The notes under the pieces were generated by a model. That model worked only from the letters and a program-made list of their open reading frames with translations. It made no database searches and was not told the DNA's origin. From NCBI RefSeq assembly GCF_014873755.1, contig NZ_JADBEG010000001.1, positions 932,501-996,500 of the forward strand: DNA of 64,000 nucleotides, in the 5' to 3' direction. Positions 1 to 64,000 of this stretch are shown here, piece by piece. Source of the stretch: Amycolatopsis lexingtonensis. Its GTDB lineage: Bacteria > Actinomycetota > Actinomycetes > Mycobacteriales > Pseudonocardiaceae. The position numbers and the translations under genes are program-made. Every line of letters begins with the position of its first letter. The first letter of the stretch is position 1.

Positions 1-1329
1 CCGGAACCCGTTCTGCGACGGCAGGCTCACCGGTCCGAAGGAGATGGTCAGCCGCGCGAGGACCAGCCCCGCCGTCGCGCTCGACACCGACGTGCCGATC
101 GAGCGCATCAGCGTGTTGAGGCTGTTCGCCGCCGCGGTCTCCGAAACCGGGACCGCGCCCATCACCAGCGCCGGCATGGCGCCGTACGCCAGCCCGATGC
201 CCGCGCCGATGACGCTCGACACCACCACGAGCTGCCAGGTCGCGCTCATCAGCCCGATGCCCAGCGCGTACCCGGCCGCGACGACGACCGCGCCGAGCAT
301 CAGCGTCGTCTTCGGGCCGCGCGTGCGCGAAATGCGGGCCGACACCGGGGCCAGCGCCATCATCACCAGCCCCGACGGCGCCATCACCAGGCCCACCACC
401 AGCATCGACTTGCCGAGGCCGTAGCCGGTCGCCGCCGGCAGCTGCAGGAGCTGGGGCAGGACCAGGGACATCGCGAACATCGCGAAGCCGAACACCGCCG
501 ACGCGATGTTCGTCAGCAGCACCTGGCGCCGCGCGGTCGTGCGCAGGTCCACCAGCGGCTGCGCCGTCCGCAGTTCCCAGCGGCCCCACAGCAGCAGGAC
601 GACGACCGCGACCGCGAACAGGCCCAGCGTCGCCGGGCTGCCCCAGCCCCAGTCGGCGCCCTTGGAAATCGCCAGCAGCAAGCACACCAGCGCGATCGAC
701 AGCCCGGCCGCGCCCGGCACGTCGAAGCGGCCGCCGGTGCGGACGGGCGACTCCGGCACGAGCGCGACGACCAGGCCGACCACCACGAGCCCGAGCCCGG
801 TCGCGGTCCAGAACAGCACGTGCCAGTCGGCGTTTTCCGCCAGCAGCGCCGCGGCGGGCAAACCGAGCGCGCCGCCGACGCCGAGGGACGCGCTCATCAG
901 CGCCGTCGCCGACCCGAGCCGCTCGGCGGGCAGTTCGTCGCGCATGATGCTGATCCCGAGCGGGATGACGCCGGCCGCGAGGCCCTGCAGCGCCCGGCCG
1001 GCGACCATCGGCGCCAGGCTGTCGGACAGCGCGCCGATCGTCGAACCCGCGACCAGCGCGCCGAGGCTGAGCAGCAGCATCCGCCGCTTGCCGTACATGT
1101 CGCCGAGCCGCCCGACCGTCGGCGTCGCCACCGCGCCCGCGAGCAGGGTGGCGGTGATCGCCCAGGTGGCGTCGGCCGCGGACGCGTGCAGCAGCCCGGG
1201 CAGGGCCGGGATCAGCGGGATGACCAGCGTCTGCATCAGCGAGACGACGATGCCCGCGAAGGCGAGGACCCCCACGACGAGGTTCGCGCGCGACGGCGTC
1301 TCGCCGCCGGGGGTGGCTGGGTCGGGCAC
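1..1329 (-). CDS. MFS drug-export permease, DHA2-like (3' end outside window)
   Basis: This is an integral membrane proton-coupled exporter of the EmrB/QacA-like major facilitator type. It reads on the minus strand from a GTG at 1329, with a GGAGG ribosome-binding site 4-5 nt upstream, to the window edge: 443 codons with no stop yet. The N-terminal half shows the MFS loop GRLGDMYGKRR after TM2 and GRALQGLAAGVIPLG in TM4, followed by many hydrophobic segments and a second half that begins with an RxxxLLTNIASAVFGF stretch. DHA2 proteins usually have 14 TM helices and about 470-500 residues, so only a short C-terminal tail is missing. It is divergent from the P450 at 1417, and the shared 87-bp gap holds repeats that could be operators. 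Substrate unknown. Confidence 0.9.
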   Translation of the reverse strand, partial: MPDPATPGGETPSRANLVVGVLAFAGIVVSLMQTLVIPLIPALPGLLHASAADATWAITATLLAGAVATPTVGRLGDMYGKRRMLLLSLGALVAGSTIGALSDSLAPMVAGRALQGLAAGVIPLGISIMRDELPAERLGSATALMSASLGVGGALGLPAAALLAENADWHVLFWTATGLGLVVVGLVVALVPESPVRTGGRFDVPGAAGLSIALVCLLLAISKGADWGWGSPATLGLFAVAVVVLLLWGRWELRTAQPLVDLRTTARRQVLLTNIASAVFGFAMFAMSLVLPQLLQLPAATGYGLGKSMLVVGLVMAPSGLVMMALAPVSARISRTRGPKTTLMLGAVVVAAGYALGIGLMSATWQLVVVSSVIGAGIGLAYGAMPALVMGAVPVSETAAANSLNTLMRSIGTSVSSATAGLVLARLTISFGPVSLPSQNGFR

Positions 1330-1358
1330 GGGTCCTCCGTCGGGATGTCCGAATTAAA

Positions 1359-1398
1359 TCAGTCGCTTGACTTAGCGTAGCAGTCTTCGGTTGACTGA
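1359..1398. promoter_or_regulatory. Repeats in the divergent MFS/P450 promoter region
   Basis: TCAGTC (1359-1364) and GACTGA (1393-1398) form an inverted repeat, and TTGACT occurs twice in direct orientation (1368-1373 and 1391-1396). The gap serves two divergent genes, so these may be -35 elements or operator half-sites. No regulator gene lies next to them inside the window. Moderate to weak support. Confidence 0.35.
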
Positions 1399-1416
1399 TC
1401 ACGAACTGGAGGAACG

Positions 1417-2622
1417 ATGACGAGCACCGCCGAAATCCCCGGGTTCCCGATGGCGCGCGCCGCCGGGTGCCCGTTCGACCCGCCGCCCGCGGCCCGAGAA
1501 CTTCAGGCGGAGGCGCCGCTGGCGCGCGTCCGGCTGTGGGACGGCAGCACCCCGTGGCTGGTGACGCGCTACGCCGACCAGCGCGCGCTGCTGGCCGACC
1601 CGCGCGTCAGCGCCGACGTGACGCGTCCCGGCTACCCGAGCCCGGCGCCGCTGCCGAAGGGCGGCACCGGCATCAGCTTCATCCTGATGGACAACCCCGA
1701 GCACGCGCGGCTGCGCAAGATGGTGACCGCGCCGTTCACGATCCGCCGCGTCGCCGCCATGCGCCCGGCGGTGCAGAAGATCGTCGACGACCTGATCGAC
1801 GAACTGCTGGCCGGCCCGAAGCCGGTCGACCTCGTCGAGGCGTTCGCGCTGCCGGTGCCGTCACTGGTGATCTGCGAGCTGCTCGGCGTGCCCTACGCCG
1901 ACCACGACTTCTTCCAGGAGAACAGCAAGGTCATCATCCGGCGGGACGCGAAGCCGGAAGAACGCGCGGCCGGGCACCAGGCGCTCGTCGGCTACCTCGA
2001 CCGGCTGCTGGGGCAGAAGCTCGAAAACCCCGCCGGCGACTTGCTTTCCGGGCTCGCGGCGCGCGTGCGCGCCGGGGAGCTGACGCGGGTCGAAGCGGCG
2101 CAGATGGGCGTGCTCCTGCTCATCGCCGGCCACGAGACGACGGCGAACATGATCGCGCTCGGCACGCTGGCCCTGCTGGAGCACCCGGACCAGCTGGCGC
2201 TGCTGCGCGAGTCCGACGACCCGGCGCTGGTGGCGTCAGCGGTCGAAGAACTGTTGCGGTACCTGAACATCACGCACAACGGCCGCCGCCGCGTCGCGCT
2301 CGAGGACATCGAGATCGCGGGGGAGACCGTCCGCGCGGGCGAAGGCCTGATCATGGCCAACGACATCGCCAACCGCGACCCGTCGGTGTTCCCCGACGGC
2401 GACCGCCTCGACCTGACCCGCGACGCGCACCGGCACGTCGCGTTCGGCTTCGGCGTCCACCAGTGCCTCGGCCAGCCGCTGGCCCGGCTCGAGCTCCAGG
2501 TCGTCTACAGCACGCTGTACCGGCGGATCCCCACGCTCGCGCTGGCGACCGGGGTCGAGCGGATCCCGTTCAAGCACGACGGATCCGTGTACGGCGTGTA
2601 CGAACTGCCGATCACCTGGTGA
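1417..2622 (+). CDS. Cytochrome P450, bacterial class I (CYP105/107-like)
   Basis: This is a soluble heme monooxygenase of 401 residues, the usual length for actinobacterial P450s. It starts at an ATG preceded by GGAGGAACG. Visible landmarks are the I-helix oxygen-activation motif GHETT at residues 238-242, the ExxR-type motif EELLR near 277 and the heme loop FGFGVHQCLGQPLAR with the proximal Cys at 350. The partner ferredoxin and reductase are not adjacent, so electrons must come from elsewhere. It is divergent from a drug-type exporter, which suggests paired modification and export of a small molecule; that link is inference. The gene ends 6 bp from the convergent lexA stop. Substrate not predictable. 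Confidence 0.95.
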   Translation: MTSTAEIPGFPMARAAGCPFDPPPAARELQAEAPLARVRLWDGSTPWLVTRYADQRALLADPRVSADVTRPGYPSPAPLPKGGTGISFILMDNPEHARLRKMVTAPFTIRRVAAMRPAVQKIVDDLIDELLAGPKPVDLVEAFALPVPSLVICELLGVPYADHDFFQENSKVIIRRDAKPEERAAGHQALVGYLDRLLGQKLENPAGDLLSGLAARVRAGELTRVEAAQMGVLLLIAGHETTANMIALGTLALLEHPDQLALLRESDDPALVASAVEELLRYLNITHNGRRRVALEDIEIAGETVRAGEGLIMANDIANRDPSVFPDGDRLDLTRDAHRHVAFGFGVHQCLGQPLARLELQVVYSTLYRRIPTLALATGVERIPFKHDGSVYGVYELPITW

Positions 2623-2628
2623 AGCGGG

Positions 2629-3282
2629 TCAGACGCTCCGCAGCACCGACACGACCACGCCGAGGATCGCCGCCCGGTCGCCGTCGATGACGTCGTAGGC
2701 GGGGTTGCGGGGCTCGAGGTACACGTGACCGTTTCGGCGGCGGTAGACCTTGACCGTCGCCTCCTCGTCGATCATCGCCGCGACGATCTGGCCCGAGTGG
2801 GCTTCGTTCTGCTGCTTGACCACGACGATGTCGCCGTCGCAGATGGCGGCGTCGATCATCGAGTCACCGCGGACGCGGAGCCCGAAGACGGTGCCCCGCC
2901 CGGTGAGGTCGCGCGGCAGCTTGAGGACGTCGTCGACGTGCTCGACGGCCGAGATCGGCGTGCCGGCGGCGATGTCGCCGACGACGGGCACCGGGACCGA
3001 GTCGCGGTCTTCCCGCGCTTCGCCGCCCTGCAGGAACGCGCGGACGTCCATCGGGCGCGACACGCCTGAGCCGCGGCGCAGGAAACCCTTGTCCTCCAGG
3101 CTCGCCAGGTGCTTCGACACCGACGACGTCGACTGCAGGCCGACCGCTTCGCCGATCTCGCGGGTGCTGGGGGAGTAGCCGTACCGGACCACCCAGTCCC
3201 GGATCGCCACGAGGATCTTCTGCTGCCGTTCCGGCAGGGCCGCGGCGTCGAGGTGCTCGAAAGTGTCGTCGTAGGTGGTCAC
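2629..3282 (-). CDS. lexA: LexA SOS repressor / S24 autopeptidase
   Basis: This is the SOS-response repressor, which self-cleaves when stimulated by RecA filaments. The chosen start is a GTG at 3282, giving 217 residues that begin VTTYDDTFEHLD, in line with actinobacterial LexA. An upstream in-frame extension has no family similarity. The N-terminal winged-helix domain includes the segment YSPSTREIGEAVGL. The cleavage site is Ala106-Gly107 in DIAAGTPI, and the catalytic dyad is Ser141 (RGDSMID) and Lys178 (EATVKVYRR), all intact. No clear actinobacterial SOS box (TCGAAC-N4-GTTCGA) was seen in the 270 bp upstream, so autoregulation could not be confirmed here. Confidence 0.95.
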   Translation of the reverse strand: MTTYDDTFEHLDAAALPERQQKILVAIRDWVVRYGYSPSTREIGEAVGLQSTSSVSKHLASLEDKGFLRRGSGVSRPMDVRAFLQGGEAREDRDSVPVPVVGDIAAGTPISAVEHVDDVLKLPRDLTGRGTVFGLRVRGDSMIDAAICDGDIVVVKQQNEAHSGQIVAAMIDEEATVKVYRRRNGHVYLEPRNPAYDVIDGDRAAILGVVVSVLRSV

Positions 3283-3405
3283 GGGCGTGATCCTAGAGGC
3301 TCGCGTGCCCCCGGCGCCGACCGGTCCGCCCCGGCGGGTCCCGCTGACCGGAACAACGGGTGACGGTTGGCGTCTTACCAACATGAACCAGCACTTTGCC
3401 ATCTG

Positions 3406-3442
3406 TTGACCTAGCGGCCGTGGCGACGTATGGTCTAGACCA
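3406..3442 (+). promoter_or_regulatory. Promoter with DasR-type dre operator
   Basis: TTGACC at 3406-3411, 17 bp, then TATGGT at 3429-3434 form a standard housekeeping-type promoter. The perfect palindrome TGGTCTAGACCA at 3431-3442 overlaps the -10 hexamer. This matches the core of the dre site bound by DasR, the N-acetylglucosamine-responsive GntR repressor of chitin utilisation known from Streptomyces. The downstream gene is a chitin/cellulose-active AA10 enzyme, which fits. Binding is inferred, not shown. Confidence 0.85.
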
Positions 3443-3554
3443 CAATTTTCCTTCGCTCGCACCTCATTCCCGTCGCGGCGGACCCCTTCGGGCGGCCCGG
3501 ACCGCGGCTTCGCCGTGCCCGGCGGGAGGCGAGCCTGTCCCCGAAGGAGCTGGT

Positions 3555-4067
3555 ATGAACCGCAAACTGGTCGCGGCCGCGACGGGCGCCCTCCTGGCAC
3601 CGGTCCTGGTCGTGGTGAGCCCCGGCGGCGTCGCGAGCGCGCACGGCTACGTGAACTCCCCGGCCAGCCGGCAGGCGCAGTGCGCCCAGGGCACGGTCCC
3701 GTGCGGTGACATCAAGTACGAGCCCCAGAGCGTGGAAGGCCCGAAGGGGCTGCGGTCTTGCGACGGCGGCAACGCGCAGTTCGCCGAGCTCAACGACGAC
3801 AGCAAGGGCTGGCACGCCGCCCCGGTCGGCACGACGGCGACCTTCACGTGGACGTTCACCGCCCGCCACCGCACGGCGAACTACGAGTACTACGTCGGCG
3901 GCCAGAAGGTCGCGGACATCAGCGGCAACAACGAGCAGCCCCCGGAAACCGTTTCACACCAGGTGAACCTGTCCGGCCACACCGGACGCCAGACGGTGCT
4001 GGCGGTGTGGAACATCGCGGACACGGCGAACGCGTTCTACGCGTGCATCGACCTGCAGGTCGGCTGA
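3555..4067 (+). CDS. Secreted AA10 lytic polysaccharide monooxygenase (chitin-binding type)
   Basis: This is a copper-dependent oxidative polysaccharide-cleaving enzyme of 170 residues. The ATG at 3555 follows GAAGGAGCTGGT, and a signal peptide runs to Ala29, so the mature chain begins with His30 (HGYVNSP). That free N-terminal His is one arm of the copper histidine brace. The second is His105 in TARHRTANYEYY. Near the C-terminus the family motif VWNIADTANAFYACID is present. It is a compact, catalytic-domain-only form without a carbohydrate-binding module. A DasR-type site over the promoter suggests induction by chitin breakdown products; chitin is therefore the likely substrate, though small AA10s can also act on cellulose. 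Confidence 0.9.
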   Translation: MNRKLVAAATGALLAPVLVVVSPGGVASAHGYVNSPASRQAQCAQGTVPCGDIKYEPQSVEGPKGLRSCDGGNAQFAELNDDSKGWHAAPVGTTATFTWTFTARHRTANYEYYVGGQKVADISGNNEQPPETVSHQVNLSGHTGRQTVLAVWNIADTANAFYACIDLQVG

Positions 4068-4071
4068 GCCG

Positions 4072-4113
4072 CCGCCCGCCCGGGAGCGCGCGGCTCCCGG
4101 GTGGGCGGTTTTT
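4072..4113 (+). terminator. Intrinsic terminator of the LPMO gene
   Basis: A 16-bp GC-rich stem (4072-4087 paired with 4093-4108, one G-T pair) with a 5-nt loop is followed by five Ts at 4109-4113. It lies 5 bp after the LPMO stop, before the convergent TetR gene. Confidence 0.9.
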
Positions 4114-4133
4114 CCGCGGCGACCACCGGCTCG

Positions 4134-4706
4134 TCAGGCCTTCGTCGCGGGGGCGTTCCGGTAGGTCAGGATTCCGTCCACGCCGCGCAGGAAGGTCTCG
4201 CAGATCGGGGCCGGGTCGGTCAGGCAGCCCGCGGCCATGGCGCCGTCGCGGAGGAGGACGAAGTGCCGGGCCGCCGGGCCGGGTGCGGATTCGCCGGTCG
4301 CCGCCAGTAGTTCGGTGACGGTTTCCAGGAACCACTGCCGGTGGGCCAGGACGGCTTGGTGCACCGGGTGGGCCGGGTCGGGATACTCGGCGGCGGCGTT
4401 GAGGAACGCGCAGCCGCGGAAGCCGGGGGAGCGGATGCCGTCGGCGATCGACTCCGCGACCGCGCGGACGACGTCGGCCGGTGTGCCGCCGGTGGTGCGA
4501 GCGGCCGCCACCTGGGCGCGGATGGCCTGGTCGGCCTCGGTCAGGTAGGCGACCAGTAGTTCGTCCTTGCTGGGGAAGTGCCGGTACAACGTGGCGCGGG
4601 TGACGCCGGCGTCGGCGATGACCCGGTCGATGCCGACCGAGTGGAGGCCCTCGGTGTAGAACAGCCGGCTCGCCGAGGAGAGCAGCCGGGCTCGGGCTTC
4701 GGACAC
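4134..4706 (-). CDS. TetR/AcrR-family transcriptional repressor
   Basis: A 190-residue dimeric regulator. The GTG start at 4706 (VSEARARLL) has AGGAG just upstream; a longer in-frame extension to 4835 would cover the operators and is rejected. The TetR DNA-binding domain is plain: helix 1 RLLSSASRLFYTEGLHSVGID, then VIADAGVTRATLYRHFPSKDELL, with the ligand-binding domain after residue 55. It is divergent from the DUF308 membrane protein at 4838. Two copies of a TAGA-centred palindrome in the 131-bp gap are its probable operators, suggesting it represses both itself and that gene. Effector unknown. Confidence 0.9.
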   Translation of the reverse strand: MSEARARLLSSASRLFYTEGLHSVGIDRVIADAGVTRATLYRHFPSKDELLVAYLTEADQAIRAQVAAARTTGGTPADVVRAVAESIADGIRSPGFRGCAFLNAAAEYPDPAHPVHQAVLAHRQWFLETVTELLAATGESAPGPAARHFVLLRDGAMAAGCLTDPAPICETFLRGVDGILTYRNAPATKA

Positions 4707-4746
4707 GTGAACTCCTGCCTCGCGGTGCTGCGCCCAGACTAGCAGA

Positions 4747-4818
4747 TAGAACGGTCGGTCTTGACGGCATGGCGAACCGCTGCCATAGTCGCCATCGCAA
4801 GATAGAACGATCTGTCTA
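4747..4818. promoter_or_regulatory. Two TetR-type operators between regulator and DUF308 gene
   Basis: TAGAACGGTCGGTCTT (4747-4762) and TAGAACGATCTGTCTA (4803-4818) share the pattern TAGA-N8-TCTW and lie 56 bp apart, about five helical turns. The second overlaps the leader of the downstream gene, 20 bp before its ATG. The pattern resembles known AcrR/NemR-like operators. Confidence 0.75.
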
Positions 4819-4837
4819 CCTGACTCCGGGAGCACCC

Positions 4838-5395
4838 ATGACCACCCGCACCGTTCCGGCCGCCGGCCTCGCGCGGTCCCTGCGGCGGCTCTACTTCGCC
4901 CGCTTCGCGTTCGCCATCGTCTGGGCCGGCCTGCTGTTCACCACGGCGTCCAGCCTCGGCCCGGTCAGCGTCGCGCTGCTGGTGCTGTACCCCCTGTTCG
5001 ACGTCGCCGCCGCCGTGGTCGACGCCCGGTCCTCCGGCACGGGCCGGCCGGTACTGGCGCTGTACGTGAACGTCGCGATCAGCCTGCTCGCCGGCGCCGG
5101 GCTGGCTTTCGCCGCCGCGTCCGGCATCCCTGACGTGCTGCGGGTGTGGGGGAGCTGGGCGATCGTGGCCGGTGCCGTCCAGCTCGCGGTCGGCGTCACC
5201 CGGCGCGGCCTGGGCGGGCAGTGGCCGATGATCCTCAGCGGCGGGATCTCCGTGCTGGCCGGCACTTCGTTCATCCTGCAGGCCGCGAAGGACGGCGCGT
5301 CGCTGACGACCCTGGCCGGCTACGCGACCCTGGGCGGCGTCTTCTTCCTCGTCTCCGCGCTGCGGCTGGGGCGTGCGTCGAAGAACGCGGACTGA
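4838..5395 (+). CDS. DUF308/HdeD-like small membrane protein
   Basis: A 185-residue integral membrane protein. Hydrophobic segments alternate with short loops to give about six TM helices (for example FAFAIVWAGLLF, VALLVLYPLFDVAAAV, LYVNVAISLLAGAGLAF, WAIVAGAVQLAVGV and LAGYATLGGVFFLVSAL). This arrangement and length match the DUF308 family, whose function is unclear although HdeD-type members are linked to acid stress. The ATG at 4838 follows CGGGAGCACCC. The only obvious regulatory partner is the divergent TetR repressor, with an operator just upstream, so expression is probably induced by a small ligand of that regulator. Confidence 0.75.
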   Translation: MTTRTVPAAGLARSLRRLYFARFAFAIVWAGLLFTTASSLGPVSVALLVLYPLFDVAAAVVDARSSGTGRPVLALYVNVAISLLAGAGLAFAAASGIPDVLRVWGSWAIVAGAVQLAVGVTRRGLGGQWPMILSGGISVLAGTSFILQAAKDGASLTTLAGYATLGGVFFLVSALRLGRASKNAD

Positions 5396-5452
5396 GGCGG
5401 ACGGCCGCCGGGCCGCCGCGCACCGCGGTTCGCGGCAGGCTACTTTGCTCGG

Positions 5453-5893
5453 GTGAGTCTCCTCGAAGACGTCGCCGAGCGCGATGGCTGGCGCTGCTGG
5501 GTGTGCGACGAACCGGTCGACCCGGACATGTCCGTGAACGACCCGCGCGGGCCCAGCGTCGACAGCCGGACCGCCGATCGGAAGGCGAAGGTTCCCGAGC
5601 GGCTCGCGCACCGCGGGTGCAACACGCGCAAGGGCGCGGTCAAGGTGGTCATCGCCTGGCCGGACCGGCTGCACGTGGCCGAACCCGCGCCGCTGATCAC
5701 CGTGGCCGGGCGGCTGGAGCGCAAGGGCGGGCGCGAGATGGTCGCCCGGTGCCCGACCGAGCAGGACGCCCGGGAGGCCGCGGACTGGCTGGTGGACCGG
5801 TTCTCCCGCCTGCTGCCGGGACTGCCGGTGACCGCCGACGTCCAGCCGGGCGGCGGCCAGTTCCTCGTCGTGCTGGCGGCCGGGCGGCGCTGA
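5453..5893 (+). CDS. HNH-like zinc-fold protein with altered catalytic core
   Basis: A 146-residue soluble protein from a GTG start. Residues 8-55 look like an HNH fold: RDGWRCWVC supplies a CxxC zinc knuckle and LAHRGCNTRKG supplies the closing His and Cys. In active HNH nucleases the segment between them carries an Asp-His pair plus a flexible loop. Here it reads VDSRTADRKAKVPERLAHRG, with Ser after the Asp. The first catalytic His therefore seems to be lost, and the protein may be a zinc-fold binder rather than a nuclease. The C-terminal half is not recognised. It stands alone between a DUF308 gene and a convergent half-MFS gene. Function unknown. Confidence 0.65.
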   Translation: MSLLEDVAERDGWRCWVCDEPVDPDMSVNDPRGPSVDSRTADRKAKVPERLAHRGCNTRKGAVKVVIAWPDRLHVAEPAPLITVAGRLERKGGREMVARCPTEQDAREAADWLVDRFSRLLPGLPVTADVQPGGGQFLVVLAAGRR

Positions 5894-5902
5894 CCGCGAG
5901 GG

Positions 5903-6550
5903 TCAGGCGGCGTACCCGGCTGGCGGGTACGCCACCGCGCGCTTGGCGGTGGTCAGCCGGACGATGCCGAGGACCGCGTTGACGACGAGGGCGATGAGCA
6001 GGAACGGCACCGCCGCCATCTGGACGATCCGGAACCCCGTCGCTTCGGAGAGCAGCTGGCCGATGAGCGGTCCGAGCACCAGGGCGAGCACGGCGAGCCC
6101 GGCGGTCACCCCGGCGAGGGCACCTCGCCGTTCGCGGAGCTTCAGGACCAGCGCGACCGTCGTGCCGGCGGCCGCGCCCGTGCCGAGGCCCGACAGGGCG
6201 CGGCCCACCATCAGCAGGCCACCGGCGTCGGCGAAGGCGGCCAGCAGTACACCGAGGATGAGGAAGCAGGTCGCGGGCACGGCCACCGCGATGGGGAAGC
6301 GGGCGCCGAGCAGGAGCCCGGGGACCGCGCCGAGCGCCGCCCCGGCCAGGTAGGCGACCAAGCCGATCAGCAGCAGGCTTCCGCTGGACAGGCCGAGAGC
6401 GATCTGGAGCTCCGACAGGCCGTCGAACCGGTAGATCACGGTCAGCATGAACAGCCCGATCAGCGCGGTGAACCCGGGTCCGGGCACCTGCCACCAGACC
6501 GGGGCGGCGGCCGGGCGGGTGACATTCGGCGATGGCGGCGTCACGTACAT
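5903..6550 (-). CDS. Half-length MFS-like membrane protein (six TM)
   Basis: A 215-residue membrane protein starting at the ATG at 6550. The segment MVGRALSGLGTGAAAGTTVALVLKLRERRGA is a typical MFS TM4-TM5 signature and about six hydrophobic helices can be counted, so this equals one six-helix half of a normal 12-TM transporter. The reading frame is intact and ends in a normal stop, with no second half on either side. It may therefore act as a homodimer or be a truncated remnant under weak selection. It is divergent from the PucR-type regulator, with a short shared upstream region, so that regulator may control it. Confidence 0.7.
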   Translation of the reverse strand: MYVTPPSPNVTRPAAAPVWWQVPGPGFTALIGLFMLTVIYRFDGLSELQIALGLSSGSLLLIGLVAYLAGAALGAVPGLLLGARFPIAVAVPATCFLILGVLLAAFADAGGLLMVGRALSGLGTGAAAGTTVALVLKLRERRGALAGVTAGLAVLALVLGPLIGQLLSEATGFRIVQMAAVPFLLIALVVNAVLGIVRLTTAKRAVAYPPAGYAA

Positions 6551-6648
6551 GCGGTGACCGTATAACTTCGGGAGCACGCGTGTACGACGGATGTCGGAAG
6601 TCGGCCACGGCCGCTTTTCGGTACCGTGAATCCCGCTGGTACCAGGGG

Positions 6649-8112
6649 GTGGTCGACGTCGGAGCAGCCCGCGCGGGCACGCCGGCCGGCGCCGCCGATC
6701 GGGCCGGCGACCTCGTCGCGCTGACCCGGCTGGCCACCGGGCCCGGCGCGGTCGGCGCGATGCTCGACTGGCTCGCGGCGCGCACTGGCGGCACCGTGGC
6801 CTTGCTCGACGCCGACGGCGGAACCCTTGCCGTGCCGGCGAAGCGGCCCGCCCCCGAGCCGGCGATCCTGGCCGCGGCCGCCGCCGGCGTGCGCCGCGGT
6901 GGGACGCCGTCGGTGGTGCTCGGCGACGGGCCGGGCACGATCGACGTCGTCCGGCTCGACGCCGGCGACGAAGCCGCGCGGATGCCGTACCTGGTCGTCG
7001 CGAACCGGCCGGAGCGCCGGCCCGGCGACCTGCTCGCCGACGCCGCCCGCCTCCTCGGCCTGTGCTGGCGGCTGGCGGAAGCCGAACAGGCGCGGCACCG
7101 GGTCAGCTCGGCGATGACGCTCAGCCGCGAGGCCGTGCTGCACCTGCTCATGATCGGCAGCTTGGCCGCCGCCCGGCGGATCGCCGCGACACTGGGGCCC
7201 CGGCTGCCGGACGTGGCCCGCGTGTTCGTCGTGGAGTGCCCGCCCGGCCGGCGCCGCCAGGTCAGCGAGCAGATCGAACGCTTCGCGCGGGGAGGGGCGT
7301 GGATAGTGCCCTGTCCCGTCCGCCCGCACCACCTGATCGCGCTCGTCCCGCCCGCGCGGGAACACCGCCTGGAGCTGCTGATCGCCGAGCGCGTCCCGGA
7401 AGCGCGGATCGGCACGAGCCAGGAAGTGCCGCTGCGCGAGACCGCGCTCGGCTACGAACAGGCGTTCCACGCGCTGGCCGTGGCCCGCGGCGTGCCCGGC
7501 CGGTACGCCCGGTTCGACCGGCACACCGACCTGACACCGTTCCTCGGCGGCCGCGGACCGGCGTGGGCGGCCGGGTTCCTGACGCCGTGCCTGACCCACG
7601 TCCCGGCCCGGCGGGCCGACCCCGGCGCCGAGGAACTGCTGGCGACGTTGAACTCCTGGCTCACCTTCGACAGCGGCGCCGTGCGCCACCTCAAGATCCA
7701 CCGCAACACGCTGTCCGCGCGGCTGCGCGTCCTCGACGACCTGCTCGGCCTGGACCTGACCCGGCTCGCCGACCGGTCGGCCGCGTGGCTCGCCCTGCGC
7801 CTGCACACCGCCCACCGGACGGTCTCCGCGCCGCCAAACGGCACGCTCGACGACCTGCTGGCGACGCCGGCCATCGTCGTCTGGGCGCGGTCCCAGCTGC
7901 TTCCGCTCGACCGGGCCGGCGCCGAGACTCTCCGGGAGTGGCTGCGCGCCGACGCCCGGCTGCCCGCCACCGCGTCGGCCCTGGGCATCTCCGCGCCGGC
8001 CACGCGCAAGCGGCTGGCCGGGATCGAACGGGCGCTCGGCCGTTCACTGCTGCACGCACCCAGCGCCAAGCACGAGCTGTGGCTCGCGATGCGGGCACTC
8101 GGCGGGCTCTGA
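6649..8112 (+). CDS. PucR/CdaR-type transcriptional regulator with two C-terminal HTH segments
   Basis: About 487 residues if translation begins at the GTG at 6649. A GTG at 6580 has a better ribosome-binding site (GGGAG), but the codons between the two have poor GC3, so the start is uncertain. The N-terminal region (MLDWLAARTGGTVALLDADG) resembles the GAF-like input domain of this family. Near residues 325-385 is the PucR HTH (LNSWLTFDSGAVRHLKIHRNTLSARLRVL). A further helix-turn-helix-like segment, ARLPATASALGISAPATRKRLAGI, follows at the C-terminus, making a tandem arrangement. The neighbour on the divergent side is the half-MFS gene. Members of this family often respond to purines or sugar acids; the ligand here is unknown. 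Confidence 0.85.
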   Translation: MVDVGAARAGTPAGAADRAGDLVALTRLATGPGAVGAMLDWLAARTGGTVALLDADGGTLAVPAKRPAPEPAILAAAAAGVRRGGTPSVVLGDGPGTIDVVRLDAGDEAARMPYLVVANRPERRPGDLLADAARLLGLCWRLAEAEQARHRVSSAMTLSREAVLHLLMIGSLAAARRIAATLGPRLPDVARVFVVECPPGRRRQVSEQIERFARGGAWIVPCPVRPHHLIALVPPAREHRLELLIAERVPEARIGTSQEVPLRETALGYEQAFHALAVARGVPGRYARFDRHTDLTPFLGGRGPAWAAGFLTPCLTHVPARRADPGAEELLATLNSWLTFDSGAVRHLKIHRNTLSARLRVLDDLLGLDLTRLADRSAAWLALRLHTAHRTVSAPPNGTLDDLLATPAIVVWARSQLLPLDRAGAETLREWLRADARLPATASALGISAPATRKRLAGIERALGRSLLHAPSAKHELWLAMRALGGL

Positions 8113-8275
8113 GCCACGGTCACCGGTCACCGCGAAACCGGTGCGGCCGTTCACTGTGCAGTCCGAACCTCGCGGTTCCGGGCGGCGGGCGGCTACGTTC
8201 GGCACACTGGCCGGATGGTGTGAGGGGGAACGGAAATGTGCGCGTCGATCGGAACCGCTGTCCTACAGTGGAGTC

Positions 8276-9010
8276 ATGGCCGATCTTGACCTGACGAACT
8301 TCAAGGCACTCAGCTTCGACTGCTACGGCACGCTGATCGACTGGGAGGCGGGGATCGCCGCCGTCCTGTCGCCGTGGGCGAAGGAGCGGGGCCTCGGCCT
8401 TTCCGAGGAGGAACTGCTGGTCGCCTACGCGGCCAATGAGGCCGCGGTCGAGCGGGAAGCGCCGGCGACGCGGTATCCCGAGGTGCTCGCGGAGGCGTTC
8501 CGCCGGACCGGCGCCGGTCTCGGGTCCGAAGTGAGTGACGACTGGGCCCGGCGTCTCGGCGAGTCCGTGCCGGCGTGGCCCGCGTTCCCGGACTCGGCCG
8601 ACGCGCTCGCCCGGCTGGCCGAGCGCTACCAGCTGATCATTCTGTCCAATGTGGACCGTGCCGGGTTCGCGGGGAGCAACGAGCGGCTGCGCGGAACCTT
8701 CGCCGCGATCATCACGGCCGAGGACGTCGGCGCCTACAAGCCCGCCGCGAACCACTTCCGTGCGCTGGACGAGACGTTGCCGTCGCTGGGCGTGGCGCGT
8801 GAAGAACTGCTGCACGTGGCGCAAAGCCTGTTCCACGACCACGTTCCCGCGAAGCGCGAGGGCCTGTCGTCGGTGTGGATCAACCGCCGCCACGACCGCC
8901 CGGGCTGGGGCGCGACGCCCGAGCCGGGCGCCGAGTGGTCCTACCAGGCCGAGTACCCGTCCATGGCTGCCTTCGCCGACGCCGTCGACAGCGCGTTCGC
9001 CGGAGCCTGA
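8276..9010 (+). CDS. HAD-superfamily hydrolase, haloacid dehalogenase type II-like
   Basis: A 244-residue cytosolic hydrolase from the ATG at 8276. Motif I is FDCYGTLIDW, whose first Asp is the nucleophile. Motif II is ILSNVD, the motif III region is AYKPAANHFRAL, and the acidic end motif lies in LLHVAQSLFHDHVPA. The helical cap lies between motifs I and II. The arrangement is that of the L-2-haloacid dehalogenase / phosphatase-like branch (DUF-type FMP/HAD-IA). Substrate cannot be deduced. It stands alone, with 113 bp to the next gene and no visible operon partner. Confidence 0.85.
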   Translation: MADLDLTNFKALSFDCYGTLIDWEAGIAAVLSPWAKERGLGLSEEELLVAYAANEAAVEREAPATRYPEVLAEAFRRTGAGLGSEVSDDWARRLGESVPAWPAFPDSADALARLAERYQLIILSNVDRAGFAGSNERLRGTFAAIITAEDVGAYKPAANHFRALDETLPSLGVAREELLHVAQSLFHDHVPAKREGLSSVWINRRHDRPGWGATPEPGAEWSYQAEYPSMAAFADAVDSAFAGA

Positions 9011-9123
9011 CGGCGGCTCGAGCCACACCCCGCGGAGGGTAGGAAACACGGGGTCTGGTTCGCCGGTTCCGACCCCGGCACGTTGGGGGTGTCAGCGTCC
9101 CGTCACCACCCCCGAGGACCACC

Positions 9124-10041
9124 ATGAACGCGCTTCCCGAAGAGATCACGCTGGGGGACGTCACCGTCACCCGCGTCACGGAGTTCACCGGCCCGGTCGG
9201 CATGACCCCGGCCGAGTTCTTCCCCGCCAGTCCGCGCTCGTCCTGGGAGGAGAACCGCGACTGGCTGGCGCCGGACTTCTGGGACCCCGAGACCGGCGAG
9301 GTCCGGACGGCGGTCCAGACCTGGCTGCTGCGCAGCGAAGGCCGCACGATCCTCGTCGACACCGGCGCCGGCAACCACAAGGAGCGGCCCTACGCCGCGC
9401 TGTGGGGACACCTCGACACGCCGTTCCTCGACACGCTCGCGGCGGCCGGGGTGCGCCCCGGGGACGTCGACCTCGTGGTCAACACCCACCTGCACACCGA
9501 CCACGTGGGCTGGAACACCCGGCTCGACGGGCGTGCCTGGGTGCCGACCTTCCCCAACGCCCGGTACCTGCTGCCCCGGCGGGACTTCGACTTCTGGAAC
9601 CCCGTCAACGAGCACAAGTCCGTGTTCGGCCGGGGGAACCAGAACGTCTTCGAGGACAGCGTCGCGCCCGTGCGCGAGGCCGGGCTCGTCGACCTGTGGG
9701 ACGGTTCGTACCGCATCGACGGCAACCTGCGGCTCGAGCTCGCGCCCGGCCACACGCCGGGATCGTCGGTGCTGCACCTGGAATCCGGCGGCGACCGGGC
9801 GCTGTTCGCCGGCGATCTCGTGCACACGCCGCAGCAGATCGTGACGCCCGAGGTCAACTCGTGCTTCTGCGAGGACGAAGCCGAGGCCCGCGCCACCCGG
9901 CACCGGCTGCTCGGTGCGGCGGCCGAGACCGGCGCGCTGGTGTTCCCGGCCCACCTGCCCGGGCCCGGCGGGGTGCAGATCCGGCGTGACGGTTCCCGGT
10001 TCGCGATCGCGGAGTGGGCCGGCTTCGCGCGGGTCGCGTGA
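9124..10041 (+). CDS. Metallo-beta-lactamase-fold hydrolase (lactonase-like)
   Basis: A 305-residue cytosolic MBL-fold enzyme. The zinc-binding motif HxHxDH is NTHLHTDHVGWNTR at residues 120-133 (His122, His124, Asp126, His127). Further metal ligands are probably His in LAPGHTPGSS, Asp in LFAGDLVHTP and the His in VFPAHLPGP, so the dinuclear site looks complete. This is the branch containing N-acyl-homoserine-lactone lactonases and related hydrolases. The stop overlaps the start of the esterase by 4 bp (GTGA), so the two are translationally coupled and may act on the same ester or lactone substrate. Confidence 0.85.
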   Translation: MNALPEEITLGDVTVTRVTEFTGPVGMTPAEFFPASPRSSWEENRDWLAPDFWDPETGEVRTAVQTWLLRSEGRTILVDTGAGNHKERPYAALWGHLDTPFLDTLAAAGVRPGDVDLVVNTHLHTDHVGWNTRLDGRAWVPTFPNARYLLPRRDFDFWNPVNEHKSVFGRGNQNVFEDSVAPVREAGLVDLWDGSYRIDGNLRLELAPGHTPGSSVLHLESGGDRALFAGDLVHTPQQIVTPEVNSCFCEDEAEARATRHRLLGAAAETGALVFPAHLPGPGGVQIRRDGSRFAIAEWAGFARVA

Positions 10042-11450
10042 GCTCCCGGCAGCCGGTCGCGCACCTGCCGTCCGGTGCGGTGCGCGGCACCCGCGACCGG
10101 TTCGGCGAGCGCTACCGGGCCATCCCGTACGCGGCCGCGCCCCTCGGCCGGGGCCGCTTCGCCGCACCCGCGGCGCACCCGGGCTGGACCGGCGTCCGGG
10201 ACGGCACGCGGCCTTCGCCCACCGCACCGCAGCCGTCGCGGGACTTCGGCCGGCTCGACCTGAGCCCGTACTTCGGTCCCGGCTGGGTGCGCGGGGACGA
10301 GTACCTGACCGTGGACGTCCGCACCCCGGCCGCCGACGGCGGGCAGCGGCCGGTCATGGTGTTCGTGCACGGCGGCGGATTCGTCACCGGCTCCACCGCG
10401 GCCGCGCTCTACGACGGCCGGGCCTTCGCGCGGGACGGCGTCGTCCTGGTGACCGTCAACTACCGCCTCGGGATCCCCGGGTTCCTGGTCCTGGACGGCG
10501 CTCCGGACAACCGCGGGCTGCTGGACGTCCTCGCCGCGCTGCGCTGGGTCCGCGACGCCATCGGGGCGTTCGGCGGCGATCCCGGCAACGTCACGGTGTT
10601 CGGGCAGTCCGCGGGGGCGACGCTCACCGCGGGCCTGCTGGCCACGCCGGAAGCGAAGGGCCTGTTCCGGCGGGCGATCGTGCAGAGCGGCAGCGGCACC
10701 GGCGCGTTCACCCCGGAGCAGGCGCGGCGCGTCACCGCGGCGGCGGCCGCCGCGCTCGGGACCGAGCCGACGGCCGAGGCCTTCGCGGCCATCCCGGACG
10801 ACCGCTTGGTGGCGGTCACGCCCGCACTGTCCGGTGTGGACTTGCGGACGGCGACCGCCACCGATCCGCTCGTCGGGCTCAGCCCGTTCAGCCTGGTGCT
10901 CCCGGTACAGCCGGCGGACGCGCAGGGCGACGACGTCGAGCTGCTCATCGGCACCACGACCGAGGAGGGACACCTTTACCTGGTGCCGCAAGGGAAGTTC
11001 GACGGCTCCACCGACGCCGACGTGCTCGCCGTCGCGGCGGCGAGCCGGGACGACCCCGAGGCCGCGGTCGCCGAGCTTCGCGCGGCCCGGCCGGACGCGA
11101 GCCCGGGCGAGCTGCGATCGGCGTTGCTCGGCGACGCCCTGTTCGGCGCCGGCACGGCCCGGCTGATCGCGGCACACGCTCCCGGGCCGACGTACGTGTA
11201 CTCGTTCGCGCACCGCTCGACGGCGCTGGACGGCCGGCTCGGCGCGGCCCACACCGTCGAGCTGCCGTTCGTCTTCGACGTCGCCGATGAGCCGTGGCTG
11301 CACGGGGACACCGGGCTGCTGGGCCCCGGCCCGGCGCCCGCGGGCCTGGCGGCTCGGGTGCACCGCGCGTGGGTCGGTTTCGCTCGGACCGGGGACCCGG
11401 GCTGGGCACCCCACACCCCGGAGCGGCCCGTGGTGGAGGTGTTTCGCTGA
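10038..11450 (+). CDS. Type-B carboxylesterase
   Basis: A 470-residue alpha/beta-hydrolase of the carboxylesterase type-B family. It starts at a GTG overlapping the previous stop. Visible motifs: oxyanion hole HGGGF near residue 116, nucleophile elbow FGQSAGA (Ser in GQSAG), acid Glu in IGTTTEEGHLY and catalytic His in AAHTVELPF. No signal peptide is present, so the enzyme is probably intracellular. It forms a two-gene operon with the MBL hydrolase. The last codons overlap the antisense tail of a decayed SRPBCC gene, which suggests that a deletion joined the two regions. Substrate unknown; small aromatic or secondary-metabolite esters are typical. Confidence 0.9.
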   Translation: MSSRQPVAHLPSGAVRGTRDRFGERYRAIPYAAAPLGRGRFAAPAAHPGWTGVRDGTRPSPTAPQPSRDFGRLDLSPYFGPGWVRGDEYLTVDVRTPAADGGQRPVMVFVHGGGFVTGSTAAALYDGRAFARDGVVLVTVNYRLGIPGFLVLDGAPDNRGLLDVLAALRWVRDAIGAFGGDPGNVTVFGQSAGATLTAGLLATPEAKGLFRRAIVQSGSGTGAFTPEQARRVTAAAAAALGTEPTAEAFAAIPDDRLVAVTPALSGVDLRTATATDPLVGLSPFSLVLPVQPADAQGDDVELLIGTTTEEGHLYLVPQGKFDGSTDADVLAVAAASRDDPEAAVAELRAARPDASPGELRSALLGDALFGAGTARLIAAHAPGPTYVYSFAHRSTALDGRLGAAHTVELPFVFDVADEPWLHGDTGLLGPGPAPAGLAARVHRAWVGFARTGDPGWAPHTPERPVVEVFR

Positions 11451-11820
11451 GCGCTCGTGCAGCCAGCGGGAGAGCGCGAACAGGGTGCGCTCCACGCTGG
11501 ACGCCATCTCGTCCCGGAGCCCGGCCACGTCGCGGGCGGTCGAGCCGAGCACGGGATCCAGGCGCAGCAGCTGCCACTCCTGGGTCACGATCGAGCCGGG
11601 ACTAGCCGAGACCGCCGATGACGAGCGCGAACTCGGCGGGCGCGTCGGCGGGAGGACCTGCGAGCGCGTGTCCCATTCGCGTTCGCCGCCTTCGTCGTGG
11701 CGCACGCGGGGCGCCGTCGCGCCCCACAGCTCGATCTTGCCGACGTCGTTGATCAGGTTGTAGACGACCTGCGGCGGAGCGACCACCCAGGCTCGCCGGG
11801 CGAACGAGAAGAAGGCCGGG
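11445..11820 (-). pseudogene. Decayed SRPBCC (polyketide-cyclase/START-like) gene
   Basis: On the minus strand the translation runs ARRAWVVAPPQVVYNLINDV, then IELWGATAPRVRHDEGG, then WDTRSQV, and ends SPGSIVTQEWQLL and SVERTLFALSRWLHE. These are blocks of a small SRPBCC ligand-binding protein. Between WDTRSQV and SPGSIV the sense sequence (APAEFALVIGGLG) lies in another frame, so two compensating indels are present. About 15-20 residues are also missing before WDTRSQV. There is no proper stop: the frame runs into the esterase antisense. The gene is therefore broken by frameshifts and a deletion. Confidence 0.75.
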
Positions 11821-11915
11821 GCGGCACCATCGGACGAGCTGCCCGCCGGGGGCGGCGGTTTCCTACCCCCGGCAGGGGCAGGCTCGGCCGCCGCGGTCCC
11901 GGCATACTCGGTGTC

Positions 11916-12773
11916 ATGGTCGATCAGGGGCAGCTGGCCGAGTACCTGCAGGCGTGCCGGGCGCGGCTGCACCCGGACGACGTCGGGCTGCGCACCTACG
12001 GCGAACGGCGGCGGGTGCCCGGCCTGCGCCGCGAAGAGGTCGCGAGCCTCGCCGGGGTGAGCGCGTCGTACTACGTGCGGCTCGAGCAGGGCCAGTCGGT
12101 GAACGCCTCCGATGAGGTGATCGACGGCATCGCCCGCGCGCTGCGGCTCGACGCGGACGAGCACGAGCACCTGCGCGTCCTGGCCCGGCCGCCCCGTCGC
12201 CGCGTCGCGAAGCGGCCGCCTGCCGAGCGGGTCGGTGCGGCGACCACCCAGTTGCTGGCCGGGCTGGGTGACGTGCCGGCGATCGTGCTGGGGCGCCGGA
12301 CCGACGTGCTGGCGTGGAACCGGGCCGGGCACGCGTTCTTCGCCGGCCACCTCGACTTCGCCGCACCCGGCCGCCCCGCCGACCGCCCTAACATGGCGCG
12401 GCTGGTCTTCCTCGACGCGCACACCCGCGATCTCTATCCACAGTGGACAGAGAAGGCCCGCGCGGTGGTCGGCAACCTGCGCCTGACCGCGGGGAAGCAC
12501 CCGGACGACCGGCTGCTGAGCACCCTGATCGGCGAGCTCGTCACGGGCAGCGCCGGGTTCGCCGCGATGTGGGCCGACCACCGGGTGCTCGCCTGCGCCG
12601 CGACAGAGTACGCCATGCGCCACCCGCTCGTCGGCGACCTGACCGTGCACCAGCAGACCCTCACGCTCGCGCACGCGCCCGAGCAGACGCTTGTGGTCGT
12701 CACCGCCGAGCCCGGCTCGTCGTCCCAGGCGGCGCTGACCCTGCTCACCGCGGCGACCGCCGAACGGCGGTGA
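11916..12773 (+). CDS. XRE-family regulator with MmyB-like ligand-binding domain
   Basis: A 285-residue regulator from the ATG at 11916. The N-terminal HTH_XRE domain reads LRREEVASLAGVSASYYVRLEQG and is followed by NASDEVIDGIARALRLDADEHEHL, typical of the actinobacterial XRE/MmyB group. Residues 105-285 carry the MmyB-type ligand domain (VLGRRTDVLAWNRAGHAFF and further on FVFLDAHTRDLYPQW-like sequence), which in this family is thought to bind fatty-acid-like ligands. Regulators of this group usually control an adjacent dehydrogenase or SDR gene. Here the neighbour upstream is only the decayed SRPBCC gene, so the former target may be lost. Confidence 0.85.
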   Translation: MVDQGQLAEYLQACRARLHPDDVGLRTYGERRRVPGLRREEVASLAGVSASYYVRLEQGQSVNASDEVIDGIARALRLDADEHEHLRVLARPPRRRVAKRPPAERVGAATTQLLAGLGDVPAIVLGRRTDVLAWNRAGHAFFAGHLDFAAPGRPADRPNMARLVFLDAHTRDLYPQWTEKARAVVGNLRLTAGKHPDDRLLSTLIGELVTGSAGFAAMWADHRVLACAATEYAMRHPLVGDLTVHQQTLTLAHAPEQTLVVVTAEPGSSSQAALTLLTAATAERR

Positions 12774-12774
12774 G

Positions 12775-13281
12775 TCAGCCGGGCTCGCCGTAGTCGGCCG
12801 GGCGGGTGCGGAGCTTGGCCGCGATGCGGGCGAGGGCCTGCCGGTCGGTTTTCGTGAGCGGGTCGAGCACCAGCTCGCGGACCGAGCGGACGTGGACCGG
12901 CGCGGCGGTGACGACGACTTCGTGGCCGGCGTCGGTGAGCGCGGCCAGCGTGTAGCGGCCGTCGGCCGGGTCGGGGGAGCGGGTGACCCAGCCGCGGTTC
13001 TCCAGGCGCTTGACCACATTGGACAGCCGGGAGAGCGAGCCGTTCGTCAGGTAGGCGAGCTCGCTCATCCGGATCCGGCGGTCCGGGGCCTCGGAGATCT
13101 GGCTGAGCGTCATGTACTCGAACAGCGTGACGCCCGCGGTGTGCTGCAACGGCGCCTCGAGCCGGCCGGGCATCAGCAGCGCCAGGGAGATCAAGCCGGT
13201 CCAGGCTTCCTTCTCCTCGGCGTCGAGCCACCGCGGCTCGTCCGCGGCGCCGCCGGTACCCGGGCTGGTGATCGAGGCCAT
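12775..13281 (-). CDS. MarR-family regulator
   Basis: A 168-residue winged-helix regulator from the ATG at 13281; the stop lies 1 bp from the convergent XRE stop. The core TLSQISEAPDRRIRMSELAYLTNGSLSRLSNVVKRLENRGWVTRSPDPADGRYTLAALT contains the recognition helix and the DxR wing of MarR proteins. It is divergent from the RidA gene at 13371. The 89-bp gap contains a perfect 12-bp inverted repeat, so this protein most likely represses itself and ridA-like expression, released by a phenolic or reactive ligand. The ligand is unknown. Confidence 0.9.
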   Translation of the reverse strand: MASITSPGTGGAADEPRWLDAEEKEAWTGLISLALLMPGRLEAPLQHTAGVTLFEYMTLSQISEAPDRRIRMSELAYLTNGSLSRLSNVVKRLENRGWVTRSPDPADGRYTLAALTDAGHEVVVTAAPVHVRSVRELVLDPLTKTDRQALARIAAKLRTRPADYGEPG

Positions 13282-13300
13282 CGCGTCACTGTACCGCCTC

Positions 13301-13353
13301 GCCTTGACTTCACTCTTGAAGTCAAGGCAGACTGAAATCACTTCAAGATTGAA
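13301..13353. promoter_or_regulatory. MarR operator, perfect 12-bp inverted repeat plus a weaker copy
   Basis: GCCTTGACTTCA (13301-13312) and TGAAGTCAAGGC (13317-13328) are perfect inverted arms with a 4-bp spacer. A second, shorter dyad TTCAAGATTGAA lies at 13342-13353, just before the RidA ribosome-binding site. TTGACT inside the first arm may also serve as a -35 element. Confidence 0.85.
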
Positions 13354-13370
13354 CTCAAGGAGTGAGTAGG

Positions 13371-13781
13371 ATGCCGGTTTCGCTGATCAACCCGGACGGC
13401 CACGTCGTGGTCCCCGACTACCACCACGTCGCCGTGGCCACCGGGGGGACGCAGGTCCACCTCGCCGGTCAGGTCGCGTGGGACGAGAACGGCGCGCTGG
13501 TCGCGCCCGGCGACCTCACGGGCCAGGTCGTCCAGGTCTACCGCAATGTCGCCAAATCGCTGGCCGCGGCGGGGGCCACGTTCGCCGACGTCGTCCGCGT
13601 GACCTGGTACGCCGCCGGCTGGCGGCGCGAGCGGTACGACGACTTCCGCGCGGGCGTCGAGCAGGCGATGAAGGAACTGGACATCACGGCGACGCCCCCG
13701 GCGGCGCTGATCGGCGTCGAGATCCTGTTCGACCCGGAGATTCTGGTCGAAGCCGAGGTCGTGGCCGTCGTGGACCGGTGA
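13371..13781 (+). CDS. RidA/YjgF-family protein
   Basis: A 136-residue small cytosolic protein from the ATG at 13371, preceded by AAGGAG. It has the RidA fold order: VAVATGGTQVHLAGQVAWDENG, then LTGQVVQVYRNVAKSLAAAGATFADVVRVTWYA and the C-terminal PPAALIGVEILFDPEILVEAEVVAVV. RidA proteins hydrolyse reactive enamines/imines. The usual active-site Arg in that family lies in the RVTWYAAGW / PARTxV region. Here PPAALIGVE replaces the PARTxVxV motif, so the catalytic Arg appears absent and the protein probably belongs to a RidA subfamily with a different activity. Controlled by the divergent MarR gene. Confidence 0.85.
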   Translation: MPVSLINPDGHVVVPDYHHVAVATGGTQVHLAGQVAWDENGALVAPGDLTGQVVQVYRNVAKSLAAAGATFADVVRVTWYAAGWRRERYDDFRAGVEQAMKELDITATPPAALIGVEILFDPEILVEAEVVAVVDR

Positions 13782-14154
13782 CCTTCGGGTCGTCGGGGGC
13801 GTCGTGCCGGCAGGAGTCGGAGGACGCGGTCGCGATGATCGTGTCCAGCTTCTGCCGCGCGTCCACCAGTTCTCGGGCCAGGCGGTCGATCCGGTCGCGT
13901 TCGGTGATCAGCAGCTCGATCACCTCCGGGTTCGCCCGCCCGGCGCGGACGGCGGGCATGATCCCCTGGATCGTCGTGCTCGACAGGCCGGCCGCGTAGA
14001 ACTGCTGGATCAGCCAGACCTGGCCGACGCCGGCCTCCGGGTAGGAGCGGTGCCCGCCGGCCGTGCGCTCCGGCACGAGCATCCCTTTTTCCTCGTAGTA
14101 GCGCAGCGAGCGCACGCTGACGCCCGTCTTTTCGGCCAGCTCCCCGATGCGCAC
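13684..14154 (-). CDS. MerR-family regulator overlapping the RidA 3' end
   Basis: A 156-residue regulator from the GTG at 14154, with GGAGG upstream. The N-terminal HTH is RIGELAEKTGVSVRSLRYYEEKGMLVPERTAGGHRSYPE, followed by the dimerisation coiled coil (ELLITERDRIDRLARELVDARQKLDTIIA). After about residue 120 the sequence becomes an Arg/Pro-rich tail (RRPRPRLRPESPGRTGSRRR). That tail is encoded opposite the last 98 bp of the RidA gene, so it is probably neutral read-through caused by loss of an earlier stop. It is divergent from the OYE-like oxidoreductase gene, over which it probably acts from the dyad in its promoter. Confidence 0.85.
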   Translation of the reverse strand: MRIGELAEKTGVSVRSLRYYEEKGMLVPERTAGGHRSYPEAGVGQVWLIQQFYAAGLSSTTIQGIMPAVRAGRANPEVIELLITERDRIDRLARELVDARQKLDTIIATASSDSCRHDAPDDPKVTGPRRPRPRLRPESPGRTGSRRRSAPPGASP

Positions 14155-14188
14155 GCGGTCCTCCTGACGTGATCTGCCGCACAAGACG

Positions 14189-14217
14189 TTGAACCTCACG
14201 TCCATGTCAGATTCTAG
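14189..14217 (+). promoter_or_regulatory. MerR-type promoter with operator dyad in the spacer
   Basis: TTGAAC (14189-14194) and TTCTAG (14212-14217) can serve as -35 and -10. The imperfect dyad AACCTCACGT-cc-ATGTCAGATT (14192-14213, 7 of 10 matching) fills the spacer, which is the hallmark of MerR-activated promoters. It reads toward the oxidoreductase gene at 14253. Confidence 0.65.
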
Positions 14218-14252
14218 CCTGGTCGTCAAGCCGACCGAGGAGGACCTGAACC

Positions 14253-15359
14253 ATGGAAAACCGCGCTGTACGAACACTTTCCCGGCCGATCACGCTGGGC
14301 GGGGTCACCCTGCCCAACCGCGTCGCGATGGCCCCGATGACCCGCGGGTACGCCCCCGGCGGGGTGCCGGGGGCCGACGTGGCCGCCTACTACGCCAGGC
14401 GGGCCGCCGGCGGGACCGGGCTGGTGATCACCGAAGGCAGCTACGTCGACCACCCGTCCGCCGGCCAGCACGACCTGGTCCCGCACCTGTACGGCGCCGA
14501 AGCGCTCGCCGGCTGGGCCCGCGTCACCGCGGCCGTGCACGACGCGGGCGGGCGGATCTTCGCGCAGCTGCAGCACGTCGGAATGGCCCGGCTGGCCGGC
14601 GACCCGCCGCACCCCGGCGCCCCCGCCATCGGCCCGTCCGGGCGCCCGCTCGAGGGCACCGTCCCGGGGCGGACCATGACGACGGCCGACATCGACGACG
14701 TGGTCGGGGCGTTCGGCGAAGCGGCCAAGGCCGCCGAGGACGCGGGGTTCGACGGTGTCGAACTGCACGGCGCCCACGGCTACCTGATCGACCAGTTCCT
14801 TTGGGCGGGCACCAACCACCGCACCGACGGCTACGGCGGCAGCGTGCGGGCCCGGACCCGGTTCGCCGCCGAAGCCGTCGCCGCCGTCCGGGCACGCGTG
14901 ACGCCCGGGTTCCCCGTCGTCATCCGGCTGTCGCAGTGGAAGGCGTCCGACTACGACGCCCACATCGTGGCGACCCCCGAGGACTTCGGGGTCGTCCTGG
15001 GCGCGCTGGCCGACGCCGGCGCGGACGCCTTCCACATCTCCACCCGCCGCTTCTGGCTGCCCGCGTTCGACGGCGCCGACCTCACGCTGGCGGGCTGGGC
15101 GAAGAAGCTCTCCGGCAAGCCGGTCATCGCGGTGGGGTCGGTCGGGCTCGACACCGAGTTCACCGCCGCACTGGCCGGTGGCGGCGCGGGCCGCACCGGG
15201 ATCGACGGGCTCCTGGACCGGCTGGAGGCCGACGAGTTCGACGTCGTCGCCGTCGGCCGGTCCCTGCTCGCCGACCCGGAGTGGACGGCGAAGATCCTCG
15301 ACGGCCGCGACGACGAGGTGGTGCCGTTCACCCCGGAGGCACTGGGCGTCCTGCACTGA
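14253..15359 (+). CDS. Old yellow enzyme-like NADH:flavin oxidoreductase
   Basis: A 368-residue FMN-dependent ene-reductase-type enzyme from an ATG preceded by GAGGAGGACC. The TIM barrel starts with ITLGGVTLPNRVAMAPMTRGYAPGG, followed by the FMN and substrate regions QLQHVGMARLAG and DGVELHGAHGYLIDQFLWAGTNHRTDGYGGS (the HGAHGYLIDQFL motif that recurs in OYE proteins), and near the C-terminus VAVGRSLLADPEW, the phosphate-binding end of the barrel. Such enzymes reduce alpha,beta-unsaturated carbonyls with NAD(P)H. The divergent MerR gene and the MerR-type promoter suggest induction by electrophiles or another redox-active compound. Confidence 0.9.
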   Translation: MENRAVRTLSRPITLGGVTLPNRVAMAPMTRGYAPGGVPGADVAAYYARRAAGGTGLVITEGSYVDHPSAGQHDLVPHLYGAEALAGWARVTAAVHDAGGRIFAQLQHVGMARLAGDPPHPGAPAIGPSGRPLEGTVPGRTMTTADIDDVVGAFGEAAKAAEDAGFDGVELHGAHGYLIDQFLWAGTNHRTDGYGGSVRARTRFAAEAVAAVRARVTPGFPVVIRLSQWKASDYDAHIVATPEDFGVVLGALADAGADAFHISTRRFWLPAFDGADLTLAGWAKKLSGKPVIAVGSVGLDTEFTAALAGGGAGRTGIDGLLDRLEADEFDVVAVGRSLLADPEWTAKILDGRDDEVVPFTPEALGVLH

Positions 15360-15450
15360 GCGGGGCAATCGGCGGTACGGGTTCCCCTGGCCGACGGACA
15401 TACGCGGCCGGGGGATGGTCCCTACAGTGGGTGTTGCCGATCGTGACGCA

Positions 15451-16854
15451 GTGACGAAACCAGAGACGTGGTTCTCCACCATGATCGAGGCACACCGGAC
15501 CGAAGGCAAAGCGGCGGGCGCCGTTTTCGAGGCGTGGGAACGGTTCGTGCGGGGCGAGGACCAGGTCCCGGGCGTCCGGCCCCTCGTGGCGATCTCCTGG
15601 CACCGCTGCCGGGAGCGGTACCGGGTCGACCCCCACCTGACGGAGGCCCCGGTGGCCGCCGCGGGGCGCGACCACGCTCCGGAACACGACGCCGTCTTCG
15701 CCGAACTGGGGTTCCGCGCCGCCTCGGTGGCGCACGAAATGGGGAGCCTGCACGGGGTCGTCAGCGTCACCGACGCCGCCGGGCGGATCCTGGGGGAGTG
15801 GGGCGACCCGGCCACGCTCGCCCGGGCCACCGACTTCAACCTGGTGCCGTGGTTCTGCTGGTCGGAGTGCGCGGCGGGGACGAACGGCATGGGGACCGCG
15901 CTCGAGGCGCACGGGCCGGTGCTGATCAGCGGGGCGGAGCACTGGTGCCAGGCGTTCCACAGCTGGGTCAGCGCGGGCATCGCGGTGCGGGACGTGGTGA
16001 CCGGCGAGCCGATCGGCGGCCTGAACCTCTCCTGCTGGCGCAGCCGGCTGCCGCCGTCCGCGGGCGGGTGGCTGGCGAACGCGGTCGCCAAGACCCAGCG
16101 CGCGCTGCGAAGGCGGGCCCGCGACAGCGGAGCCGAGCTGGTCGCCGCCTTCACCCAGGCGGGCGCGCGCTCCGGCGCCCCGCTCGCCGCCGTGGACACC
16201 GCAGGCAAGGCGGTGATCGCGGACGACAAGGCGAGCGTGCTGCTGGGCGTCCCGGCGTCCACCCCGGCGATCGACGCGAGCCTGCGGTGGAACCCCGGGC
16301 TGCCGGAACTGATCGGCGCCGCCCGGCACGCCACCGGGCAAGCGGCGCGCAACCCCGACTGGGTCGGCTCGACGCAGATCTACACCCACCTGGCCGACGA
16401 GCCGACGGCGATCAGCATCCGGCCCGTCTTCTCGTCCGCGCACCTGATCGGGCACCTGATCTCGTTCGGGGTGGCCGAAGGCGCGCCGCTGCCGCCGGCG
16501 GAAGGACCCCTGGCACCACCGCGCCGGCTGGTCGGGGTGCGGGACAACCGGATGGTGCTGCTGCGGCTGCCGGACGTCTCGCTCGCGGAGTCGGAGGGCA
16601 ACGACGTGTGGCTGTCCACCGCGCAGGGCCGCCTGCGCGCCGCGTCGCCCAGCCTGGACAAGCTCGACGCCGAGCTGGCCGGGGCCGGCTTCCTGCGCGT
16701 GCACCGCCGGTACGTGGTCAACCTCAGCCGCGTCCGGGAGGTCGAGCGCGGGGTCAAGGGCGAGCTGCTGCTCGTCATGGATGGCGGCCCGGACGAGCTG
16801 GTGCCGGTCTCGCGGCGCAACGCCCCGGCGGTGCGCCGCGCGCTGAACATCTGA
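15451..16854 (+). CDS. AcoR-like sensor with GAF and LytTR DNA-binding output
   Basis: About 467 residues from the GTG at 15451 (an ATG at 15481 is also possible; neither has a strong ribosome-binding site). The N-terminus holds an AcoR-type segment, [20 protein letters not shown], then a GAF-like domain around residues 80-200 ([33 protein letters not shown] with GTNGMGTAL). In AcoR-type activators this is followed by an AAA+ sigma-54 domain; here it is replaced by a C-terminal LytTR domain at about 360-467 ([20 protein letters not shown] and [16 protein letters not shown]). It lies 16 bp upstream of katG at the head of the PQQ cluster, so it is the probable activator of that cluster, responding to an alcohol or acetoin-like metabolite (inference). 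Confidence 0.8.
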
Positions 16855-16870
16855 GCCGCGGAGGGGTTTC

Positions 16871-18982
16871 GTGCGTGGCAGCAACCGCGAACGGTGGCCG
16901 GACCGGCTCGACTTGAGCGTGCTCCGGCGCGCACCGGCCGACCCCCTGGGCCCGGGCTTCGACTACGCCGCGGAGTTCGGGACCCTCGACTTCGACGCGC
17001 TGGCGCGGGACGTCGACGACGTCCTGACAACCTCGCAGGACTGGTGGCCCGCCGACTTCGGGCACTACGGGCCGCTCGTGCTCCGGATGGTCTGGCACTG
17101 GGCCGGCACGTACCGGATCGGCGACGGCCGGGGCGGCGCGGCCGCGGGCCTGCAGCGCTTCGCCCCGCAGAACAGCTGGCCGGACAACCGCAACCTCGAC
17201 AAGGCGCGCCGGCTGCTCTGGCCGGTCAAGCGGAAGTACGGGCGCAAGATCTCGTGGGCCGACCTGGTGGTCTTCGCCGGCAACCGGGCGCTGGAGACGA
17301 TGGGGTTCACGACCTTCGGTTACGCGGGCGGTCGTGAAGAGGTCTGGGCGCCCGGCGACGTCGACTGGGGGCCCGAGCGGGAGTGGCTGGGCGACGAGCG
17401 GCACCGCGGGGTCCGCGCGCTGGCGCACCCGCTGGCCGCTGACCAGATGGGCCTCATCTACGTCAACCCGGAGGGGCCGAACACCGTCCCGGACCCGCTC
17501 ACCTCGGCCCGCGACATCCGCGAGACGTTCCGCCGCATGGGCATGAACGACGAGGAGACGGTCGCGCTGATCGCGGGCGGGCACACGTTCGGCAAGACCC
17601 ACGGCCCCGCCGACCCGGACACCCACCTCGGCCCCGATCCCGAAGGCGCCGCCGTCGAAGAACAGGGACTGGGCTGGCGCAGCGGCTACGGCACCGGTTC
17701 CGGCGCGGACACCATCTCCAGCGGGCTGTCGGGTACCTGGACGCCCACCCCGACGCGCTGGGACAACGCTTTCTTCCAGACCCTGTTCGGCTACGAGTGG
17801 GACCTGGCGCTGAGCCCGGCCGGCCTGTGGCAGTGGGTTCCCGCGAACGGCGGGGGCGCCGGCACGGTGCCCGACGCCCACGACCCCGCGAAAACGCACG
17901 CCCCCACGATCCTGACGACGGACCTCGCGCTGCGGCTGGACCCGGGTTACGAGCCGATCGCCCGGTCGTTCCTGGCGCACCCGGACCGGCTGGCAAGCGC
18001 TTTCGCGAAGGCCTGGTTCAAGCTGACGCACCTCGACCTCGGGCCACGGCGGCGCTACCTCGGGCCGCTCGTCCCGGCGGAACCGCTGCTGTGGCAGGAC
18101 CCGGTCCCGGCGGTGGACCACGAACTCGTTTCCGCGGCGGACGTCACTGTGCTCAAGAAAGCGGTGCTCGCGTCCGGGCTGTCGGTGGCGGACCTCGTCT
18201 CCACGGCATGGGCGTCGGCTTCGACGTTCCGCACCACCGACCTGCGGGGCGGTGCGAACGGCGCCCGCGTCCGCCTCGAACCGCAGCGCGGCTGGGAGGT
18301 GAACGAGCCCGACCGGCTCGCGCGGGTGCTGGAAACCCTGACGACGGTGCGGGAATCGGCGCGGAAGAAGAGCTCGCTCGCCGACCTGATCGTGCTCGGG
18401 GGCGCGGCCGCCGTCGAGCACGCGGCCGGGTATGCGGTGGAAGTCCCGTTCACCCCGGGGCGCACGGACGCGACGCAGGAGTGGACCGACCCGGAGTCTT
18501 TCGCCGTGCTCGAACCGGTCGCCGACGGATTCCGCAACTACGAAGGGAAACGCCTGCGTTCGACGCCGGAGCGGCAGCTGGTCGAGCGGGCGGACTTGCT
18601 GGCCCTGAGCCCGCCCGAGTTGACGGTGCTCGTGGGCGGCCTGCGCGTCCTGGGGGCCAACCACCGCGGCTCGCCGCTGGGTGTTTTCACGGCGCGGCCG
18701 GGGAAACTGACGAACGACTTCTTCGTGAACCTGCTCGATCCCGGGGTGCGCTGGCAGCCGGCCGGGGACGTCTTCGAGGGCCGTGACCGGGTCACCGGCG
18801 AGGTCTGGTGGACCGGCAGCCGGGTCGACCTCGTGTTCGGCTCGCACGCCGAACTCCGGGCGCTGGCCGAGGTCTACGCGAGCGCCGACGCGGAGGAGAA
18901 GTTCGTGCGCGACTTCGTGGCCGCGTGGGCCAAGGTCATGGACCTCGATCGCCAGTGGTGCCCGAACGGGGGTGAACGGTAG
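16871..18982 (+). CDS. katG: Catalase-peroxidase KatG
   Basis: A 703-residue bifunctional heme catalase-peroxidase from a GTG start, slightly shorter than the usual 730-750. The active site is complete: distal Arg72, Trp75 and His76 ([18 protein letters not shown]), Tyr197 ([11 protein letters not shown]) and Met225 (RRMGMNDEE), which with Trp75 would form the Met-Tyr-Trp adduct needed for catalase activity, and proximal His238 ([10 protein letters not shown]). The C-terminal inactive duplicate domain is also present. It sits between the LytTR regulator and the quinoprotein genes, so its expected role is removal of peroxide made by, or alongside, the PQQ pathway. No signal peptide: cytosolic. 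Confidence 0.97.
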
Positions 18983-19078
18983 CCGCGGGCGGGTGAACGG
19001 CGCGAGCCCTTGCTGCCCGCCGTGCCCGGCGTAGCTTGATTCCCGGCCACGGAGATCGGGTGAGGAGGACGAAGGCCG

Positions 19079-19540
19079 ATGACGAGCATCCAAGAGCGCG
19101 TCGACCTGCTCAACAAGATCGGGCTGGACGCGCAGAACAAGGCGGCGCTCGGCGCTGTGCTGGGCACCGGGAACATCGGGCAGGCCACCGAAGGGCCGGG
19201 CGGGCGCCTGCGGGCCACCATCCGCATCAACCCGGACGAGCTGACCTGGGATCCGTCCATTTTGGTCATGCCGCACGAAGGTGACCTGGAACTCGAACTC
19301 ATCAACGACGACCGGAACACGCACTGCGCCCTGCTGCCGAGCAACGGCGACCGGAAGTTCATCTGGCTGGTGAACCACTCCAAGGGCCGCGCGACGCTCA
19401 ACCTCGACGGGCCGGGCTACTACTGGTTCAGCTCGCCGACGGGCAACGACGAAGGCCGGGGGCTCACCGGCGCGATCGTCGTGCTGGGCGACGCGCCCCC
19501 GGAGGCCCGGCTGGACCGGCCCCAGCAGCCGCGGCCGTGA
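19079..19540 (+). CDS. Cupredoxin-like protein lacking most copper ligands
   Basis: A 153-residue protein without signal peptide; an in-frame TGA at 19061-19063 rules out a longer start. Residues 40-138 read like a cupredoxin beta-sandwich: ELELINDDRNTHCALLPSNG carries the His82 that would be the first copper ligand, and GPGYYWFSSPTGNDEGRGLTGAIVV aligns with the usual Y-x-F-x-C...G-H...G-M ligand loop. At the Cys, His and Met positions it has Ser119, Asn123 and Leu129, so a type-1 copper site cannot form. Cys83 and His100 could bind something else. Ten bases separate it from the quinoprotein gene, so the two are cotranscribed and the protein may be a chaperone, subunit or redox partner of that enzyme. 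Confidence 0.7.
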   Translation: MTSIQERVDLLNKIGLDAQNKAALGAVLGTGNIGQATEGPGGRLRATIRINPDELTWDPSILVMPHEGDLELELINDDRNTHCALLPSNGDRKFIWLVNHSKGRATLNLDGPGYYWFSSPTGNDEGRGLTGAIVVLGDAPPEARLDRPQQPRP

Positions 19541-19550
19541 GGAGGAGGAC

Positions 19551-21251
19551 ATGACTGTCGACTACGTGGACGCCGGCGAGGCCATCGACCAGGGCAAGCT
19601 GAGCGGCAAGGTCGCGGGCGGCGAGGTCGCGCCGCCGGTGGTGGCCCGGCTCGGGTACGAGCGCATCCTCAACGCCCGCGAGGAGCCCCACAACTGGCTC
19701 ACCTACTACGGTGCCTACGACGGGCAGCGGTACAGCCCGCTGGACCAGATCGACACCGAGACCGTCAAGCGGCTCGTCCCCGCGTGGATCTTCCAGGCCG
19801 GCACGACCGGGCTGATCGCGGGTGCGTCGACCTACTCCTTCGAAGCCGCCCCGATCGTCGTCGACGGGGTGATGTTCCTCTCCGGCTGGGACGGCTGGGT
19901 GTGGGCGCTCGACGCGAAGACGGGCGTGGAGATCTGGCGGTACAAGCACGCCGTGCCCTTCGACGTGTCGCTGTGCTGTGGGAACGTCAACCGCGGGGTG
20001 GCGGTGGCCGCGGGCAAGGTCTTCTTCGTCTCGGCGAACGCGCGGCTGATCGCGCTCGACGCCACCACCGGCAAGCGCGTCTGGGTCAAGACCTACGGTG
20101 ACGTGCGCGCCGGCGAGAGCGCCACGGTGGCGCCGCTGATCGTGAAGAACCTGGTCATCGCCGGGAGCTCCGGCGGCGAATTCGGCGTGCGCGGTCACCT
20201 CGACGCGTTCGACCTCGAGACCGGCGACCACCAGTGGCGCTGCTACATGGTGCCGAAGCCCGGCGAACCCGGCTCGGAGACCTGGCCCGCCGAGGGCGAG
20301 GCCTGGGCGCGGGGCGGCGCGAACTGCTGGCTCACCGGCACGTTCGACCCGGAGACGAACCTGCTCTACGTGGGCACCGGCAACCCGGCGCCCGACTTCG
20401 ACGGCGAAGTCCGGGAAGGCGACAACCTCCACACCGACAGCATCGTCGCCGTCGACGTCGACAGCGGCCGGATCCGCTGGCACCACCAGTGCACGCCGCA
20501 CGACCTGTGGGACTACGACAGCATCGCCGAATGCATCCTGTTCGAGCGGGACGGGCGCAAGCTGCTCGGTCACTTCGACAAGAACGGCTACTTCTTCGTC
20601 CTCGACCGCACGGACGGCTCGCTGGTGCAGGTCACGCCGTTCGTGGACCGGATCACCTGGGGCGCGATCACGCGCGACGGCAAGGTCACGGCCAAGGTGT
20701 ACCCGGAGAAGGAAGGCGTCCCGGTTCACTTCTACCCCGGCCCGGCCGGCGCCAAGGAGTGGACGCACGCGTCCTACAGCCCGAAGACGGGGCTCTTCTA
20801 CGTCCCGGTGCAGGACACCGGGGCCACGGCGACCCGGCGGCGCCGGGAGTTCCGGGAGGGCATCCCGTATTGGGGCGCGGGAGTCGCGGTGGACATCGAC
20901 GACATGGCCGGTTCGGTAAGTGCTTTCGACGCGACCGGCGAGGAGAAGTGGCGCTGGCGCAACGAGCTCCCGATGTGCGCGTCGACGCTCGCCACGGGCG
21001 GCGACCTGGTGTTCGCCGGCGAGCCGTCCGGCGAGTTCAACGCGCTGGACGCGCGCACCGGCGAGCTGCTGTGGCAGTTCCAGTGCGGCAGCGGCCACCA
21101 CAGCAGCCCGACGACGTACTCGGTCGACGGACGGCAGCACATCGCCGTGCCGGTCGGCTGGGGCGGCTGGGCCGAGGGGTTCCTCCCCGGCATGCTCGGC
21201 GCGGGCCACGGCAGCGCGCTGATCGTGTTCGCCCTGCCGGAAACGTCGTAG
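19551..21251 (+). CDS. PQQ-dependent alcohol dehydrogenase-type quinoprotein, lanthanide-type metal motif, no signal peptide
   Basis: A 566-residue beta-propeller dehydrogenase of the methanol/ethanol dehydrogenase family, with tryptophan-docking repeats (WVWALDAKTGVEIWRYKH and others). The PQQ site includes vicinal Cys142-Cys143 (LCCGNVNRG). The metal ligands are Glu210 (GGEFGVRG), Asn278 (GTGNPAP), catalytic Asp302 and Asp304 in VAVDVDSG. The Asp two residues after the catalytic Asp marks lanthanide enzymes (XoxF, PedH); calcium enzymes have Ala or Ser there. The ATG follows GAGGAGGA. The N-terminus (MTVDYVDAGEAIDQGK) has no signal peptide and there is no room upstream for one, although relatives are exported. 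No cytochrome c gene is adjacent. Alcohol substrate unknown. Confidence 0.92.
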   Translation: MTVDYVDAGEAIDQGKLSGKVAGGEVAPPVVARLGYERILNAREEPHNWLTYYGAYDGQRYSPLDQIDTETVKRLVPAWIFQAGTTGLIAGASTYSFEAAPIVVDGVMFLSGWDGWVWALDAKTGVEIWRYKHAVPFDVSLCCGNVNRGVAVAAGKVFFVSANARLIALDATTGKRVWVKTYGDVRAGESATVAPLIVKNLVIAGSSGGEFGVRGHLDAFDLETGDHQWRCYMVPKPGEPGSETWPAEGEAWARGGANCWLTGTFDPETNLLYVGTGNPAPDFDGEVREGDNLHTDSIVAVDVDSGRIRWHHQCTPHDLWDYDSIAECILFERDGRKLLGHFDKNGYFFVLDRTDGSLVQVTPFVDRITWGAITRDGKVTAKVYPEKEGVPVHFYPGPAGAKEWTHASYSPKTGLFYVPVQDTGATATRRRREFREGIPYWGAGVAVDIDDMAGSVSAFDATGEEKWRWRNELPMCASTLATGGDLVFAGEPSGEFNALDARTGELLWQFQCGSGHHSSPTTYSVDGRQHIAVPVGWGGWAEGFLPGMLGAGHGSALIVFALPETS

Positions 21252-21299
21252 GTCGGGCTTGCGGACCGGGTTTGCGGATCGGGCAGAGGAGGTGAATCC

Positions 21300-21395
21300 A
21301 TGGAGCCTCAAGTCGTGGCGTGGGAGACGCCCGAGTTCGACGAGATCGCCGTCGCGCCCGAGGTGACGATGTACGTCGCCCGGCTGGACGACTAG
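21300..21395 (+). CDS. pqqA: PqqA precursor peptide
   Basis: A 31-residue peptide, starting at the ATG at 21300 with AGGAGGTGAATCC upstream. It ends EVTMYVARLDD: Glu21 and Tyr25 are spaced by three residues, the exact pattern cross-linked by PqqE to make PQQ. The C-terminus is Arg-Leu-Asp-Asp rather than the usual His. It lies 48 bp after the quinoprotein and 174 bp before pqqC, in the correct strand and order. It is too short for normal ORF calling but the motif and context make it convincing. Confidence 0.92.
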   Translation: MEPQVVAWETPEFDEIAVAPEVTMYVARLDD

Positions 21396-21448
21396 GGCCG
21401 GTACCGAAGTGGTTCAGGGCCGTTCGGCGACCGTGGCCCCCCTCAAAG

Positions 21449-21501
21449 GTCTTGAATGACTCATTCAGGTCCTCGGAGGTCCTGAATGAGTCATTCAAGA
21501 C
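21449..21501. repeat. Perfect 21-bp stem-loop between pqqA and pqqC
   Basis: The arms 21449-21469 and 21481-21501 are perfect 21-bp inverted repeats (outer end GTCTTGAATG / CATTCAAGAC) around an 11-nt loop. Each arm itself contains the palindrome TGAATGA-N-TCATTCA (one orientation in each). It is AT-richer than its surroundings and has no T-tract. It could reduce read-through from pqqA to pqqCDE or protect a processed pqqA transcript. The self-complementary core also looks like a dispersed genomic repeat of the host. Confidence 0.9.
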
Positions 21502-21569
21502 GTCGGCGGACCACCCGCCGGCTGTCCACACCGACGCCGACGCCCCTGCCACTAGGGAGGTGGAGTGCC

Positions 21570-22256
21570 ATGACGATCACCGCGGAAACGACGTTCGTCG
21601 AGACGTTGCGCGCACACTCGCGTCGCTACCACGACCAGCACCCGTTCCACGTCCGGATGAACGCGGGCCTGCTGAGTCCCGCGCAGCTGCGCGGCTGGGT
21701 GGCCAACCGCTTCCACTACCAGGAGAACATCCCGCGCAAGGACGCGGCGATCCTCGCGAACTGCCCGGACGTCGAGGTCCGCCGCCGCTGGATCCGCCGG
21801 ATCACCGACCACGACGGCGCGCACGCGGGGGAGGGCGGGATCGAGGCGTGGCTGCGGCTCGGCGAGGCCGCCGGGCTGAGCCGTGAAGAGGTCCAAGACC
21901 ACCGGCACCTGGTGCCCGGGGTGCGGTTCGCGGTCGGCGCCTACGTGACCTTCGCGCGGACCCGCCCGTGGGTGGAGGCGGTCGCGTCGTCGCTCACCGA
22001 GCTGTTCGCGCCCGACCTGATGGCGCAGCGGCTGGCCGCGTTCGAGCGCTGGTACCCGTGGATCGACCCCGCGGGACTGGCGTACTTCCGCGCCCGGCTC
22101 GAGCAGGCGCCGCGCGACTGCGAGCACGCGCTCGAGGTCGTCACCGAGCACTGCCGGTCCGCGGAATCCCAGGCGCGCGCCGTCGACGCGCTGTCGTTCA
22201 AGTGCGACGTCCTGTGGAGCCTGATGGACGCCATCGACCGAGCGTACCCGGAGTGA
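21570..22256 (+). CDS. pqqC: PqqC, PQQ synthase
   Basis: A 228-residue cofactor-free oxidase of the TENA/PqqC family that performs the last ring closure and eight-electron oxidation giving PQQ. The ATG at 21570 follows GGGAGGTGGAG. Conserved PqqC segments are present: [41 protein letters not shown], the HDG of [13 protein letters not shown] and, at the C-terminus, [16 protein letters not shown] with its active-site Lys. Length matches the family (about 230-250). It is followed after 2 bp by pqqD, so the two are translationally coupled. Confidence 0.95.
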
Positions 22257-22258
22257 CC

Positions 22259-22537
22259 GTGCCCGAAGTGTCCACAACGGACCGGCCGCGGCTGGCGCGG
22301 CACGTCCGGCTGAGCTTCGACCGGGCCCGGCAGCGGCCCATCCTCCTGCTGCCCGAAACGGTCGTGGTGCTCAACGGCAGCGGCGCGGACATCCTCGGGC
22401 TGTGCGACGGGCAGCGGACCGTCGCCGACGTCGTCGCCGAGCTCGGGACGCGGTACGGGACCGTGCCCGGCGACGAGGTGCGGCAGTTCCTCGCGCGGCT
22501 CGTCGCCCGGCGCTGCGTGGAGCTCGCCGATGGATAG
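22259..22537 (+). CDS. pqqD: PqqD, PqqA-binding chaperone
   Basis: A 92-residue small protein from a GTG 2 bp after the pqqC stop. It matches PqqD: RLARHVRLSFDRARQRPILLLPETVVVLNGSGADILGLCDGQRTVADVVAELGTRYG, with the winged-helix-like fold that presents PqqA to PqqE (the RiPP recognition element prototype). Its last 8 bases overlap the start of pqqE in another frame, so the two proteins are made in step, consistent with their known complex. Confidence 0.95.
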   Translation: MPEVSTTDRPRLARHVRLSFDRARQRPILLLPETVVVLNGSGADILGLCDGQRTVADVVAELGTRYGTVPGDEVRQFLARLVARRCVELADG

Positions 22538-23597
22538 CCCCTTCGGCCTGCTGGCCGAGCTCACCCACCGCTGCCCGCTGGCCTGCGCGTACTGCTCGAA
22601 CCCCGTGCAGCTGACTGGCCGTTCCGGCGAGCTGACCACCGGCGAGTGGCGGCGGGTCCTGGCCGAGGCCCGCGACCTGGGAGTGCTGCAGTGCCACCTG
22701 TCCGGCGGCGAACCGCTGCTGCGGGGCGACCTCGTCGAAATCGTCGCGGCGGCCCGCGATCTGGGCCTGTACACCAACCTCGTGACCAGCGCGCTCGGGC
22801 TGTCGCGGCGCCGGGCGGACCAGCTGCGGGCGGCCGGGCTGGACCACGTGCAGGTCAGCGTCCAGGCCGACGAACCCGCACTGGCCGACCGGATCGCCGG
22901 GATCCGCTCCTTCGACCGCAAGCTCGAAGCCATGCGCGTGGTCAAGGAGCTGGGCTGGCCGCTGACGGTGAACGTGGTGCTGCACCGGCAGAACATCGAG
23001 CACGTCGCCGGGCTGCTCGCGCTCGCCGAGGAAGCCGGCGCCGACCGGGTGGAGCTGGCCAACACCCAGTACTACGGCTGGGCTTGGCGCAACCGCGACG
23101 CGCTGCTGCCGTCACGGGCCCAGCTCGACGCCGCCGAGGCCGTCGTCCGTGCGGCGCGCGAGCGGCTGCGCATGGAAGTGATCTACGTCGTGCCCGACTA
23201 CTACAGCCGTTACCCGAAGCCGTGCATGGGCGGCTGGGCGTCCCGGCAGCTCACCGTGACGCCGGACGGCGACGTCCTGCCGTGCCCGGCCGCGCAGGCC
23301 CTGTCGCTGCCGCGCGCGAACGTGCGGGACGGCTCCCTGGCCCGGATCTGGGCGGAAGCACCGGTGATGACGGCGTTCCGGGGAACGGACTGGCTACCGG
23401 ACCCCTGCCGCGGCTGCGGCCGGCGCGAGGTCGACTTCGGGGGGTGCCGCTGCCAGGCGTTCCAGCTCACCGGCGACGCCGCGCGCACCGACCCCGTCTG
23501 CCACCTCTCGCCCGACCACCACCTCGTCGAGCACGCGATCGAGACGGCGAACGCTAGTCCGTCCCGATGGGAGCCCCGCCGAAGAGCGCGAAGCTGA
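22530..23597 (+). CDS. pqqE: PqqE, radical SAM PqqA peptide cyclase
   Basis: A 355-residue radical SAM enzyme that cross-links Glu and Tyr of PqqA. The ATG at 22530 lies within the last codons of pqqD. The SAM cluster motif CxxxCxxC is CPLACAYC near residue 15, followed by LSGGEPLLR. The SPASM-type auxiliary cluster region contains the Cys residues CMGGW, VLPCPAA, CRGCGRREVDFGGCRC and DPVCHLS. Length is close to the usual 370-380. The last 44 bases overlap the convergent exchanger gene. It closes the pqqA-C-D-E set; pqqB and a peptidase must be supplied elsewhere. Confidence 0.95.
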   Translation: MDSPFGLLAELTHRCPLACAYCSNPVQLTGRSGELTTGEWRRVLAEARDLGVLQCHLSGGEPLLRGDLVEIVAAARDLGLYTNLVTSALGLSRRRADQLRAAGLDHVQVSVQADEPALADRIAGIRSFDRKLEAMRVVKELGWPLTVNVVLHRQNIEHVAGLLALAEEAGADRVELANTQYYGWAWRNRDALLPSRAQLDAAEAVVRAARERLRMEVIYVVPDYYSRYPKPCMGGWASRQLTVTPDGDVLPCPAAQALSLPRANVRDGSLARIWAEAPVMTAFRGTDWLPDPCRGCGRREVDFGGCRCQAFQLTGDAARTDPVCHLSPDHHLVEHAIETANASPSRWEPRRRARS

Positions 23598-24588
23598 GGG
23601 CCCAGTAGGCGAGGTAGAGCGCGAGCAGCAGGAAACCGTGCCAGCGCTTCAACTGCCGGGTGGCGAGGAAGCCCGCCGCGAGCGTGGTCATCACGACGAG
23701 CACCGGGAGGTGCCAGGTGAGGACGTAGTCGTCGACCAGGATGCTGCCGCCCGCGAGCAGGATGATGCCGAGTTTCGCGGTGACCCCGAAGACGACGCTG
23801 CCGATGACGTTCCCGACCCCGAGTTCGGGCGCGCCCTTGCGGGTGGGTTCGACGGTCAGGAACACGTCTTCGAGGGTGAGCACGAGGGTGGCGATGGTGG
23901 CGCCGAACAGGCCGCCCTGGAGCCGGTAGTCCGCCAGGATCCCTTTCGTGCCGTAGCTGGTGGCGGCCGCGCCGGCGACGACCCCGGCCAGCGCGACGAG
24001 GGCGAGCCCGGCCGCGGCCCAGCCGGGCACCGGGCGGCTCTTGTCGAACGGCATCGGTACGGCGAACGGCGGCTCGCCGGCCGCCGGCGGGGTGCCGGGC
24101 CGCGCGCCGACTTCCAGTTTCTCGAGGATTTCCGCGTTCCGGAAGATCGGAGTCGTGCGGTTCAGCTCCCGGGTGGCCACGTAACCGAGGAAAGCGGCGA
24201 AAAGCACCACGAGCACTACGCCGTAAAGCGGCGTGAGCGGTTCCGAAAGGACGAACGGAATCAGCGCCAGCGGCGCGGCGGCGAACAGTACGAGGTACGG
24301 GCGCGGAATGTCCACTTTGGTCGGCGAAACGATCGCGGCGAGCGCGAGCACGATGCCGATCATCGAGATCGCCGTGCCGAAAACCGTGCCCAGCGCGACA
24401 TCGCCGAGATCCTCGGCGTTCAGCACGACGCCGAGCGCGACGTCGTCGAATTCGATTCCGGTGAAGACGATCGCGAGCAGGAAAACGGAGACGCGCAACC
24501 CGGCCGCCGCGCCGACCAGGTAGACGATCAGCTTTTCCGCGCTGTAGATCAGCAAGGCCGCGCCGACGGCGAACAACACTATCGACAT
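23554..24588 (-). CDS. Sodium/calcium exchanger-family membrane protein
   Basis: A 344-residue polytopic membrane protein from the ATG at 24588 (GAAAGGAAG upstream). It has two alpha-repeat-like halves: FLLAIVFTGIEFDDVALGVVLNAEDLGDVALGTVFGT in the first, and ATLVLTLEDVFLTVEPTRKGAPELGVGNVIGSVVFG in the second, separated by a Pro-rich loop around residues 160-200. These carry acidic residues where CaCA exchangers have GxSAPE, and GxVFGT / GNVIGS match the second half of the motif. About ten TM helices. Cation specificity cannot be assigned, because the acidic motif is unusual (IEFDD, LEDVF). Convergent with pqqE, overlapping by 44 bp. Confidence 0.8.
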   Translation of the reverse strand: MSIVLFAVGAALLIYSAEKLIVYLVGAAAGLRVSVFLLAIVFTGIEFDDVALGVVLNAEDLGDVALGTVFGTAISMIGIVLALAAIVSPTKVDIPRPYLVLFAAAPLALIPFVLSEPLTPLYGVVLVVLFAAFLGYVATRELNRTTPIFRNAEILEKLEVGARPGTPPAAGEPPFAVPMPFDKSRPVPGWAAAGLALVALAGVVAGAAATSYGTKGILADYRLQGGLFGATIATLVLTLEDVFLTVEPTRKGAPELGVGNVIGSVVFGVTAKLGIILLAGGSILVDDYVLTWHLPVLVVMTTLAAGFLATRQLKRWHGFLLLALYLAYWALSFALFGGAPIGTD

Positions 24589-24670
24589 GACACCGGCTTC
24601 CTTTCGGGGAAGGCCCGGTATCCGATGATCGCAGGTCGCCGCCGATCCGGCTACGGTCTTTCCCGGCGGG

Positions 24671-25441
24671 TCAGTTGAGCTTGCGGGTGTCCGCGGGCAA
24701 ACCCCCACCGGCGTAGACGTCTTCGGCCAGTTTCGCCAGCGCGGTCAGCGCGACGTTCTGGCTCCACGGACCGTAGGAAACGCGGGACACGCCGAGTTCC
24801 TGCGCCCGGGCCAACGAGATCGAGCCGGGGATGCCGATGAGGTTCACCTTGCGCTCGCCGAGTTCGCCGACCAGACGCGCCACCTGGTCCTCGTCCAGCT
24901 TGCCGGGCACGAAGAAGTTGGACGCGCCCGCGTCGAGGTAGGCGCGGCCGCGGGTGATCGCCTCGGCCATCGCGGTCTCCGGGTCGGTCTTGAGGAAGGC
25001 GTCGGTGCGGGCGTTGAGCACGAAGTCGATCCCGGCCGACTCCGCGGCCGCGACGGCGGCTTCGACCGCCTTCACGGCTTCGCCGAGCGGCTTCATCTGG
25101 TCCTCGAGGTTGGCGCCGACCGCGCCCACCTCGATGGCCCTGGCCACCGTGCCGCCCGGGTCGCCGTAGCCCGCTTCGAGGTCGGCCGTGACCGGCAGGT
25201 CGCCCGCGGTGCGCACGATCAGGGCGACCTCGGCGATCATCTCGTCGCGCGGGATCTTCTCGCCGTCCGGGTAGCCGCGCGAGGCGGCGATGCCGTGGCT
25301 GGGGGTCGCGAGGGCCCGGGTACCCGGCGTCTCGGCGACGACCTTGGCGGTGATCGCGTCCCAGACGTTGACGACGAGCAGCAGCTCGGGCGCGGCGTGC
25401 AGCTCCTGCAGGAGGGTGGCCTTCTCGGCGGTCGTGCTCAT
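24671..25441 (-). CDS. Isocitrate lyase / PEP mutase-family protein
   Basis: A 256-residue TIM-barrel protein from the ATG at 25441. It follows the ICL/PEPM plan: LLVVNVWDAITAKVV at the N-terminus, TADLEAGYGDPGGTVARAIEVGAVGANLEDQ with the metal-binding acidic residues, FVLNARTDAFL and GIPGSISLARAQELGVSRVSYGP. The catalytic Lys-Lys-Cys-Gly-His motif of true isocitrate lyase is absent, which places it in the general oxaloacetate hydrolase / PEP mutase-like group. It is divergent from the sigma factor gene at 25475. Substrate uncertain. Confidence 0.85.
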   Translation of the reverse strand: MSTTAEKATLLQELHAAPELLLVVNVWDAITAKVVAETPGTRALATPSHGIAASRGYPDGEKIPRDEMIAEVALIVRTAGDLPVTADLEAGYGDPGGTVARAIEVGAVGANLEDQMKPLGEAVKAVEAAVAAAESAGIDFVLNARTDAFLKTDPETAMAEAITRGRAYLDAGASNFFVPGKLDEDQVARLVGELGERKVNLIGIPGSISLARAQELGVSRVSYGPWSQNVALTALAKLAEDVYAGGGLPADTRKLN

Positions 25442-25474
25442 GCCGTCCAATCTAGAGCGGAGCGCGGTGGTTGG

Positions 25475-26418
25475 ATGGACGCCATGCTGGACGAGGTGGC
25501 GGTGTTCGAGGGGGCCAGGGCGCGGCTGGAAGCCATCGCCTACCGCCTGCTGGGGTCGGGGCCGACGCCGAGGACGCGGTGCAGGACACCTTCCTGCGCT
25601 GGCAGACCGCGGACCGGGAGCACGTCGAGACGCCCGAGGCGTGGCTGACGAAGGTGCTCACCAACCTCTGCCTGAACCGGCTCACCTCGGCGCGGGCCCG
25701 CCGCGAAACCTACGTGGGCCAGTGGCTGCCCGAGCCGGTCTTCGCCGGGGACCGGATGCTCGGCCCGTCGGAGACCGCCGAGCAGCGCGAGTCGGTCTCG
25801 ATCGCGATGCTCACGCTGATGGAGCGGCTCTCGGCGCAGGAACGTGCCGTGTACGTGCTGCGCGAGGCGTTCGGCTACACCCACGGCGAAATCGCCGGGA
25901 TGCTCGACCTGTCCGAGGCGAACAGCCAGCAGGTCTACCGGCGGGCCAAGCAGCACCTGGCCACCGAGCGGCGCCGGCCGACGGTCGACGCGGCCGCGGC
26001 CCGGAAGATCGTCGAGGAGTTCCTCGCGGCGGCGCTCAGCGGCAAGACCGACTCGCTGGTGCGGCTGCTGACCGACGACGCGATCGCCGTCGGCGACGGT
26101 GGCGGCGTCGTCTTCTCGGTGCCCGAGCCGATCACCGGCGCCCTGCGGGTGGCGAGGTTCCTGCGCACGCTGTTCAAGCCGACCGACGCCAAGTGGGAAA
26201 TGATCGGCGGCCGCCCCGAGCTGTTCGCCGTGGTCGCCAACGGCGTGCCCGCGCTGGTGCTGGTGGTCGGCGACCGGGTCGCCGGGGTCTTCGCGCTGGA
26301 CGTGACCGCCGACGGCATCGCGGCCGTGCACGCCCAGGCGAACCCCGGCAAGCTCGCCCGCGCGACGCGCCAGTGGGCCGGCTCCGCACCGGGGGAGCCG
26401 CTCACCGGCGACTGGTGA
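25475..26418 (+). pseudogene. ECF41-type sigma factor with SnoaL-like C-terminus, interrupted by a frameshift
   Basis: The N-terminal region 2 (MLDEVAVFEGARARLEAIAYRLLGS) is read from the ATG at 25475, but the continuation ADAEDAVQDTFLRWQT lies in another frame. The frame breaks in a G-rich stretch (25551-25563), and one missing base would restore about 314 residues. Downstream are sigma region 4 (SAQERAVYVLREAFGYTHGEIAGMLDLSEANSQQVYRRAK) and a C-terminal SnoaL-like domain with DGGGVVFSVPEPITGALRVARFL, where ECF41 proteins carry the DGGGK motif. The next gene is an oxidoreductase, as expected for the ECF41 group. Either the gene is inactive or the base call is wrong. Confidence 0.85.
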
Positions 26419-26500
26419 CTCAGGTCACACCGCACACCTGTCAGGTTTCGCGCCGCCATCCGGTTCAGGCAGCGAACACCCACCGGACAGGAGCGAAACC

Positions 26501-27676
26501 ATGAAGCACCGCATCGTCGTACTCGGGGCCGGATACGCCGGAGCCGCCGCCGCGGGGCGCTTGGCCAAGCGGCTGCGCCCCGCCGACACCGAAATCACCC
26601 TCGTCAACGCCGATCCCGAATTCGTCGAGCGCGTCCGCATGCACCAGCTCGCGAGCGGCCAGGACCTCAGGCCCCGCCCGCTGGCCGACGTCTTCGCGGG
26701 GACTGGCGTGCGGGTGCGCGTCGCCGAGGTCACCGCCGTCGGCGCCGAGCGCAAGACCGTCAGCGTCGGCGGTTCCGAAGAGATCCCCTACGACACGCTC
26801 GTCTACGCCCTCGGCAGCACCGCGGCCGTCGGCGGCGTCCCGGGCGTCGCCGAGCACGCCTGCCACCTCGCCGGCAAGCAGTCCGCGCTGCGGCTGCGGG
26901 CGCGCCTGGCGGAGCTCGGCGCGGGCGCGAGCGTGCTCGTCGTCGGGGGCGGCCTCACCGGCATCGAAACCGTCACCGAGATCGCCGAAGCCCGGCCCGA
27001 CCTCGAGGTCTCCTTCGCCGTCCGCGCCGGCCTCGGCGACTGGCTGAGCGAGAAGGCCCGGCGCCACCTGCGCGCGGCGATCGACCGGCTCGGCATCGTG
27101 GTGCACGAGCACACCGGCATCGCGACCGTCGGCCCGGACGGCGCGAGCACCGCGGACGGCCGGGAGATCCCGGCCCGGGTGACCGTCTGGACGGCCGGCT
27201 TCGCCGTCCACCCCATCGCCGCGGCCACGACACTGCGGGTCGCCGAGACGGGACAGATCGTCGTCGACGAGACCATGCGGTCGGTTTCGCACCCCGACGT
27301 CTACGCCGTCGGTGACGCCGCGCTCGCCCCGGGCGCGGACGGCACGCCGCTGCGGATGTCGTGCGCCTCGGGAGTTCCCGCGGGCTACCTGGCGGCCGAC
27401 GCCATCGCCGCCCGCCTGACCGGGCGCGATATCCCGCCGAACAAGATCGGCTACTCCGCCCAGTGCGTCAGCCTCGGCCGCCGGGACGCGGTCGTGCAGT
27501 GGGTGACGCCGGACGACCGGCCCAAGCCGTCCGCGGTCACCGGCCGGACGGCCGCCCGGCTGAAGGAGCTGATCTGCCGGACGGCGGCGTGGAGCGTCCG
27601 CCACCCGACGTCGATGCTCCCGAGCCGCCGCCACGCGATCGCGGCCGCAAAGCCCGTCGCGAGCCCGGTCGGCTAG
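26501..27676 (+). CDS. FAD-dependent NAD(P)H dehydrogenase-like oxidoreductase (ECF41-linked)
   Basis: A 391-residue flavoprotein of the NDH-2-like pyridine-nucleotide-disulfide family. The N-terminal FAD Rossmann motif is VVLGAGYAGAAAAGRL, the NAD(P)H motif is VLVVGGGLTGIETVTEIAEA near residue 148, and the second FAD site is HPDVYAVGDAALAP. There is no redox-active CxxC. A C-terminal amphipathic or hydrophobic membrane anchor is not obvious. It lies 82 bp after the ECF41-type sigma gene; ECF41 factors usually regulate such oxidoreductases (the COE group), so the sigma frameshift may leave this gene without its activator. Physiological substrate unknown. Confidence 0.9.
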   Translation: MKHRIVVLGAGYAGAAAAGRLAKRLRPADTEITLVNADPEFVERVRMHQLASGQDLRPRPLADVFAGTGVRVRVAEVTAVGAERKTVSVGGSEEIPYDTLVYALGSTAAVGGVPGVAEHACHLAGKQSALRLRARLAELGAGASVLVVGGGLTGIETVTEIAEARPDLEVSFAVRAGLGDWLSEKARRHLRAAIDRLGIVVHEHTGIATVGPDGASTADGREIPARVTVWTAGFAVHPIAAATTLRVAETGQIVVDETMRSVSHPDVYAVGDAALAPGADGTPLRMSCASGVPAGYLAADAIAARLTGRDIPPNKIGYSAQCVSLGRRDAVVQWVTPDDRPKPSAVTGRTAARLKELICRTAAWSVRHPTSMLPSRRHAIAAAKPVASPVG

Positions 27677-27758
27677 TGCAAAAGGGTCAATTTGGGCGCC
27701 GGAGTGCAACCGAAGTACCGGTTCGGGCGATACAGGACGGCTGGGAAGGGGACCCGAC

Positions 27759-30584
27759 ATGGCCTTGAGAAAACTTCACGCACTCCGGCACGTCCTGGTG
27801 GCGGCGGTACTTACCGGTGCCCTACTGCCCGTCGTGGCCACCGAGGCGGCAGCGGCGGCACTCCCGCCGGGTTTCGTGCTGCAGGACACCGACACCGGAC
27901 TGGGGCAGTACCAACTGACCGACTTCGCTTACCTGCCCGGTGGTTCCGTCCTCACCACCGCCAAGGACGGCCGCGTGCGCTGGCTGCCCGCGGCCGGGAC
28001 GGGACGGACCATCGCGACGCTGCCGACCCGCTCGGTCAGTGACCTCGGTCTGGCCGGTCTGGCGGTCGCGCCGGACTACGCCACCTCGCACACGATCTAC
28101 CTGACACGCTCGGTCAACCAGAGCAGTGGCTTCGTCATGCGCCTTTCCCGCTTCACCGTCACCGTGGACACGGCGGGCGCGCCGACCGGGCTGACCGGCG
28201 AGCAGTCGCTGTTCGAGGTGCCGGGCATCTTCGACGTCCACGGCATCGACGAGGTCGCCGCCGCCGCGGACGGCACCCTGTGGTTGTCCATCGGCGACAA
28301 CGGCGACTTCTCGAAGGTGGACCCGGGCGCGCTGCGGGCCCAGGACGTCAACCAGCCCTACGGCAAGATCTTCCACCTGGCCGCGGACGGCAAGGGGCTA
28401 CCGGCCAATCCGTACTACGACGCGGCGAACCCGGGCTCGACCGCGAGCAAGGTGTTCGCGCGCGGGTTCCGCAACCCGTTCCGCTTCAGCATCGACCAGA
28501 ACCTCGGCCTGCCGGTCGCCGGTGACGTCGGCTGGAACACGTGGGAAGAGGTCGACGTCGTGCAGCGCGGGGCGAACCAGGGCTGGCCGTGCTGGGAGGG
28601 CAGCCACCCGACGCCGGGTTACAGCGGTCTCGCGGAGTGCGCCGGGGTGGCGAACCAGCCGCCGGTGTTCGAGTACCAGCACGGCAGCGGTGCGATGCAG
28701 GGCAACAGCGTCAGCGGCGGGATCGTCTACAACGGATCCAGCTACCCGGCGGGTTACCGGGGCTCGTACTTCTTCGGCGACTACGTGACGCACAAGATCT
28801 GGACGATGAAGTACGACGACCAGGGCCGGCTCACGAAGGCGCCGGAGAACCCGCCGGTGTTCACCGACATCGGTGGTCCGGTCAAGTTCGCGGCGGCGCC
28901 GAACGGCGACATCGTCTACGCCGACATCCTCTCCGGGAAGCTGCGCCGGCTGAGCTATTCGGCCGGTAACACCGCGCCGGTCGCCAGCGCGTCGTCGACC
29001 ACCGACCCCGCCACCCGGACGGTCTCGTTCGACGGTTCGGCGTCGGTGGACTACGACAACGACCCGCTGAAGTACGACTGGGACTTCGGCGACGGGACCA
29101 CCGCCGTCGACGCCGGCGCGAAGGTGTCGCACGCCTACGCGGCGGGCACCGAGACGTTCACGGCGAGGCTCACCGTCCGGGATCCGCTGGGGGCGTCGGG
29201 GACGACCACCATCGCGGTCGCGCCCGGCAACCACACCCCGCAGGTCACCTTGACCACACCCGGGGACACCGCCACGTTCGCGGTGAACCAGCAGGTTTCC
29301 GTGAGCGCCACCGCGACCGACGTCGAGGACGGCGCCTTGCCGATCACGTGGACCTCCGCGGTGCGGCACTGCCCGAGCGAGGCGACGTGCCACTCCCACC
29401 CGAGCACCGGTGGTACCGGGGCGAGCTTCGCGGCGCTGTTCACCGACCACCCGGACTCGCGGATGGAGTTCACCGCGTCGGTGACCGACAGCGCCGGGGT
29501 GACCGCCTCGAAAACCTACGTGGCCTGGCCGCGTGAGCACCGGATCACCCTGCTCGGGACGCAACCCGCGGCGCTGAGCATCCCCGTCGAAGGCGGCGTC
29601 AGCACGGCGATGGTCGCCGAAGGTGCCACCTTCGACGTCGAAGCCGCGCCGCTGGGCACCGACGGGGTCTCGAAGTTCACCGGCTGGCAGGGCGGCCCGG
29701 CGGCCACCACCTGGGTCGTCACCGTCGGCACGACCGACATGACGCTGACGGCGAACTACGCCACGCCGATCGACCAGCGCTACAACGCCGACCCGGCGCT
29801 GCAGGCGAAGCTCGGGGCGCCGACCGCGGCCGAGGTCACCGACGGCGGAGTCCACTACCGGACCTACGCCAACGGGCGGCTGTACTGGAGCGCGGTGGGC
29901 GGCACCAGGTTCCTCACCGGCCCGGTGCTGGCCAAGTACCTCGCCTTCGGCGGGCACGCCAAGCTCGGCCCGCCGACGACCGACACGACGTCCACTCCGG
30001 ACGGTGTCGCTCAGTACAACCACTTCGTCAACAACGGCAACGTGGGCTCGATCTACTACACGGCCGCGACGGGCGCGCACGCGCTCTACGGTGAGATCCG
30101 GAAGAAGTGGGCGGCGCTGGACTACGAGCGTGGTCTGGGCTATCCGACGACCGACGAGGCCGGCACGCCGGACGGGGTGGGCCGCTACAACCACTTCATC
30201 AAGGGTGGCAACGTCGGCTCGATCTACTACACGAACGCCACCGGCGCGCACGCCATCTTCGGCGAGATCCGCAAGAAGTGGGCGGCGCTGGACTACGAAC
30301 GCGGCCTCGGCTACCCGACGACCGACGAAGGCGTGACGCCGGACGGGATCGGGCGCTACAACCACTTCAGCCTCGGCCACTCGATCTACTACACGGTGGC
30401 GACCGGCGCGCACGCGGTGAAGGGCGAGATCCGCAAGCGCTGGGCGGCGCTCGGGTGGGAGCGCTCGTACCTGCGCTACCCGACGACGGACGAGTACGTG
30501 GTGAACGGGGTGTACCGCAGCGACTTTCAGGGCGGCTACATCACGTTCACGCTCGCGGGCGGGGCCGTCGACCGGCCCTGGTGA
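27759..30584 (+). CDS. Secreted PQQ-type sugar dehydrogenase with PKD and LGFP repeats
   Basis: A 941-residue exported protein. A signal peptide occupies about residues 1-33. Residues 35-400 form a glucose/sorbosone dehydrogenase beta-propeller (GSDH): FDVHGIDEVAAAADGTLWLSIGDNGD, ARGFRNPFRFS (Arg-Asn pair of the PQQ site) and NQGWPCWEG. A PKD domain (WDFGDG) lies at about 405-490 and a further Ig-like region at 490-670. Four to five LGFP repeats fill 670-941 (KWAALDYERGLGYPTTDE and relatives), which bind the cell envelope in actinomycetes. It probably oxidises sugars outside the cell with PQQ, which the pqq cluster 4-6 kb upstream could supply. A perfect 18-bp terminator follows. Confidence 0.9.
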   Translation: MALRKLHALRHVLVAAVLTGALLPVVATEAAAAALPPGFVLQDTDTGLGQYQLTDFAYLPGGSVLTTAKDGRVRWLPAAGTGRTIATLPTRSVSDLGLAGLAVAPDYATSHTIYLTRSVNQSSGFVMRLSRFTVTVDTAGAPTGLTGEQSLFEVPGIFDVHGIDEVAAAADGTLWLSIGDNGDFSKVDPGALRAQDVNQPYGKIFHLAADGKGLPANPYYDAANPGSTASKVFARGFRNPFRFSIDQNLGLPVAGDVGWNTWEEVDVVQRGANQGWPCWEGSHPTPGYSGLAECAGVANQPPVFEYQHGSGAMQGNSVSGGIVYNGSSYPAGYRGSYFFGDYVTHKIWTMKYDDQGRLTKAPENPPVFTDIGGPVKFAAAPNGDIVYADILSGKLRRLSYSAGNTAPVASASSTTDPATRTVSFDGSASVDYDNDPLKYDWDFGDGTTAVDAGAKVSHAYAAGTETFTARLTVRDPLGASGTTTIAVAPGNHTPQVTLTTPGDTATFAVNQQVSVSATATDVEDGALPITWTSAVRHCPSEATCHSHPSTGGTGASFAALFTDHPDSRMEFTASVTDSAGVTASKTYVAWPREHRITLLGTQPAALSIPVEGGVSTAMVAEGATFDVEAAPLGTDGVSKFTGWQGGPAATTWVVTVGTTDMTLTANYATPIDQRYNADPALQAKLGAPTAAEVTDGGVHYRTYANGRLYWSAVGGTRFLTGPVLAKYLAFGGHAKLGPPTTDTTSTPDGVAQYNHFVNNGNVGSIYYTAATGAHALYGEIRKKWAALDYERGLGYPTTDEAGTPDGVGRYNHFIKGGNVGSIYYTNATGAHAIFGEIRKKWAALDYERGLGYPTTDEGVTPDGIGRYNHFSLGHSIYYTVATGAHAVKGEIRKRWAALGWERSYLRYPTTDEYVVNGVYRSDFQGGYITFTLAGGAVDRPW
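29772..30581 (+). repeat. LGFP tandem repeat block (coding)
   Basis: Four to five repeats of about 53 residues (159-165 bp), each with a GEIRKKWAAL and GLGYPTTDE core followed by TPDGVGRYNHF and SIYYT. The central units are near-identical to each other and to those in the muramidase gene at 51408-52380 on the opposite strand. Confidence 0.9.
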
Positions 30585-30595
30585 AGCAGGCGTTG

Positions 30596-30637
30596 AAGGC
30601 CGGCCGTCTCCGGATCCTCCCGGAGACGGCCGGCCTT
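30596..30637 (+). terminator. Strong intrinsic terminator hairpin
   Basis: A perfect 18-bp stem (30596-30613 with 30620-30637) and a 6-nt loop, 11 bp after the stop of the dehydrogenase gene. It ends in TT without a longer T-tract, as often seen in high-GC genomes. Confidence 0.9.
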
Positions 30638-30663
30638 CGGCGTACCCGATGGCGGTTGGGAAG

Positions 30664-30796
30664 TGTTAGCGCTCACACTTTTCCCCGATCCGCCGTCCGG
30701 TCCGGTGGGGGTCGAGCCCGGACTTGCCCAGTTCCGCCCGATGTTCAGCCGAGATCGCCGTGACGCTCGGCTGAACATCGGGTGTTAGCGATAACA
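30664..30796. promoter_or_regulatory. Two LacI-type operators and a 17-bp stem-loop upstream of the GH54 gene
   Basis: The 436-bp gap 30585-31020 contains the terminator, then TGTTAGCGCTCACA (30664-30677) and TGTTAGCGATAACA (30783-30796), both close to the LacI-family consensus TGTTAGCGCTAACA. Directly before the second lies a perfect 17-bp inverted repeat (30737-30753 with 30766-30782, 12-nt loop). The rest (30797-31020) holds no recognisable gene; an ATG at 30911 opens only a few codons. The GH54 gene is probably under sugar control. Confidence 0.75.
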
Positions 30797-31020
30797 GAAA
30801 CTTCTTGTCGGCACTGTCCGCGACGGTTATGGTGCTGTCTGTGCTCCGGTGGTGCTGACCCGGGGCACGACCCGGCGGCACGCCAAGTTCTGCTCGCAAG
30901 GAGGCGACGCATGAGCTCTCACGCGAACGTGGCTCCCGGGTAGCGGCCGTCCCGCACTTTTCCGGCCGCCGTTCTCCACCACGACGGCCAGTTCTGGCAC
31001 GCCCTCGAAAGGAGACAGCA

Positions 31021-32517
31021 ATGAGTTTTCAGGTTTTCCGGCAGCGCTGGCGGAAACTGCTCGCGGCCGGAGCCGCCGCTTTGCTCACCGGCGCGGCCCT
31101 GGCGGCCACGACCGGCACGGCCGCGGCCGCCGGCACCGGGCCGTGCGACATCTACGCGTCCGGCGGCACGCCCTGCGTCGCCGCGCACAGCACCACCCGC
31201 GCGTTGTTCGGCGCCTACGGCGGTTCGCTCTACCAGGTGCGCCGCTGGTCCGACGGCGCCACCGCCAACATCGGCGTGCTCAGCGCCGGCGGGTACGCGA
31301 ACGCCGCGGCGCAGGACTCGTTCTGCTCGGGCACGTACTGCACGATCGTGCGGATCTACGACCAGACCGCGCGCCACAACGACCTGACCATCGCGCCCGG
31401 CGGCGGCGCCAACCCCACCGCCGACCAGGGCGCGAACGCCGCGGCCCTGCCGGTGACCGCGGGCGGCCACAAGGTCTACGGCGTCTACATCTCGGCCGGG
31501 AACGGCTATCGCAACAACAACACCAACGGCATCGCCACGGGCAGTGCGCCCGAGGGCATGTACATGGTCACCGAGGGCACGCACACCAACGACCGCTGCT
31601 GCTTCGACTACGGCAACGCCGAAACGAACAACAACGACACCGGCAACGGTGACATGGACGCCATCTACTTCGGCACCCTGTGCTGGTTCTCGCCGTGCAG
31701 CGGCACCGCCCCGAAGGTCATGTCCGACCTGGAGAACGGCCTGTTCGCCGGCGGCAACGGCTCGAACACCGCGAACACCGGGCGCGGCAGCGCTTTCGTC
31801 ACCGCGGTGACCAAGAACAACGGCACCTCGACGTACGCGATCAAGGACGGCGACGCCCAGTCCGGCGGCCTCGCGACCCGGTGGAACGGATCCCTGCCCA
31901 CGCAGGGCGGCTACCAGCCGATGACCAAGCAGGGCGCCATCATCCTCGGCATCGGCGGCGACAACAGCAACGGTTCGGTCGGCTCGTTCTTCGAGGGCGT
32001 GATGACCTCGGGCTACCCCTCCGACGCCACGGAAAACGCGGTGCAGGCGAACATCGTCTCGGTCGGCTACACCAAGAGCGTCCCGTTCCCGGTCAACGGC
32101 GCGACCTACCGCCTGACGAACCTGGCGGCGGGCAAGGTGCTCGACGCGGCCGACTGCGGCACCGCCAACGGCACCGCGGTCCGGCTGTGGGACAACCTGA
32201 ACAACGCCTGCCAGCAGTGGCGCTTCACCAGCGTCGGTGCCAACAAGTGGACCATCACCAACGTCAACGCGGGCAAGGTGCTCGACGCGGTCAACTGCGG
32301 CTTGGCGCTCGGCACCGCCACGAACCTCTGGCAGTCGCTCGGCAACAAGTGCCAGCAATGGGCCGTGATCCCGGCCGGCAACGGGCGCTACGAACTGGTG
32401 GTGGAGAACAGCGGCATGGTCCTCGACGACCAGAACTGCGGCACCGCCAACGGCACCAAGACGCAGATGTGGATGTGGCTCAACAACACCTGCCAGCTCT
32501 GGTCCTTCTCGTCGTAG
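31021..32517 (+). CDS. Secreted GH54 alpha-L-arabinofuranosidase with ricin-type lectin domain
   Basis: A 498-residue exported enzyme releasing arabinose from arabinan or arabinoxylan. The signal peptide ends near residue 38 (TAAAAGTGPCD). The catalytic part (about 38-355) shows family GH54 marks: GPCDIYASGGTPCVAAHSTTRALFGAYGG at its start, CCFDYGNAETNNNDTGNGD with nucleophile Glu201, and a probable acid Asp near 276 (KDGDAQSGG); the vicinal CC is characteristic. The C-terminal 130 residues are a beta-trefoil with repeated KVLDAxxCGTANGTxxxLW and QxWxF blocks (ricin/CBM13-like) instead of the CBM42 of fungal enzymes. LacI-type operators lie upstream. Confidence 0.93.
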   Translation: MSFQVFRQRWRKLLAAGAAALLTGAALAATTGTAAAAGTGPCDIYASGGTPCVAAHSTTRALFGAYGGSLYQVRRWSDGATANIGVLSAGGYANAAAQDSFCSGTYCTIVRIYDQTARHNDLTIAPGGGANPTADQGANAAALPVTAGGHKVYGVYISAGNGYRNNNTNGIATGSAPEGMYMVTEGTHTNDRCCFDYGNAETNNNDTGNGDMDAIYFGTLCWFSPCSGTAPKVMSDLENGLFAGGNGSNTANTGRGSAFVTAVTKNNGTSTYAIKDGDAQSGGLATRWNGSLPTQGGYQPMTKQGAIILGIGGDNSNGSVGSFFEGVMTSGYPSDATENAVQANIVSVGYTKSVPFPVNGATYRLTNLAAGKVLDAADCGTANGTAVRLWDNLNNACQQWRFTSVGANKWTITNVNAGKVLDAVNCGLALGTATNLWQSLGNKCQQWAVIPAGNGRYELVVENSGMVLDDQNCGTANGTKTQMWMWLNNTCQLWSFSS

Positions 32518-32520
32518 GCC

Positions 32521-33366
32521 TCAGGTGGCCGTTTCGAGGAGCTCCCGGATCCGGGAGCCGACGAGCTCGGGTTGCTCGGCCTGGATGAAGTGCGCCGAGT
32601 CGACCTCTTCGAAGCGGCCGTCGGGCAGGCTGTCCGCGTAGCGGCGCTGGTGCTCGCGGATGGCGGCGTTCTGGCGCTCCCGGCCCTTGGCCGCGCGGGT
32701 GGCGGACAGCACGATCGTCGGGCAGCCCGGGAGCCGGGGCGGCCGCGCCCGGAACTCCGGGATGGCGGCCGCCACCGCTCGCATCTCCTGCCGGGTCTGC
32801 GCAATCCCGGCCGGGGTGAAGTCCTCGGCGAGCATGGTCCGGTAGGTGTCGGCCGGGAACAGGCGCCGGACGTTGCCGCTGAGCAACCGCGCCAGCGGGC
32901 GGGCGCGGCTCAGCGGCTGCGTCACGGCGAGCATGCGGTCGACCTTCGCGGTGGTCCGGTCCCAGGTGTCGTACACCGGGGCGGTTTCCGGCAGGGGATC
33001 GACCAGCAGCAGCCCGCGCAGCCGGGAGCCGAGGCGCTCGGCCGCGCGGCGGGCGACCAGTCCGCCCATGCTGTGCGCGACGAGCACGAACTCGCCGGGG
33101 ACGACCGTCTCGGTCAGCGCGACCAGATCGGCCGCCAGGTCGTCCACGCCGAGCTGCCGGGTCGTGCGGCCGCTGAGCGCGCGTCCGGCCCGGTCGTAGG
33201 TCACCGACCGGGCCGCGCCCGCCAGCGCCGGCAGTACCGGGTCCCAGCAGGTCCGGCCGCAGCCCGCGCCGGCCTCGAAAACCACCCAGTCCGGCCCCCG
33301 TCCGGATTCCTCGACGTAGACGGTCCGGCCGGACGTGGGCACCTGGCGTCCGTGGGCAGTTCGCAT
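32521..33366 (-). CDS. Alpha/beta-hydrolase
   Basis: A 281-residue alpha/beta-hydrolase from the ATG at 33366. Nucleophile elbow LVAHSMGGLVARRAAERL, oxyanion region FEAGAGCGRTCWDPV, acid residue probably in LLLVDPLPE or TIVLS, and the catalytic His in EVDSAHFIQAEQPELV. No signal peptide. It is divergent from the ArsR-like HTH regulator, and the shared 62-bp gap is largely filled by an inverted repeat, so the regulator very probably represses both. The substrate is unknown (esterase, lipase or lactonase). Confidence 0.85.
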   Translation of the reverse strand: MRTAHGRQVPTSGRTVYVEESGRGPDWVVFEAGAGCGRTCWDPVLPALAGAARSVTYDRAGRALSGRTTRQLGVDDLAADLVALTETVVPGEFVLVAHSMGGLVARRAAERLGSRLRGLLLVDPLPETAPVYDTWDRTTAKVDRMLAVTQPLSRARPLARLLSGNVRRLFPADTYRTMLAEDFTPAGIAQTRQEMRAVAAAIPEFRARPPRLPGCPTIVLSATRAAKGRERQNAAIREHQRRYADSLPDGRFEEVDSAHFIQAEQPELVGSRIRELLETAT

Positions 33367-33386
33367 GGCTCCTCCACGACCTACGT

Positions 33387-33418
33387 TTTCACTTATGATA
33401 ATGGTATCTCATGTGAAA
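33387..33418. promoter_or_regulatory. Operator dyad for the divergent hydrolase/regulator pair
   Basis: TTTCACTTATGATA (33387-33400) and TATCTCATGTGAAA (33405-33418) form a 14-bp dyad with 11 matching positions around a 4-bp centre. It is the most AT-rich stretch in the area and ends 10 bp before the regulator's GTG start, so it must overlap both promoters. Confidence 0.8.
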
Positions 33419-33428
33419 TAGTAGAGTC

Positions 33429-33965
33429 GTGGACACCGCCGACCTGCTCCTGCACCCCGTCCGCCTGCGCATCGTGCACGCGCTGTCCGGTGGGGGAGAG
33501 CTCACCACGTCGCAGGTGTGCGCCCGCCTGCCCGACGTCGCGAAAGTGACCGTGTACCGGCAGATCGCCCTGCTCGTCGAGGGCGGTTTCCTGGAGGTGG
33601 CGGGCGAGCACCGGGTGCGCGGCGCCGTGGAGCGCCGGTACCGGCTGCGCCAGGACCGGCCGGTGATCGGCGCCGGAGAGGCGGCCGCGATGGGACCTGA
33701 CGAGCACCGCCGCGGGTTCGCGGTCGCCGCGGCCGTCCTGATCGCCGAGTTCAACGCCTACCTCGACCGCGACGGCGCCGACCCGGTCGCGGACGGGGTG
33801 TCCTACCGGCAGGGCGTGCTCTGGCTCAGCCCGGACGAACGGGCCGAGCTGGTCCGCCGGATGCTCGGGGTCCTGCGCGACTTCGCCGCCGAGGGCCCGG
33901 CGCCCGGCCGGGTGCCCTACCTGCTCAGCCCGATCCTCTTCCCGGCGGCTACCACGGACTCTTGA
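33429..33965 (+). CDS. ArsR-like helix-turn-helix regulator
   Basis: A 178-residue regulator from a GTG start. The N-terminus LLHPVRLRIVHALSGGGELTTSQVCARLPDVAKVTVYRQIALLVEGGFLEV is a winged-helix domain of the ArsR/HTH_20 kind. The recognition helix is KVTVYRQIALL. The C-terminal 100 residues (RRGFAVAAAVLIAEFNAYLDRDG and LSPDERAELVRRMLGVLRDFA) are helical and probably bind a ligand or dimerise. It lacks the metal-binding CVCDL motif of metal-sensing ArsR proteins. It is divergent from the alpha/beta-hydrolase over a clear dyad, and its transcription ends at the terminator at 33973. Confidence 0.8.
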   Translation: MDTADLLLHPVRLRIVHALSGGGELTTSQVCARLPDVAKVTVYRQIALLVEGGFLEVAGEHRVRGAVERRYRLRQDRPVIGAGEAAAMGPDEHRRGFAVAAAVLIAEFNAYLDRDGADPVADGVSYRQGVLWLSPDERAELVRRMLGVLRDFAAEGPAPGRVPYLLSPILFPAATTDS

Positions 33966-33972
33966 ACGGCGG

Positions 33973-34019
33973 CGAAAACGCCTCCTCGTAAGGAGAAGTC
34001 CTTACGGGGAGGCGTTTCG
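33973..34019. terminator. Bidirectional terminator between convergent genes
   Basis: A long stem pairs 33973-33994 with 33999-34019 (outer CGAAAACGCCTCC / GGAGGCGTTTCG, inner CGTAAGGA / TCCTTACG), with a 4-nt loop. Runs of A and T at the outer ends allow use in both directions, for the regulator and for the GH6 cellulase gene. Confidence 0.9.
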
Positions 34020-34030
34020 GGTGGGCGGAC

Positions 34031-38332
<4,302 letters not shown>

Positions 38333-38348
38333 TCTCCAGCCGCCCCGT

Positions 38349-38945
38349 TCAGTCTTCGAGCGTCCGATCGTCCCGGTGGGCACCGTAGAACCGCGCCTGC
38401 CGGGACATGATCTCGCGCATCGGTGTCCCCCTCGGAACGCCGTAGACCGTGCCCGGGAAGTCCAACGTGCGCTGCAGCTCCCACAGTTCCTCGTGCCGGT
38501 CCGGGGAGAACAGCTCGGCGGGATCCCCGGCGGCGATCCAGCCGATGGGGAGGACCGCGCCCGGTTCGAGCCGCGAATTTACGTGCAGCACGCTGTTGAT
38601 CCGCAGCTCGGCACCGGCGCCGGCGACCGAGCCCGGGAACAGCGACGCGCCGGTCGCCACGAAGACCTCGTCCTCGACGGTGGCCCCGTTGACGTGCGTG
38701 TGCGGCCCGATCAGCACCGCGTCCCCGAGCACCACCGGATGCCGGGCCCGGCCGCGGACCAGCGCGTGTTCCATGACCACGACGTCCGAGCCGGTGCGTA
38801 TGTCGCCGTCCTCCGCGCTGAGCACGGCGCTGTGCAGGACCCGGGCCCGCTCGCCGAGCACCACCCCGCCGCACAGCACCGCAGACGGCGCGACGTACGC
38901 CGATTCGGGTACCACGGGCCGCCGGCCCCGATGTTCGATCAACAT
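38349..38945 (-). CDS. Gamma-carbonic-anhydrase-like hexapeptide-repeat protein
   Basis: A 198-residue left-handed beta-helix protein with many hexapeptide turns (SAVLCGGVVLGERARVLHSAVL, VVVMEHALVRGRARHPVVLGDAVLIGPHTHVNGATV). His residues in EHALVRGRARH and GPHTHVNG match zinc-ligand positions of gamma carbonic anhydrases, so it may bind metal. The C-terminal helix region (DRHEELWELQRTLDFPGTVYGV) caps the trimer. Catalytic activity is not certain, because many relatives are acyltransferase-like or inactive. No close functional neighbour; convergent with the GH9 gene. Confidence 0.8.
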   Translation of the reverse strand: MLIEHRGRRPVVPESAYVAPSAVLCGGVVLGERARVLHSAVLSAEDGDIRTGSDVVVMEHALVRGRARHPVVLGDAVLIGPHTHVNGATVEDEVFVATGASLFPGSVAGAGAELRINSVLHVNSRLEPGAVLPIGWIAAGDPAELFSPDRHEELWELQRTLDFPGTVYGVPRGTPMREIMSRQARFYGAHRDDRTLED

Positions 38946-39071
38946 GGCCCGACGCTACCCCGGGCCGGACGCCGTTCGGCCCAGCCGGGTCGCCCTCGAG
39001 TGGCCGTCGCCGGGCCGCCGGAACCACGACACGATGGGACCGTCGTTCTCGGGGGACTCGGGAGGCAGACC

Positions 39072-40340
39072 GTGAAGAAGATCGTCTTGATCCTGGTGAT
39101 CGGGTTGGCCGGACTCGGGGTGAGCGCGCCCGCGGCCGCCGCGCCACGGCTGGACAGCGTGCGGGTGTGGAACGAGCTCGCGCTGGCCGCGGTCCGCGCC
39201 ACCCGCGCCACCGACGCCGACGCGGCCCGGACGTACGCGATGCTCAACGTCGCCGTCTACGACGCGGTCAACGGGCTCACCGGCCCCGCCCGCGCCCCCG
39301 CGCTGATCCCGGGCCCCGGCCCGCGCGGCGCCGATCCCCAGGCCGCCGCCGTCGCCGCGGCACACGGCATCCTCGTCCGGCTGGACCCGGACCGGACCGC
39401 CGGCTACGACACACAGCTCCAGTCCGACCTGGCCGGCCTGCGTCCCGGCCGGCAGCGTGACGCGGGGGTGCGCTGGGGAAGTGAGGTCGCCGACCGGGTG
39501 GTGGCCGCCCGCGCCGACGACGGCTCGGTCCCGGTGCAGAGCCAGCCCGCCGGCTCCGGCCCCGGGGTGTTCCGGGCCGAGTGGTCCGGCGCGCAGTACC
39601 GCGACGTCCGCCCGTTCGCCGTCGCCGACCCCGCCGGGTACATCCCGGGTCCGCCGCCGGCCTTGGCCAGTCTCGACTACGCCGCCGCTTTCGCCGAAGT
39701 CGCGCTGCTCGGCGACGCCGGGATCCCCGCCCCCGACAAGCTCGCCACCTTCCAGTTCTGGTCCGTGCCCGCCGGTACCGACCAGCCGCCGGGCGAGTGG
39801 GTGAAGATCGCGCTGACCGTGTCCCACGGCCTGCCGTTGCCCAGCTCGGCACGCCTCATGGCGTTGCTGACGATGACGCTGGCCGACACCACGGTTCCCA
39901 CCGTGGGCACCAAGTTCACCTACCGCCATTGGCGTCCCGCCACGGCGATCCACGAGGCGGACACCGACGGCAACCCGTCCACACAAGCGAACCCGAACTG
40001 GGCCCCACGGGCCGGCAGCGCCGGCGGGACACCGGAATACCCGTCCGGGCACAGTTCTTACAGCGGCGCGGCGGCTGCCGTGCTCGCCGGGTTCTTCTGC
40101 GCGGACGACATTCCCTTCACCCTCACCACGGACACGGCACCGGGCGGCCAGGCACGCACTTACCCCGGTTTCTCCGCGGCCGCTGCCGAAGCCGGGCGGT
40201 CGCGCGTATTCGGCGGGCAGCACTTCGAATTCAGCGACCAGGCGGGTCTGGCCATCGGCCACGGCGTCGCGGCCGAAGTGCTCGCCACCCGGCTGCTGAA
40301 GCGAAGCGGCCCGACACACCACGGAAGCTGTCCCTTGTAG
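39072..40340 (+). CDS. Exported vanadium-dependent haloperoxidase-type (PAP2 fold) protein
   Basis: A 422-residue protein from the GTG at 39072 (GGAGG upstream), with a signal peptide ending near residue 24 (SAPAAAAPRL). The C-terminal half carries all vanadate/phosphate-binding motifs: KFTYRHWRPATAI (Lys and Arg), EYPSGHSSYSGAA (the Ser-Gly-His) and SRVFGGQHFEFSD (Arg and His). Such proteins are either vanadium haloperoxidases or related acid phosphatases. The arrangement, length and spacing match the bacterial VHPO group, many of which show little halogenation. No halogenated-product cluster is nearby, so the role is open. Confidence 0.87.
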   Translation: MKKIVLILVIGLAGLGVSAPAAAAPRLDSVRVWNELALAAVRATRATDADAARTYAMLNVAVYDAVNGLTGPARAPALIPGPGPRGADPQAAAVAAAHGILVRLDPDRTAGYDTQLQSDLAGLRPGRQRDAGVRWGSEVADRVVAARADDGSVPVQSQPAGSGPGVFRAEWSGAQYRDVRPFAVADPAGYIPGPPPALASLDYAAAFAEVALLGDAGIPAPDKLATFQFWSVPAGTDQPPGEWVKIALTVSHGLPLPSSARLMALLTMTLADTTVPTVGTKFTYRHWRPATAIHEADTDGNPSTQANPNWAPRAGSAGGTPEYPSGHSSYSGAAAAVLAGFFCADDIPFTLTTDTAPGGQARTYPGFSAAAAEAGRSRVFGGQHFEFSDQAGLAIGHGVAAEVLATRLLKRSGPTHHGSCPL

Positions 40341-40400
40341 ACGGTTCGCGCTCGGAAACCGATGCGTCCTTTTCGCGACGTATGCGCGGGCTCACGCGGT

Positions 40401-40416
40401 GCACACTCACGTGTGC
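40401..40416. promoter_or_regulatory. Possible operator upstream of the FNT channel gene
   Basis: GCACAC-tcac-GTGTGC is a perfect 6-bp inverted repeat with a 4-bp spacer in the 187-bp gap, 112 bp before the FNT start. The role is unproven. Confidence 0.35.
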
Positions 40417-40527
40417 GATTCCGGTGACGAGAGCGTGATACCGGCGTCACCGGCACGTCCTCGGCGCCGGTTCGACTGGGCAAGCGATCGTCCGATTGCC
40501 ACAGCCGATACGCCAGAAGGAGTGAAC

Positions 40528-41379
40528 GTGCCCGTTCCGATTTCCGAAGCCCTCAGTCTCCAGGCGGAAGCCGCGCAAAGCAAGATCGCCGAGCTGCGAC
40601 GGCCGGGCCGGTACCTGCTGAGCTCGGCGTTGGCGGGCGCCTACATCGGGATCGCCGTGGTGCTGCTGCTCGCCGTGACCGGGCCGCTCAACGCGGCGCA
40701 GTCGCCGTGGACGAAGCTCGTGCAGGGACTGGTGTTCGGCATCGCCTTGACGCTGGTGGTCTTCGCCGGCGGCGAGCTCTCGACCGGGAACATGATGACG
40801 ATGGTGCAGGGCATGTTCGCCCGCCGCCGCGGCGTGGGTGCCGGGTTCGCCGTGATCGTCGGATCGTTCGTCGGCAACCTGGCGGGCTCGGTGGTGTTCG
40901 CCTGGCTGGTCCACGAAAGCGGGATCCTGCAGGCCGGAGCCACCCCCGGGCACGTCGCGCCCGCCGCCGCGCTGCTGGCGTCGACGGTCAAGGCCAAGGC
41001 CGCGGAGTCCGGCGCGATGCTGTTCTTCCGCGGCGTGCTGTGCAACTTCCTGGTCTGCCTCGCGGTCTGGATGGCCGCGCGGACGAAGTCGGACGGGGCC
41101 AAGCTGACGCTGATCTTCTGGTGCCTGCTCGCCTTCATCGGTTCCGGTTTCGAACACGTCGTGGCCAACATGACGGTGTTCTCGCTCGGGATGTTCGAGG
41201 ACGTCCCAAGTGCGACGTTCGGGGCCTTCGCGATGAACCTGGTCCTGGTCGGTCTGGGCAACCTCGTCGGTGGCGGTGTGCTCCTCGGCGCGGGCTACGG
41301 CTTCCTCGGCCGCGGCACCCCCGCCCCGGCGGCCGAACCCCGCCCGGTCGGCGAGGCGCTCGAACCCGCGTCCGTATAA
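40528..41379 (+). CDS. Formate/nitrite transporter-family channel (FNT)
   Basis: A 283-residue membrane channel from the GTG at 40528 (GAAGGAGTGAAC upstream). It has six TM helices with the FNT features: LVVFAGGELSTGNMMTMVQG in the first half, GVLCNFLVCLAVWMA, and GSGFEHVVANMTVFSLGMF, which contains the conserved central His (GFEH) and ANM motif, then GNLVGGGVLLG. It most likely conducts formate, nitrite or hydrosulfide, but sequence alone does not tell which. No nitrite reductase or formate-lyase gene is nearby. A terminator follows, shared with the convergent DM13 gene. Confidence 0.88.
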   Translation: MPVPISEALSLQAEAAQSKIAELRRPGRYLLSSALAGAYIGIAVVLLLAVTGPLNAAQSPWTKLVQGLVFGIALTLVVFAGGELSTGNMMTMVQGMFARRRGVGAGFAVIVGSFVGNLAGSVVFAWLVHESGILQAGATPGHVAPAAALLASTVKAKAAESGAMLFFRGVLCNFLVCLAVWMAARTKSDGAKLTLIFWCLLAFIGSGFEHVVANMTVFSLGMFEDVPSATFGAFAMNLVLVGLGNLVGGGVLLGAGYGFLGRGTPAPAAEPRPVGEALEPASV

Positions 41380-41388
41380 GCGGTTTCC

Positions 41389-41422
41389 TGCCCGCCTGAG
41401 GCCGGCCGGCGTCAGGCGGGCA
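41389..41422. terminator. Terminator between FNT and DM13 genes
   Basis: A perfect 11-bp stem (TGCCCGCCTGA at 41389-41399, complement at 41412-41422) with a 12-nt loop. The right arm includes the stop codon of the DM13 gene. Confidence 0.75.
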
Positions 41423-41969
41423 CGGTCAGTTTCGCGGCGCCGAAGGAAACGTCGAAGCGGTCGCACCAGATGCTCACGCTGGTGTAGGCGGCCAAGTCGG
41501 TGCCCGCGGGCAGCGGGTAGTTCTGGTTTCCCTTGTTGCCCTTGAGCTTGCCCGCGTCGAGGTGCTTGCCGTCGTCGAAGACGTCCCACCCGTCCTTGCC
41601 CGGTTTCACCGGCGCGTCGGTGAGCCAGACATGCACGTCGGGGCCGCTGCTGGTGGCGAGGTTTTCCAGGCGCAGCACGAGGGAACCGTCGGCCGCGCGC
41701 AGGACCCGGACGGTGCCGGTGGTCCGGTGCTCGTGGCTGATCAACGTGCCGGTCGCGACTTCGGCGGGCTCGGCCGGCGCCGAGGACTCCGCCACGGGCG
41801 CGGCAGCCTGCGACTTCGGCGGGGCGGGCGGAAGGCCTTCCTGCACCGTCTCGTCCACCCACAGCTGCCACGGCTGGAACCAGTACAGGGCCGCCACCAG
41901 CGCGACCAGGCCCACTGCCAGAACCGTGAGCACCCGGGACCGGGTGAGCAGGCGCCGCGTGCCGTTCAT
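41412..41969 (-). CDS. Membrane-anchored DM13-domain protein
   Basis: A 185-residue protein from the ATG at 41969 (AGGAGGAATGC upstream). A signal-anchor helix (VLTVLAVGLVALVAALYWF) at about 13-31 is followed by an Ala/Pro-rich linker. The C-terminal 110 residues are a DM13 (electron-transfer, SISI-like) domain, with VATGTLISHEHRTTGTVRVLRAADGSLVLRLENLATSSGPDVHVWLTDA and the single conserved Cys in SVSIWCDRFDVSFG. DM13 proteins are proposed to carry a redox-active Cys outside the membrane. It sits alone between FNT and MFS genes. Confidence 0.85.
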   Translation of the reverse strand: MNGTRRLLTRSRVLTVLAVGLVALVAALYWFQPWQLWVDETVQEGLPPAPPKSQAAAPVAESSAPAEPAEVATGTLISHEHRTTGTVRVLRAADGSLVLRLENLATSSGPDVHVWLTDAPVKPGKDGWDVFDDGKHLDAGKLKGNKGNQNYPLPAGTDLAAYTSVSIWCDRFDVSFGAAKLTVPA

Positions 41970-42051
41970 CGCATTCCTCCTCCGTCGTGCGCGCTGCTCA
42001 TTCAACGGGACGAATCGCCCAGCCGGGCCACCGTGCGGGGTTACCGATCTC

Positions 42052-43293
42052 TTACGACGGCCTACGGCCAGGAGGCGTGTAGCGCCAGAACGACCGCACC
42101 GACACCGCTCCGGCCACGACGAGCACCCCGCACAGCAGCGCGGTTCCGGACCACGCCACCGCGAGCGGCAACGCCGAGGCCATGATCCCGGCGCGGAGGT
42201 CGCCGAGACGGGGACCGCCGGCGACGACGACCGTGTACACCCCCTGCAGGCGGCCGCGCATCCGGTCGGGGACGGCGGTCTGCAGGATCGTCTGCCGGTA
42301 CACCGCGCTGACCAGATCGGCCGCGCCGGCGACGATCAGCAAAGCCACCGCCAGCCACAAGCTCGGGGCGAGCCCGGCCAGCGCGACCGCACCGGCCCAG
42401 ACCGCCACCGCTGCCGTCAAAGCGACGCCTTGGCGGCGCACCCGCCCGATCCAGCCGCTGGACACCCCGGCCAGTACCGAGCCGATCGCGATCGACGAGT
42501 ACAGCAACCCGACTCCGCCGTGCCACCGCGTCTCGGCGGCCTCGGGGAACAAGGCGGTCGGCATGGCCAGCACCATCGCGGCGATGTCGACGAGGAACGA
42601 CATCAGCAGGACCCGGCGGCCGGCGAGGAAGCGCAAGCCGTCGAGGACCGACCGCAGCCCGGGGCGGCCGACGGGGTCCGCCGCGGGCAGGGCCGGGAGC
42701 CGGAAGGTGGCGTAGAGCGCGGCCGTGAACAACACCGCGTCGGCGCCGTAGGCGTAGCAAAACCCGTTCGGGAGAACGAGAAGCCCACCCGCGACGAGCG
42801 GGCCCAGTACCTGTCCGACCGTCGAAGCGGTGTAGTTCAGCGAGTTGGCCGCGGGCACCAGGCCGGGCGGGACGAGAGCCGGGACGATCGCGCCGCGGAC
42901 GGCGGAGGACACGGCGAAGCCGCCGGACTGCACGGCGACGAGCGCGAGGATCAGCGGCACCGACCCGAGTCCGGCCACCGCTTGGGCGAGCAACGCGAGG
43001 GTGACTGTCCAGGTGAGCGCCGAGGAGGCCAGGTACAGGCGGCGCCGGTCCACGGCGTCGGCGACCGCGCCGCCGTAGAGCCCGAACACCAGGAGCGGGA
43101 CGAGCCCGGCCAGCCCGGCGAGACCGACGTCGAACGACGAGTGCGAGAGGTCGTAGATCTGCACCGGCACGGCGACTTCGGTGACCATCGTCCCGACCAC
43201 CGCGGCGCCTTGACCGGCGAAGGTCCGGCGGAACACGGGGTCCGCCAGCGGCCGCGTGTCCATCGCGACCCGGCGCAGGCGGTTCGTCGTCAT
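42052..43293 (-). CDS. MFS transporter (EntS/MFS_3-like)
   Basis: A 413-residue 12-TM permease from the ATG at 43293. The N-terminal half has FAGQGAAVVGTMVTEVAVPVQIYDLSHSSFDVGLAGL and the loop GGAVADAVDRRRLYLASS, typical of the EntS-like MFS_3 branch. The second half begins after a central loop (FRLPALPAADPVGRPG) and includes VYRQTILQTAVPDRMRGRLQGVY, a motif common to this branch. It is divergent from the AraC regulator with a 53-bp gap, so the AraC protein is its likely regulator. The substrate is unknown; a drug or siderophore is possible. Confidence 0.88.
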   Translation of the reverse strand: MTTNRLRRVAMDTRPLADPVFRRTFAGQGAAVVGTMVTEVAVPVQIYDLSHSSFDVGLAGLAGLVPLLVFGLYGGAVADAVDRRRLYLASSALTWTVTLALLAQAVAGLGSVPLILALVAVQSGGFAVSSAVRGAIVPALVPPGLVPAANSLNYTASTVGQVLGPLVAGGLLVLPNGFCYAYGADAVLFTAALYATFRLPALPAADPVGRPGLRSVLDGLRFLAGRRVLLMSFLVDIAAMVLAMPTALFPEAAETRWHGGVGLLYSSIAIGSVLAGVSSGWIGRVRRQGVALTAAVAVWAGAVALAGLAPSLWLAVALLIVAGAADLVSAVYRQTILQTAVPDRMRGRLQGVYTVVVAGGPRLGDLRAGIMASALPLAVAWSGTALLCGVLVVAGAVSVRSFWRYTPPGRRPS

Positions 43294-43346
43294 GCGCTCA
43301 CGTTCGCAGCCGCCGCCGGGTGGCACTTCCGGTAATCTGTCGACTT

Positions 43347-44072
43347 GTGTCGGAAAACCGCCACCGGCACGCGGCCGGGCAGGTCATCGAGCGGCACCGG
43401 CACGAGGAACACCAGCTGGTGCACGTCATCCGGGGCGTGCTCGCGGTCCGGACCGACCGCGGCGCGTGGGTGGCCTGCGCCGACCGCGCCGTCTGGATCC
43501 CGGCCAGCACCTGGCACGAGCACCGTGTCTACGGCGCTTCCGAGGTCCTCACCCTGATGTTCCCGCTCGACGACGCGCCGCTGGACGCCGCCGCGCCCGC
43601 GGTCGTCGCGGTCGGCGCGCTGCTGCGCGAACTGCTCCTCGCCAGTACCGATCCCGGTCTCGGCGCCGCCGAGGCTGCCCGGCTCCACGCCGTGCTCCGC
43701 GACCGGCTCCGCCGCGCCCACGACCGGCCGCTGACCCTGCCCGAGCCCCGCGACCCGCGGCTGGCCCACGCGTGCCGGCTCGTCACCGACGACCTCAGCC
43801 GGCCCCGCACGACGGCGTGGCTGGCCCGGCAGACGGGCACCAGCGAGCGCACGCTGTCCCGGCTGTTCCGCCTCGAGTTCGGGACCACGTACCCGCAGTG
43901 GCGCACCACGACCCGCGTGTTCCACGCGATGATCCAGCTGGCGGAGGGTGCCGGCGTCACCCAGACCGCGCACCGCTGCGGCTGGGCCACGCCGAGCGCG
44001 TTCGTCGAAGCGTTCACCCGCACCATGGGCCGGACCCCCGGCAGCTACCGGGCGCTGTCGACCTTGGCGTAG
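43347..44072 (+). CDS. AraC-family regulator with cupin N-terminus
   Basis: A 241-residue regulator from a GTG start. The N-terminal 130 residues form a cupin ligand domain (ERHRHEEHQLVHVIRGVLAVRTDRGAWVACADRAVWIPASTWHEH). The C-terminal AraC HTH pair is TTAWLARQTGTSERTLSRLFRLEFGTTYPQWRTTTRVFHAMIQLAEGAGVTQTAHRCGWATPSAFVEAFTRTMGRTPGSYR. It belongs to the AraC subgroup often found beside MFS efflux genes, and here the divergent gene is such an MFS. The last 28 bases overlap the convergent hydrolase gene. Confidence 0.9.
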   Translation: MSENRHRHAAGQVIERHRHEEHQLVHVIRGVLAVRTDRGAWVACADRAVWIPASTWHEHRVYGASEVLTLMFPLDDAPLDAAAPAVVAVGALLRELLLASTDPGLGAAEAARLHAVLRDRLRRAHDRPLTLPEPRDPRLAHACRLVTDDLSRPRTTAWLARQTGTSERTLSRLFRLEFGTTYPQWRTTTRVFHAMIQLAEGAGVTQTAHRCGWATPSAFVEAFTRTMGRTPGSYRALSTLA

Positions 44073-44932
44073 AAGTCGAGCACCGTCTCGGCGAACCGGC
44101 CGGGCGCCTCCATCGCCACGTAGTGGCCGATGCCGTCGAGGTGCGTGGCGGTCACGTTCGCGGTCACCTGGCGGAAGGTCGACGGCGTGAACTCGCCCGA
44201 GCGGCCGCCCACGGCGAGGACGTGCAGGGCCGGCGGCCAGGCTTTGGCGAGGTCCCGGATCTCGTCGCCCTCGGCGAGCATCGACCGGTAGAGCCCGGTC
44301 GCGCCGCGGAAGGCGTCCGGGCGGGCGTAGGTGCGGACGAGTTCGTCGACGTCGTCGCGGCTGAACGCCGCCGCGGTCGCGCTCAAGGACGGGATCGCGT
44401 ACTCGGCGATGAACGGGCGTTCCCGGCCGGCCAGCAGCATTTCGGGAATGCCCGCCGCGGCGAGCACGCCGATGTGCCAGGCGCCGCCGCGCGTGACGTC
44501 GGCCAGCGCCTCCACCCCGAACCCCGGGAGGCCGGTCTCGACCGCCGTGTAGCTGCGAAGCAGGTCCGGGCGCGTCGCCGCGACGCGGAACGTGGTGGGG
44601 CCGCTGATGTCCTGGCCGGTGAGGTGCACCGGGCCGAGGTCGAGGCTTTCGATCAGCCCGATCAGATCGGCCGCCGCCGTGGTGCTGCTGTGGTCGGTGC
44701 CCGCGGTCGCGGAGTCGCCGAACCCGCGGAGGTCGGCCGCGATCACGCGGTGGTGCTCGCTGAGCAGGGGGAGCACGCGGTGGAAGACCCACCAGGTCTC
44801 CGGGAATCCGTGGACGAGCAGCACGGGGGAGCCGGCGCTGCCCGCGGTCACGTAGTGCAGCTCGGTGCCGTTGACCCGGACGTGGTGGTGCTCGGCGCCG
44901 GGGATGGTCGCGCCGGCGGGGGTGGGTGTCAT
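44045..44932 (-). CDS. Alpha/beta-hydrolase, epoxide hydrolase/haloalkane dehalogenase-like
   Basis: A 295-residue hydrolase from the ATG at 44932. The oxyanion segment is LLVHGFPETWWVFHRVLPLL, and the nucleophile elbow is LTGQDISGPTTFRV with Asp as nucleophile, as in epoxide hydrolases and haloalkane dehalogenases rather than esterases. The catalytic His lies in HLDGIGHYVAMEAPGRFA. The cap domain is short. It is divergent from the MarR gene at 45026, with two near-perfect palindromes in the gap, so it is the likely induced detoxification target of that repressor. Confidence 0.88.
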   Translation of the reverse strand: MTPTPAGATIPGAEHHHVRVNGTELHYVTAGSAGSPVLLVHGFPETWWVFHRVLPLLSEHHRVIAADLRGFGDSATAGTDHSSTTAAADLIGLIESLDLGPVHLTGQDISGPTTFRVAATRPDLLRSYTAVETGLPGFGVEALADVTRGGAWHIGVLAAAGIPEMLLAGRERPFIAEYAIPSLSATAAAFSRDDVDELVRTYARPDAFRGATGLYRSMLAEGDEIRDLAKAWPPALHVLAVGGRSGEFTPSTFRQVTANVTATHLDGIGHYVAMEAPGRFAETVLDFYAKVDSAR

Positions 44933-44949
44933 CGACTGCCTCCGGAATG

Positions 44950-44999
44950 TTGGACAAGTTACTTGTCCAACGTAGCCGTTGGACAAGTAACTTGTCCAT
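44950..44999. promoter_or_regulatory. Two MarR operators, tandem palindromes
   Basis: 44950-44970 is a perfect palindrome with arms TTGGACAAGT and ACTTGTCCAA around one base. 44979-44999 repeats it with one end base changed. They are 29 bp apart centre to centre. They cover the whole promoter gap between the hydrolase and MarR genes. Confidence 0.92.
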
Positions 45000-45025
45000 A
45001 GCGCGCGCGGCCGTATGATCCCGGC

Positions 45026-45481
45026 ATGGAACGGTCTTCGGGAGCGGATCTGGCGCTCCTGCTGCTTCGCGGCTTCCGGGCGATGGTGGACGACGTGAGC
45101 GCGGAGCTGGAGAACCGTGGCCATCCCGGCGTCCGGCCGGCGGATGAGTTCGCGCTGCGGGCGATCAGCGAAGGCGTGGACACCGCCTCCGCCCTCGGCC
45201 GGCGGCTGTCGATCACCAAACAGGCGGCGGCGCAGCGGATCGCCATCCTCGAGCGGCTCGGCTACGTCGAGCGCGAGGACCACCCGGCCGACGCACGCCG
45301 CAAGCGGCTCCGGATCACGTCGCGAGGAGCCGAGATGATGGCGCTCGGCGGCCGGCTGCTCGACGAGATCCGCGACCGGTGGGCCGCCGAAATCGGCCAC
45401 CGCCCGCTGTCGGAGCTGGAGGCGTACCTGACCAAGCTCACCGCGGGGGTGCCCGTCCCGTCCGACGACGTCGCCGACTGA
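45026..45481 (+). CDS. MarR-family regulator
   Basis: A 151-residue winged-helix regulator from the ATG at 45026. The recognition region is ALGRRLSITKQAAAQRIAILERLGYVEREDHPADARRKRLRITSRG, with the DxR wing. It controls the divergent hydrolase through the palindromes at 44950-44999. No conserved Cys is seen in the DNA-binding part, so it is more likely a ligand sensor than a thiol sensor. Confidence 0.9.
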   Translation: MERSSGADLALLLLRGFRAMVDDVSAELENRGHPGVRPADEFALRAISEGVDTASALGRRLSITKQAAAQRIAILERLGYVEREDHPADARRKRLRITSRGAEMMALGGRLLDEIRDRWAAEIGHRPLSELEAYLTKLTAGVPVPSDDVAD

Positions 45482-45490
45482 GCGGCCCGG

Positions 45491-46444
45491 TCAGGGGACC
45501 AGCACGAGCTTGCCGCCCGGCTGCCGGGACCGGCTCAGCTTGGCCACTTCCCGGACCCGGTCGAGCGGGTAGGCGCCCGCGACCGGGACGGCCAGGACGC
45601 CTTCGCCGGCCAGCCGGGCGAACTCGCCCAGCCGGTCGTAGCGCATCGCGATGCGGGTGATCCGGGTCCCCAGCTCGCCCGCGGCGGCGAAGTCCGAGAC
45701 GGTGACGACGCGGTCGGGGTCCCCGGTCAGCTCGACGAGCGCCGGCAGTGCGCCGCCGGACGGGCTGACCTGGTCGGGGCGGTCGATCCGGCCGCCGCTC
45801 GGGGCCGCGTCCAGCGCGCGGTCGACGTGCCCGCCGGCCAGTTCGGTAACGCGTCCGGCCATGCCGTCGCCGTAAGAGGTCACCCGGGCGCCGATCGCCT
45901 CCAGTGCCGCGGCCCGCCTCGGCCCGGCGGTGGCGGTCACCCGGAGACCCCGGTGCAGTGCGAAGCGCACCGCCGCCTCGCCCACGGTCGAGCCCGCGCC
46001 GTGGACGAACAGCAGCTCACCCGGCCGGACGCCGAGGTCGTCGAGCGCCTGCCACGCCGTCTCGGCCGCCATCGTCAGCGCGGCGGCCTGCTCGTCGGTG
46101 ACGCCCTCGGGAATGCGGGCCCAGGTCGCCATCAGCGCGTACTCGGCGGCGCCCGCCGTCGGGCCGTCGAAGGTCGCCGGGCCGAATACGCGGTCGCCGA
46201 TCGCCGCCCCGGTGACGCCTTCGCCGAGCGCGTCGACGACGCCCGCGACCTCGAGACCGAGCCCGCGCGGCAGCGGCGGCAACTGGTCGGCGAGGAGGCC
46301 GTCGACCACCGACCAGTCCGCCGGGTTCAGGCCGCACGCCCGCACCGCGATCCGGATCCGGCCGGGTCCCGGCTCCGGAACCGGGACGTCGCGGAGCACG
46401 ACCATGTCCGGGGCACCGAACCGGTCGAACTGAAGAGCCTTCAT
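45491..46444 (-). CDS. MDR-family NADP-dependent oxidoreductase (quinone reductase-like, zinc-free)
   Basis: A 317-residue medium-chain reductase from the ATG at 46444 (AGGAGATCTCC upstream). The N-terminal GroES-like fold holds MKALQFDRFGAPDMVVLRDVPVPEPGPGRIRIAVRACGLNPADW and LGLEVAGVVDALGEGV. The Rossmann motif is GELLFVHGAGSTVGEAAVRFALHRG. The structural and catalytic zinc Cys residues of alcohol dehydrogenases are absent, so it is a quinone-oxidoreductase or enone-reductase type. It is divergent from the TetR gene at 46529, with two operator dyads between, indicating induction by an electrophile or quinone. Confidence 0.9.
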   Translation of the reverse strand: MKALQFDRFGAPDMVVLRDVPVPEPGPGRIRIAVRACGLNPADWSVVDGLLADQLPPLPRGLGLEVAGVVDALGEGVTGAAIGDRVFGPATFDGPTAGAAEYALMATWARIPEGVTDEQAAALTMAAETAWQALDDLGVRPGELLFVHGAGSTVGEAAVRFALHRGLRVTATAGPRRAAALEAIGARVTSYGDGMAGRVTELAGGHVDRALDAAPSGGRIDRPDQVSPSGGALPALVELTGDPDRVVTVSDFAAAGELGTRITRIAMRYDRLGEFARLAGEGVLAVPVAGAYPLDRVREVAKLSRSRQPGGKLVLVP

Positions 46445-46462
46445 GGAGATCTCCTGGGGTGA

Positions 46463-46515
46463 TGACAGCATCTGTTGTCATCGACCCTAGCAGCGTGACG
46501 ACAGGGTCTGCTGTC
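46463..46515. promoter_or_regulatory. Two TetR-type operators
   Basis: TGACAGCA-tc-TGTTGTCA (46463-46480) and TGACGACAG-ggt-CTGCTGTCA (46496-46516) share the ends TGAC and TGTCA, about 35 bp apart. Likely sites of the adjacent TetR repressor. Confidence 0.75.
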
Positions 46516-46528
46516 ATATCCTGTCGGG

Positions 46529-47101
46529 ATGCCGCGATGGGAGTCCGACGCACAGGGGCGGCTCGAGCGCGCGGCGCTCGAGCTGTTCGAGACCCAGGGG
46601 TTCGAGCGCACGTCGGTCGCGCAGATCGCGCGCGCGGCCGGCCTGGCCGAGCGCTCCTTCTATCGCTACTTCCCCGACAAGCGCGAAGTCCTCTTCGCCG
46701 GCAAGGAGCTGGAAGCCCACCTGATCGCGCAGGTCGAGGCGGTCGATCCGGACGTCACGCCGATCGAGGCGCTGCTGACCGCGCTGGGGACCGCCGACCA
46801 GGTGTTCCCGGCCCGTGAGTTCCTGAAGCGCCGCACCAGGGTGATCGCCGCCAGCCCGGCGCTGGCCGAGCGCGACCTGATCAAGCTCGCCGACGTCGCC
46901 CGTGCGCTGGGGAGCGCGCTCGAGCGGCGGGGTGTCGAGCGCGGCGAGGCCCGCCTCGTCATCGACGTGGCGATCGCGATTTCCCGGCGGGCCACGTCCC
47001 GCTGGCTGGCTGGCTCGGACGCGAGCCTCGCCGAGCTCGTCGCCCAGGCCGCCACCGAGCTGTGCGCGGTGGTCGCGCCACTGGCGCCCACGGTCCGTTG
47101 A
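46529..47101 (+). CDS. TetR-family regulator
   Basis: A 190-residue repressor. The DNA-binding domain is RLERAALELFETQGFERTSVAQIARAAGLAERSFYRYFPDKREVLFAG, followed by an all-helical ligand domain. It probably represses itself and the divergent MDR oxidoreductase via the dyads at 46463-46515. Convergent with the aldo/keto reductase (7-bp gap). Confidence 0.92.
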   Translation: MPRWESDAQGRLERAALELFETQGFERTSVAQIARAAGLAERSFYRYFPDKREVLFAGKELEAHLIAQVEAVDPDVTPIEALLTALGTADQVFPAREFLKRRTRVIAASPALAERDLIKLADVARALGSALERRGVERGEARLVIDVAIAISRRATSRWLAGSDASLAELVAQAATELCAVVAPLAPTVR

Positions 47102-47108
47102 ACCCGCC

Positions 47109-48128
47109 TCAGCCAGAACGACGGCGGAGTTCCGGCTGGTTCAGCGCGGGCGGAACGTAGGCGACGTCGATCGGTCCGACGTCGGTTCCCGGCGGCACGA
47201 TCTCGTCGACGCGGTCGAGCACGCTGTCGTCGACGAGCGTGCCGGCGCCCTCAAGCAGGTCGTCGAGCTGCTCGAGGGTCCGCGGCCCGATGATCGCCGA
47301 GGTGACCGCGGGGTGCGCGGTCACGAACGCCAGTGCGAGGTGGGGCAGCGACAGCCCGGCCTGGTCGGCGACCTCGGCCAGGGCTTCGACGGCGTCGAGC
47401 TTGCGTTCGTCGGTCATGTGCCGCCGCGCCCAGTGCAGCCGGCCGGCCGACGCCGTTTCCCCGTTGCCCTTGCGGAGGCGGCCGGCGAGCAGGCCCATCG
47501 CGAGCGGGCTCCACACCAGGACACCCAGCCCGTAGCGCTCGCAGACCGGCAGGATCTCGCGTTCGATCCCGCGGTTGAGCATCGAGTAGTGCGGCTGTTC
47601 GGACCGGAACCGGGCCAGCCCGCACCGCTGCGCCGCCCACTGGGCCTCGACGATGTCCGACGCGGGCAGGTTGGAGTGGCCGATCGCGCGTACCTTGCCC
47701 GCGCGCAGCAGGTCGGTCAGCGCGCCGAGGGTTTCCTCGATGTCGGTGCCGGGTTCGGGGTGGTGGGCCTGGTACAGGTCGATGTGGTCGACGCCCAGGC
47801 GGCGCAGCGACCCCTCGACAGCGGAGACGATCCACCGCCGTGAGCTGCCGCGCTGGTTGACGCCGGGGCCCATCGGGCCGTTGAACTTCGTGGCGAGGAC
47901 GACGTCGTCGCGGCGGCCGCGCAAGGCCTTCCCGACGATCTTCTCGGACTCGCCGTCGCCGCCGTAGACGTCGGCGGTGTCGATGACATTGATGCCGCCG
48001 TCGAGGGCGCGGTGGACGATCCGCACGCAGTCGTCGGGATCGGGGTTGCCGTGCGGGCCGAACATCATGGTGCCCAGGGTGTAGGCGCTGACCTGGATAC
48101 CGGTCCGGCCGAGCGGGCGGGTGCGCAT
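47109..48128 (-). CDS. Aldo/keto reductase
   Basis: A 339-residue NADPH-dependent carbonyl reductase with a TIM barrel, from the ATG at 48128. The catalytic tetrad is visible: Asp and Tyr in NVIDTADVYGGDGESE, Lys in VVLATKFNG and His in DLYQAHHPEPG. The NADP-binding end shows SAIIGPRTLEQLDDLL. The branch resembles YhdN/Tas-like proteins with a SRxW insert. No clear operon; the next gene upstream on the same strand is the VOC protein 61 bp away, so the two may be cotranscribed. Substrate unknown. Confidence 0.92.
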   Translation of the reverse strand: MRTRPLGRTGIQVSAYTLGTMMFGPHGNPDPDDCVRIVHRALDGGINVIDTADVYGGDGESEKIVGKALRGRRDDVVLATKFNGPMGPGVNQRGSSRRWIVSAVEGSLRRLGVDHIDLYQAHHPEPGTDIEETLGALTDLLRAGKVRAIGHSNLPASDIVEAQWAAQRCGLARFRSEQPHYSMLNRGIEREILPVCERYGLGVLVWSPLAMGLLAGRLRKGNGETASAGRLHWARRHMTDERKLDAVEALAEVADQAGLSLPHLALAFVTAHPAVTSAIIGPRTLEQLDDLLEGAGTLVDDSVLDRVDEIVPPGTDVGPIDVAYVPPALNQPELRRRSG

Positions 48129-48189
48129 GGGTTTCTCCTGCGTCGTGGCGGGGTGCGGCCGAGGCACGGCCGCACCCCGGCGGGGCGGA

Positions 48190-48657
48190 TCAGGCCTGGG
48201 CGTACTCGGCCGCGACGTCGACGATCCAGGTGACGCCGAAGCGGTCGGCCAGCATCCCGAAGGCGGGCGCCCACTGGGCCGGGCCGAACTCCTCGATCAC
48301 GGTCGCGCCCTTGGCGAGGCCCTGCCACACGGGAGTCACCTCGTCGACGCTTTCGCCGCGGACGGAAAGGAAGAACGGCTCCTCGGTGATCGTCGTGCCG
48401 TTCTCGCGGCGCGTGCGGGGTGCGGCCGGGGCGGCCGGCGCGTGCTGGCCGGGCACGTCGTAGGCCATGACGCGGAAGCCGTTGTCCGCGACGACCTGGC
48501 CGAACACGACGTGGGTGGCGCCGGGCAGCTCGGCGGGCATCCCGAAGTCGGCGTAGGTGACGACGGTGAGCTGCCCGCCGAACACCGACTGGTAGAACTC
48601 GAGGGCTTCGCGGGCTTCGCCGTGGAAGTTCAGGTGGGCGACAGCGTTCAGCGACAT
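48190..48657 (-). CDS. VOC-family (PhnB/DUF1338-type) small protein
   Basis: A 155-residue two-module betaalphabeta protein from the ATG at 48657: VAHLNFHGEAREALEFYQSVFGGQLTVVTYADFG, GEPFFLSVRGESVDEV-like sequence, and WAPAFGMLADRFGVTWIVDV at the C-terminus, typical of PhnB-like glyoxalase/DinB relatives. No complete set of metal ligands can be assigned. It is divergent from the WYL regulator, which may control it. Function unknown. Confidence 0.82.
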   Translation of the reverse strand: MSLNAVAHLNFHGEAREALEFYQSVFGGQLTVVTYADFGMPAELPGATHVVFGQVVADNGFRVMAYDVPGQHAPAAPAAPRTRRENGTTITEEPFFLSVRGESVDEVTPVWQGLAKGATVIEEFGPAQWAPAFGMLADRFGVTWIVDVAAEYAQA

Positions 48658-48770
48658 GGTGTTCCGGTCCTTCACGAGTGGTTCCCGCCGCCGGGGGTTC
48701 CCGGCGACGAGAGCCACTGTTCCGGGAGTAGCGGTCAGGGTTTGTCCCTTACTCGTGGCATTCTGAAAAC

Positions 48771-49766
48771 ATGCCGATCGCCTCCTCGACGACGACGTCC
48801 AGCCGGCTCCTGGCGCTGCTGTCCATGCTGCAGGCCCGCCGCGACTGGCCGGGCGGCCTGCTGGCCGAGCGGCTGGGTGTCAGCGAGCGGACCGTGCGCC
48901 GCGACGTCGACCGGCTGCGCGAGCTCGGTTACCCAGTCCAGGCGGTCAAAGGACCCGACGGCGGCTACCGGCTCGAAGCGGGCAGCCAGCTGCCGCCGCT
49001 GCTGTTCGACGAAGAGCAGGCGGTCGCGCTCGCCGTGGCACTGCGGATCGCCGTCGGGACGGGCGCGGGCATCGAGGAGGCCGCCGCGCGGGCCCTGACC
49101 ACCGTCCGTCAGGTGCTGCCGGCGCGGCTCCGGCGGCGCGTCGACGCCCTCGAGGTCAGCGCGGCCGGGCGCGGCGCGGATCCCCAGGTCGACACCGAGC
49201 TCCTGCTCACGCTCAGCGCCGCGGTCCGCGCCCGGGAGGAGCTGAGGTTCGACTACCGCGCGCCGGGGCGTCCCGAGGACGCCGAGCCGCGCCGGGTGCA
49301 GCCGCACCACCTCGTGGTGCGGGCCGGGCGCTGGTACGTCGTCGGCTGGGACCCCGGCCGGGGAGACTGGCGGACCTACCGCGCCGACCGGATGACACCG
49401 CGCGTCCCGAACGGCCCGCGGTTCGCACCCCGTGAGATACCCGGCGGCGACGTGGCCGCCTTCCTGTCGGCCCGGTTCAAGGGCTCCGAGACCACGGACG
49501 CGTGGCCCTGCCGCGGCGAGGTGATCCTCGACCTGCCGGTGGCGGAGGTGGCCCCGTTCGCCGGCGACGGCGTCGTCGAGGAACTCGGCGCCGGGCGGAC
49601 CAGGCTGACGGCCGGGGCCTGGTCGTGGGCCGCCCTCGCGGCGTCACTGGCCCGCTTCGACGCCGAGATCGAGGTGGTCGCTCCGGCGGAGCTGCGCACG
49701 GCGTTTGCCGAGCTGTCCCGTCGTGCCGCCCGGGCCGCGGGGGAGTCCCGGCCGCCTGAGCGCTGA
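48771..49766 (+). CDS. YafY/PafC-type HTH_11-WYL regulator
   Basis: A 331-residue regulator from the ATG at 48771. The N-terminal HTH_11 (LAERLGVSERTVRRDVDRLRELGYPVQAVKGPDGGYRL) is followed by the middle domain and the WYL domain (EPRRVQPHHLVVRAGRWYVVGWDPGRGDWRTYRADRM), which in this family binds nucleic acid or a ligand. The C-terminal extension is a further beta-rich WCX domain. It is divergent from the VOC gene. In actinomycetes such regulators control detoxification or DNA-damage genes; ligand unknown. Confidence 0.9.
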   Translation: MPIASSTTTSSRLLALLSMLQARRDWPGGLLAERLGVSERTVRRDVDRLRELGYPVQAVKGPDGGYRLEAGSQLPPLLFDEEQAVALAVALRIAVGTGAGIEEAAARALTTVRQVLPARLRRRVDALEVSAAGRGADPQVDTELLLTLSAAVRAREELRFDYRAPGRPEDAEPRRVQPHHLVVRAGRWYVVGWDPGRGDWRTYRADRMTPRVPNGPRFAPREIPGGDVAAFLSARFKGSETTDAWPCRGEVILDLPVAEVAPFAGDGVVEELGAGRTRLTAGAWSWAALAASLARFDAEIEVVAPAELRTAFAELSRRAARAAGESRPPER

Positions 49767-49772
49767 CGGTCG

Positions 49773-50333
49773 TCAGCCGTCAGCAAGGCGCTGGATGGTG
49801 GTGCTCAGCCAGGCCTCGAGAGCCGCACGATCGCCCAGCTGGGAACGCAAGACCCGCCGGCGCGTCGAGACGCCGAGGACGAAGGCGTCGATCGCGGCGG
49901 CCCGATCGCGGGCGTCCGCGTCGGCCAAACCGCTCTCGCGCAGGTACCGGTACAGCGGCTCCAGCGAGTTCTCGTCGAGGAAGGCGGCCAGCGCCTCCGC
50001 CGCCTCCGGGCGTTCGCCGGACGCCCGTTGCAGCACGAGCAGCGGGTCGTCCCCGTCGCCGCCGAACCAGCGCCGGACGATGCTCGCCGCGAGCCGCGGT
50101 CCCAGTTCGGCGCGGTCGCCGTCGAACGAATCCGAGACCGGGATCTCCACGCGGGTCGCGGCGAGGAAAAGGCCGTCCTTGCCGCCGAAGTACCGCGTGA
50201 TCAGGTTGGGGGAGACGCCGGCCGCGTCGGCGACGCCTTTGACCGTGACCGGCGTGTACCCGTGGCGAGCGAACTGCCGCCGGGCGTGCTCCAGGATCCG
50301 CTGCCGGGTCGCCGCCGCATCGCGCGAAATCAT
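49773..50333 (-). CDS. TetR-family regulator with a leaderless-looking start
   Basis: A 186-residue TetR protein: MISRDAAATRQRILEHARRQFARHGYTPVTVKGVADAAGVSPNLITRYFGGKDGLFLAA. The start ATG at 50333 falls inside the left of two tandem operator palindromes, and there is no ribosome-binding site. Longer in-frame starts would extend through both operators into the neighbouring gene. Translation of a leaderless mRNA is therefore the simplest reading. The divergent epoxide hydrolase is the obvious target. Confidence 0.88.
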   Translation of the reverse strand: MISRDAAATRQRILEHARRQFARHGYTPVTVKGVADAAGVSPNLITRYFGGKDGLFLAATRVEIPVSDSFDGDRAELGPRLAASIVRRWFGGDGDDPLLVLQRASGERPEAAEALAAFLDENSLEPLYRYLRESGLADADARDRAAAIDAFVLGVSTRRRVLRSQLGDRAALEAWLSTTIQRLADG

Positions 50334-50372
50334 GTGTACGAGCATACACATCATGTGTACGCTCATACACAT
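50332..50372. promoter_or_regulatory. Tandem operators filling the whole divergent gap
   Basis: ATGTGTACGAGCATACACAT (50332-50351) and ATGTGTACGCTCATACACAT (50353-50372) are two near-identical 20-bp palindromes separated by one base. They include both start codons (ATG at 50371 on plus, at 50333 on minus). The 37-bp gap leaves no space for separate promoters outside the operators. Confidence 0.92.
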
Positions 50373-51414
50373 GGACGCCGAATTGCGCGAAAGACTCCAG
50401 CGGACGCGCCGGATCACGACTCCCTGGAGCGACGACGGGACACGCGGCCTCACCGCGAGCCGCCTCGACGAACTGCTCGACCACTGGGCGAACGGGTACG
50501 ACTGGGCCGGGCACGAGCGTCGCATCGGCGCGTACCCCTGGACGACGGTGCCGGCGGCGGGCACCACCCTGCGGGTCATCCACCAGCGGTCGGCGGACCC
50601 CGGCGCCCCGGTCGTCGTGCTGTTGCACGGCTGGCCGGACTCGGTGCTGCGGTTCGAGCGCGTCCTGCCGCTGCTCGCGGACCTGAACGTCGTGGTCCCG
50701 GCACTGCCCGGATTCCCGTTCGCCGCACCGGTTCCGATGACCGGGATGTCCGTCAACCGGATCGCCGGAATCGTCGCGGCGGCCCTCGCCGAACTCGGCT
50801 ACCCGCGCTACACCGTGTCAGGCGGCGACGTCGGCGGCACGGTCGCGGAAATCCTCGCGGCCGAGCACCCGGACCGCGTCGCGGCCCTGCACCTGACGAA
50901 CGTCGCCCCGCAGCACGCGTTCTCGGCCGACCCCGCGAAGCTCGCCCCCGACGCGGCGGCCTACCTGACCCGGGCGGCGCAGTGGTTCCGGACCGAAGGC
51001 GGCTACATCGCCGAGCAGTCGACCCGGCCGAACACGCTCGCCGTCGCCCTCGGCGACTCACCCGCCGGCCTCGCGGCGTGGCTCGCCGAGAAGCTGGAGT
51101 CCTGGTCGGACGGACCGGCCTTCACCACGGACGAACTGCTCACCTGGGTCACCGCCTACTGGGTCACCGGCACGATCGGCACGTCGTTCGCCAGCTACGC
51201 CGAACCCGCCGCGCTGCCGGGCCGGATCGACGTGCCGACCGTGCTGTCGGTGTTCTCCCGCGACACCAAACCGGAGCCCCGGAGCTACGCCGAGGAGTTC
51301 CTGAACGTCCGCGAGTACGTGGAACACCCGGCCGGCGGCCACTTCGCGGCCTGGGAGCAGCCCGAGGCCTACGCCCGCGATCTGCGTTCGGCGGTCGGAC
51401 TGGCTCAGCTGTAG
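50371..51414 (+). CDS. EHN-type epoxide hydrolase
   Basis: A 347-residue alpha/beta-hydrolase with the N-terminal epoxide hydrolase domain (ELRERLQRTRRITTPWSDDGTRG, LLDHWANGYDWAGHERRIGAYPW). The oxyanion segment is LLHGWPDSVLRFERVLP, the nucleophile is Asp in VSGGDVGGTVAE and the His lies in PAGGHFAAWEQPE. Microsomal-type epoxide hydrolases share this plan. The ATG at 50371 lies inside the right operator palindrome and has no Shine-Dalgarno, suggesting a leaderless transcript. The 3' end overlaps the convergent muramidase by 10 bp. It is probably repressed by the divergent TetR protein. Confidence 0.9.
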   Translation: MDAELRERLQRTRRITTPWSDDGTRGLTASRLDELLDHWANGYDWAGHERRIGAYPWTTVPAAGTTLRVIHQRSADPGAPVVVLLHGWPDSVLRFERVLPLLADLNVVVPALPGFPFAAPVPMTGMSVNRIAGIVAAALAELGYPRYTVSGGDVGGTVAEILAAEHPDRVAALHLTNVAPQHAFSADPAKLAPDAAAYLTRAAQWFRTEGGYIAEQSTRPNTLAVALGDSPAGLAAWLAEKLESWSDGPAFTTDELLTWVTAYWVTGTIGTSFASYAEPAALPGRIDVPTVLSVFSRDTKPEPRSYAEEFLNVREYVEHPAGGHFAAWEQPEAYARDLRSAVGLAQL

Positions 51415-53207
51415 GTGACCTGGGTGGCGCCGGTGGTGGTGTTGTAGGTGATGCCGCCGTGCTGGAAGTCGTTGCGGCGGCCCACGGACACGCCGTACTC
51501 GTCGCTGGTGACGTAGCCGAGCGCGCTTCGCTCCCAGCCGAGGGAGGCCCACTTGTCCCGGATGGCGCCGTGGATCGACCACGCCCCCGTCGCCGCGGTC
51601 CAGTAGATCGACGCGGAGTTGGTGAAGTGGTTGTAGCGGCCCGCTCCGTCGGGCGTGCCCGATTCGTCGGTGGTGGGGTAGCCGAGGCCGCGTTCCCAGC
51701 CCAGTGCCGCCCACTTCTTGCGGATCTCGCCCTGGACGCTGTGGGCGCCGGTGTTGACCGTGTAGTAGATCGACGAGTTGGTCGTGAAGTGGTTGTAGCG
51801 GGCGACGCCGTCGGGCGTGCTCGACTCGTCGGTGGTGGGGTAGCCGAGGCCGCGTTCCCAGCCGAGGGCGGCCCACTTCTTGCGGATTTCGCCCTGGACG
51901 TTGTGCGCGCCGGTGCTCGGCGTCCAGTAGATCGACGCGGCCGTGCTGAAGTGGTTGTAGCGGGCGGTGCCGTCGGGGGTGGCGGTCTCGTCGGTGGTCG
52001 GGTAACCGAGGCCCTTCTCCGCGCCGAGCGCGCGCCACTTCTTCCGGATTTCGCCCTGGACGCTGTGCGCGCCGGTGCTCGGCGAGGTGTAGATCGAGCC
52101 GACGACGAAGTCGTGGTAGCGGCCGACACCGTCCGAAGTGGCGGTTTCGTCGCTCACCGGGAACCCGAGCGCGCCGGCGGGGCCGCCGAGCCGCTGGTAG
52201 GCGGTCAGGATGTCGCCGTGCACCGCCCACGCGCCGGTGTTGGGGGAGTAGTCGATGACGCCGCCGGTGTACTTCTGCTCCCAGCCGCCCGCGACCGGGG
52301 TCTCGCCGCCCACCGGCGTGCCCAGGTAGGACGCGGCACCGCCGAGTGCGGCGTAGTGCTCGGCGATCTTGTCCGGCCCGCTGCCCAGCGCGGCGGCCCG
52401 GACCTGGTCGGCCGTGCCGTTGAAGTAGTCCTGGTCGCCGGGGAAGACGCCGGAATCGGCGTACTGCCAGAAGGTGAACGCGCTCCAGCCGCCGGGGATG
52501 GTGCCGGCGTCGGTGCCGTTGTGGGCGATCCACAGTGGACTGTTGGCCGCGGTGCCGGTGTCGCCGCCGGTGCAGTTGGCCCACCAGCCGTTGGTCGTGT
52601 AGATCGCCGGCCAGCGGTTGGTGCGGTCGTGGATCGTGGTGGTGAAGTCGGTGATCCAGGCGGTCATCTGCGCCGGGGTCAGGCCGTAGCACCAGCCGGG
52701 CCAGTCGGCGGTGCCGTAGGGGTTGTACTCGATGTCCAGGACCGGGGGCAGGGTGTGCCCGTCGGCGACCCAGCCGCCGCCCTGGCCGAGGAAGTAGGTG
52801 GCCTGCGCGGCACCGGAGGAGGTGTCGGGCAGCGCGAAGTGGTAGGCGCCGCGCATCAGCCCGGCGTTGGCCGAGCCGGCGTAGTTGGCGGCGAACTGCG
52901 GGTCGACGTAGGTGGTGCCCTCGGTGGCCTTCATGTAGGCGAAGGTCGCCCCGTTCCCGGCGGCGGCGGTCCAGTCCACGGTGTTCTGCCAGTGGCTGAC
53001 GTCCATGCCGGGCGCGTTCCCGGTCGCCGTGGCGGCAGTCGCGAGGGTGCTGCTGCGGGACGTGCTGTGTCCTTCGACGCGGTGCACCATCGAGCCCATG
53101 AAGTCGGAATCGGGGTGTGCCGGCGTCGTGCTCGCTTTGGCGGGGGCGGTGCTCAGCACCATTCCCGCCAGCAACGCGGGCACCACGACAAGGGCGCGCA
53201 CCACCAT
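51405..53207 (-). CDS. Secreted GH25 muramidase with six LGFP repeats
   Basis: A 600-residue exported lysozyme from the ATG at 53207 (GGGGAGGACTTC upstream), with a signal peptide ending near residue 25 (APAKASTTPA). The GH25 domain (about 63-265) starts GMDVSHWQNTVDW and contains LPPVLDIEYNPYG with the catalytic Asp-x-Glu and FTFWQYADSG. Residues 280-600 are six LGFP repeats of about 53 residues, the central four nearly identical (GEIRKKWAALGWERGLGYPTTDE). In actinomycetes LGFP repeats anchor proteins to the cell envelope. The role is cell-wall remodelling or lysis of competitors, with the repeats targeting the wall. Confidence 0.93.
   Translation of the reverse strand: MVVRALVVVPALLAGMVLSTAPAKASTTPAHPDSDFMGSMVHRVEGHSTSRSSTLATAATATGNAPGMDVSHWQNTVDWTAAAGNGATFAYMKATEGTTYVDPQFAANYAGSANAGLMRGAYHFALPDTSSGAAQATYFLGQGGGWVADGHTLPPVLDIEYNPYGTADWPGWCYGLTPAQMTAWITDFTTTIHDRTNRWPAIYTTNGWWANCTGGDTGTAANSPLWIAHNGTDAGTIPGGWSAFTFWQYADSGVFPGDQDYFNGTADQVRAAALGSGPDKIAEHYAALGGAASYLGTPVGGETPVAGGWEQKYTGGVIDYSPNTGAWAVHGDILTAYQRLGGPAGALGFPVSDETATSDGVGRYHDFVVGSIYTSPSTGAHSVQGEIRKKWRALGAEKGLGYPTTDETATPDGTARYNHFSTAASIYWTPSTGAHNVQGEIRKKWAALGWERGLGYPTTDESSTPDGVARYNHFTTNSSIYYTVNTGAHSVQGEIRKKWAALGWERGLGYPTTDESGTPDGAGRYNHFTNSASIYWTAATGAWSIHGAIRDKWASLGWERSALGYVTSDEYGVSVGRRNDFQHGGITYNTTTGATQVTYS
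51408..52380 (-). repeat. LGFP tandem repeat block (coding)
   Basis: Six units of about 159 bp in the 3' half of the muramidase gene. Units 3-5 are almost the same in DNA as well as protein and strongly resemble the block at 29772-30581 on the plus strand, 21-22 kb away and in inverted orientation. Confidence 0.9.
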
Positions 53208-53447
53208 GAAGTCCTCCCCGGTTTGATCCGCTGGGGGACTGTAACCGACGTTCAACCGGCCGAAAAGCCCCGAGTCTTCGGTGGGGGAAACGTCTCGTTG
53301 GGCAATTTCTCACTTGTTCGGCGCGAGGTTGCCGCGGAAATGTCGCAATGGTCTCGATCATCGGCCGGACCGACCCTCCAGGTGGCCCGGCTGATCGGCG
53401 AAGTAGCATTCGGAGCTCTCTCCTTCCCTTTTGGTAAAGGAATTCCC

Positions 53448-54393
53448 ATGTCTTCCACCGGTACCGCGCCGACGCCGGTTTTCGACCCGGCTGTCGCCTA
53501 TCCGGAGGCCGGTGTGCTGCGGTCTGCCGCGGAAACGGGGGATTGGGCGACCGTTTCGGGGTTTTTCGCCCGGTTCACCACTCCGGACGAGCACAGTTTC
53601 GGCGTCACCACCACGATGTCGGTGCCGGCGGCCGAGCCGATGCTGCGGGCCGTGGCCGCGCGCACCCCGCTCGGAGCTGGCCCGGGTGCTGCTCGCCGCC
53701 CAGTTCGTCCAGCAGGGGTGGAACGTCCGGGGCACCGGGCGGGCGGCCGGGGTCAGCCGCGAACAGTTCGCCGCGATGCACGAGCACCTGCGGCGGGCCG
53801 AGCAGCTGCTGATCGACGTGACCGCCCGCGAACCGGCGAACGCGGCGGCGTGGTGGTTGCGGCTCACCACCGCGCGCGGGCTCGGACTCGGCCGGAGCGA
53901 GGCCCGGCGCCGCTACGACCGGCTGACCGCCCACCACCCCGGTTTCCTGGCCGCGCAGCGCAACCTGCTCCAGCAGCTGAGCCCGAAGTGGGGCGGTTCC
54001 TGGGACGTGGCGCACGCGTTCGTCCGAGAATGCACGGCGGCGGCCCGCCCCGGCGACCCCCAGGGCGTTCTGGTCCCCGAGCTGTACCTGGAGCACTGGC
54101 TCGAGCTCGAACCCGAGGCGGGTGGCGACTACCTGCGGCAGCCCGGGATCCACGAAGAGATCACCGCCGCCGCCTCGGCTTCGGTGCTGCACCCCGCCTA
54201 CCGGTCCCGGTTCGGCTGGGTCGCCGCGCACAGCACGTTCGCGATGGCGTTCAGCCTGATCGGCGATCTCCCGCGCGCCGCCGTGCACTTCCGCGTCCTC
54301 GGCGGGCGCGCGAGCGAGGCACCCTGGCACTACTTCCCCGACCGGGTCGCCGCGCACGCGCGGTACCGCGACCGCGCCCTCGCGAAAGGCTGA
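53448..54393 (+). pseudogene. Hypothetical helical protein, interrupted by a frameshift
   Basis: The reading frame starts at the ATG at 53448 (MSSTGTAPTPVFDPAVAYPEAGVLRSAAETGDWATVSGFF), then continues in another frame from SELARVLLAAQFVQQGWNVRG to the stop at 54393. Removing one C from the run at about 53667-53670 would restore an uninterrupted protein of about 314 residues. It is Ala/Leu-rich and helical, with TPR-like pairs such as HEHLRRAEQLLIDVTAREPANAAAWWLRLTTARGLG, and lacks signal peptide and membrane segments. Family not recognised. The next gene begins 3 bp after the stop, so they belong to one operon. Confidence 0.7.
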
Positions 54394-54396
54394 ACC

Positions 54397-56037
54397 GTGC
54401 TGTCCACCTTCGAGGTCGACGGCGTCCCCGCCGTGACGGCCAAGAGATCCGGGCCGCCGGCCGCCGGCCTCGTCTTCCGCGTCGGGCGGGCCGACGAGAC
54501 GCTCGCGACGGCCGGCATCACGCACCTGGTCGAGCACCTCGCGCTGCACCGGTTCGGCGTGGGCGAACACCACTTCAACGGCGCGACGGGCGCCGATCAC
54601 ACGTACTTCGAAATGACGGGCTCGGAAGCCGAGGTCGTCGCGTTCCTCACCGGCGTCTGCACCTCGCTCAACGACCTCCCGATGGACCGGCTGGAGACCG
54701 AGAAGTCGATCCTGCGCACCGAGGAGTCCCGGCGCGGCGGTGGCGGCCTGCTGTTCCGCCACCGCTACGGCGCACAGGGGTACGGGCTGGCCGACTTCCT
54801 CGAGCTCGGCCTCCCGCGCTTGGGCCCCGCGGAGGTCGCCCACTGGGCACGCACCTGGTTCACGCGTGAAAACGCCGTCCTGTGGGTGGCGGGTGAGCGG
54901 GTCCCGGCCGGGTTGCGGCTGCCGCTCCCGCCCGGCGCCCGGCGTCCGGTGCCCCCGCGGCCCGCCGCGCTGACCGGTCCCGCCGGCTTCTCCCACGGCG
55001 ACGGCAGCGTCGCCTTCAGCACGGTGGTGCGCCGCGGAGCCGAAGCCCGGGTCTTCGCGAAGGTCCTCGAGCGGGAGCTGTTCCGCGCGCTGCGCCAGGA
55101 AGGCGGCTACTCGTACGAAGTGGGGACGTCGTACCAGGTCCGCGGCGACGGCTTCGCGGAGATCTTCGGGCTCGCCGACGCCTTGCCGGACAAGCAGGCC
55201 GCGGTGCTCGGCGGCGTCGTCGACGTCCTGGCCCAGTTCAAGGCCGGCCGGATCGACCCCCGCGACGTCGAAACAGCGCGCGCCCAGGCCGAATCCACGC
55301 TCCGCGATGCCGAGGCGGAGGCGCTGCGGTTGCCCGGGCACGCGGCCGCGCTGCTCGCCGGCAGGCCGCTGCCGTCGACCGAGGAGCGGATCGCCGAGCT
55401 GCGCGCGATCGACGTCGAGGCCGTCCACGCGGTCGCCGTCGAAGCGTGCGGCTCGATGCTGCTGCGCGCGCCGCACGGCCACGCCACGGACTGGGCCGGG
55501 TATCCGGTGGTGCCGCGCTTCTCCGCGGCGGCGGTGGCGGGGAACCGCTTCCCCGCCCACGGCCGGGCGGACAGCTACCTGATCGTCGGCGCCGAAGGGT
55601 GCAGCCTGCAGACCCCGGAAGGCGTGTCGACGGTTCGCTTCGCCGACTGCGCGGCCATGCTCGTCTGGCCCGACGGCGGCCGCCGCCTGATCGGCACCGA
55701 CGCCCGGTCGGTCCAGGTCGACCCGACCCTGTTCGCCGGCGTGACCCCGGCGGTGACCGCGGCGATCGACGCGGCGGTCGGTCCACATCGGACGCTGCCG
55801 CAGGTGTCCCGCGCGCTCCCGGCGCCACCGCCCCGGCCGTCGGCGCCCCCGCGCGAACGCGCGGTGCGGATCCTCGTCGTCGTGGCGGCGGTGTTCGGTG
55901 TGATCGCGTTGCTGGCCACGGCGGGCATGGTGCTGGAACCGCCCGACGCCACGGGGTGGGCCGGGGCGGGATTCCTGTGGTTGCTCGCCGGGCTGTTCGC
56001 GTTCACGGCGCTGCGACGGCGACGGATGCGAGGGTGA
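54397..56037 (+). CDS. M16-type zinc peptidase-like protein with C-terminal membrane anchor
   Basis: A 546-residue protein from a GTG start 3 bp after the preceding stop. The inverted zinc motif HxxEH of pitrilysin/M16 peptidases is HLVEH at residues 43-47, with a candidate distal Glu in LETEKSILRTEES about 65 residues later. A second M16-like inactive half follows (EGGYSYEVGTSYQVRG, FGLADALPDKQAAV). The last 75 residues contain two hydrophobic helices (ILVVVAAVFGVIALLATAGMVL and AGFLWLLAGLFAFTAL) and a basic tail, so it is tail-anchored with the peptidase domain facing the cytosol. M16 enzymes in PQQ or lasso-type pathways process peptides; here no pathway partner is adjacent except the frameshifted gene. 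Confidence 0.75.
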   Translation: MLSTFEVDGVPAVTAKRSGPPAAGLVFRVGRADETLATAGITHLVEHLALHRFGVGEHHFNGATGADHTYFEMTGSEAEVVAFLTGVCTSLNDLPMDRLETEKSILRTEESRRGGGGLLFRHRYGAQGYGLADFLELGLPRLGPAEVAHWARTWFTRENAVLWVAGERVPAGLRLPLPPGARRPVPPRPAALTGPAGFSHGDGSVAFSTVVRRGAEARVFAKVLERELFRALRQEGGYSYEVGTSYQVRGDGFAEIFGLADALPDKQAAVLGGVVDVLAQFKAGRIDPRDVETARAQAESTLRDAEAEALRLPGHAAALLAGRPLPSTEERIAELRAIDVEAVHAVAVEACGSMLLRAPHGHATDWAGYPVVPRFSAAAVAGNRFPAHGRADSYLIVGAEGCSLQTPEGVSTVRFADCAAMLVWPDGGRRLIGTDARSVQVDPTLFAGVTPAVTAAIDAAVGPHRTLPQVSRALPAPPPRPSAPPRERAVRILVVVAAVFGVIALLATAGMVLEPPDATGWAGAGFLWLLAGLFAFTALRRRRMRG

Positions 56038-56151
56038 TCCCGGCGGGGAGCGACGGGCACCCACATCCGGTGATCCACGGCTGAGTCCCAGGTTGACCAC
56101 GGCCGCGATCTTCACCCACGCGTCGGCCGGTGGGTACCGGGCGCTGCCGGC

Positions 56152-56874
56152 TCACCGGCCCGGGGACGCCGCGGCGTGGGGGAGCATGACGTCGGCGGCA
56201 GCCGCGGGGGTGACGCCGGGGTACAGCGCGCGGACGCCGAGCAGGCCGAGTGCGCCGCCGAGCACCTGGGCGGCGAGGTACAGCGGCACCGACGCGGGCG
56301 CGATCCCGGCGAAGGAGTCGCTGAACACGCGGCCGATGGTGATGGCGGGGTTGGCGAAGCTGGTGGAGCTGGTGAACCAGTACGCGGCCCCGATGTACGC
56401 GCCGACCGCCGCGGGGGCCCGCTCGGCGCGGCCGGAGCGGGCGAGGGAGAAGATCATCAGGATCAGGCCGGCGGTGGCGACGACTTCGGCGAGCCCGTGT
56501 GCCGCGGTGGCGCGGTGGGTGGTGCTGATCGAGACGGCGCTCGCGGAGAACATCAGGTTGGCCAGGACCGCGCCGCCGACGCAGCCGGCGATCTGCGTGG
56601 GCAGGTAGGCCAGCGCGTGCCGCCACGGCAGCCCGCCGAACACGGCGTCCACGAAGGACACGACGGGGTTGAAGTGCGCGCCGCTGACGGGGCCGAACAT
56701 CAGGATGAGCGCGAACAGGCCGGCCGCGGTGGCGGCCGCGTTTTCGGTCAGCTGCAGGCCGGTGTCGCCGGGGGAGAGGCGCTGGGCGGCGATCCCGGAG
56801 CCGATCACCAGCGCGGCCAGCAGCAGGCTGCCGAGGAATTCGGCAATCAGCTTGCGGGGCAACGGCTGTTCCAT
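56152..56874 (-). CDS. Aquaporin/MIP channel, probable arsenite exit route
   Basis: A 240-residue six-TM channel from the ATG at 56874. The two half-helix motifs are GAHFNPVVSFVDAVFGG (NPV rather than NPA) and SSTSFANPAITIGRVFSDSFAG. The selectivity residues favour small neutral solutes. It directly follows arsC in the ars operon (29-bp gap). Arsenite channels of the AqpS kind replace an Acr3/ArsB pump in some bacteria, and no such pump is present here, so this channel is the probable arsenite efflux step. Confidence 0.88.
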   Translation of the reverse strand: MEQPLPRKLIAEFLGSLLLAALVIGSGIAAQRLSPGDTGLQLTENAAATAAGLFALILMFGPVSGAHFNPVVSFVDAVFGGLPWRHALAYLPTQIAGCVGGAVLANLMFSASAVSISTTHRATAAHGLAEVVATAGLILMIFSLARSGRAERAPAAVGAYIGAAYWFTSSTSFANPAITIGRVFSDSFAGIAPASVPLYLAAQVLGGALGLLGVRALYPGVTPAAAADVMLPHAAASPGR

Positions 56875-56903
56875 GCGTGACTCCCTTGTGGACGGTCGGG
56901 CGG

Positions 56904-57563
56904 TCACGCGCGGGCGGGGACGCCGAGCTCGTCGAGCAGCCCGCGGACGCGGCGCTCGATCTCGTCGCGCACCGGGCGGACGTCCTCGACGCCCTTGCCC
57001 GCCGGATCGTCCAGCTCCCAGTTCAGGTAGCGCTTGCCTGGAAAGATCGGGCAGGCGTCGCCACAGCCCATCGTGATCACGACGTCGGCGGCGCGGACGA
57101 TCTCGTCGGTCCACGGCTTGGGGAACTCGGTGGCGATGTCGATGCCGCGTTCGTGCATCGCCTCGATCGCCGCGGGGTTGATTTCGTGGCCGGGTTCGGA
57201 CCCGCCGGACCAGGCCAGCGCTCGGTCGCCGGCGAGGTGCTGGAAGAAGCCCATCGCCATCTGGCTGCGGCCCGCGTTGTGAACGCACAGGAACAGCACG
57301 GTGGGCTTGCCGTCGTGGTGCCCCTCGATCCTCGCGAGGGCGTGCAGGCGCTGGCGGGCGAACCGCTCGGCCAGCAGTGGCAGGAAGTTCGGGATGGTGC
57401 TGTGGGCGGCGAACTGGTCGTAGCTGCCGTGCAGGAACTGCTCGATCGTCTCGGCACCGAAAGTGCCGTCGAACTCGGCCTGCAAGCGTGTCGCGGCAGT
57501 GCGCAGCGCGAGCCGCTGGTCGATGCTCAGATCGTGGTGGTGCGGGTGGTCGACGTCAGTCAT
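56904..57563 (-). CDS. arsC: Arsenate reductase, LMW-phosphatase type with three-helix N-domain
   Basis: A 219-residue cytosolic enzyme from the ATG at 57563, which overlaps the upstream gene by 8 bp. Residues 1-85 form a helical N-terminal bundle (LSIDQRLALRTAATRLQAEFDGTF, FLHGSYDQFAAHSTIPNFLPLLAERFARQRL). The P-loop is CVHNAGRS at Cys93-Arg99, followed by GSEPGHEINPAAIEAMHERGIDI. Three-helix-bundle arsenate reductases use mycothiol in actinomycetes. It converts arsenate to arsenite in the same operon as the aquaporin. Confidence 0.9.
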   Translation of the reverse strand: MTDVDHPHHHDLSIDQRLALRTAATRLQAEFDGTFGAETIEQFLHGSYDQFAAHSTIPNFLPLLAERFARQRLHALARIEGHHDGKPTVLFLCVHNAGRSQMAMGFFQHLAGDRALAWSGGSEPGHEINPAAIEAMHERGIDIATEFPKPWTDEIVRAADVVITMGCGDACPIFPGKRYLNWELDDPAGKGVEDVRPVRDEIERRVRGLLDELGVPARA

Positions 57564-58251
57564 CGTGGTCTCCGGGGAGGTGGACGGCGGGGGCGAGGCG
57601 GTCGATCCGGTCGGCGAGGTCGTCGTAGGCGCGGTCGAAGGCGGTGTCGGTGTCGGTGCCGGCCGGGTCGGGGACCGACCAGTGCAGGCGGTCGGCGGCC
57701 CGCGGGCCGAGTTCCTCGTGGGCGTTGTCGCACACCGCGACGACCAGGTCGTCGTCGTGCAGGACCTCGTCGATGCGCGAGGTGCGCGCCCGGGCCAGGG
57801 AAAGGCCGCGGGCACGGGCGATGCCCACGGCTCGGGGATGGACCCGCTCGGCCGGCTGGGTACCGGCCGAGGCGGCGGGCACCGTGCTGTGCCGGGCCCA
57901 GAGCGCGGCGGCCAGCTGGGAACGCGCCGAGTTGTGCGTGCACACGAACACGACCCGCGGCGCCGACAGCGTCCCCGCGGGCTGCAGGCCGGCGAGCGAC
58001 GCAGGCCGCAGCCGCAGGTAGGTGCGCCGTCGGTCGCCTTCGGAGCGGGAGCGCTCGACCACCCCGGCCTGCTCCAGGAGGTTGAGGTGGTGCGCGAGCA
58101 GGTTGCCGGGCAGGTCGAGGTCCCGCCCGAGCTCGCTGGGCGAGGCGTCCCCGAGCACGAGGCGATCCACGATCGCCAGGCGCGCGGGCTCGCCGAGGGC
58201 GGCGTGCACCCGGGCGCGCGCCCGCAGCTCCGGATTCCACTCAGTGCTCAT
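57556..58251 (-). CDS. ArsR regulator fused to a low-MW protein-tyrosine-phosphatase/arsenate reductase domain
   Basis: A 231-residue two-domain protein from the ATG at 58251. Residues 1-85 are an ArsR winged helix (EPARLAIVDRLVLGDASPSELGRDLDLPGNLLAHHLNLLEQAGVV), and residues 97-231 are a LMW-PTP domain with P-loop CTHNSARS at Cys104-Arg110. The classic CVCDL arsenite site in the recognition helix is absent, so sensing may involve the phosphatase-like Cys instead. It is the first gene of the operon, overlapping arsC by 8 bp, and an ArsR-type dyad lies at its 5' end. Such fusions occur in other actinomycetes but are not common. Confidence 0.88.
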   Translation of the reverse strand: MSTEWNPELRARARVHAALGEPARLAIVDRLVLGDASPSELGRDLDLPGNLLAHHLNLLEQAGVVERSRSEGDRRRTYLRLRPASLAGLQPAGTLSAPRVVFVCTHNSARSQLAAALWARHSTVPAASAGTQPAERVHPRAVGIARARGLSLARARTSRIDEVLHDDDLVVAVCDNAHEELGPRAADRLHWSVPDPAGTDTDTAFDRAYDDLADRIDRLAPAVHLPGDHDD

Positions 58252-58255
58252 TGAG

Positions 58256-58269
58256 TCAATAATGATTGA
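58256..58269. promoter_or_regulatory. ArsR-type operator dyad
   Basis: TCAAT-aatg-ATTGA, an AT-rich inverted repeat 4 bp before the ArsR-fusion start. TTGAGT also occurs twice around it (58251-58256 and 58266-58271). Confidence 0.7.
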
Positions 58270-58322
58270 GTGAAGTGCCGGATGTCAAGCTGTCCGATGT
58301 GGACAGGCGACCCGGGCCCATC

Positions 58323-58892
58323 ATGACCCGCATGGTGAGGGATTCCGGTTCCGCGTCGGCTGCGTCCGGGCTGAGCAGCCGAGAGAGCATCTTGAACGCG
58401 GCTCGTGCCCTCGTCGGCGAAAAGGGCTACGACGGCATGGCGATCTCGGACCTGAGCGCGCAGTCCGGCCTTCCACCCAGTTCGATCTACTACCACTTCG
58501 GGAACAAGCTCGGGGTGCCGTCGGCGCTGCTCGAGCGCACCTTCGACGAGCTGCACGCGTTGTTCCCGAGCCCGTCGTCGTTCGACGACCTGGCGCCGCT
58601 CGAGCGCCTCGAGGCGTGGTTCTCGGCCGCCTGTGGTTCCCTCGACCGGCGGCCGGACTACCTCCGGCTCCTCGTCGCCATCAGCGTCGGCCCGCAGAAG
58701 GACGCCGAGGTGGTCCAGGCCACCGTGCGCCGCATCCGCGACTACGCGCACGCGTCCTGGGTGGCCGCGCTCACCCCGATCTTCGCGCCGGACGGCGAAA
58801 GCTTCGACGGTACGACCTACCGCTCGCAGGTCGGCCCGTTCGTCGCCCTGATCCGCGGGCTGGCGGAGCAGCGGGCCAAGCGGAAGCGCTGA
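58323..58892 (+). CDS. TetR-family regulator
   Basis: A 189-residue regulator, best start ATG 58323 (an ATG at 58332 is close). HTH: SRESILNAARALVGEKGYDGMAISDLSAQSGLPPSSIYYHFGNKLGVPSALL. The C-terminal domain is of the TetR_C type without other marks. It sits divergent to the ars operon but does not look like its regulator, since that role is filled by the ArsR fusion. No own target is obvious. Confidence 0.88.
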   Translation: MTRMVRDSGSASAASGLSSRESILNAARALVGEKGYDGMAISDLSAQSGLPPSSIYYHFGNKLGVPSALLERTFDELHALFPSPSSFDDLAPLERLEAWFSAACGSLDRRPDYLRLLVAISVGPQKDAEVVQATVRRIRDYAHASWVAALTPIFAPDGESFDGTTYRSQVGPFVALIRGLAEQRAKRKR

Positions 58893-58907
58893 AGCCGGGA
58901 CTGTCGC

Positions 58908-59516
58908 CTATGTCCACTGTGGAACGGAGATCGGGCCCCCGGCCGGGGTGAGCTGCGACCGGATGATCTGCTCGACGATCCCGTCGAGCGTCGCCGGGAT
59001 GTCCCGGTCGGCGCTGAGGTAACGGCGTACGGCGGCGTACGGCAGGTCGAGGACGATGAGCAGGATCTCCGCCGTCGCGCGGCCGGTCGCCGCCTTGAGG
59101 TCGGTCACCAGGCGGCGGATGTGGCGGTCCCAGTTTGCCTGGTCGGCCTCTCGCGCGCTGCGGCTTTCCTCGGGCCAGGCAGCGGGCTCGAAGGAGCCGA
59201 GGCCGGCCAGCAGCACCCGGGCGTCCGCCGGGTTGGCGCGGCACCAGGAAACTGTCCGGCGGCCGAGGGCGGCGGCCGCGGTCACCGGCTCCCCGTCGAA
59301 GAGCGGGTACAGCTCGGCGTGGAAGCCCTGCACCGCCCGGTTCCAGACGGCGGCCAGCAGGGCCGCGCGGTTGGGGAACCGGTGGTAGACGGAGCCGCTG
59401 GACACCGCGGCTTCCCGGATGACGCCGGCGATGGTGATGGCGTCGGCGCTGCCGGTCGCGAGCAGCCGCACTGCCGCGTCAAGGATCGCCGAGGTGTCGT
59501 GGACGGGTCGGGGCAC
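58908..59516 (-). CDS. TetR-family regulator
   Basis: A 202-residue repressor from the GTG at 59516 (VPRPVHDTSAI). The HTH is AILDAAVRLLATGSADAITIAGVIREAAVSSGSVYHRFPNRAALLAAV. It is divergent from the zinc alcohol dehydrogenase; the 74-bp gap carries repeated CTCTCTAGAG operators, so it probably represses both genes. Confidence 0.9.
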   Translation of the reverse strand: MPRPVHDTSAILDAAVRLLATGSADAITIAGVIREAAVSSGSVYHRFPNRAALLAAVWNRAVQGFHAELYPLFDGEPVTAAAALGRRTVSWCRANPADARVLLAGLGSFEPAAWPEESRSAREADQANWDRHIRRLVTDLKAATGRATAEILLIVLDLPYAAVRRYLSADRDIPATLDGIVEQIIRSQLTPAGGPISVPQWT

Positions 59517-59537
59517 GGGTTGACGATACCGAAAGCC

Positions 59538-59564
59538 CTCTCTAGAGTGCACTCTCTAGAGAGT
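59538..59564. promoter_or_regulatory. Repeated CTCTCTAGAG operator
   Basis: CTCTCTAGAG occurs directly at 59538-59547 and 59552-59561. The right copy lies in the perfect palindrome ACTCTCTAGAGAGT (59551-59564). An outer inverted pair GACGATAC (59522-59529) / GTATCGTC (59563-59570) surrounds them. Confidence 0.8.
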
Positions 59565-59590
59565 ATCGTCTAGACGGCTTCGGGAGATCC

Positions 59591-60649
59591 ATGCAAAGCC
59601 TCGTCCTCTCCGGCCCCCGGAGCCTGGAATGGCAAGACCGGCCGGAGCCTCGCCTGTCCGCCGCCGGTGACGCGCTGGTCCGGCCCACCGCCTCCGCGGC
59701 CTGCGATCTCGACCGGCGGCTCGTGACGTCGCCTTCGCCCTTCGAGACGCCGTTCGCGCTCGGCCACGAGGCGGTCGGCGAAATCGTCGACCTCGCCGAC
59801 GACGAGCCGGTGCTCCGGATCGGGCAGCGGGTGGTCATCCCGTGGCACATCAGCTGCGGCACGTGCGAAAACTGCCGGCGCGGCCTGCCGGGTGCCTGCA
59901 ATTCGGTGCCACCGCTCGCGTCTTTCGGCACGAGCGCCGGCGGTTCGTGGGGCGGGTTGTTCGACGAGCTGGTGCGCGTGCCCTGGGCCCGGCACACCCT
60001 CACGCCGCTGCCGCCGTCCATCGACCCCTTCCTCGCCGCCTCGGCCAGTGACAACCTCACCGACGCCTTCCAGGCGGTCCGGCCGACGTTGGCCGCCCGG
60101 CCCGAGGCCGAGGTGCTCGTGGTCGGCGGAACGGCCAGCCTCGGGCTGCTGACCGTCTTGAGCGCCGTCGCGCTGGGCGCCGCGAAAGTCACCTACCTCG
60201 ACGTGGACGAAGGGCGGTGCGCCAAGGCCGCCGCCGCGGGCGCGACCGTCGCCGCCGCCGACGCGTACCCCGACCGGCTCGACGGCCGGTTCGACCTGGT
60301 GGTGGACGCGTCGGCCGCGGCCGAGGGGTTCCGTTGTGCGCTGTTGTCGACCCGTCCCGGCGGCACGTGCGTCATCCGGTCCGTCTACTTCGGAGAGCCG
60401 CGGCTGCCGTACTTTTCGTTGTACGCCACGGGTGTCAACCTGGTGGTGGGACCGCCGCACGCGAGCCCGCACGTGCCCGCCGTGCTGGAACTCCTCGGCG
60501 ACGGAACCCTGGACCCGGCGCCGGTCCTGGCCGGCCCGTTCGGCTATGCCGACGCCGTCGAGGTCCTGCTGGAGCCGCCGCCGGGCAAGCCGGTCTTCAC
60601 TCGAACGTGCCGTGAAACGCCTCGATCCCGTTGCGCCACGTGGTGGTGA
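59591..60649 (+). CDS. Zinc-dependent alcohol dehydrogenase (MDR)
   Basis: A 352-residue medium-chain dehydrogenase. The catalytic zinc ligands are the Cys in SAACDLDRR and the GHE of ALGHEAVGEIVDL. The structural zinc site is CGTCENCRRGLPGAC. The Rossmann motif is VLVVGGTASLGLLTVLSAVALG, with the variant GGTASLG in place of GxGxxG. The C-terminal 18 residues overlap the convergent TetR gene by 53 bp. The likely substrate is an alcohol or aldehyde; control by the divergent TetR gene. Confidence 0.9.
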   Translation: MQSLVLSGPRSLEWQDRPEPRLSAAGDALVRPTASAACDLDRRLVTSPSPFETPFALGHEAVGEIVDLADDEPVLRIGQRVVIPWHISCGTCENCRRGLPGACNSVPPLASFGTSAGGSWGGLFDELVRVPWARHTLTPLPPSIDPFLAASASDNLTDAFQAVRPTLAARPEAEVLVVGGTASLGLLTVLSAVALGAAKVTYLDVDEGRCAKAAAAGATVAAADAYPDRLDGRFDLVVDASAAAEGFRCALLSTRPGGTCVIRSVYFGEPRLPYFSLYATGVNLVVGPPHASPHVPAVLELLGDGTLDPAPVLAGPFGYADAVEVLLEPPPGKPVFTRTCRETPRSRCATWW

Positions 60650-61139
60650 GATCGGCGCCGGGCGGGAACCGCTGGTTCAGTTCCAGGACGACCATGCCGT
60701 GCGCGAAGGCCCAGAAGGCCCGGGCTTGTTCGACGTCGCCGCCGGTCGCGTCGAGCAGCGGCTGCGCGGCGGCCGCTTCGACGCCGGGGGCGAGCAGGTC
60801 GCGGCGCAGGGGGCGTTCGGTCATCAGGCGGTGCAGGTGCGGGTGCCGGCGGGCGAAGTCGCGGTACGCGGCGGCGAGGGCGGCGAGCGGGTCGTCCGAT
60901 CCCTCGACGGCTTGTGCGAACAGCTCGGCCTGTTCCTCGAACCCCAGGGAGATCAAGGCGGCTTCCAGGGCCTGCTTGTCGCGGAGGTGCTCGTAGATCG
61001 AGGACGCCCGGATCCCGACCCGGTCGGCGACGCGACGCATCGAGAGCGCCTCGGGACCTTCCTCTTCGAGCAGCTCGCGCGCGGCCCGCACGATCTCCCG
61101 GGCTCGCGGCGCGAGCCGGTCAAGCACGCGGGAGGCCAT
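60597..61139 (-). CDS. TetR-family regulator
   Basis: A 180-residue repressor from the ATG at 61139. HTH: AREIVRAARELLEEEGPEALSMRRVADRVGIRASSIYEHLRDKQALEAALI, followed by a TetR_C_11-like helical domain. It is divergent from the small membrane-protein gene at 61265, and the gap has a CCTAACG palindrome pair that should be its operator. Confidence 0.9.
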   Translation of the reverse strand: MASRVLDRLAPRAREIVRAARELLEEEGPEALSMRRVADRVGIRASSIYEHLRDKQALEAALISLGFEEQAELFAQAVEGSDDPLAALAAAYRDFARRHPHLHRLMTERPLRRDLLAPGVEAAAAQPLLDATGGDVEQARAFWAFAHGMVVLELNQRFPPGADLTTTWRNGIEAFHGTFE

Positions 61140-61193
61140 CGATCGCCCGCGTTCCCGGCAGTGCGCACATGATCGGGCAAACCCTTTCCGTGT

Positions 61194-61236
61194 GACCCTA
61201 ACGGCGTTAGGATACCGGCCGAACACCGTTAGGGTC
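61194..61236. promoter_or_regulatory. TetR operators with perfect inverted repeats
   Basis: CCTAACG-g-CGTTAGG (61197-61211) is a perfect palindrome. In addition, GACCCTAACGG (61194-61204) is a perfect inverted repeat of 61226-61236. Both use the core CCTAACG, so two sites of the same repressor are probable. Confidence 0.85.
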
Positions 61237-61264
61237 GCGGTGAAGAAACGTGAAGCGGGGACAG

Positions 61265-61672
61265 ATGAGCGTCGAGGACAACCGGACACGTCAGGATCTC
61301 GCGGTTGCACCGGATTCCCTGAGCGCGTCGGTGCCACGGTTCCTGGTCGAGCTCATCGCCTGGGTCGCCGCGCCGTGGGCGCTGGCGGCGTACTCGATCT
61401 GGCTGGCCGTGCTGGCCGACGTGCTGCTGATCGGCCTGCCCACGGTTTTCGGGATGCCGGGGGCGAAGAAGCAGAAGAATCCCGTCTCGATCACGGCCCG
61501 GCCGGCGATCACCCTCGAACTGCTGCAGCCCGTCGCCGCCTGCGTGGCCGCTTTCGCGGCATGGCCGCCGGTCGTGGCTTCGCTGGTGGTCGCCGTGTCA
61601 CTCGCGGCCTGCGTTCTTCAGTTCCGCCGCTGGCGCTGGATGCTCGCCCGGCGCCAGGACGGCCTCGGGTAG
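61265..61672 (+). CDS. Small four-TM membrane protein (YrdB/DUF2568-like)
   Basis: A 135-residue protein from the ATG at 61265. Four hydrophobic helices follow a hydrophilic N-terminus (FLVELIAWVAAPWALAAYSIWLAVLADVLLIGLP, then TLELLQPVAACVAAFAAWPPVVASLVVAVSLAACVLQF). The sequence VFGMPGAKKQ between them is common in YrdB/DUF2568 proteins. Function unknown; it is presumably induced by the ligand of the divergent TetR protein. Confidence 0.75.
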   Translation: MSVEDNRTRQDLAVAPDSLSASVPRFLVELIAWVAAPWALAAYSIWLAVLADVLLIGLPTVFGMPGAKKQKNPVSITARPAITLELLQPVAACVAAFAAWPPVVASLVVAVSLAACVLQFRRWRWMLARRQDGLG

Positions 61673-61680
61673 GAGCCCGG

Positions 61681-62700
61681 TCAGGCGCGGGTGTCGAGGA
61701 CGACGCGGAACCGGGCCTCGCCGGACATCATCCGCTCGTAGGCTTTCGGCGCCTCGGACAGCGGCATGATCTCGTTGCGGCTGCGGATGCCGCGGTCGTG
61801 GGCCAGCCGGAGGCTGTCCTCGTTCTCGATGGCCGACCCGGTGAGGGTGCCGACCACGGAGTGGGTGCCGAAGATCAGGTCCGGCGTCCGGACTTCGACC
61901 GGGTCGGGTGCGGCCCCGACGACGAAGAGCTGCCCGCGGGTGGCGAGCCCGGCCACGAGCGGCGACATCGACGCGCCACTGGACGCCGTCGCGATGATCG
62001 CCGCCGCGCCGCCGAGGCGGGCCAGTGCCCGGCCGGGATCCTCCGTGGTGCTGTCGACGTATTCGTCGGCACCGAGTTCGGCGGCCAGCCCGGCCTTGCC
62101 GGTGCCGCGGGCGATCGCCGCGACGCGGTAGCCGAGCGTCTTGGCGTACTGGATCCCGAGGTGGCCGAGGCCGCCGATGCCCTGCACGGCAACGAGAGCG
62201 CCGGGCCGGGCGTCGGCGGTGAGCAGCGCGCGGTAGACGGTGAGTCCCGCGCACAGCAGCGGGGCGACCTCGAGGGGCTGCGCGCCGTCGGGGACGCGGA
62301 CCAGCCCGCTGGCGCGGGCGTAGGCGACTTCGGCGTAGCCGCCGTCGGTGGTGGTGCCGGTCCAGGGCTGGTCGGCGCAGTTGACGAAGTCGCCGCGGCG
62401 GCAGTTTTCGCACTGGCCGCAGTGGCCGTTGAGGTAGCCGACACCGACGCGGTCGCCGGCGGTCCACGCGGTGACGCCGGGGCCGACCGCGTCGACCACG
62501 CCGACGATCTCGTGACCGGGCACGACGGGCACCGACGGATCCGCGCGCAGACCTTCGACGGCGAGGGCGTCGCTGTGGCAGACGCCGCAGGCCTCGACCC
62601 GCAGCCGCACTTCGCCGGGCAGCGGGTCGCGGACTTCGCGTTCCACCAAAGCGAATTTGCGCGTGCCGGTCACTTCGAACGCACGATAGGCGGACATCAT
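61681..62700 (-). CDS. Zinc-dependent alcohol dehydrogenase, AdhP/AdhA type
   Basis: A 339-residue enzyme from the ATG at 62700 (GGGAGTCCA upstream). Zinc ligands: CGVCHSD (catalytic Cys), GHEIVGVVDAVG (His-Glu) and the structural quartet CGQCENCRRGDFVNCADQ. The Rossmann motif is VAVQGIGGLGHLGIQYAKTLG (GxGGLGH). This matches NAD-dependent broad-range alcohol dehydrogenases. It follows the VOC gene by 50 bp on the same strand, so they probably form one operon. Confidence 0.93.
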   Translation of the reverse strand: MMSAYRAFEVTGTRKFALVEREVRDPLPGEVRLRVEACGVCHSDALAVEGLRADPSVPVVPGHEIVGVVDAVGPGVTAWTAGDRVGVGYLNGHCGQCENCRRGDFVNCADQPWTGTTTDGGYAEVAYARASGLVRVPDGAQPLEVAPLLCAGLTVYRALLTADARPGALVAVQGIGGLGHLGIQYAKTLGYRVAAIARGTGKAGLAAELGADEYVDSTTEDPGRALARLGGAAAIIATASSGASMSPLVAGLATRGQLFVVGAAPDPVEVRTPDLIFGTHSVVGTLTGSAIENEDSLRLAHDRGIRSRNEIMPLSEAPKAYERMMSGEARFRVVLDTRA

Positions 62701-62750
62701 TGGACTCCCAACGGGTTGCTCGGCGATCGGGATCGGCGGGACGAGGTCGA

Positions 62751-63323
62751 TCAAGCGTCCTGGTGCTCGGCCATGTACCGGGCGTACCAGGTCGGCCATT
62801 CCGCGTCGTACTGACCGGTTTCCTTCTCGTGCTCGCCGTGCGCGGCCGCGGCGTCGCGCAGCGCCTGCTCGAGCTTCCCCACCGAGCCGTACGCCACCCC
62901 GTCGACCCGCCCGGGCAGCCGGTCCGTGACCTCCTGCAGGAGCCAGGTGTTGCCGTCGGGGTCGCTGAACGACGCGAACGAGGAGTAGGTGCCGCGGTCC
63001 GGGTGCGCGCCCGGGGCGAACGCGCCGGTGCTGTCGCGGTGGAACACCTCGCTCACGTCGGCACCGAGCCCTTCGAGCTCGGCGCGGGCCGCTTCGATGT
63101 CGTCGACGACGAGGTAGGTGCCGCGGACCGAGCCGGGGCTGGCGTCGGTGATGCCGTTGCCGAAGTGGACCGAGGTGGGTGACCCCGGCGGGGTCAGCTG
63201 CACGATCCGCGAAGCGCCGAAGACGATGTCGGCGTCCTCGCGCCAGCCGAGGGTCTTGTAGAAGTGCTTGGTCCGATCGACGTCGGTGACGGGCAAGACC
63301 ACGACCTCGAGCTTCATGTCCAT
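62751..63323 (-). CDS. VOC-family glyoxalase-like protein
   Basis: A 190-residue protein from the ATG at 63323 (AAGGAGTTCCCGATC upstream). The betaalphabeta units are MKLEVVVLPVTDVDRTKHFYKTLGWREDADI and GTYLVVDDIEAARAELEGLGADVSEVFHRD, ending FSDPDGNTWLLQEV. The C-terminal 50 residues form a helical extension of unknown role. A metal-binding triad can be suggested but not proven. Same operon as the alcohol dehydrogenase, so it may act on an aldehyde-derived product. Confidence 0.85.
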   Translation of the reverse strand: MDMKLEVVVLPVTDVDRTKHFYKTLGWREDADIVFGASRIVQLTPPGSPTSVHFGNGITDASPGSVRGTYLVVDDIEAARAELEGLGADVSEVFHRDSTGAFAPGAHPDRGTYSSFASFSDPDGNTWLLQEVTDRLPGRVDGVAYGSVGKLEQALRDAAAAHGEHEKETGQYDAEWPTWYARYMAEHQDA

Positions 63324-63463
63324 GATCGGGAACTCCTTCGCTGCGAGCCGGCGGGTTTCGCCGCTCGCCACCACGATCGCCCTTCGCGGTGTCCGTTCGC
63401 CCCCGTGAGACACCCTAGTCTTCCCCGGGCCCGCGCCCCGGGGATCGCGCTAGGGTCCGGGTC

Positions 63464-64000
63464 ATGTCGGGTCCGGAGCTGATCGGCCGCGGCGACGAGC
63501 TCGCCGCCCTCGACGACGTGCTGGCCGCGGCGCGAGCGGGGCGAAGCCGGGTGCTGGTGCTGCGCGGCGAAGCCGGGATCGGCAAGACCGCGCTGCTGGG
63601 GCACGCCGCGGCGCGAGCGGCCGGCTTCCGGGTCGTGCGGACGGCCGGCGTCGAGTCCGAGCGCGAGCTGCCCTACGCCGGTCTGCACCAGCTGTGCGCT
63701 CCCTTCCTCGAGCGGCTCGAGCACCTGCCGGCCCCGCAGCGGACCGCGCTCGGCACGGCGTTCGGGGTGACCGCGGGGGAGCCGCCGGACCGGTTCCTGG
63801 TCGGGCTGGCGGTGCTGACCCTGCTCGCCGAGGTCGCCGAAGACCGGCCGCTGGCGTGCCTGGTCGACGACGCGCAGTGGCTCGACCGGGTGTCGGCGCA
63901 GACTCTGGCGTTCGTCGCCCGGCGGTTGCTCGCCGAACCGATCGCCCTGATCATCGCCGTGCGCGAACCCGCGGAGCAGCTCGACCTGGCCGGGTTGCCG
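63464..64000 (+). CDS. Large LuxR-family ATP-binding regulator (LAL type), C-terminus outside window
   Basis: The first 179 codons of a gene from the ATG at 63464, still open at the window end. ELIGRGDELAALDDVLAAARAGRS leads into the Walker A motif VLRGEAGIGKTALLGHAA, and the Walker B region is LACLVDDAQWLDRVSAQTL. This is the N-terminal AAA/STAND module of LuxR-type (LAL/MalT-like) regulators, which usually have 900-1000 residues with a LuxR HTH at the end. Targets unknown. Confidence 0.85.
   Translation, partial: MSGPELIGRGDELAALDDVLAAARAGRSRVLVLRGEAGIGKTALLGHAAARAAGFRVVRTAGVESERELPYAGLHQLCAPFLERLEHLPAPQRTALGTAFGVTAGEPPDRFLVGLAVLTLLAEVAEDRPLACLVDDAQWLDRVSAQTLAFVARRLLAEPIALIIAVREPAEQLDLAGLP

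Follow-up and report, generated by a model that had tools for sequence, protein, structure and literature searches.

Eight genes on the forward strand of the Amycolatopsis lexingtonensis genome (10.7 Mb, single contig) join a transcription regulator and a catalase-peroxidase to a PQQ-dependent alcohol dehydrogenase (ADH) and genes of PQQ synthesis. Do they form one system and, if so, where in the cell and with which metal would its dehydrogenase work? The genes lie at 15481–23597 of the window, the 64,000 nt stretch of DNA that was analysed, and are listed in Table 1. The protein families are known by name, and their combination here is best read as pointing to a cytosolic, lanthanide-type quinoprotein system; we lean towards the view that the block is a conserved actinobacterial operon for an alcohol dehydrogenase of this kind. 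What is new is the conservation of the lanthanide signature in the ADH, and a cation transporter gene that abuts the operon.

Layout and distribution of the block

The gaps between genes from the regulator to pqqC are, in order, 16, 96, 10, 48 and 174 nt; pqqC and pqqD overlap by 4 nt, and pqqD and pqqE by 8 nt. An earlier, sequence-only reading of this DNA had described eight genes on one strand with short gaps or overlaps, which looked like a single PQQ system equipped with a regulator and a peroxide scavenger. All eight are present as described, and both the gene content and the recurrence of the block across genera agree with a single system. As the gene order is found again across genera, it is therefore not a product of chance. 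Overall, the block is genuine and coherent, and many actinomycetes carry it.

Table 1. Features of the block and of the adjoining transporter gene (positions in the window; scores with the cut-off of each model).
Feature	Position	Strand	Evidence
LytTR-type transcription regulator	15481..16854	+	PF04397 57 bits, cut-off 22.6
KatG catalase-peroxidase	16871..18982	+	TIGR00198 1039 bits, cut-off 770; checked catalytic residues kept
TIGR04339/PF23509 (MSMEG_3727 family) cupredoxin-fold protein	19079..19540	+	TIGR04339 280.9 bits, cut-off 75
PQQ-dependent alcohol dehydrogenase (ADH)	19551..21251	+	TIGR03075 615.8 bits, cut-off 480.05
pqqA precursor peptide	21300..21395	+	TIGR02107 31.3 bits, cut-off 20; E-x-x-x-Y core present
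Dispersed palindromic repeat, pqqA-pqqC gap	21449..21501	.	half-site CTGAATGAGTCATTCA
pqqC	21570..22256	+	
pqqD	22253..22537	+	
pqqE radical SAM enzyme	22530..23597	+	
Divergent Na/Ca-exchanger-family (CaCA) cation transporter	23554..24591	-	PF01699; convergent with pqqE, overlaps pqqE end

When GTDB genomes were scanned, the TIGR04339 protein (referred to below as the partner) had 93 relatives, and the best 80 of these 93 were used. Among these 80, the ADH gene directly follows the partner gene, 10–167 nt on, in all 77 loci whose contig continues. Homologous clusters conserve both katG (51 of 62 full-flank loci, see below) and the cupredoxin-like gene, as the earlier reading requires, and ADH and the latter were found together in 40 of 40 family genomes: out of 150 genomes of the family, 40 carried a partner over the cut-off and the same 40 carried an ADH of at least 70% identity (the two lists were compared by reading). 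One genome outside the 40 (G421) had a weak partner match of 27.9 bits, and 36 further family genomes gave weaker ADH matches only, the best at 43% identity (G433). Within the same genus (seven genomes in the draw), the pair was found only in the window's own genome. In 296 genomes of the phylum, the partner was over the cut-off in nine, eight of which had a full-length ADH; the partner of G290 sits at the end of its contig, and ADH fragments without a partner occur in G167 and G259. Three genomes (G337, G370 and G413) have an extra partner gene with no adjoining ADH, which counts against the operon reading. An intact ADH was never seen without the partner, and the partner can stand alone.

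The first gene had been described as a GAF-LytTR sensor. The LytTR part is well supported (Table 1), but Pfam reported no GAF domain in this protein, and its N-terminal part shows a weak likeness to the N-terminal region of DhaR, far under the cut-off (38.8 bits versus 551). A regulator orthologue lies nearby in 55 of the 62 full-flank loci (5 kb or more upstream, 8 kb or more downstream) among the best 80 of 93, a count that includes divergent copies, 39–49% identical, on the other strand. In a search for operator motifs, words upstream of the regulator were common to at most 24 of 57 loci, and upstream of the partner gene there were mostly ribosome-binding-site-like words instead of a conserved operator. 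The regulator probably senses an alcohol, an aldehyde or a similar small molecule via its N-terminal half, and would then turn the operon on.

The canonical pqqABCDE set was not found at the block. The gene pqqB, which had been listed as missing, is absent from the block only, and a second locus at 8.93 Mb carries it (293 bits, cut-off 245), along with pqqE, pqqD, a stretch resembling pqqC (57% identity over 219 residues) and another with a weak likeness to pqqA. Relatives among the best 80 of 93 usually have pqqB between pqqA and pqqC (53 of the 63 loci with pqqC, missing in 10), and a decayed-looking piece of pqqB was found in L036. In the window, the gap between pqqA and pqqC, the site of pqqB in most relatives, contains a palindromic repeat whose half-site, CTGAATGAGTCATTCA, occurs genome-wide 116 times in forward and 121 times in reverse orientation (control, 0). 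With a pqqB at 8.93 Mb and the repeat where relatives hold the gene, pqqB was presumably lost from the window's block and is supplied in trans. A new route to PQQ was dismissed as the explanation for its absence, since most relatives have pqqB in the locus and the host has it elsewhere. PQQ would be made in the cytosol by the products of pqqA, pqqC, pqqD and pqqE and, in this strain, completed by the pqqB of the second locus. Ten ADH loci with at least 8 kb of downstream sequence, among the best 80 of 93, have no pqqCDE downstream, which also counts against the operon reading.

KatG as an accessory of one branch

KatG was present in 51 of the 62 full-flank loci among the best 80 of 93, together with the regulator in 48, and four loci had neither. 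The order regulator, KatG, partner was found in 49 of these best 80 loci, some contigs ending too early to tell, and in five loci (L051, L053, L054, L061 and L069) KatG lies 3′ of the block and not ahead of it. In the Geodermatophilus and Micromonospora loci, and likewise in seven loci from a distant Actinomycetota family, KatG was not seen close to the block, some of these flanks being short. Because of this pattern, KatG is an accessory of one branch and not part of the core.

A quick, unrooted tree was built from 60 cluster KatGs and 31 others. The 60 rows comprise the window and the 62 loci with a match, less L017, L047 (partial) and L052 (partly out of frame), and the 31 are the host's second KatG plus, from 60 family genomes, the 30 loci with the highest scores, lower-scoring ones being absent. 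On this tree the cluster label needs 2 changes, compared with 26.1 when shuffled. The rows of Pseudonocardia autotrophica-like loci (L062, L063, L065 and L067) fall among the other KatGs, and the gene order differs there. These results suggest that the cluster KatGs are mostly one dedicated lineage, and that KatG became associated with the block separately in the P. autotrophica group. That the association occurs twice supports a functional link. The host genome has two KatGs, the other copy being 63% identical to that of the block.

All 60 rows keep seven catalytic positions (the distal Arg, Trp and His, the Tyr, the Met, the proximal His and one more Arg), and a Ser is present in 58 of 60. 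That the cluster KatGs might act as peroxidases only was considered and dismissed: the variable Met is residue 225 of the window KatG, and the Met at 223, which from the residue numbering we take to be the cross-linked one, is kept in all 60. A Trp follows the distal His in the window KatG but not in its relatives among the matches listed.

The sequence-only reading had suggested that the quinoprotein works with oxygen or peroxide. Made explicit as an alcohol-oxidase-like cycle, this would mean that O2 would re-oxidise PQQH2 with formation of H2O2, and KatG would dispose of the peroxide or use it to re-oxidise the enzyme. The frequency of KatG in full-flank loci, its mostly dedicated lineage with a separate P. 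autotrophica-group association, and its 3′ position in the five loci without a KatG ahead are all consistent with such a cycle. Against this, KatG was unseen in Geodermatophilus, Micromonospora and the seven distant-family loci, and the characterised quinoproteins of this ADH family hand their electrons to cytochromes, making the cycle a doubtful proposition overall. It would be compatible with a cytosolic lanthanide-type enzyme. For the preferred operon reading, the KatG of one branch, including this strain, would clear H2O2 arising from leakage of PQQH2 electrons to O2.

The metal site and the cation transporter

The ADH is the sole PF01011 quinoprotein of the host genome, and its closest solved relative is PedH (6zcv, 379 bits). 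The E-N-D-x-D lanthanide signature (E210, N278, D321 and D323) is conserved in 76 of 76 aligned rows, which represent the window and 75 of 77 loci from the best 80 of 93, omitting L042 (contig end) and L064 (broken reading frame). It is also found in seven of seven loci of the distant Actinomycetota family, in three of which a narrower motif missed the E. A second Asp, two residues beyond the catalytic one, marks lanthanide enzymes, and the aligned site reads WDYD in the query and WDFD in PedH, compared with WDFS in 1flg, WDFT in 1kv9 and WDYT in 1kb0. These ligands are directly observed, and they suggest that the enzyme uses a lanthanide. The available part of one study states an REE-coordinating Asp for XoxF (PMC5606694).

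The gene that follows the operon encodes a cation transporter. The window protein matches PF01699 with 88.5 bits (cut-off 24.9) and falls under the TIGR00367 cut-off (64.6 versus 179.65); one representative MntP is also below its named equivalog cut-off. Among the best 80 of 93, a CaCA or MntP gene is at the operon end in 52 of the 72 loci with room, on either strand and with its start −104 to 254 nt from the operon end. Of these 52, 37 are MntP-like (PF02659) and 15 are CaCA (PF01699); L072, which also has a distant CaCA match, was counted as MntP. The other 20 loci have neither at the operon end, two of them having an MntP upstream (L069, 70%, and L076, 54%), and the remaining off-site matches are a second CaCA in L072 (31% identical, 740 nt on) and a CaCA in L082 (31%). 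Chance adjacency was dismissed, since 52 loci carry a CaCA or MntP gene at the operon end, against a total of 56 such matches in the 80 loci.

Three loci (L005, L010 and L061) keep the transporter without pqqC–E, so it accompanies the dehydrogenase and not the PQQ synthesis genes. In the distant family, an MntP gene lies on the same strand 3′ of pqqE in five of six loci with room, or four of five new ones once L130, the same stretch as L072, is set aside. That one transporter family can take the place of another at this position is the strongest sign that handling of a metal is part of the system. Extra acids occur at the ion-site motifs of the cluster CaCA proteins (E47-F-D49-D50 and E241-D242) in 16 of 16 aligned, and the host's other CaCA protein has single acids there, in an alignment judged by eye. 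Pseudonocardia kunmingensis (L051), which carries the block with a CaCA gene, is cited as crystallising rare earths in the available part of PMC12828617, which may be a coincidence.

The same data can be read as an ordinary Ca2+ or mixed-metal PQQ-ADH, for which the DxD motif is not diagnostic and the CaCA transporter supplies or balances Ca2+. The CaCA family is best known for Ca2+, and the lanthanide assignment hangs on one extra Asp; however, that Asp is invariant in the aligned rows and the distant loci and absent from 1flg, 1kv9 and 1kb0, the nearest solved relative is PedH, and MntP-type genes occupy the same place in 37 loci, so that a Ca2+ enzyme appears unlikely. For a lanthanide-type operon, the transporter may adjust metal supply, either by Ln3+ import or by export of competing Ca2+/Mn2+. 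MntP, like many CaCA proteins, is annotated as an exporter, and this, together with the 20 loci that have neither gene at the operon end, counts against the operon reading.

The partner protein, cellular location and known systems

The sequence-only reading had singled out an unusual cupredoxin-like protein. The blue-copper ligands are indeed absent, but the family is already named, as TIGR04339/PF23509 (the MSMEG_3727 family; 268.8 bits versus a PF23509 cut-off of 27), and its PQQ association is known. Among the matches listed, the named proteins nearest to the window's partner come from Amycolatopsis: Amycolatopsis sp. NPDC004378 (97%) and A. iheyensis (92%). A cupredoxin fold was found, with CuA domains and auracyanin among the fold matches, and VIA-align gave cupredoxin-type proteins only, among the matches listed; a sequence comparison with the PDB gave no match up to an E value of 1. 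Type-1 blue copper sites have two His, one Cys and usually one Met as ligands, with the Cys, a His and the Met in the last loop. In an alignment of 80 rows (the window and 79 loci, L048 being omitted at a contig end), loop 119–131 of the partner has no conserved Cys, His or Met and carries GNDEGRGL in all 80, the R being replaced by Q or K in two of the seven distant loci. H82 is invariant across these 80 rows, 79 of which also have C83.

Could the partner be a copper electron carrier from the dehydrogenase to the respiratory chain? The fold, with its CuA and auracyanin matches, and the conserved H82 and C83 would suit such a role, but GNDEGRGL stands in place of the Cys-His-Met loop and no signal peptide was seen on the protein, making a carrier quite improbable. 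Some sources name the TIGR04339 family copper oxidase, and we know of no test of that name. Because a cupredoxin fold is combined with the lack of a blue-copper ligand set, a subunit or loading factor seems likelier than a copper carrier, and the TIGR04339 protein may bind the dehydrogenase as a small subunit or as a metal- or cofactor-loading factor.

No signal peptide was recognised in 77 ADHs, the maximum 15-residue mean hydropathy of the first 60 residues being 1.19 in this screen, which had no positive control, and no Sec-like segment in 80 partner proteins (maximum 0.98). Tat-like matches were seen in only two of 157 proteins, both of them Kineosporia partner proteins with helical N-termini and no following hydrophobic stretch. 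The earlier reading had listed an exported dehydrogenase as missing and had suggested that the pathway could be cytosolic, and the sequences back both; a cytosolic enzyme would be the simplest reading of the ADH. A vicinal CC pair is, however, present in 76 of 76 rows. This pair forms a disulfide in periplasmic enzymes, and its conservation is unexpected in a reducing cytosol and counts against the cytosolic reading. Export of the ADH by an unrecognised route, so that it acts on the outer side of the membrane as its Gram-negative counterparts do, fits the CC pair and the periplasmic placing of known rare-earth dehydrogenases in the available part of a review (PMC11845868), but is very unlikely given that none of the 157 proteins has a Sec-like segment and that both Tat-like matches are Kineosporia partners.

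The electron acceptor is a real gap for a cytosolic quinoprotein. Among families recurring in at least six loci, no cytochrome c gene was recognised in the first 60 residues read. PedH, the lanthanide-dependent ethanol dehydrogenase of Pseudomonas putida (6zcv/6zcw), has the E-N-D-x-D site and the CC pair in common with the block ADH. It is periplasmic and uses cytochrome c as acceptor. In the block ADH, by contrast, no signal peptide was seen; its obligate partner is the TIGR04339 protein, and no cytochrome was recognised among its recurrent neighbours. XoxF methanol dehydrogenases (6dam and 4mae) belong to the same superfamily with lower scores (303 and 296 bits), and no XoxG/XoxJ-like partner was recognised among the recurrent neighbours of the block. 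A PQQ-containing, NAD-dependent methanol dehydrogenase complex was reportedly once claimed for Nocardia sp. 239.

The MSMEG_3721–3727 cassette of Mycolicibacterium smegmatis likewise has a single TIGR03075 ADH (MSMEG_3726) beside PQQ synthesis genes, and TIGR04339 is named after its MSMEG_3727. Haft (2011) describes MSMEG_3726 as the lone PQQ-ADH of M. smegmatis, within a PQQ cassette (PMC3023750), and PMC6529628 cites MSMEG_3721–3727; in the available parts of these two papers the cassette is a bioinformatic association, and the lanthanide signature, cytosolic location, KatG and transporter are unmentioned. According to the available part of PMC6529628, growth of M. smegmatis on ethanol needs mycofactocin, which rules out that the PQQ genes share this function in the conditions used there, and this counts against the operon reading. 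Actinobacterial PQQ dehydrogenases, some with the REE Asp, are already in print on annotation or amplicon evidence: the available part of PMC5606694 describes xoxF5-like amplicons from isolates of Actinobacteria and also mentions PQQ from a methanol-grown actinomycete and Pseudonocardia PQQ-MDH genes, and that of PMC4269115 has Pseudonocardia PQQ-MDH genes annotated in Atacama soil. Within the portions of open-licence PMC full text covered, no account was found of the block's KatG, transporter, lanthanide signature or cytosolic location.

In the operon reading, the holoenzyme would oxidise an alcohol to an aldehyde, with electrons leaving via some acceptor. Tentatively, and with some doubt, the block may be the first lanthanide enzyme system to work in the cytoplasm: a 'lanthanome' of Gram-positive bacteria, with CaCA/MntP-derived Ln3+ handling, a non-blue cupredoxin as loader or obligate subunit, and coupling to O2/H2O2 and KatG in place of a periplasmic cytochrome. 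The partner has a testable role here, for a family that we otherwise know by association alone. If true, a cytosolic lanthanide-type operon would offer a concrete explanation of why rare earths are taken up into the cytoplasm, would provide candidates for the transporters and for a loading protein, and would open rare-earth biology in Streptomyces and the relatives of Amycolatopsis.

KatG beside the block

In four loci (L062, L063, L065 and L067) the catalase-peroxidase KatG adjoining the block falls in the other KatG lineage on the tree, and the LytTR regulator comes after katG in the gene order. Given this lineage and the position of katG ahead of the regulator, KatG in these loci is a separate association with the block. 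In the window KatG, the distal His is followed immediately by Trp, whereas the cluster KatG relatives listed carry Cys, Ser, Ala or Gly at this position.

Features located in the window
Feature	Position	Remark
Trp after the distal His of KatG	17096–17098	given as residue 77
Perfect palindrome, dispersed-repeat copy	21449–21501	pqqA–pqqC gap

Composition of related loci

Pseudonocardia kunmingensis, cited in a passage of PMC12828617 as a species crystallising rare earths, carries the block together with a CaCA cation transporter (L051). Ten loci, each with at least 8 kb downstream, hold the alcohol dehydrogenase and its TIGR04339 partner, and pqqCDE were not found in them (L005, L010, L047, L055–L058, L060, L061, L066); here PQQ may be produced elsewhere, or be imported. 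Additional TIGR04339 genes (L150, L151, L152) occur in three genomes of one genus, with neither dehydrogenase nor pqq genes adjoining them.

The pqqA–pqqC interval

A 16 nt half-site of the palindrome occurs 237 times genome-wide, facing pairs being common among the genome places listed, and the element is REP/MITE-like. In six relatives (L004, L013, L021, L029, L040, L078), a G+C-rich inverted repeat was seen by eye in the sequences directly 3′ of pqqA, and this possibly limits expression of the downstream pqq genes. The 717 nt gap between pqqA and pqqC of L036 holds a pqqB-like stretch (31% identity) of decayed appearance, consistent with pqqB having been lost repeatedly from the block.
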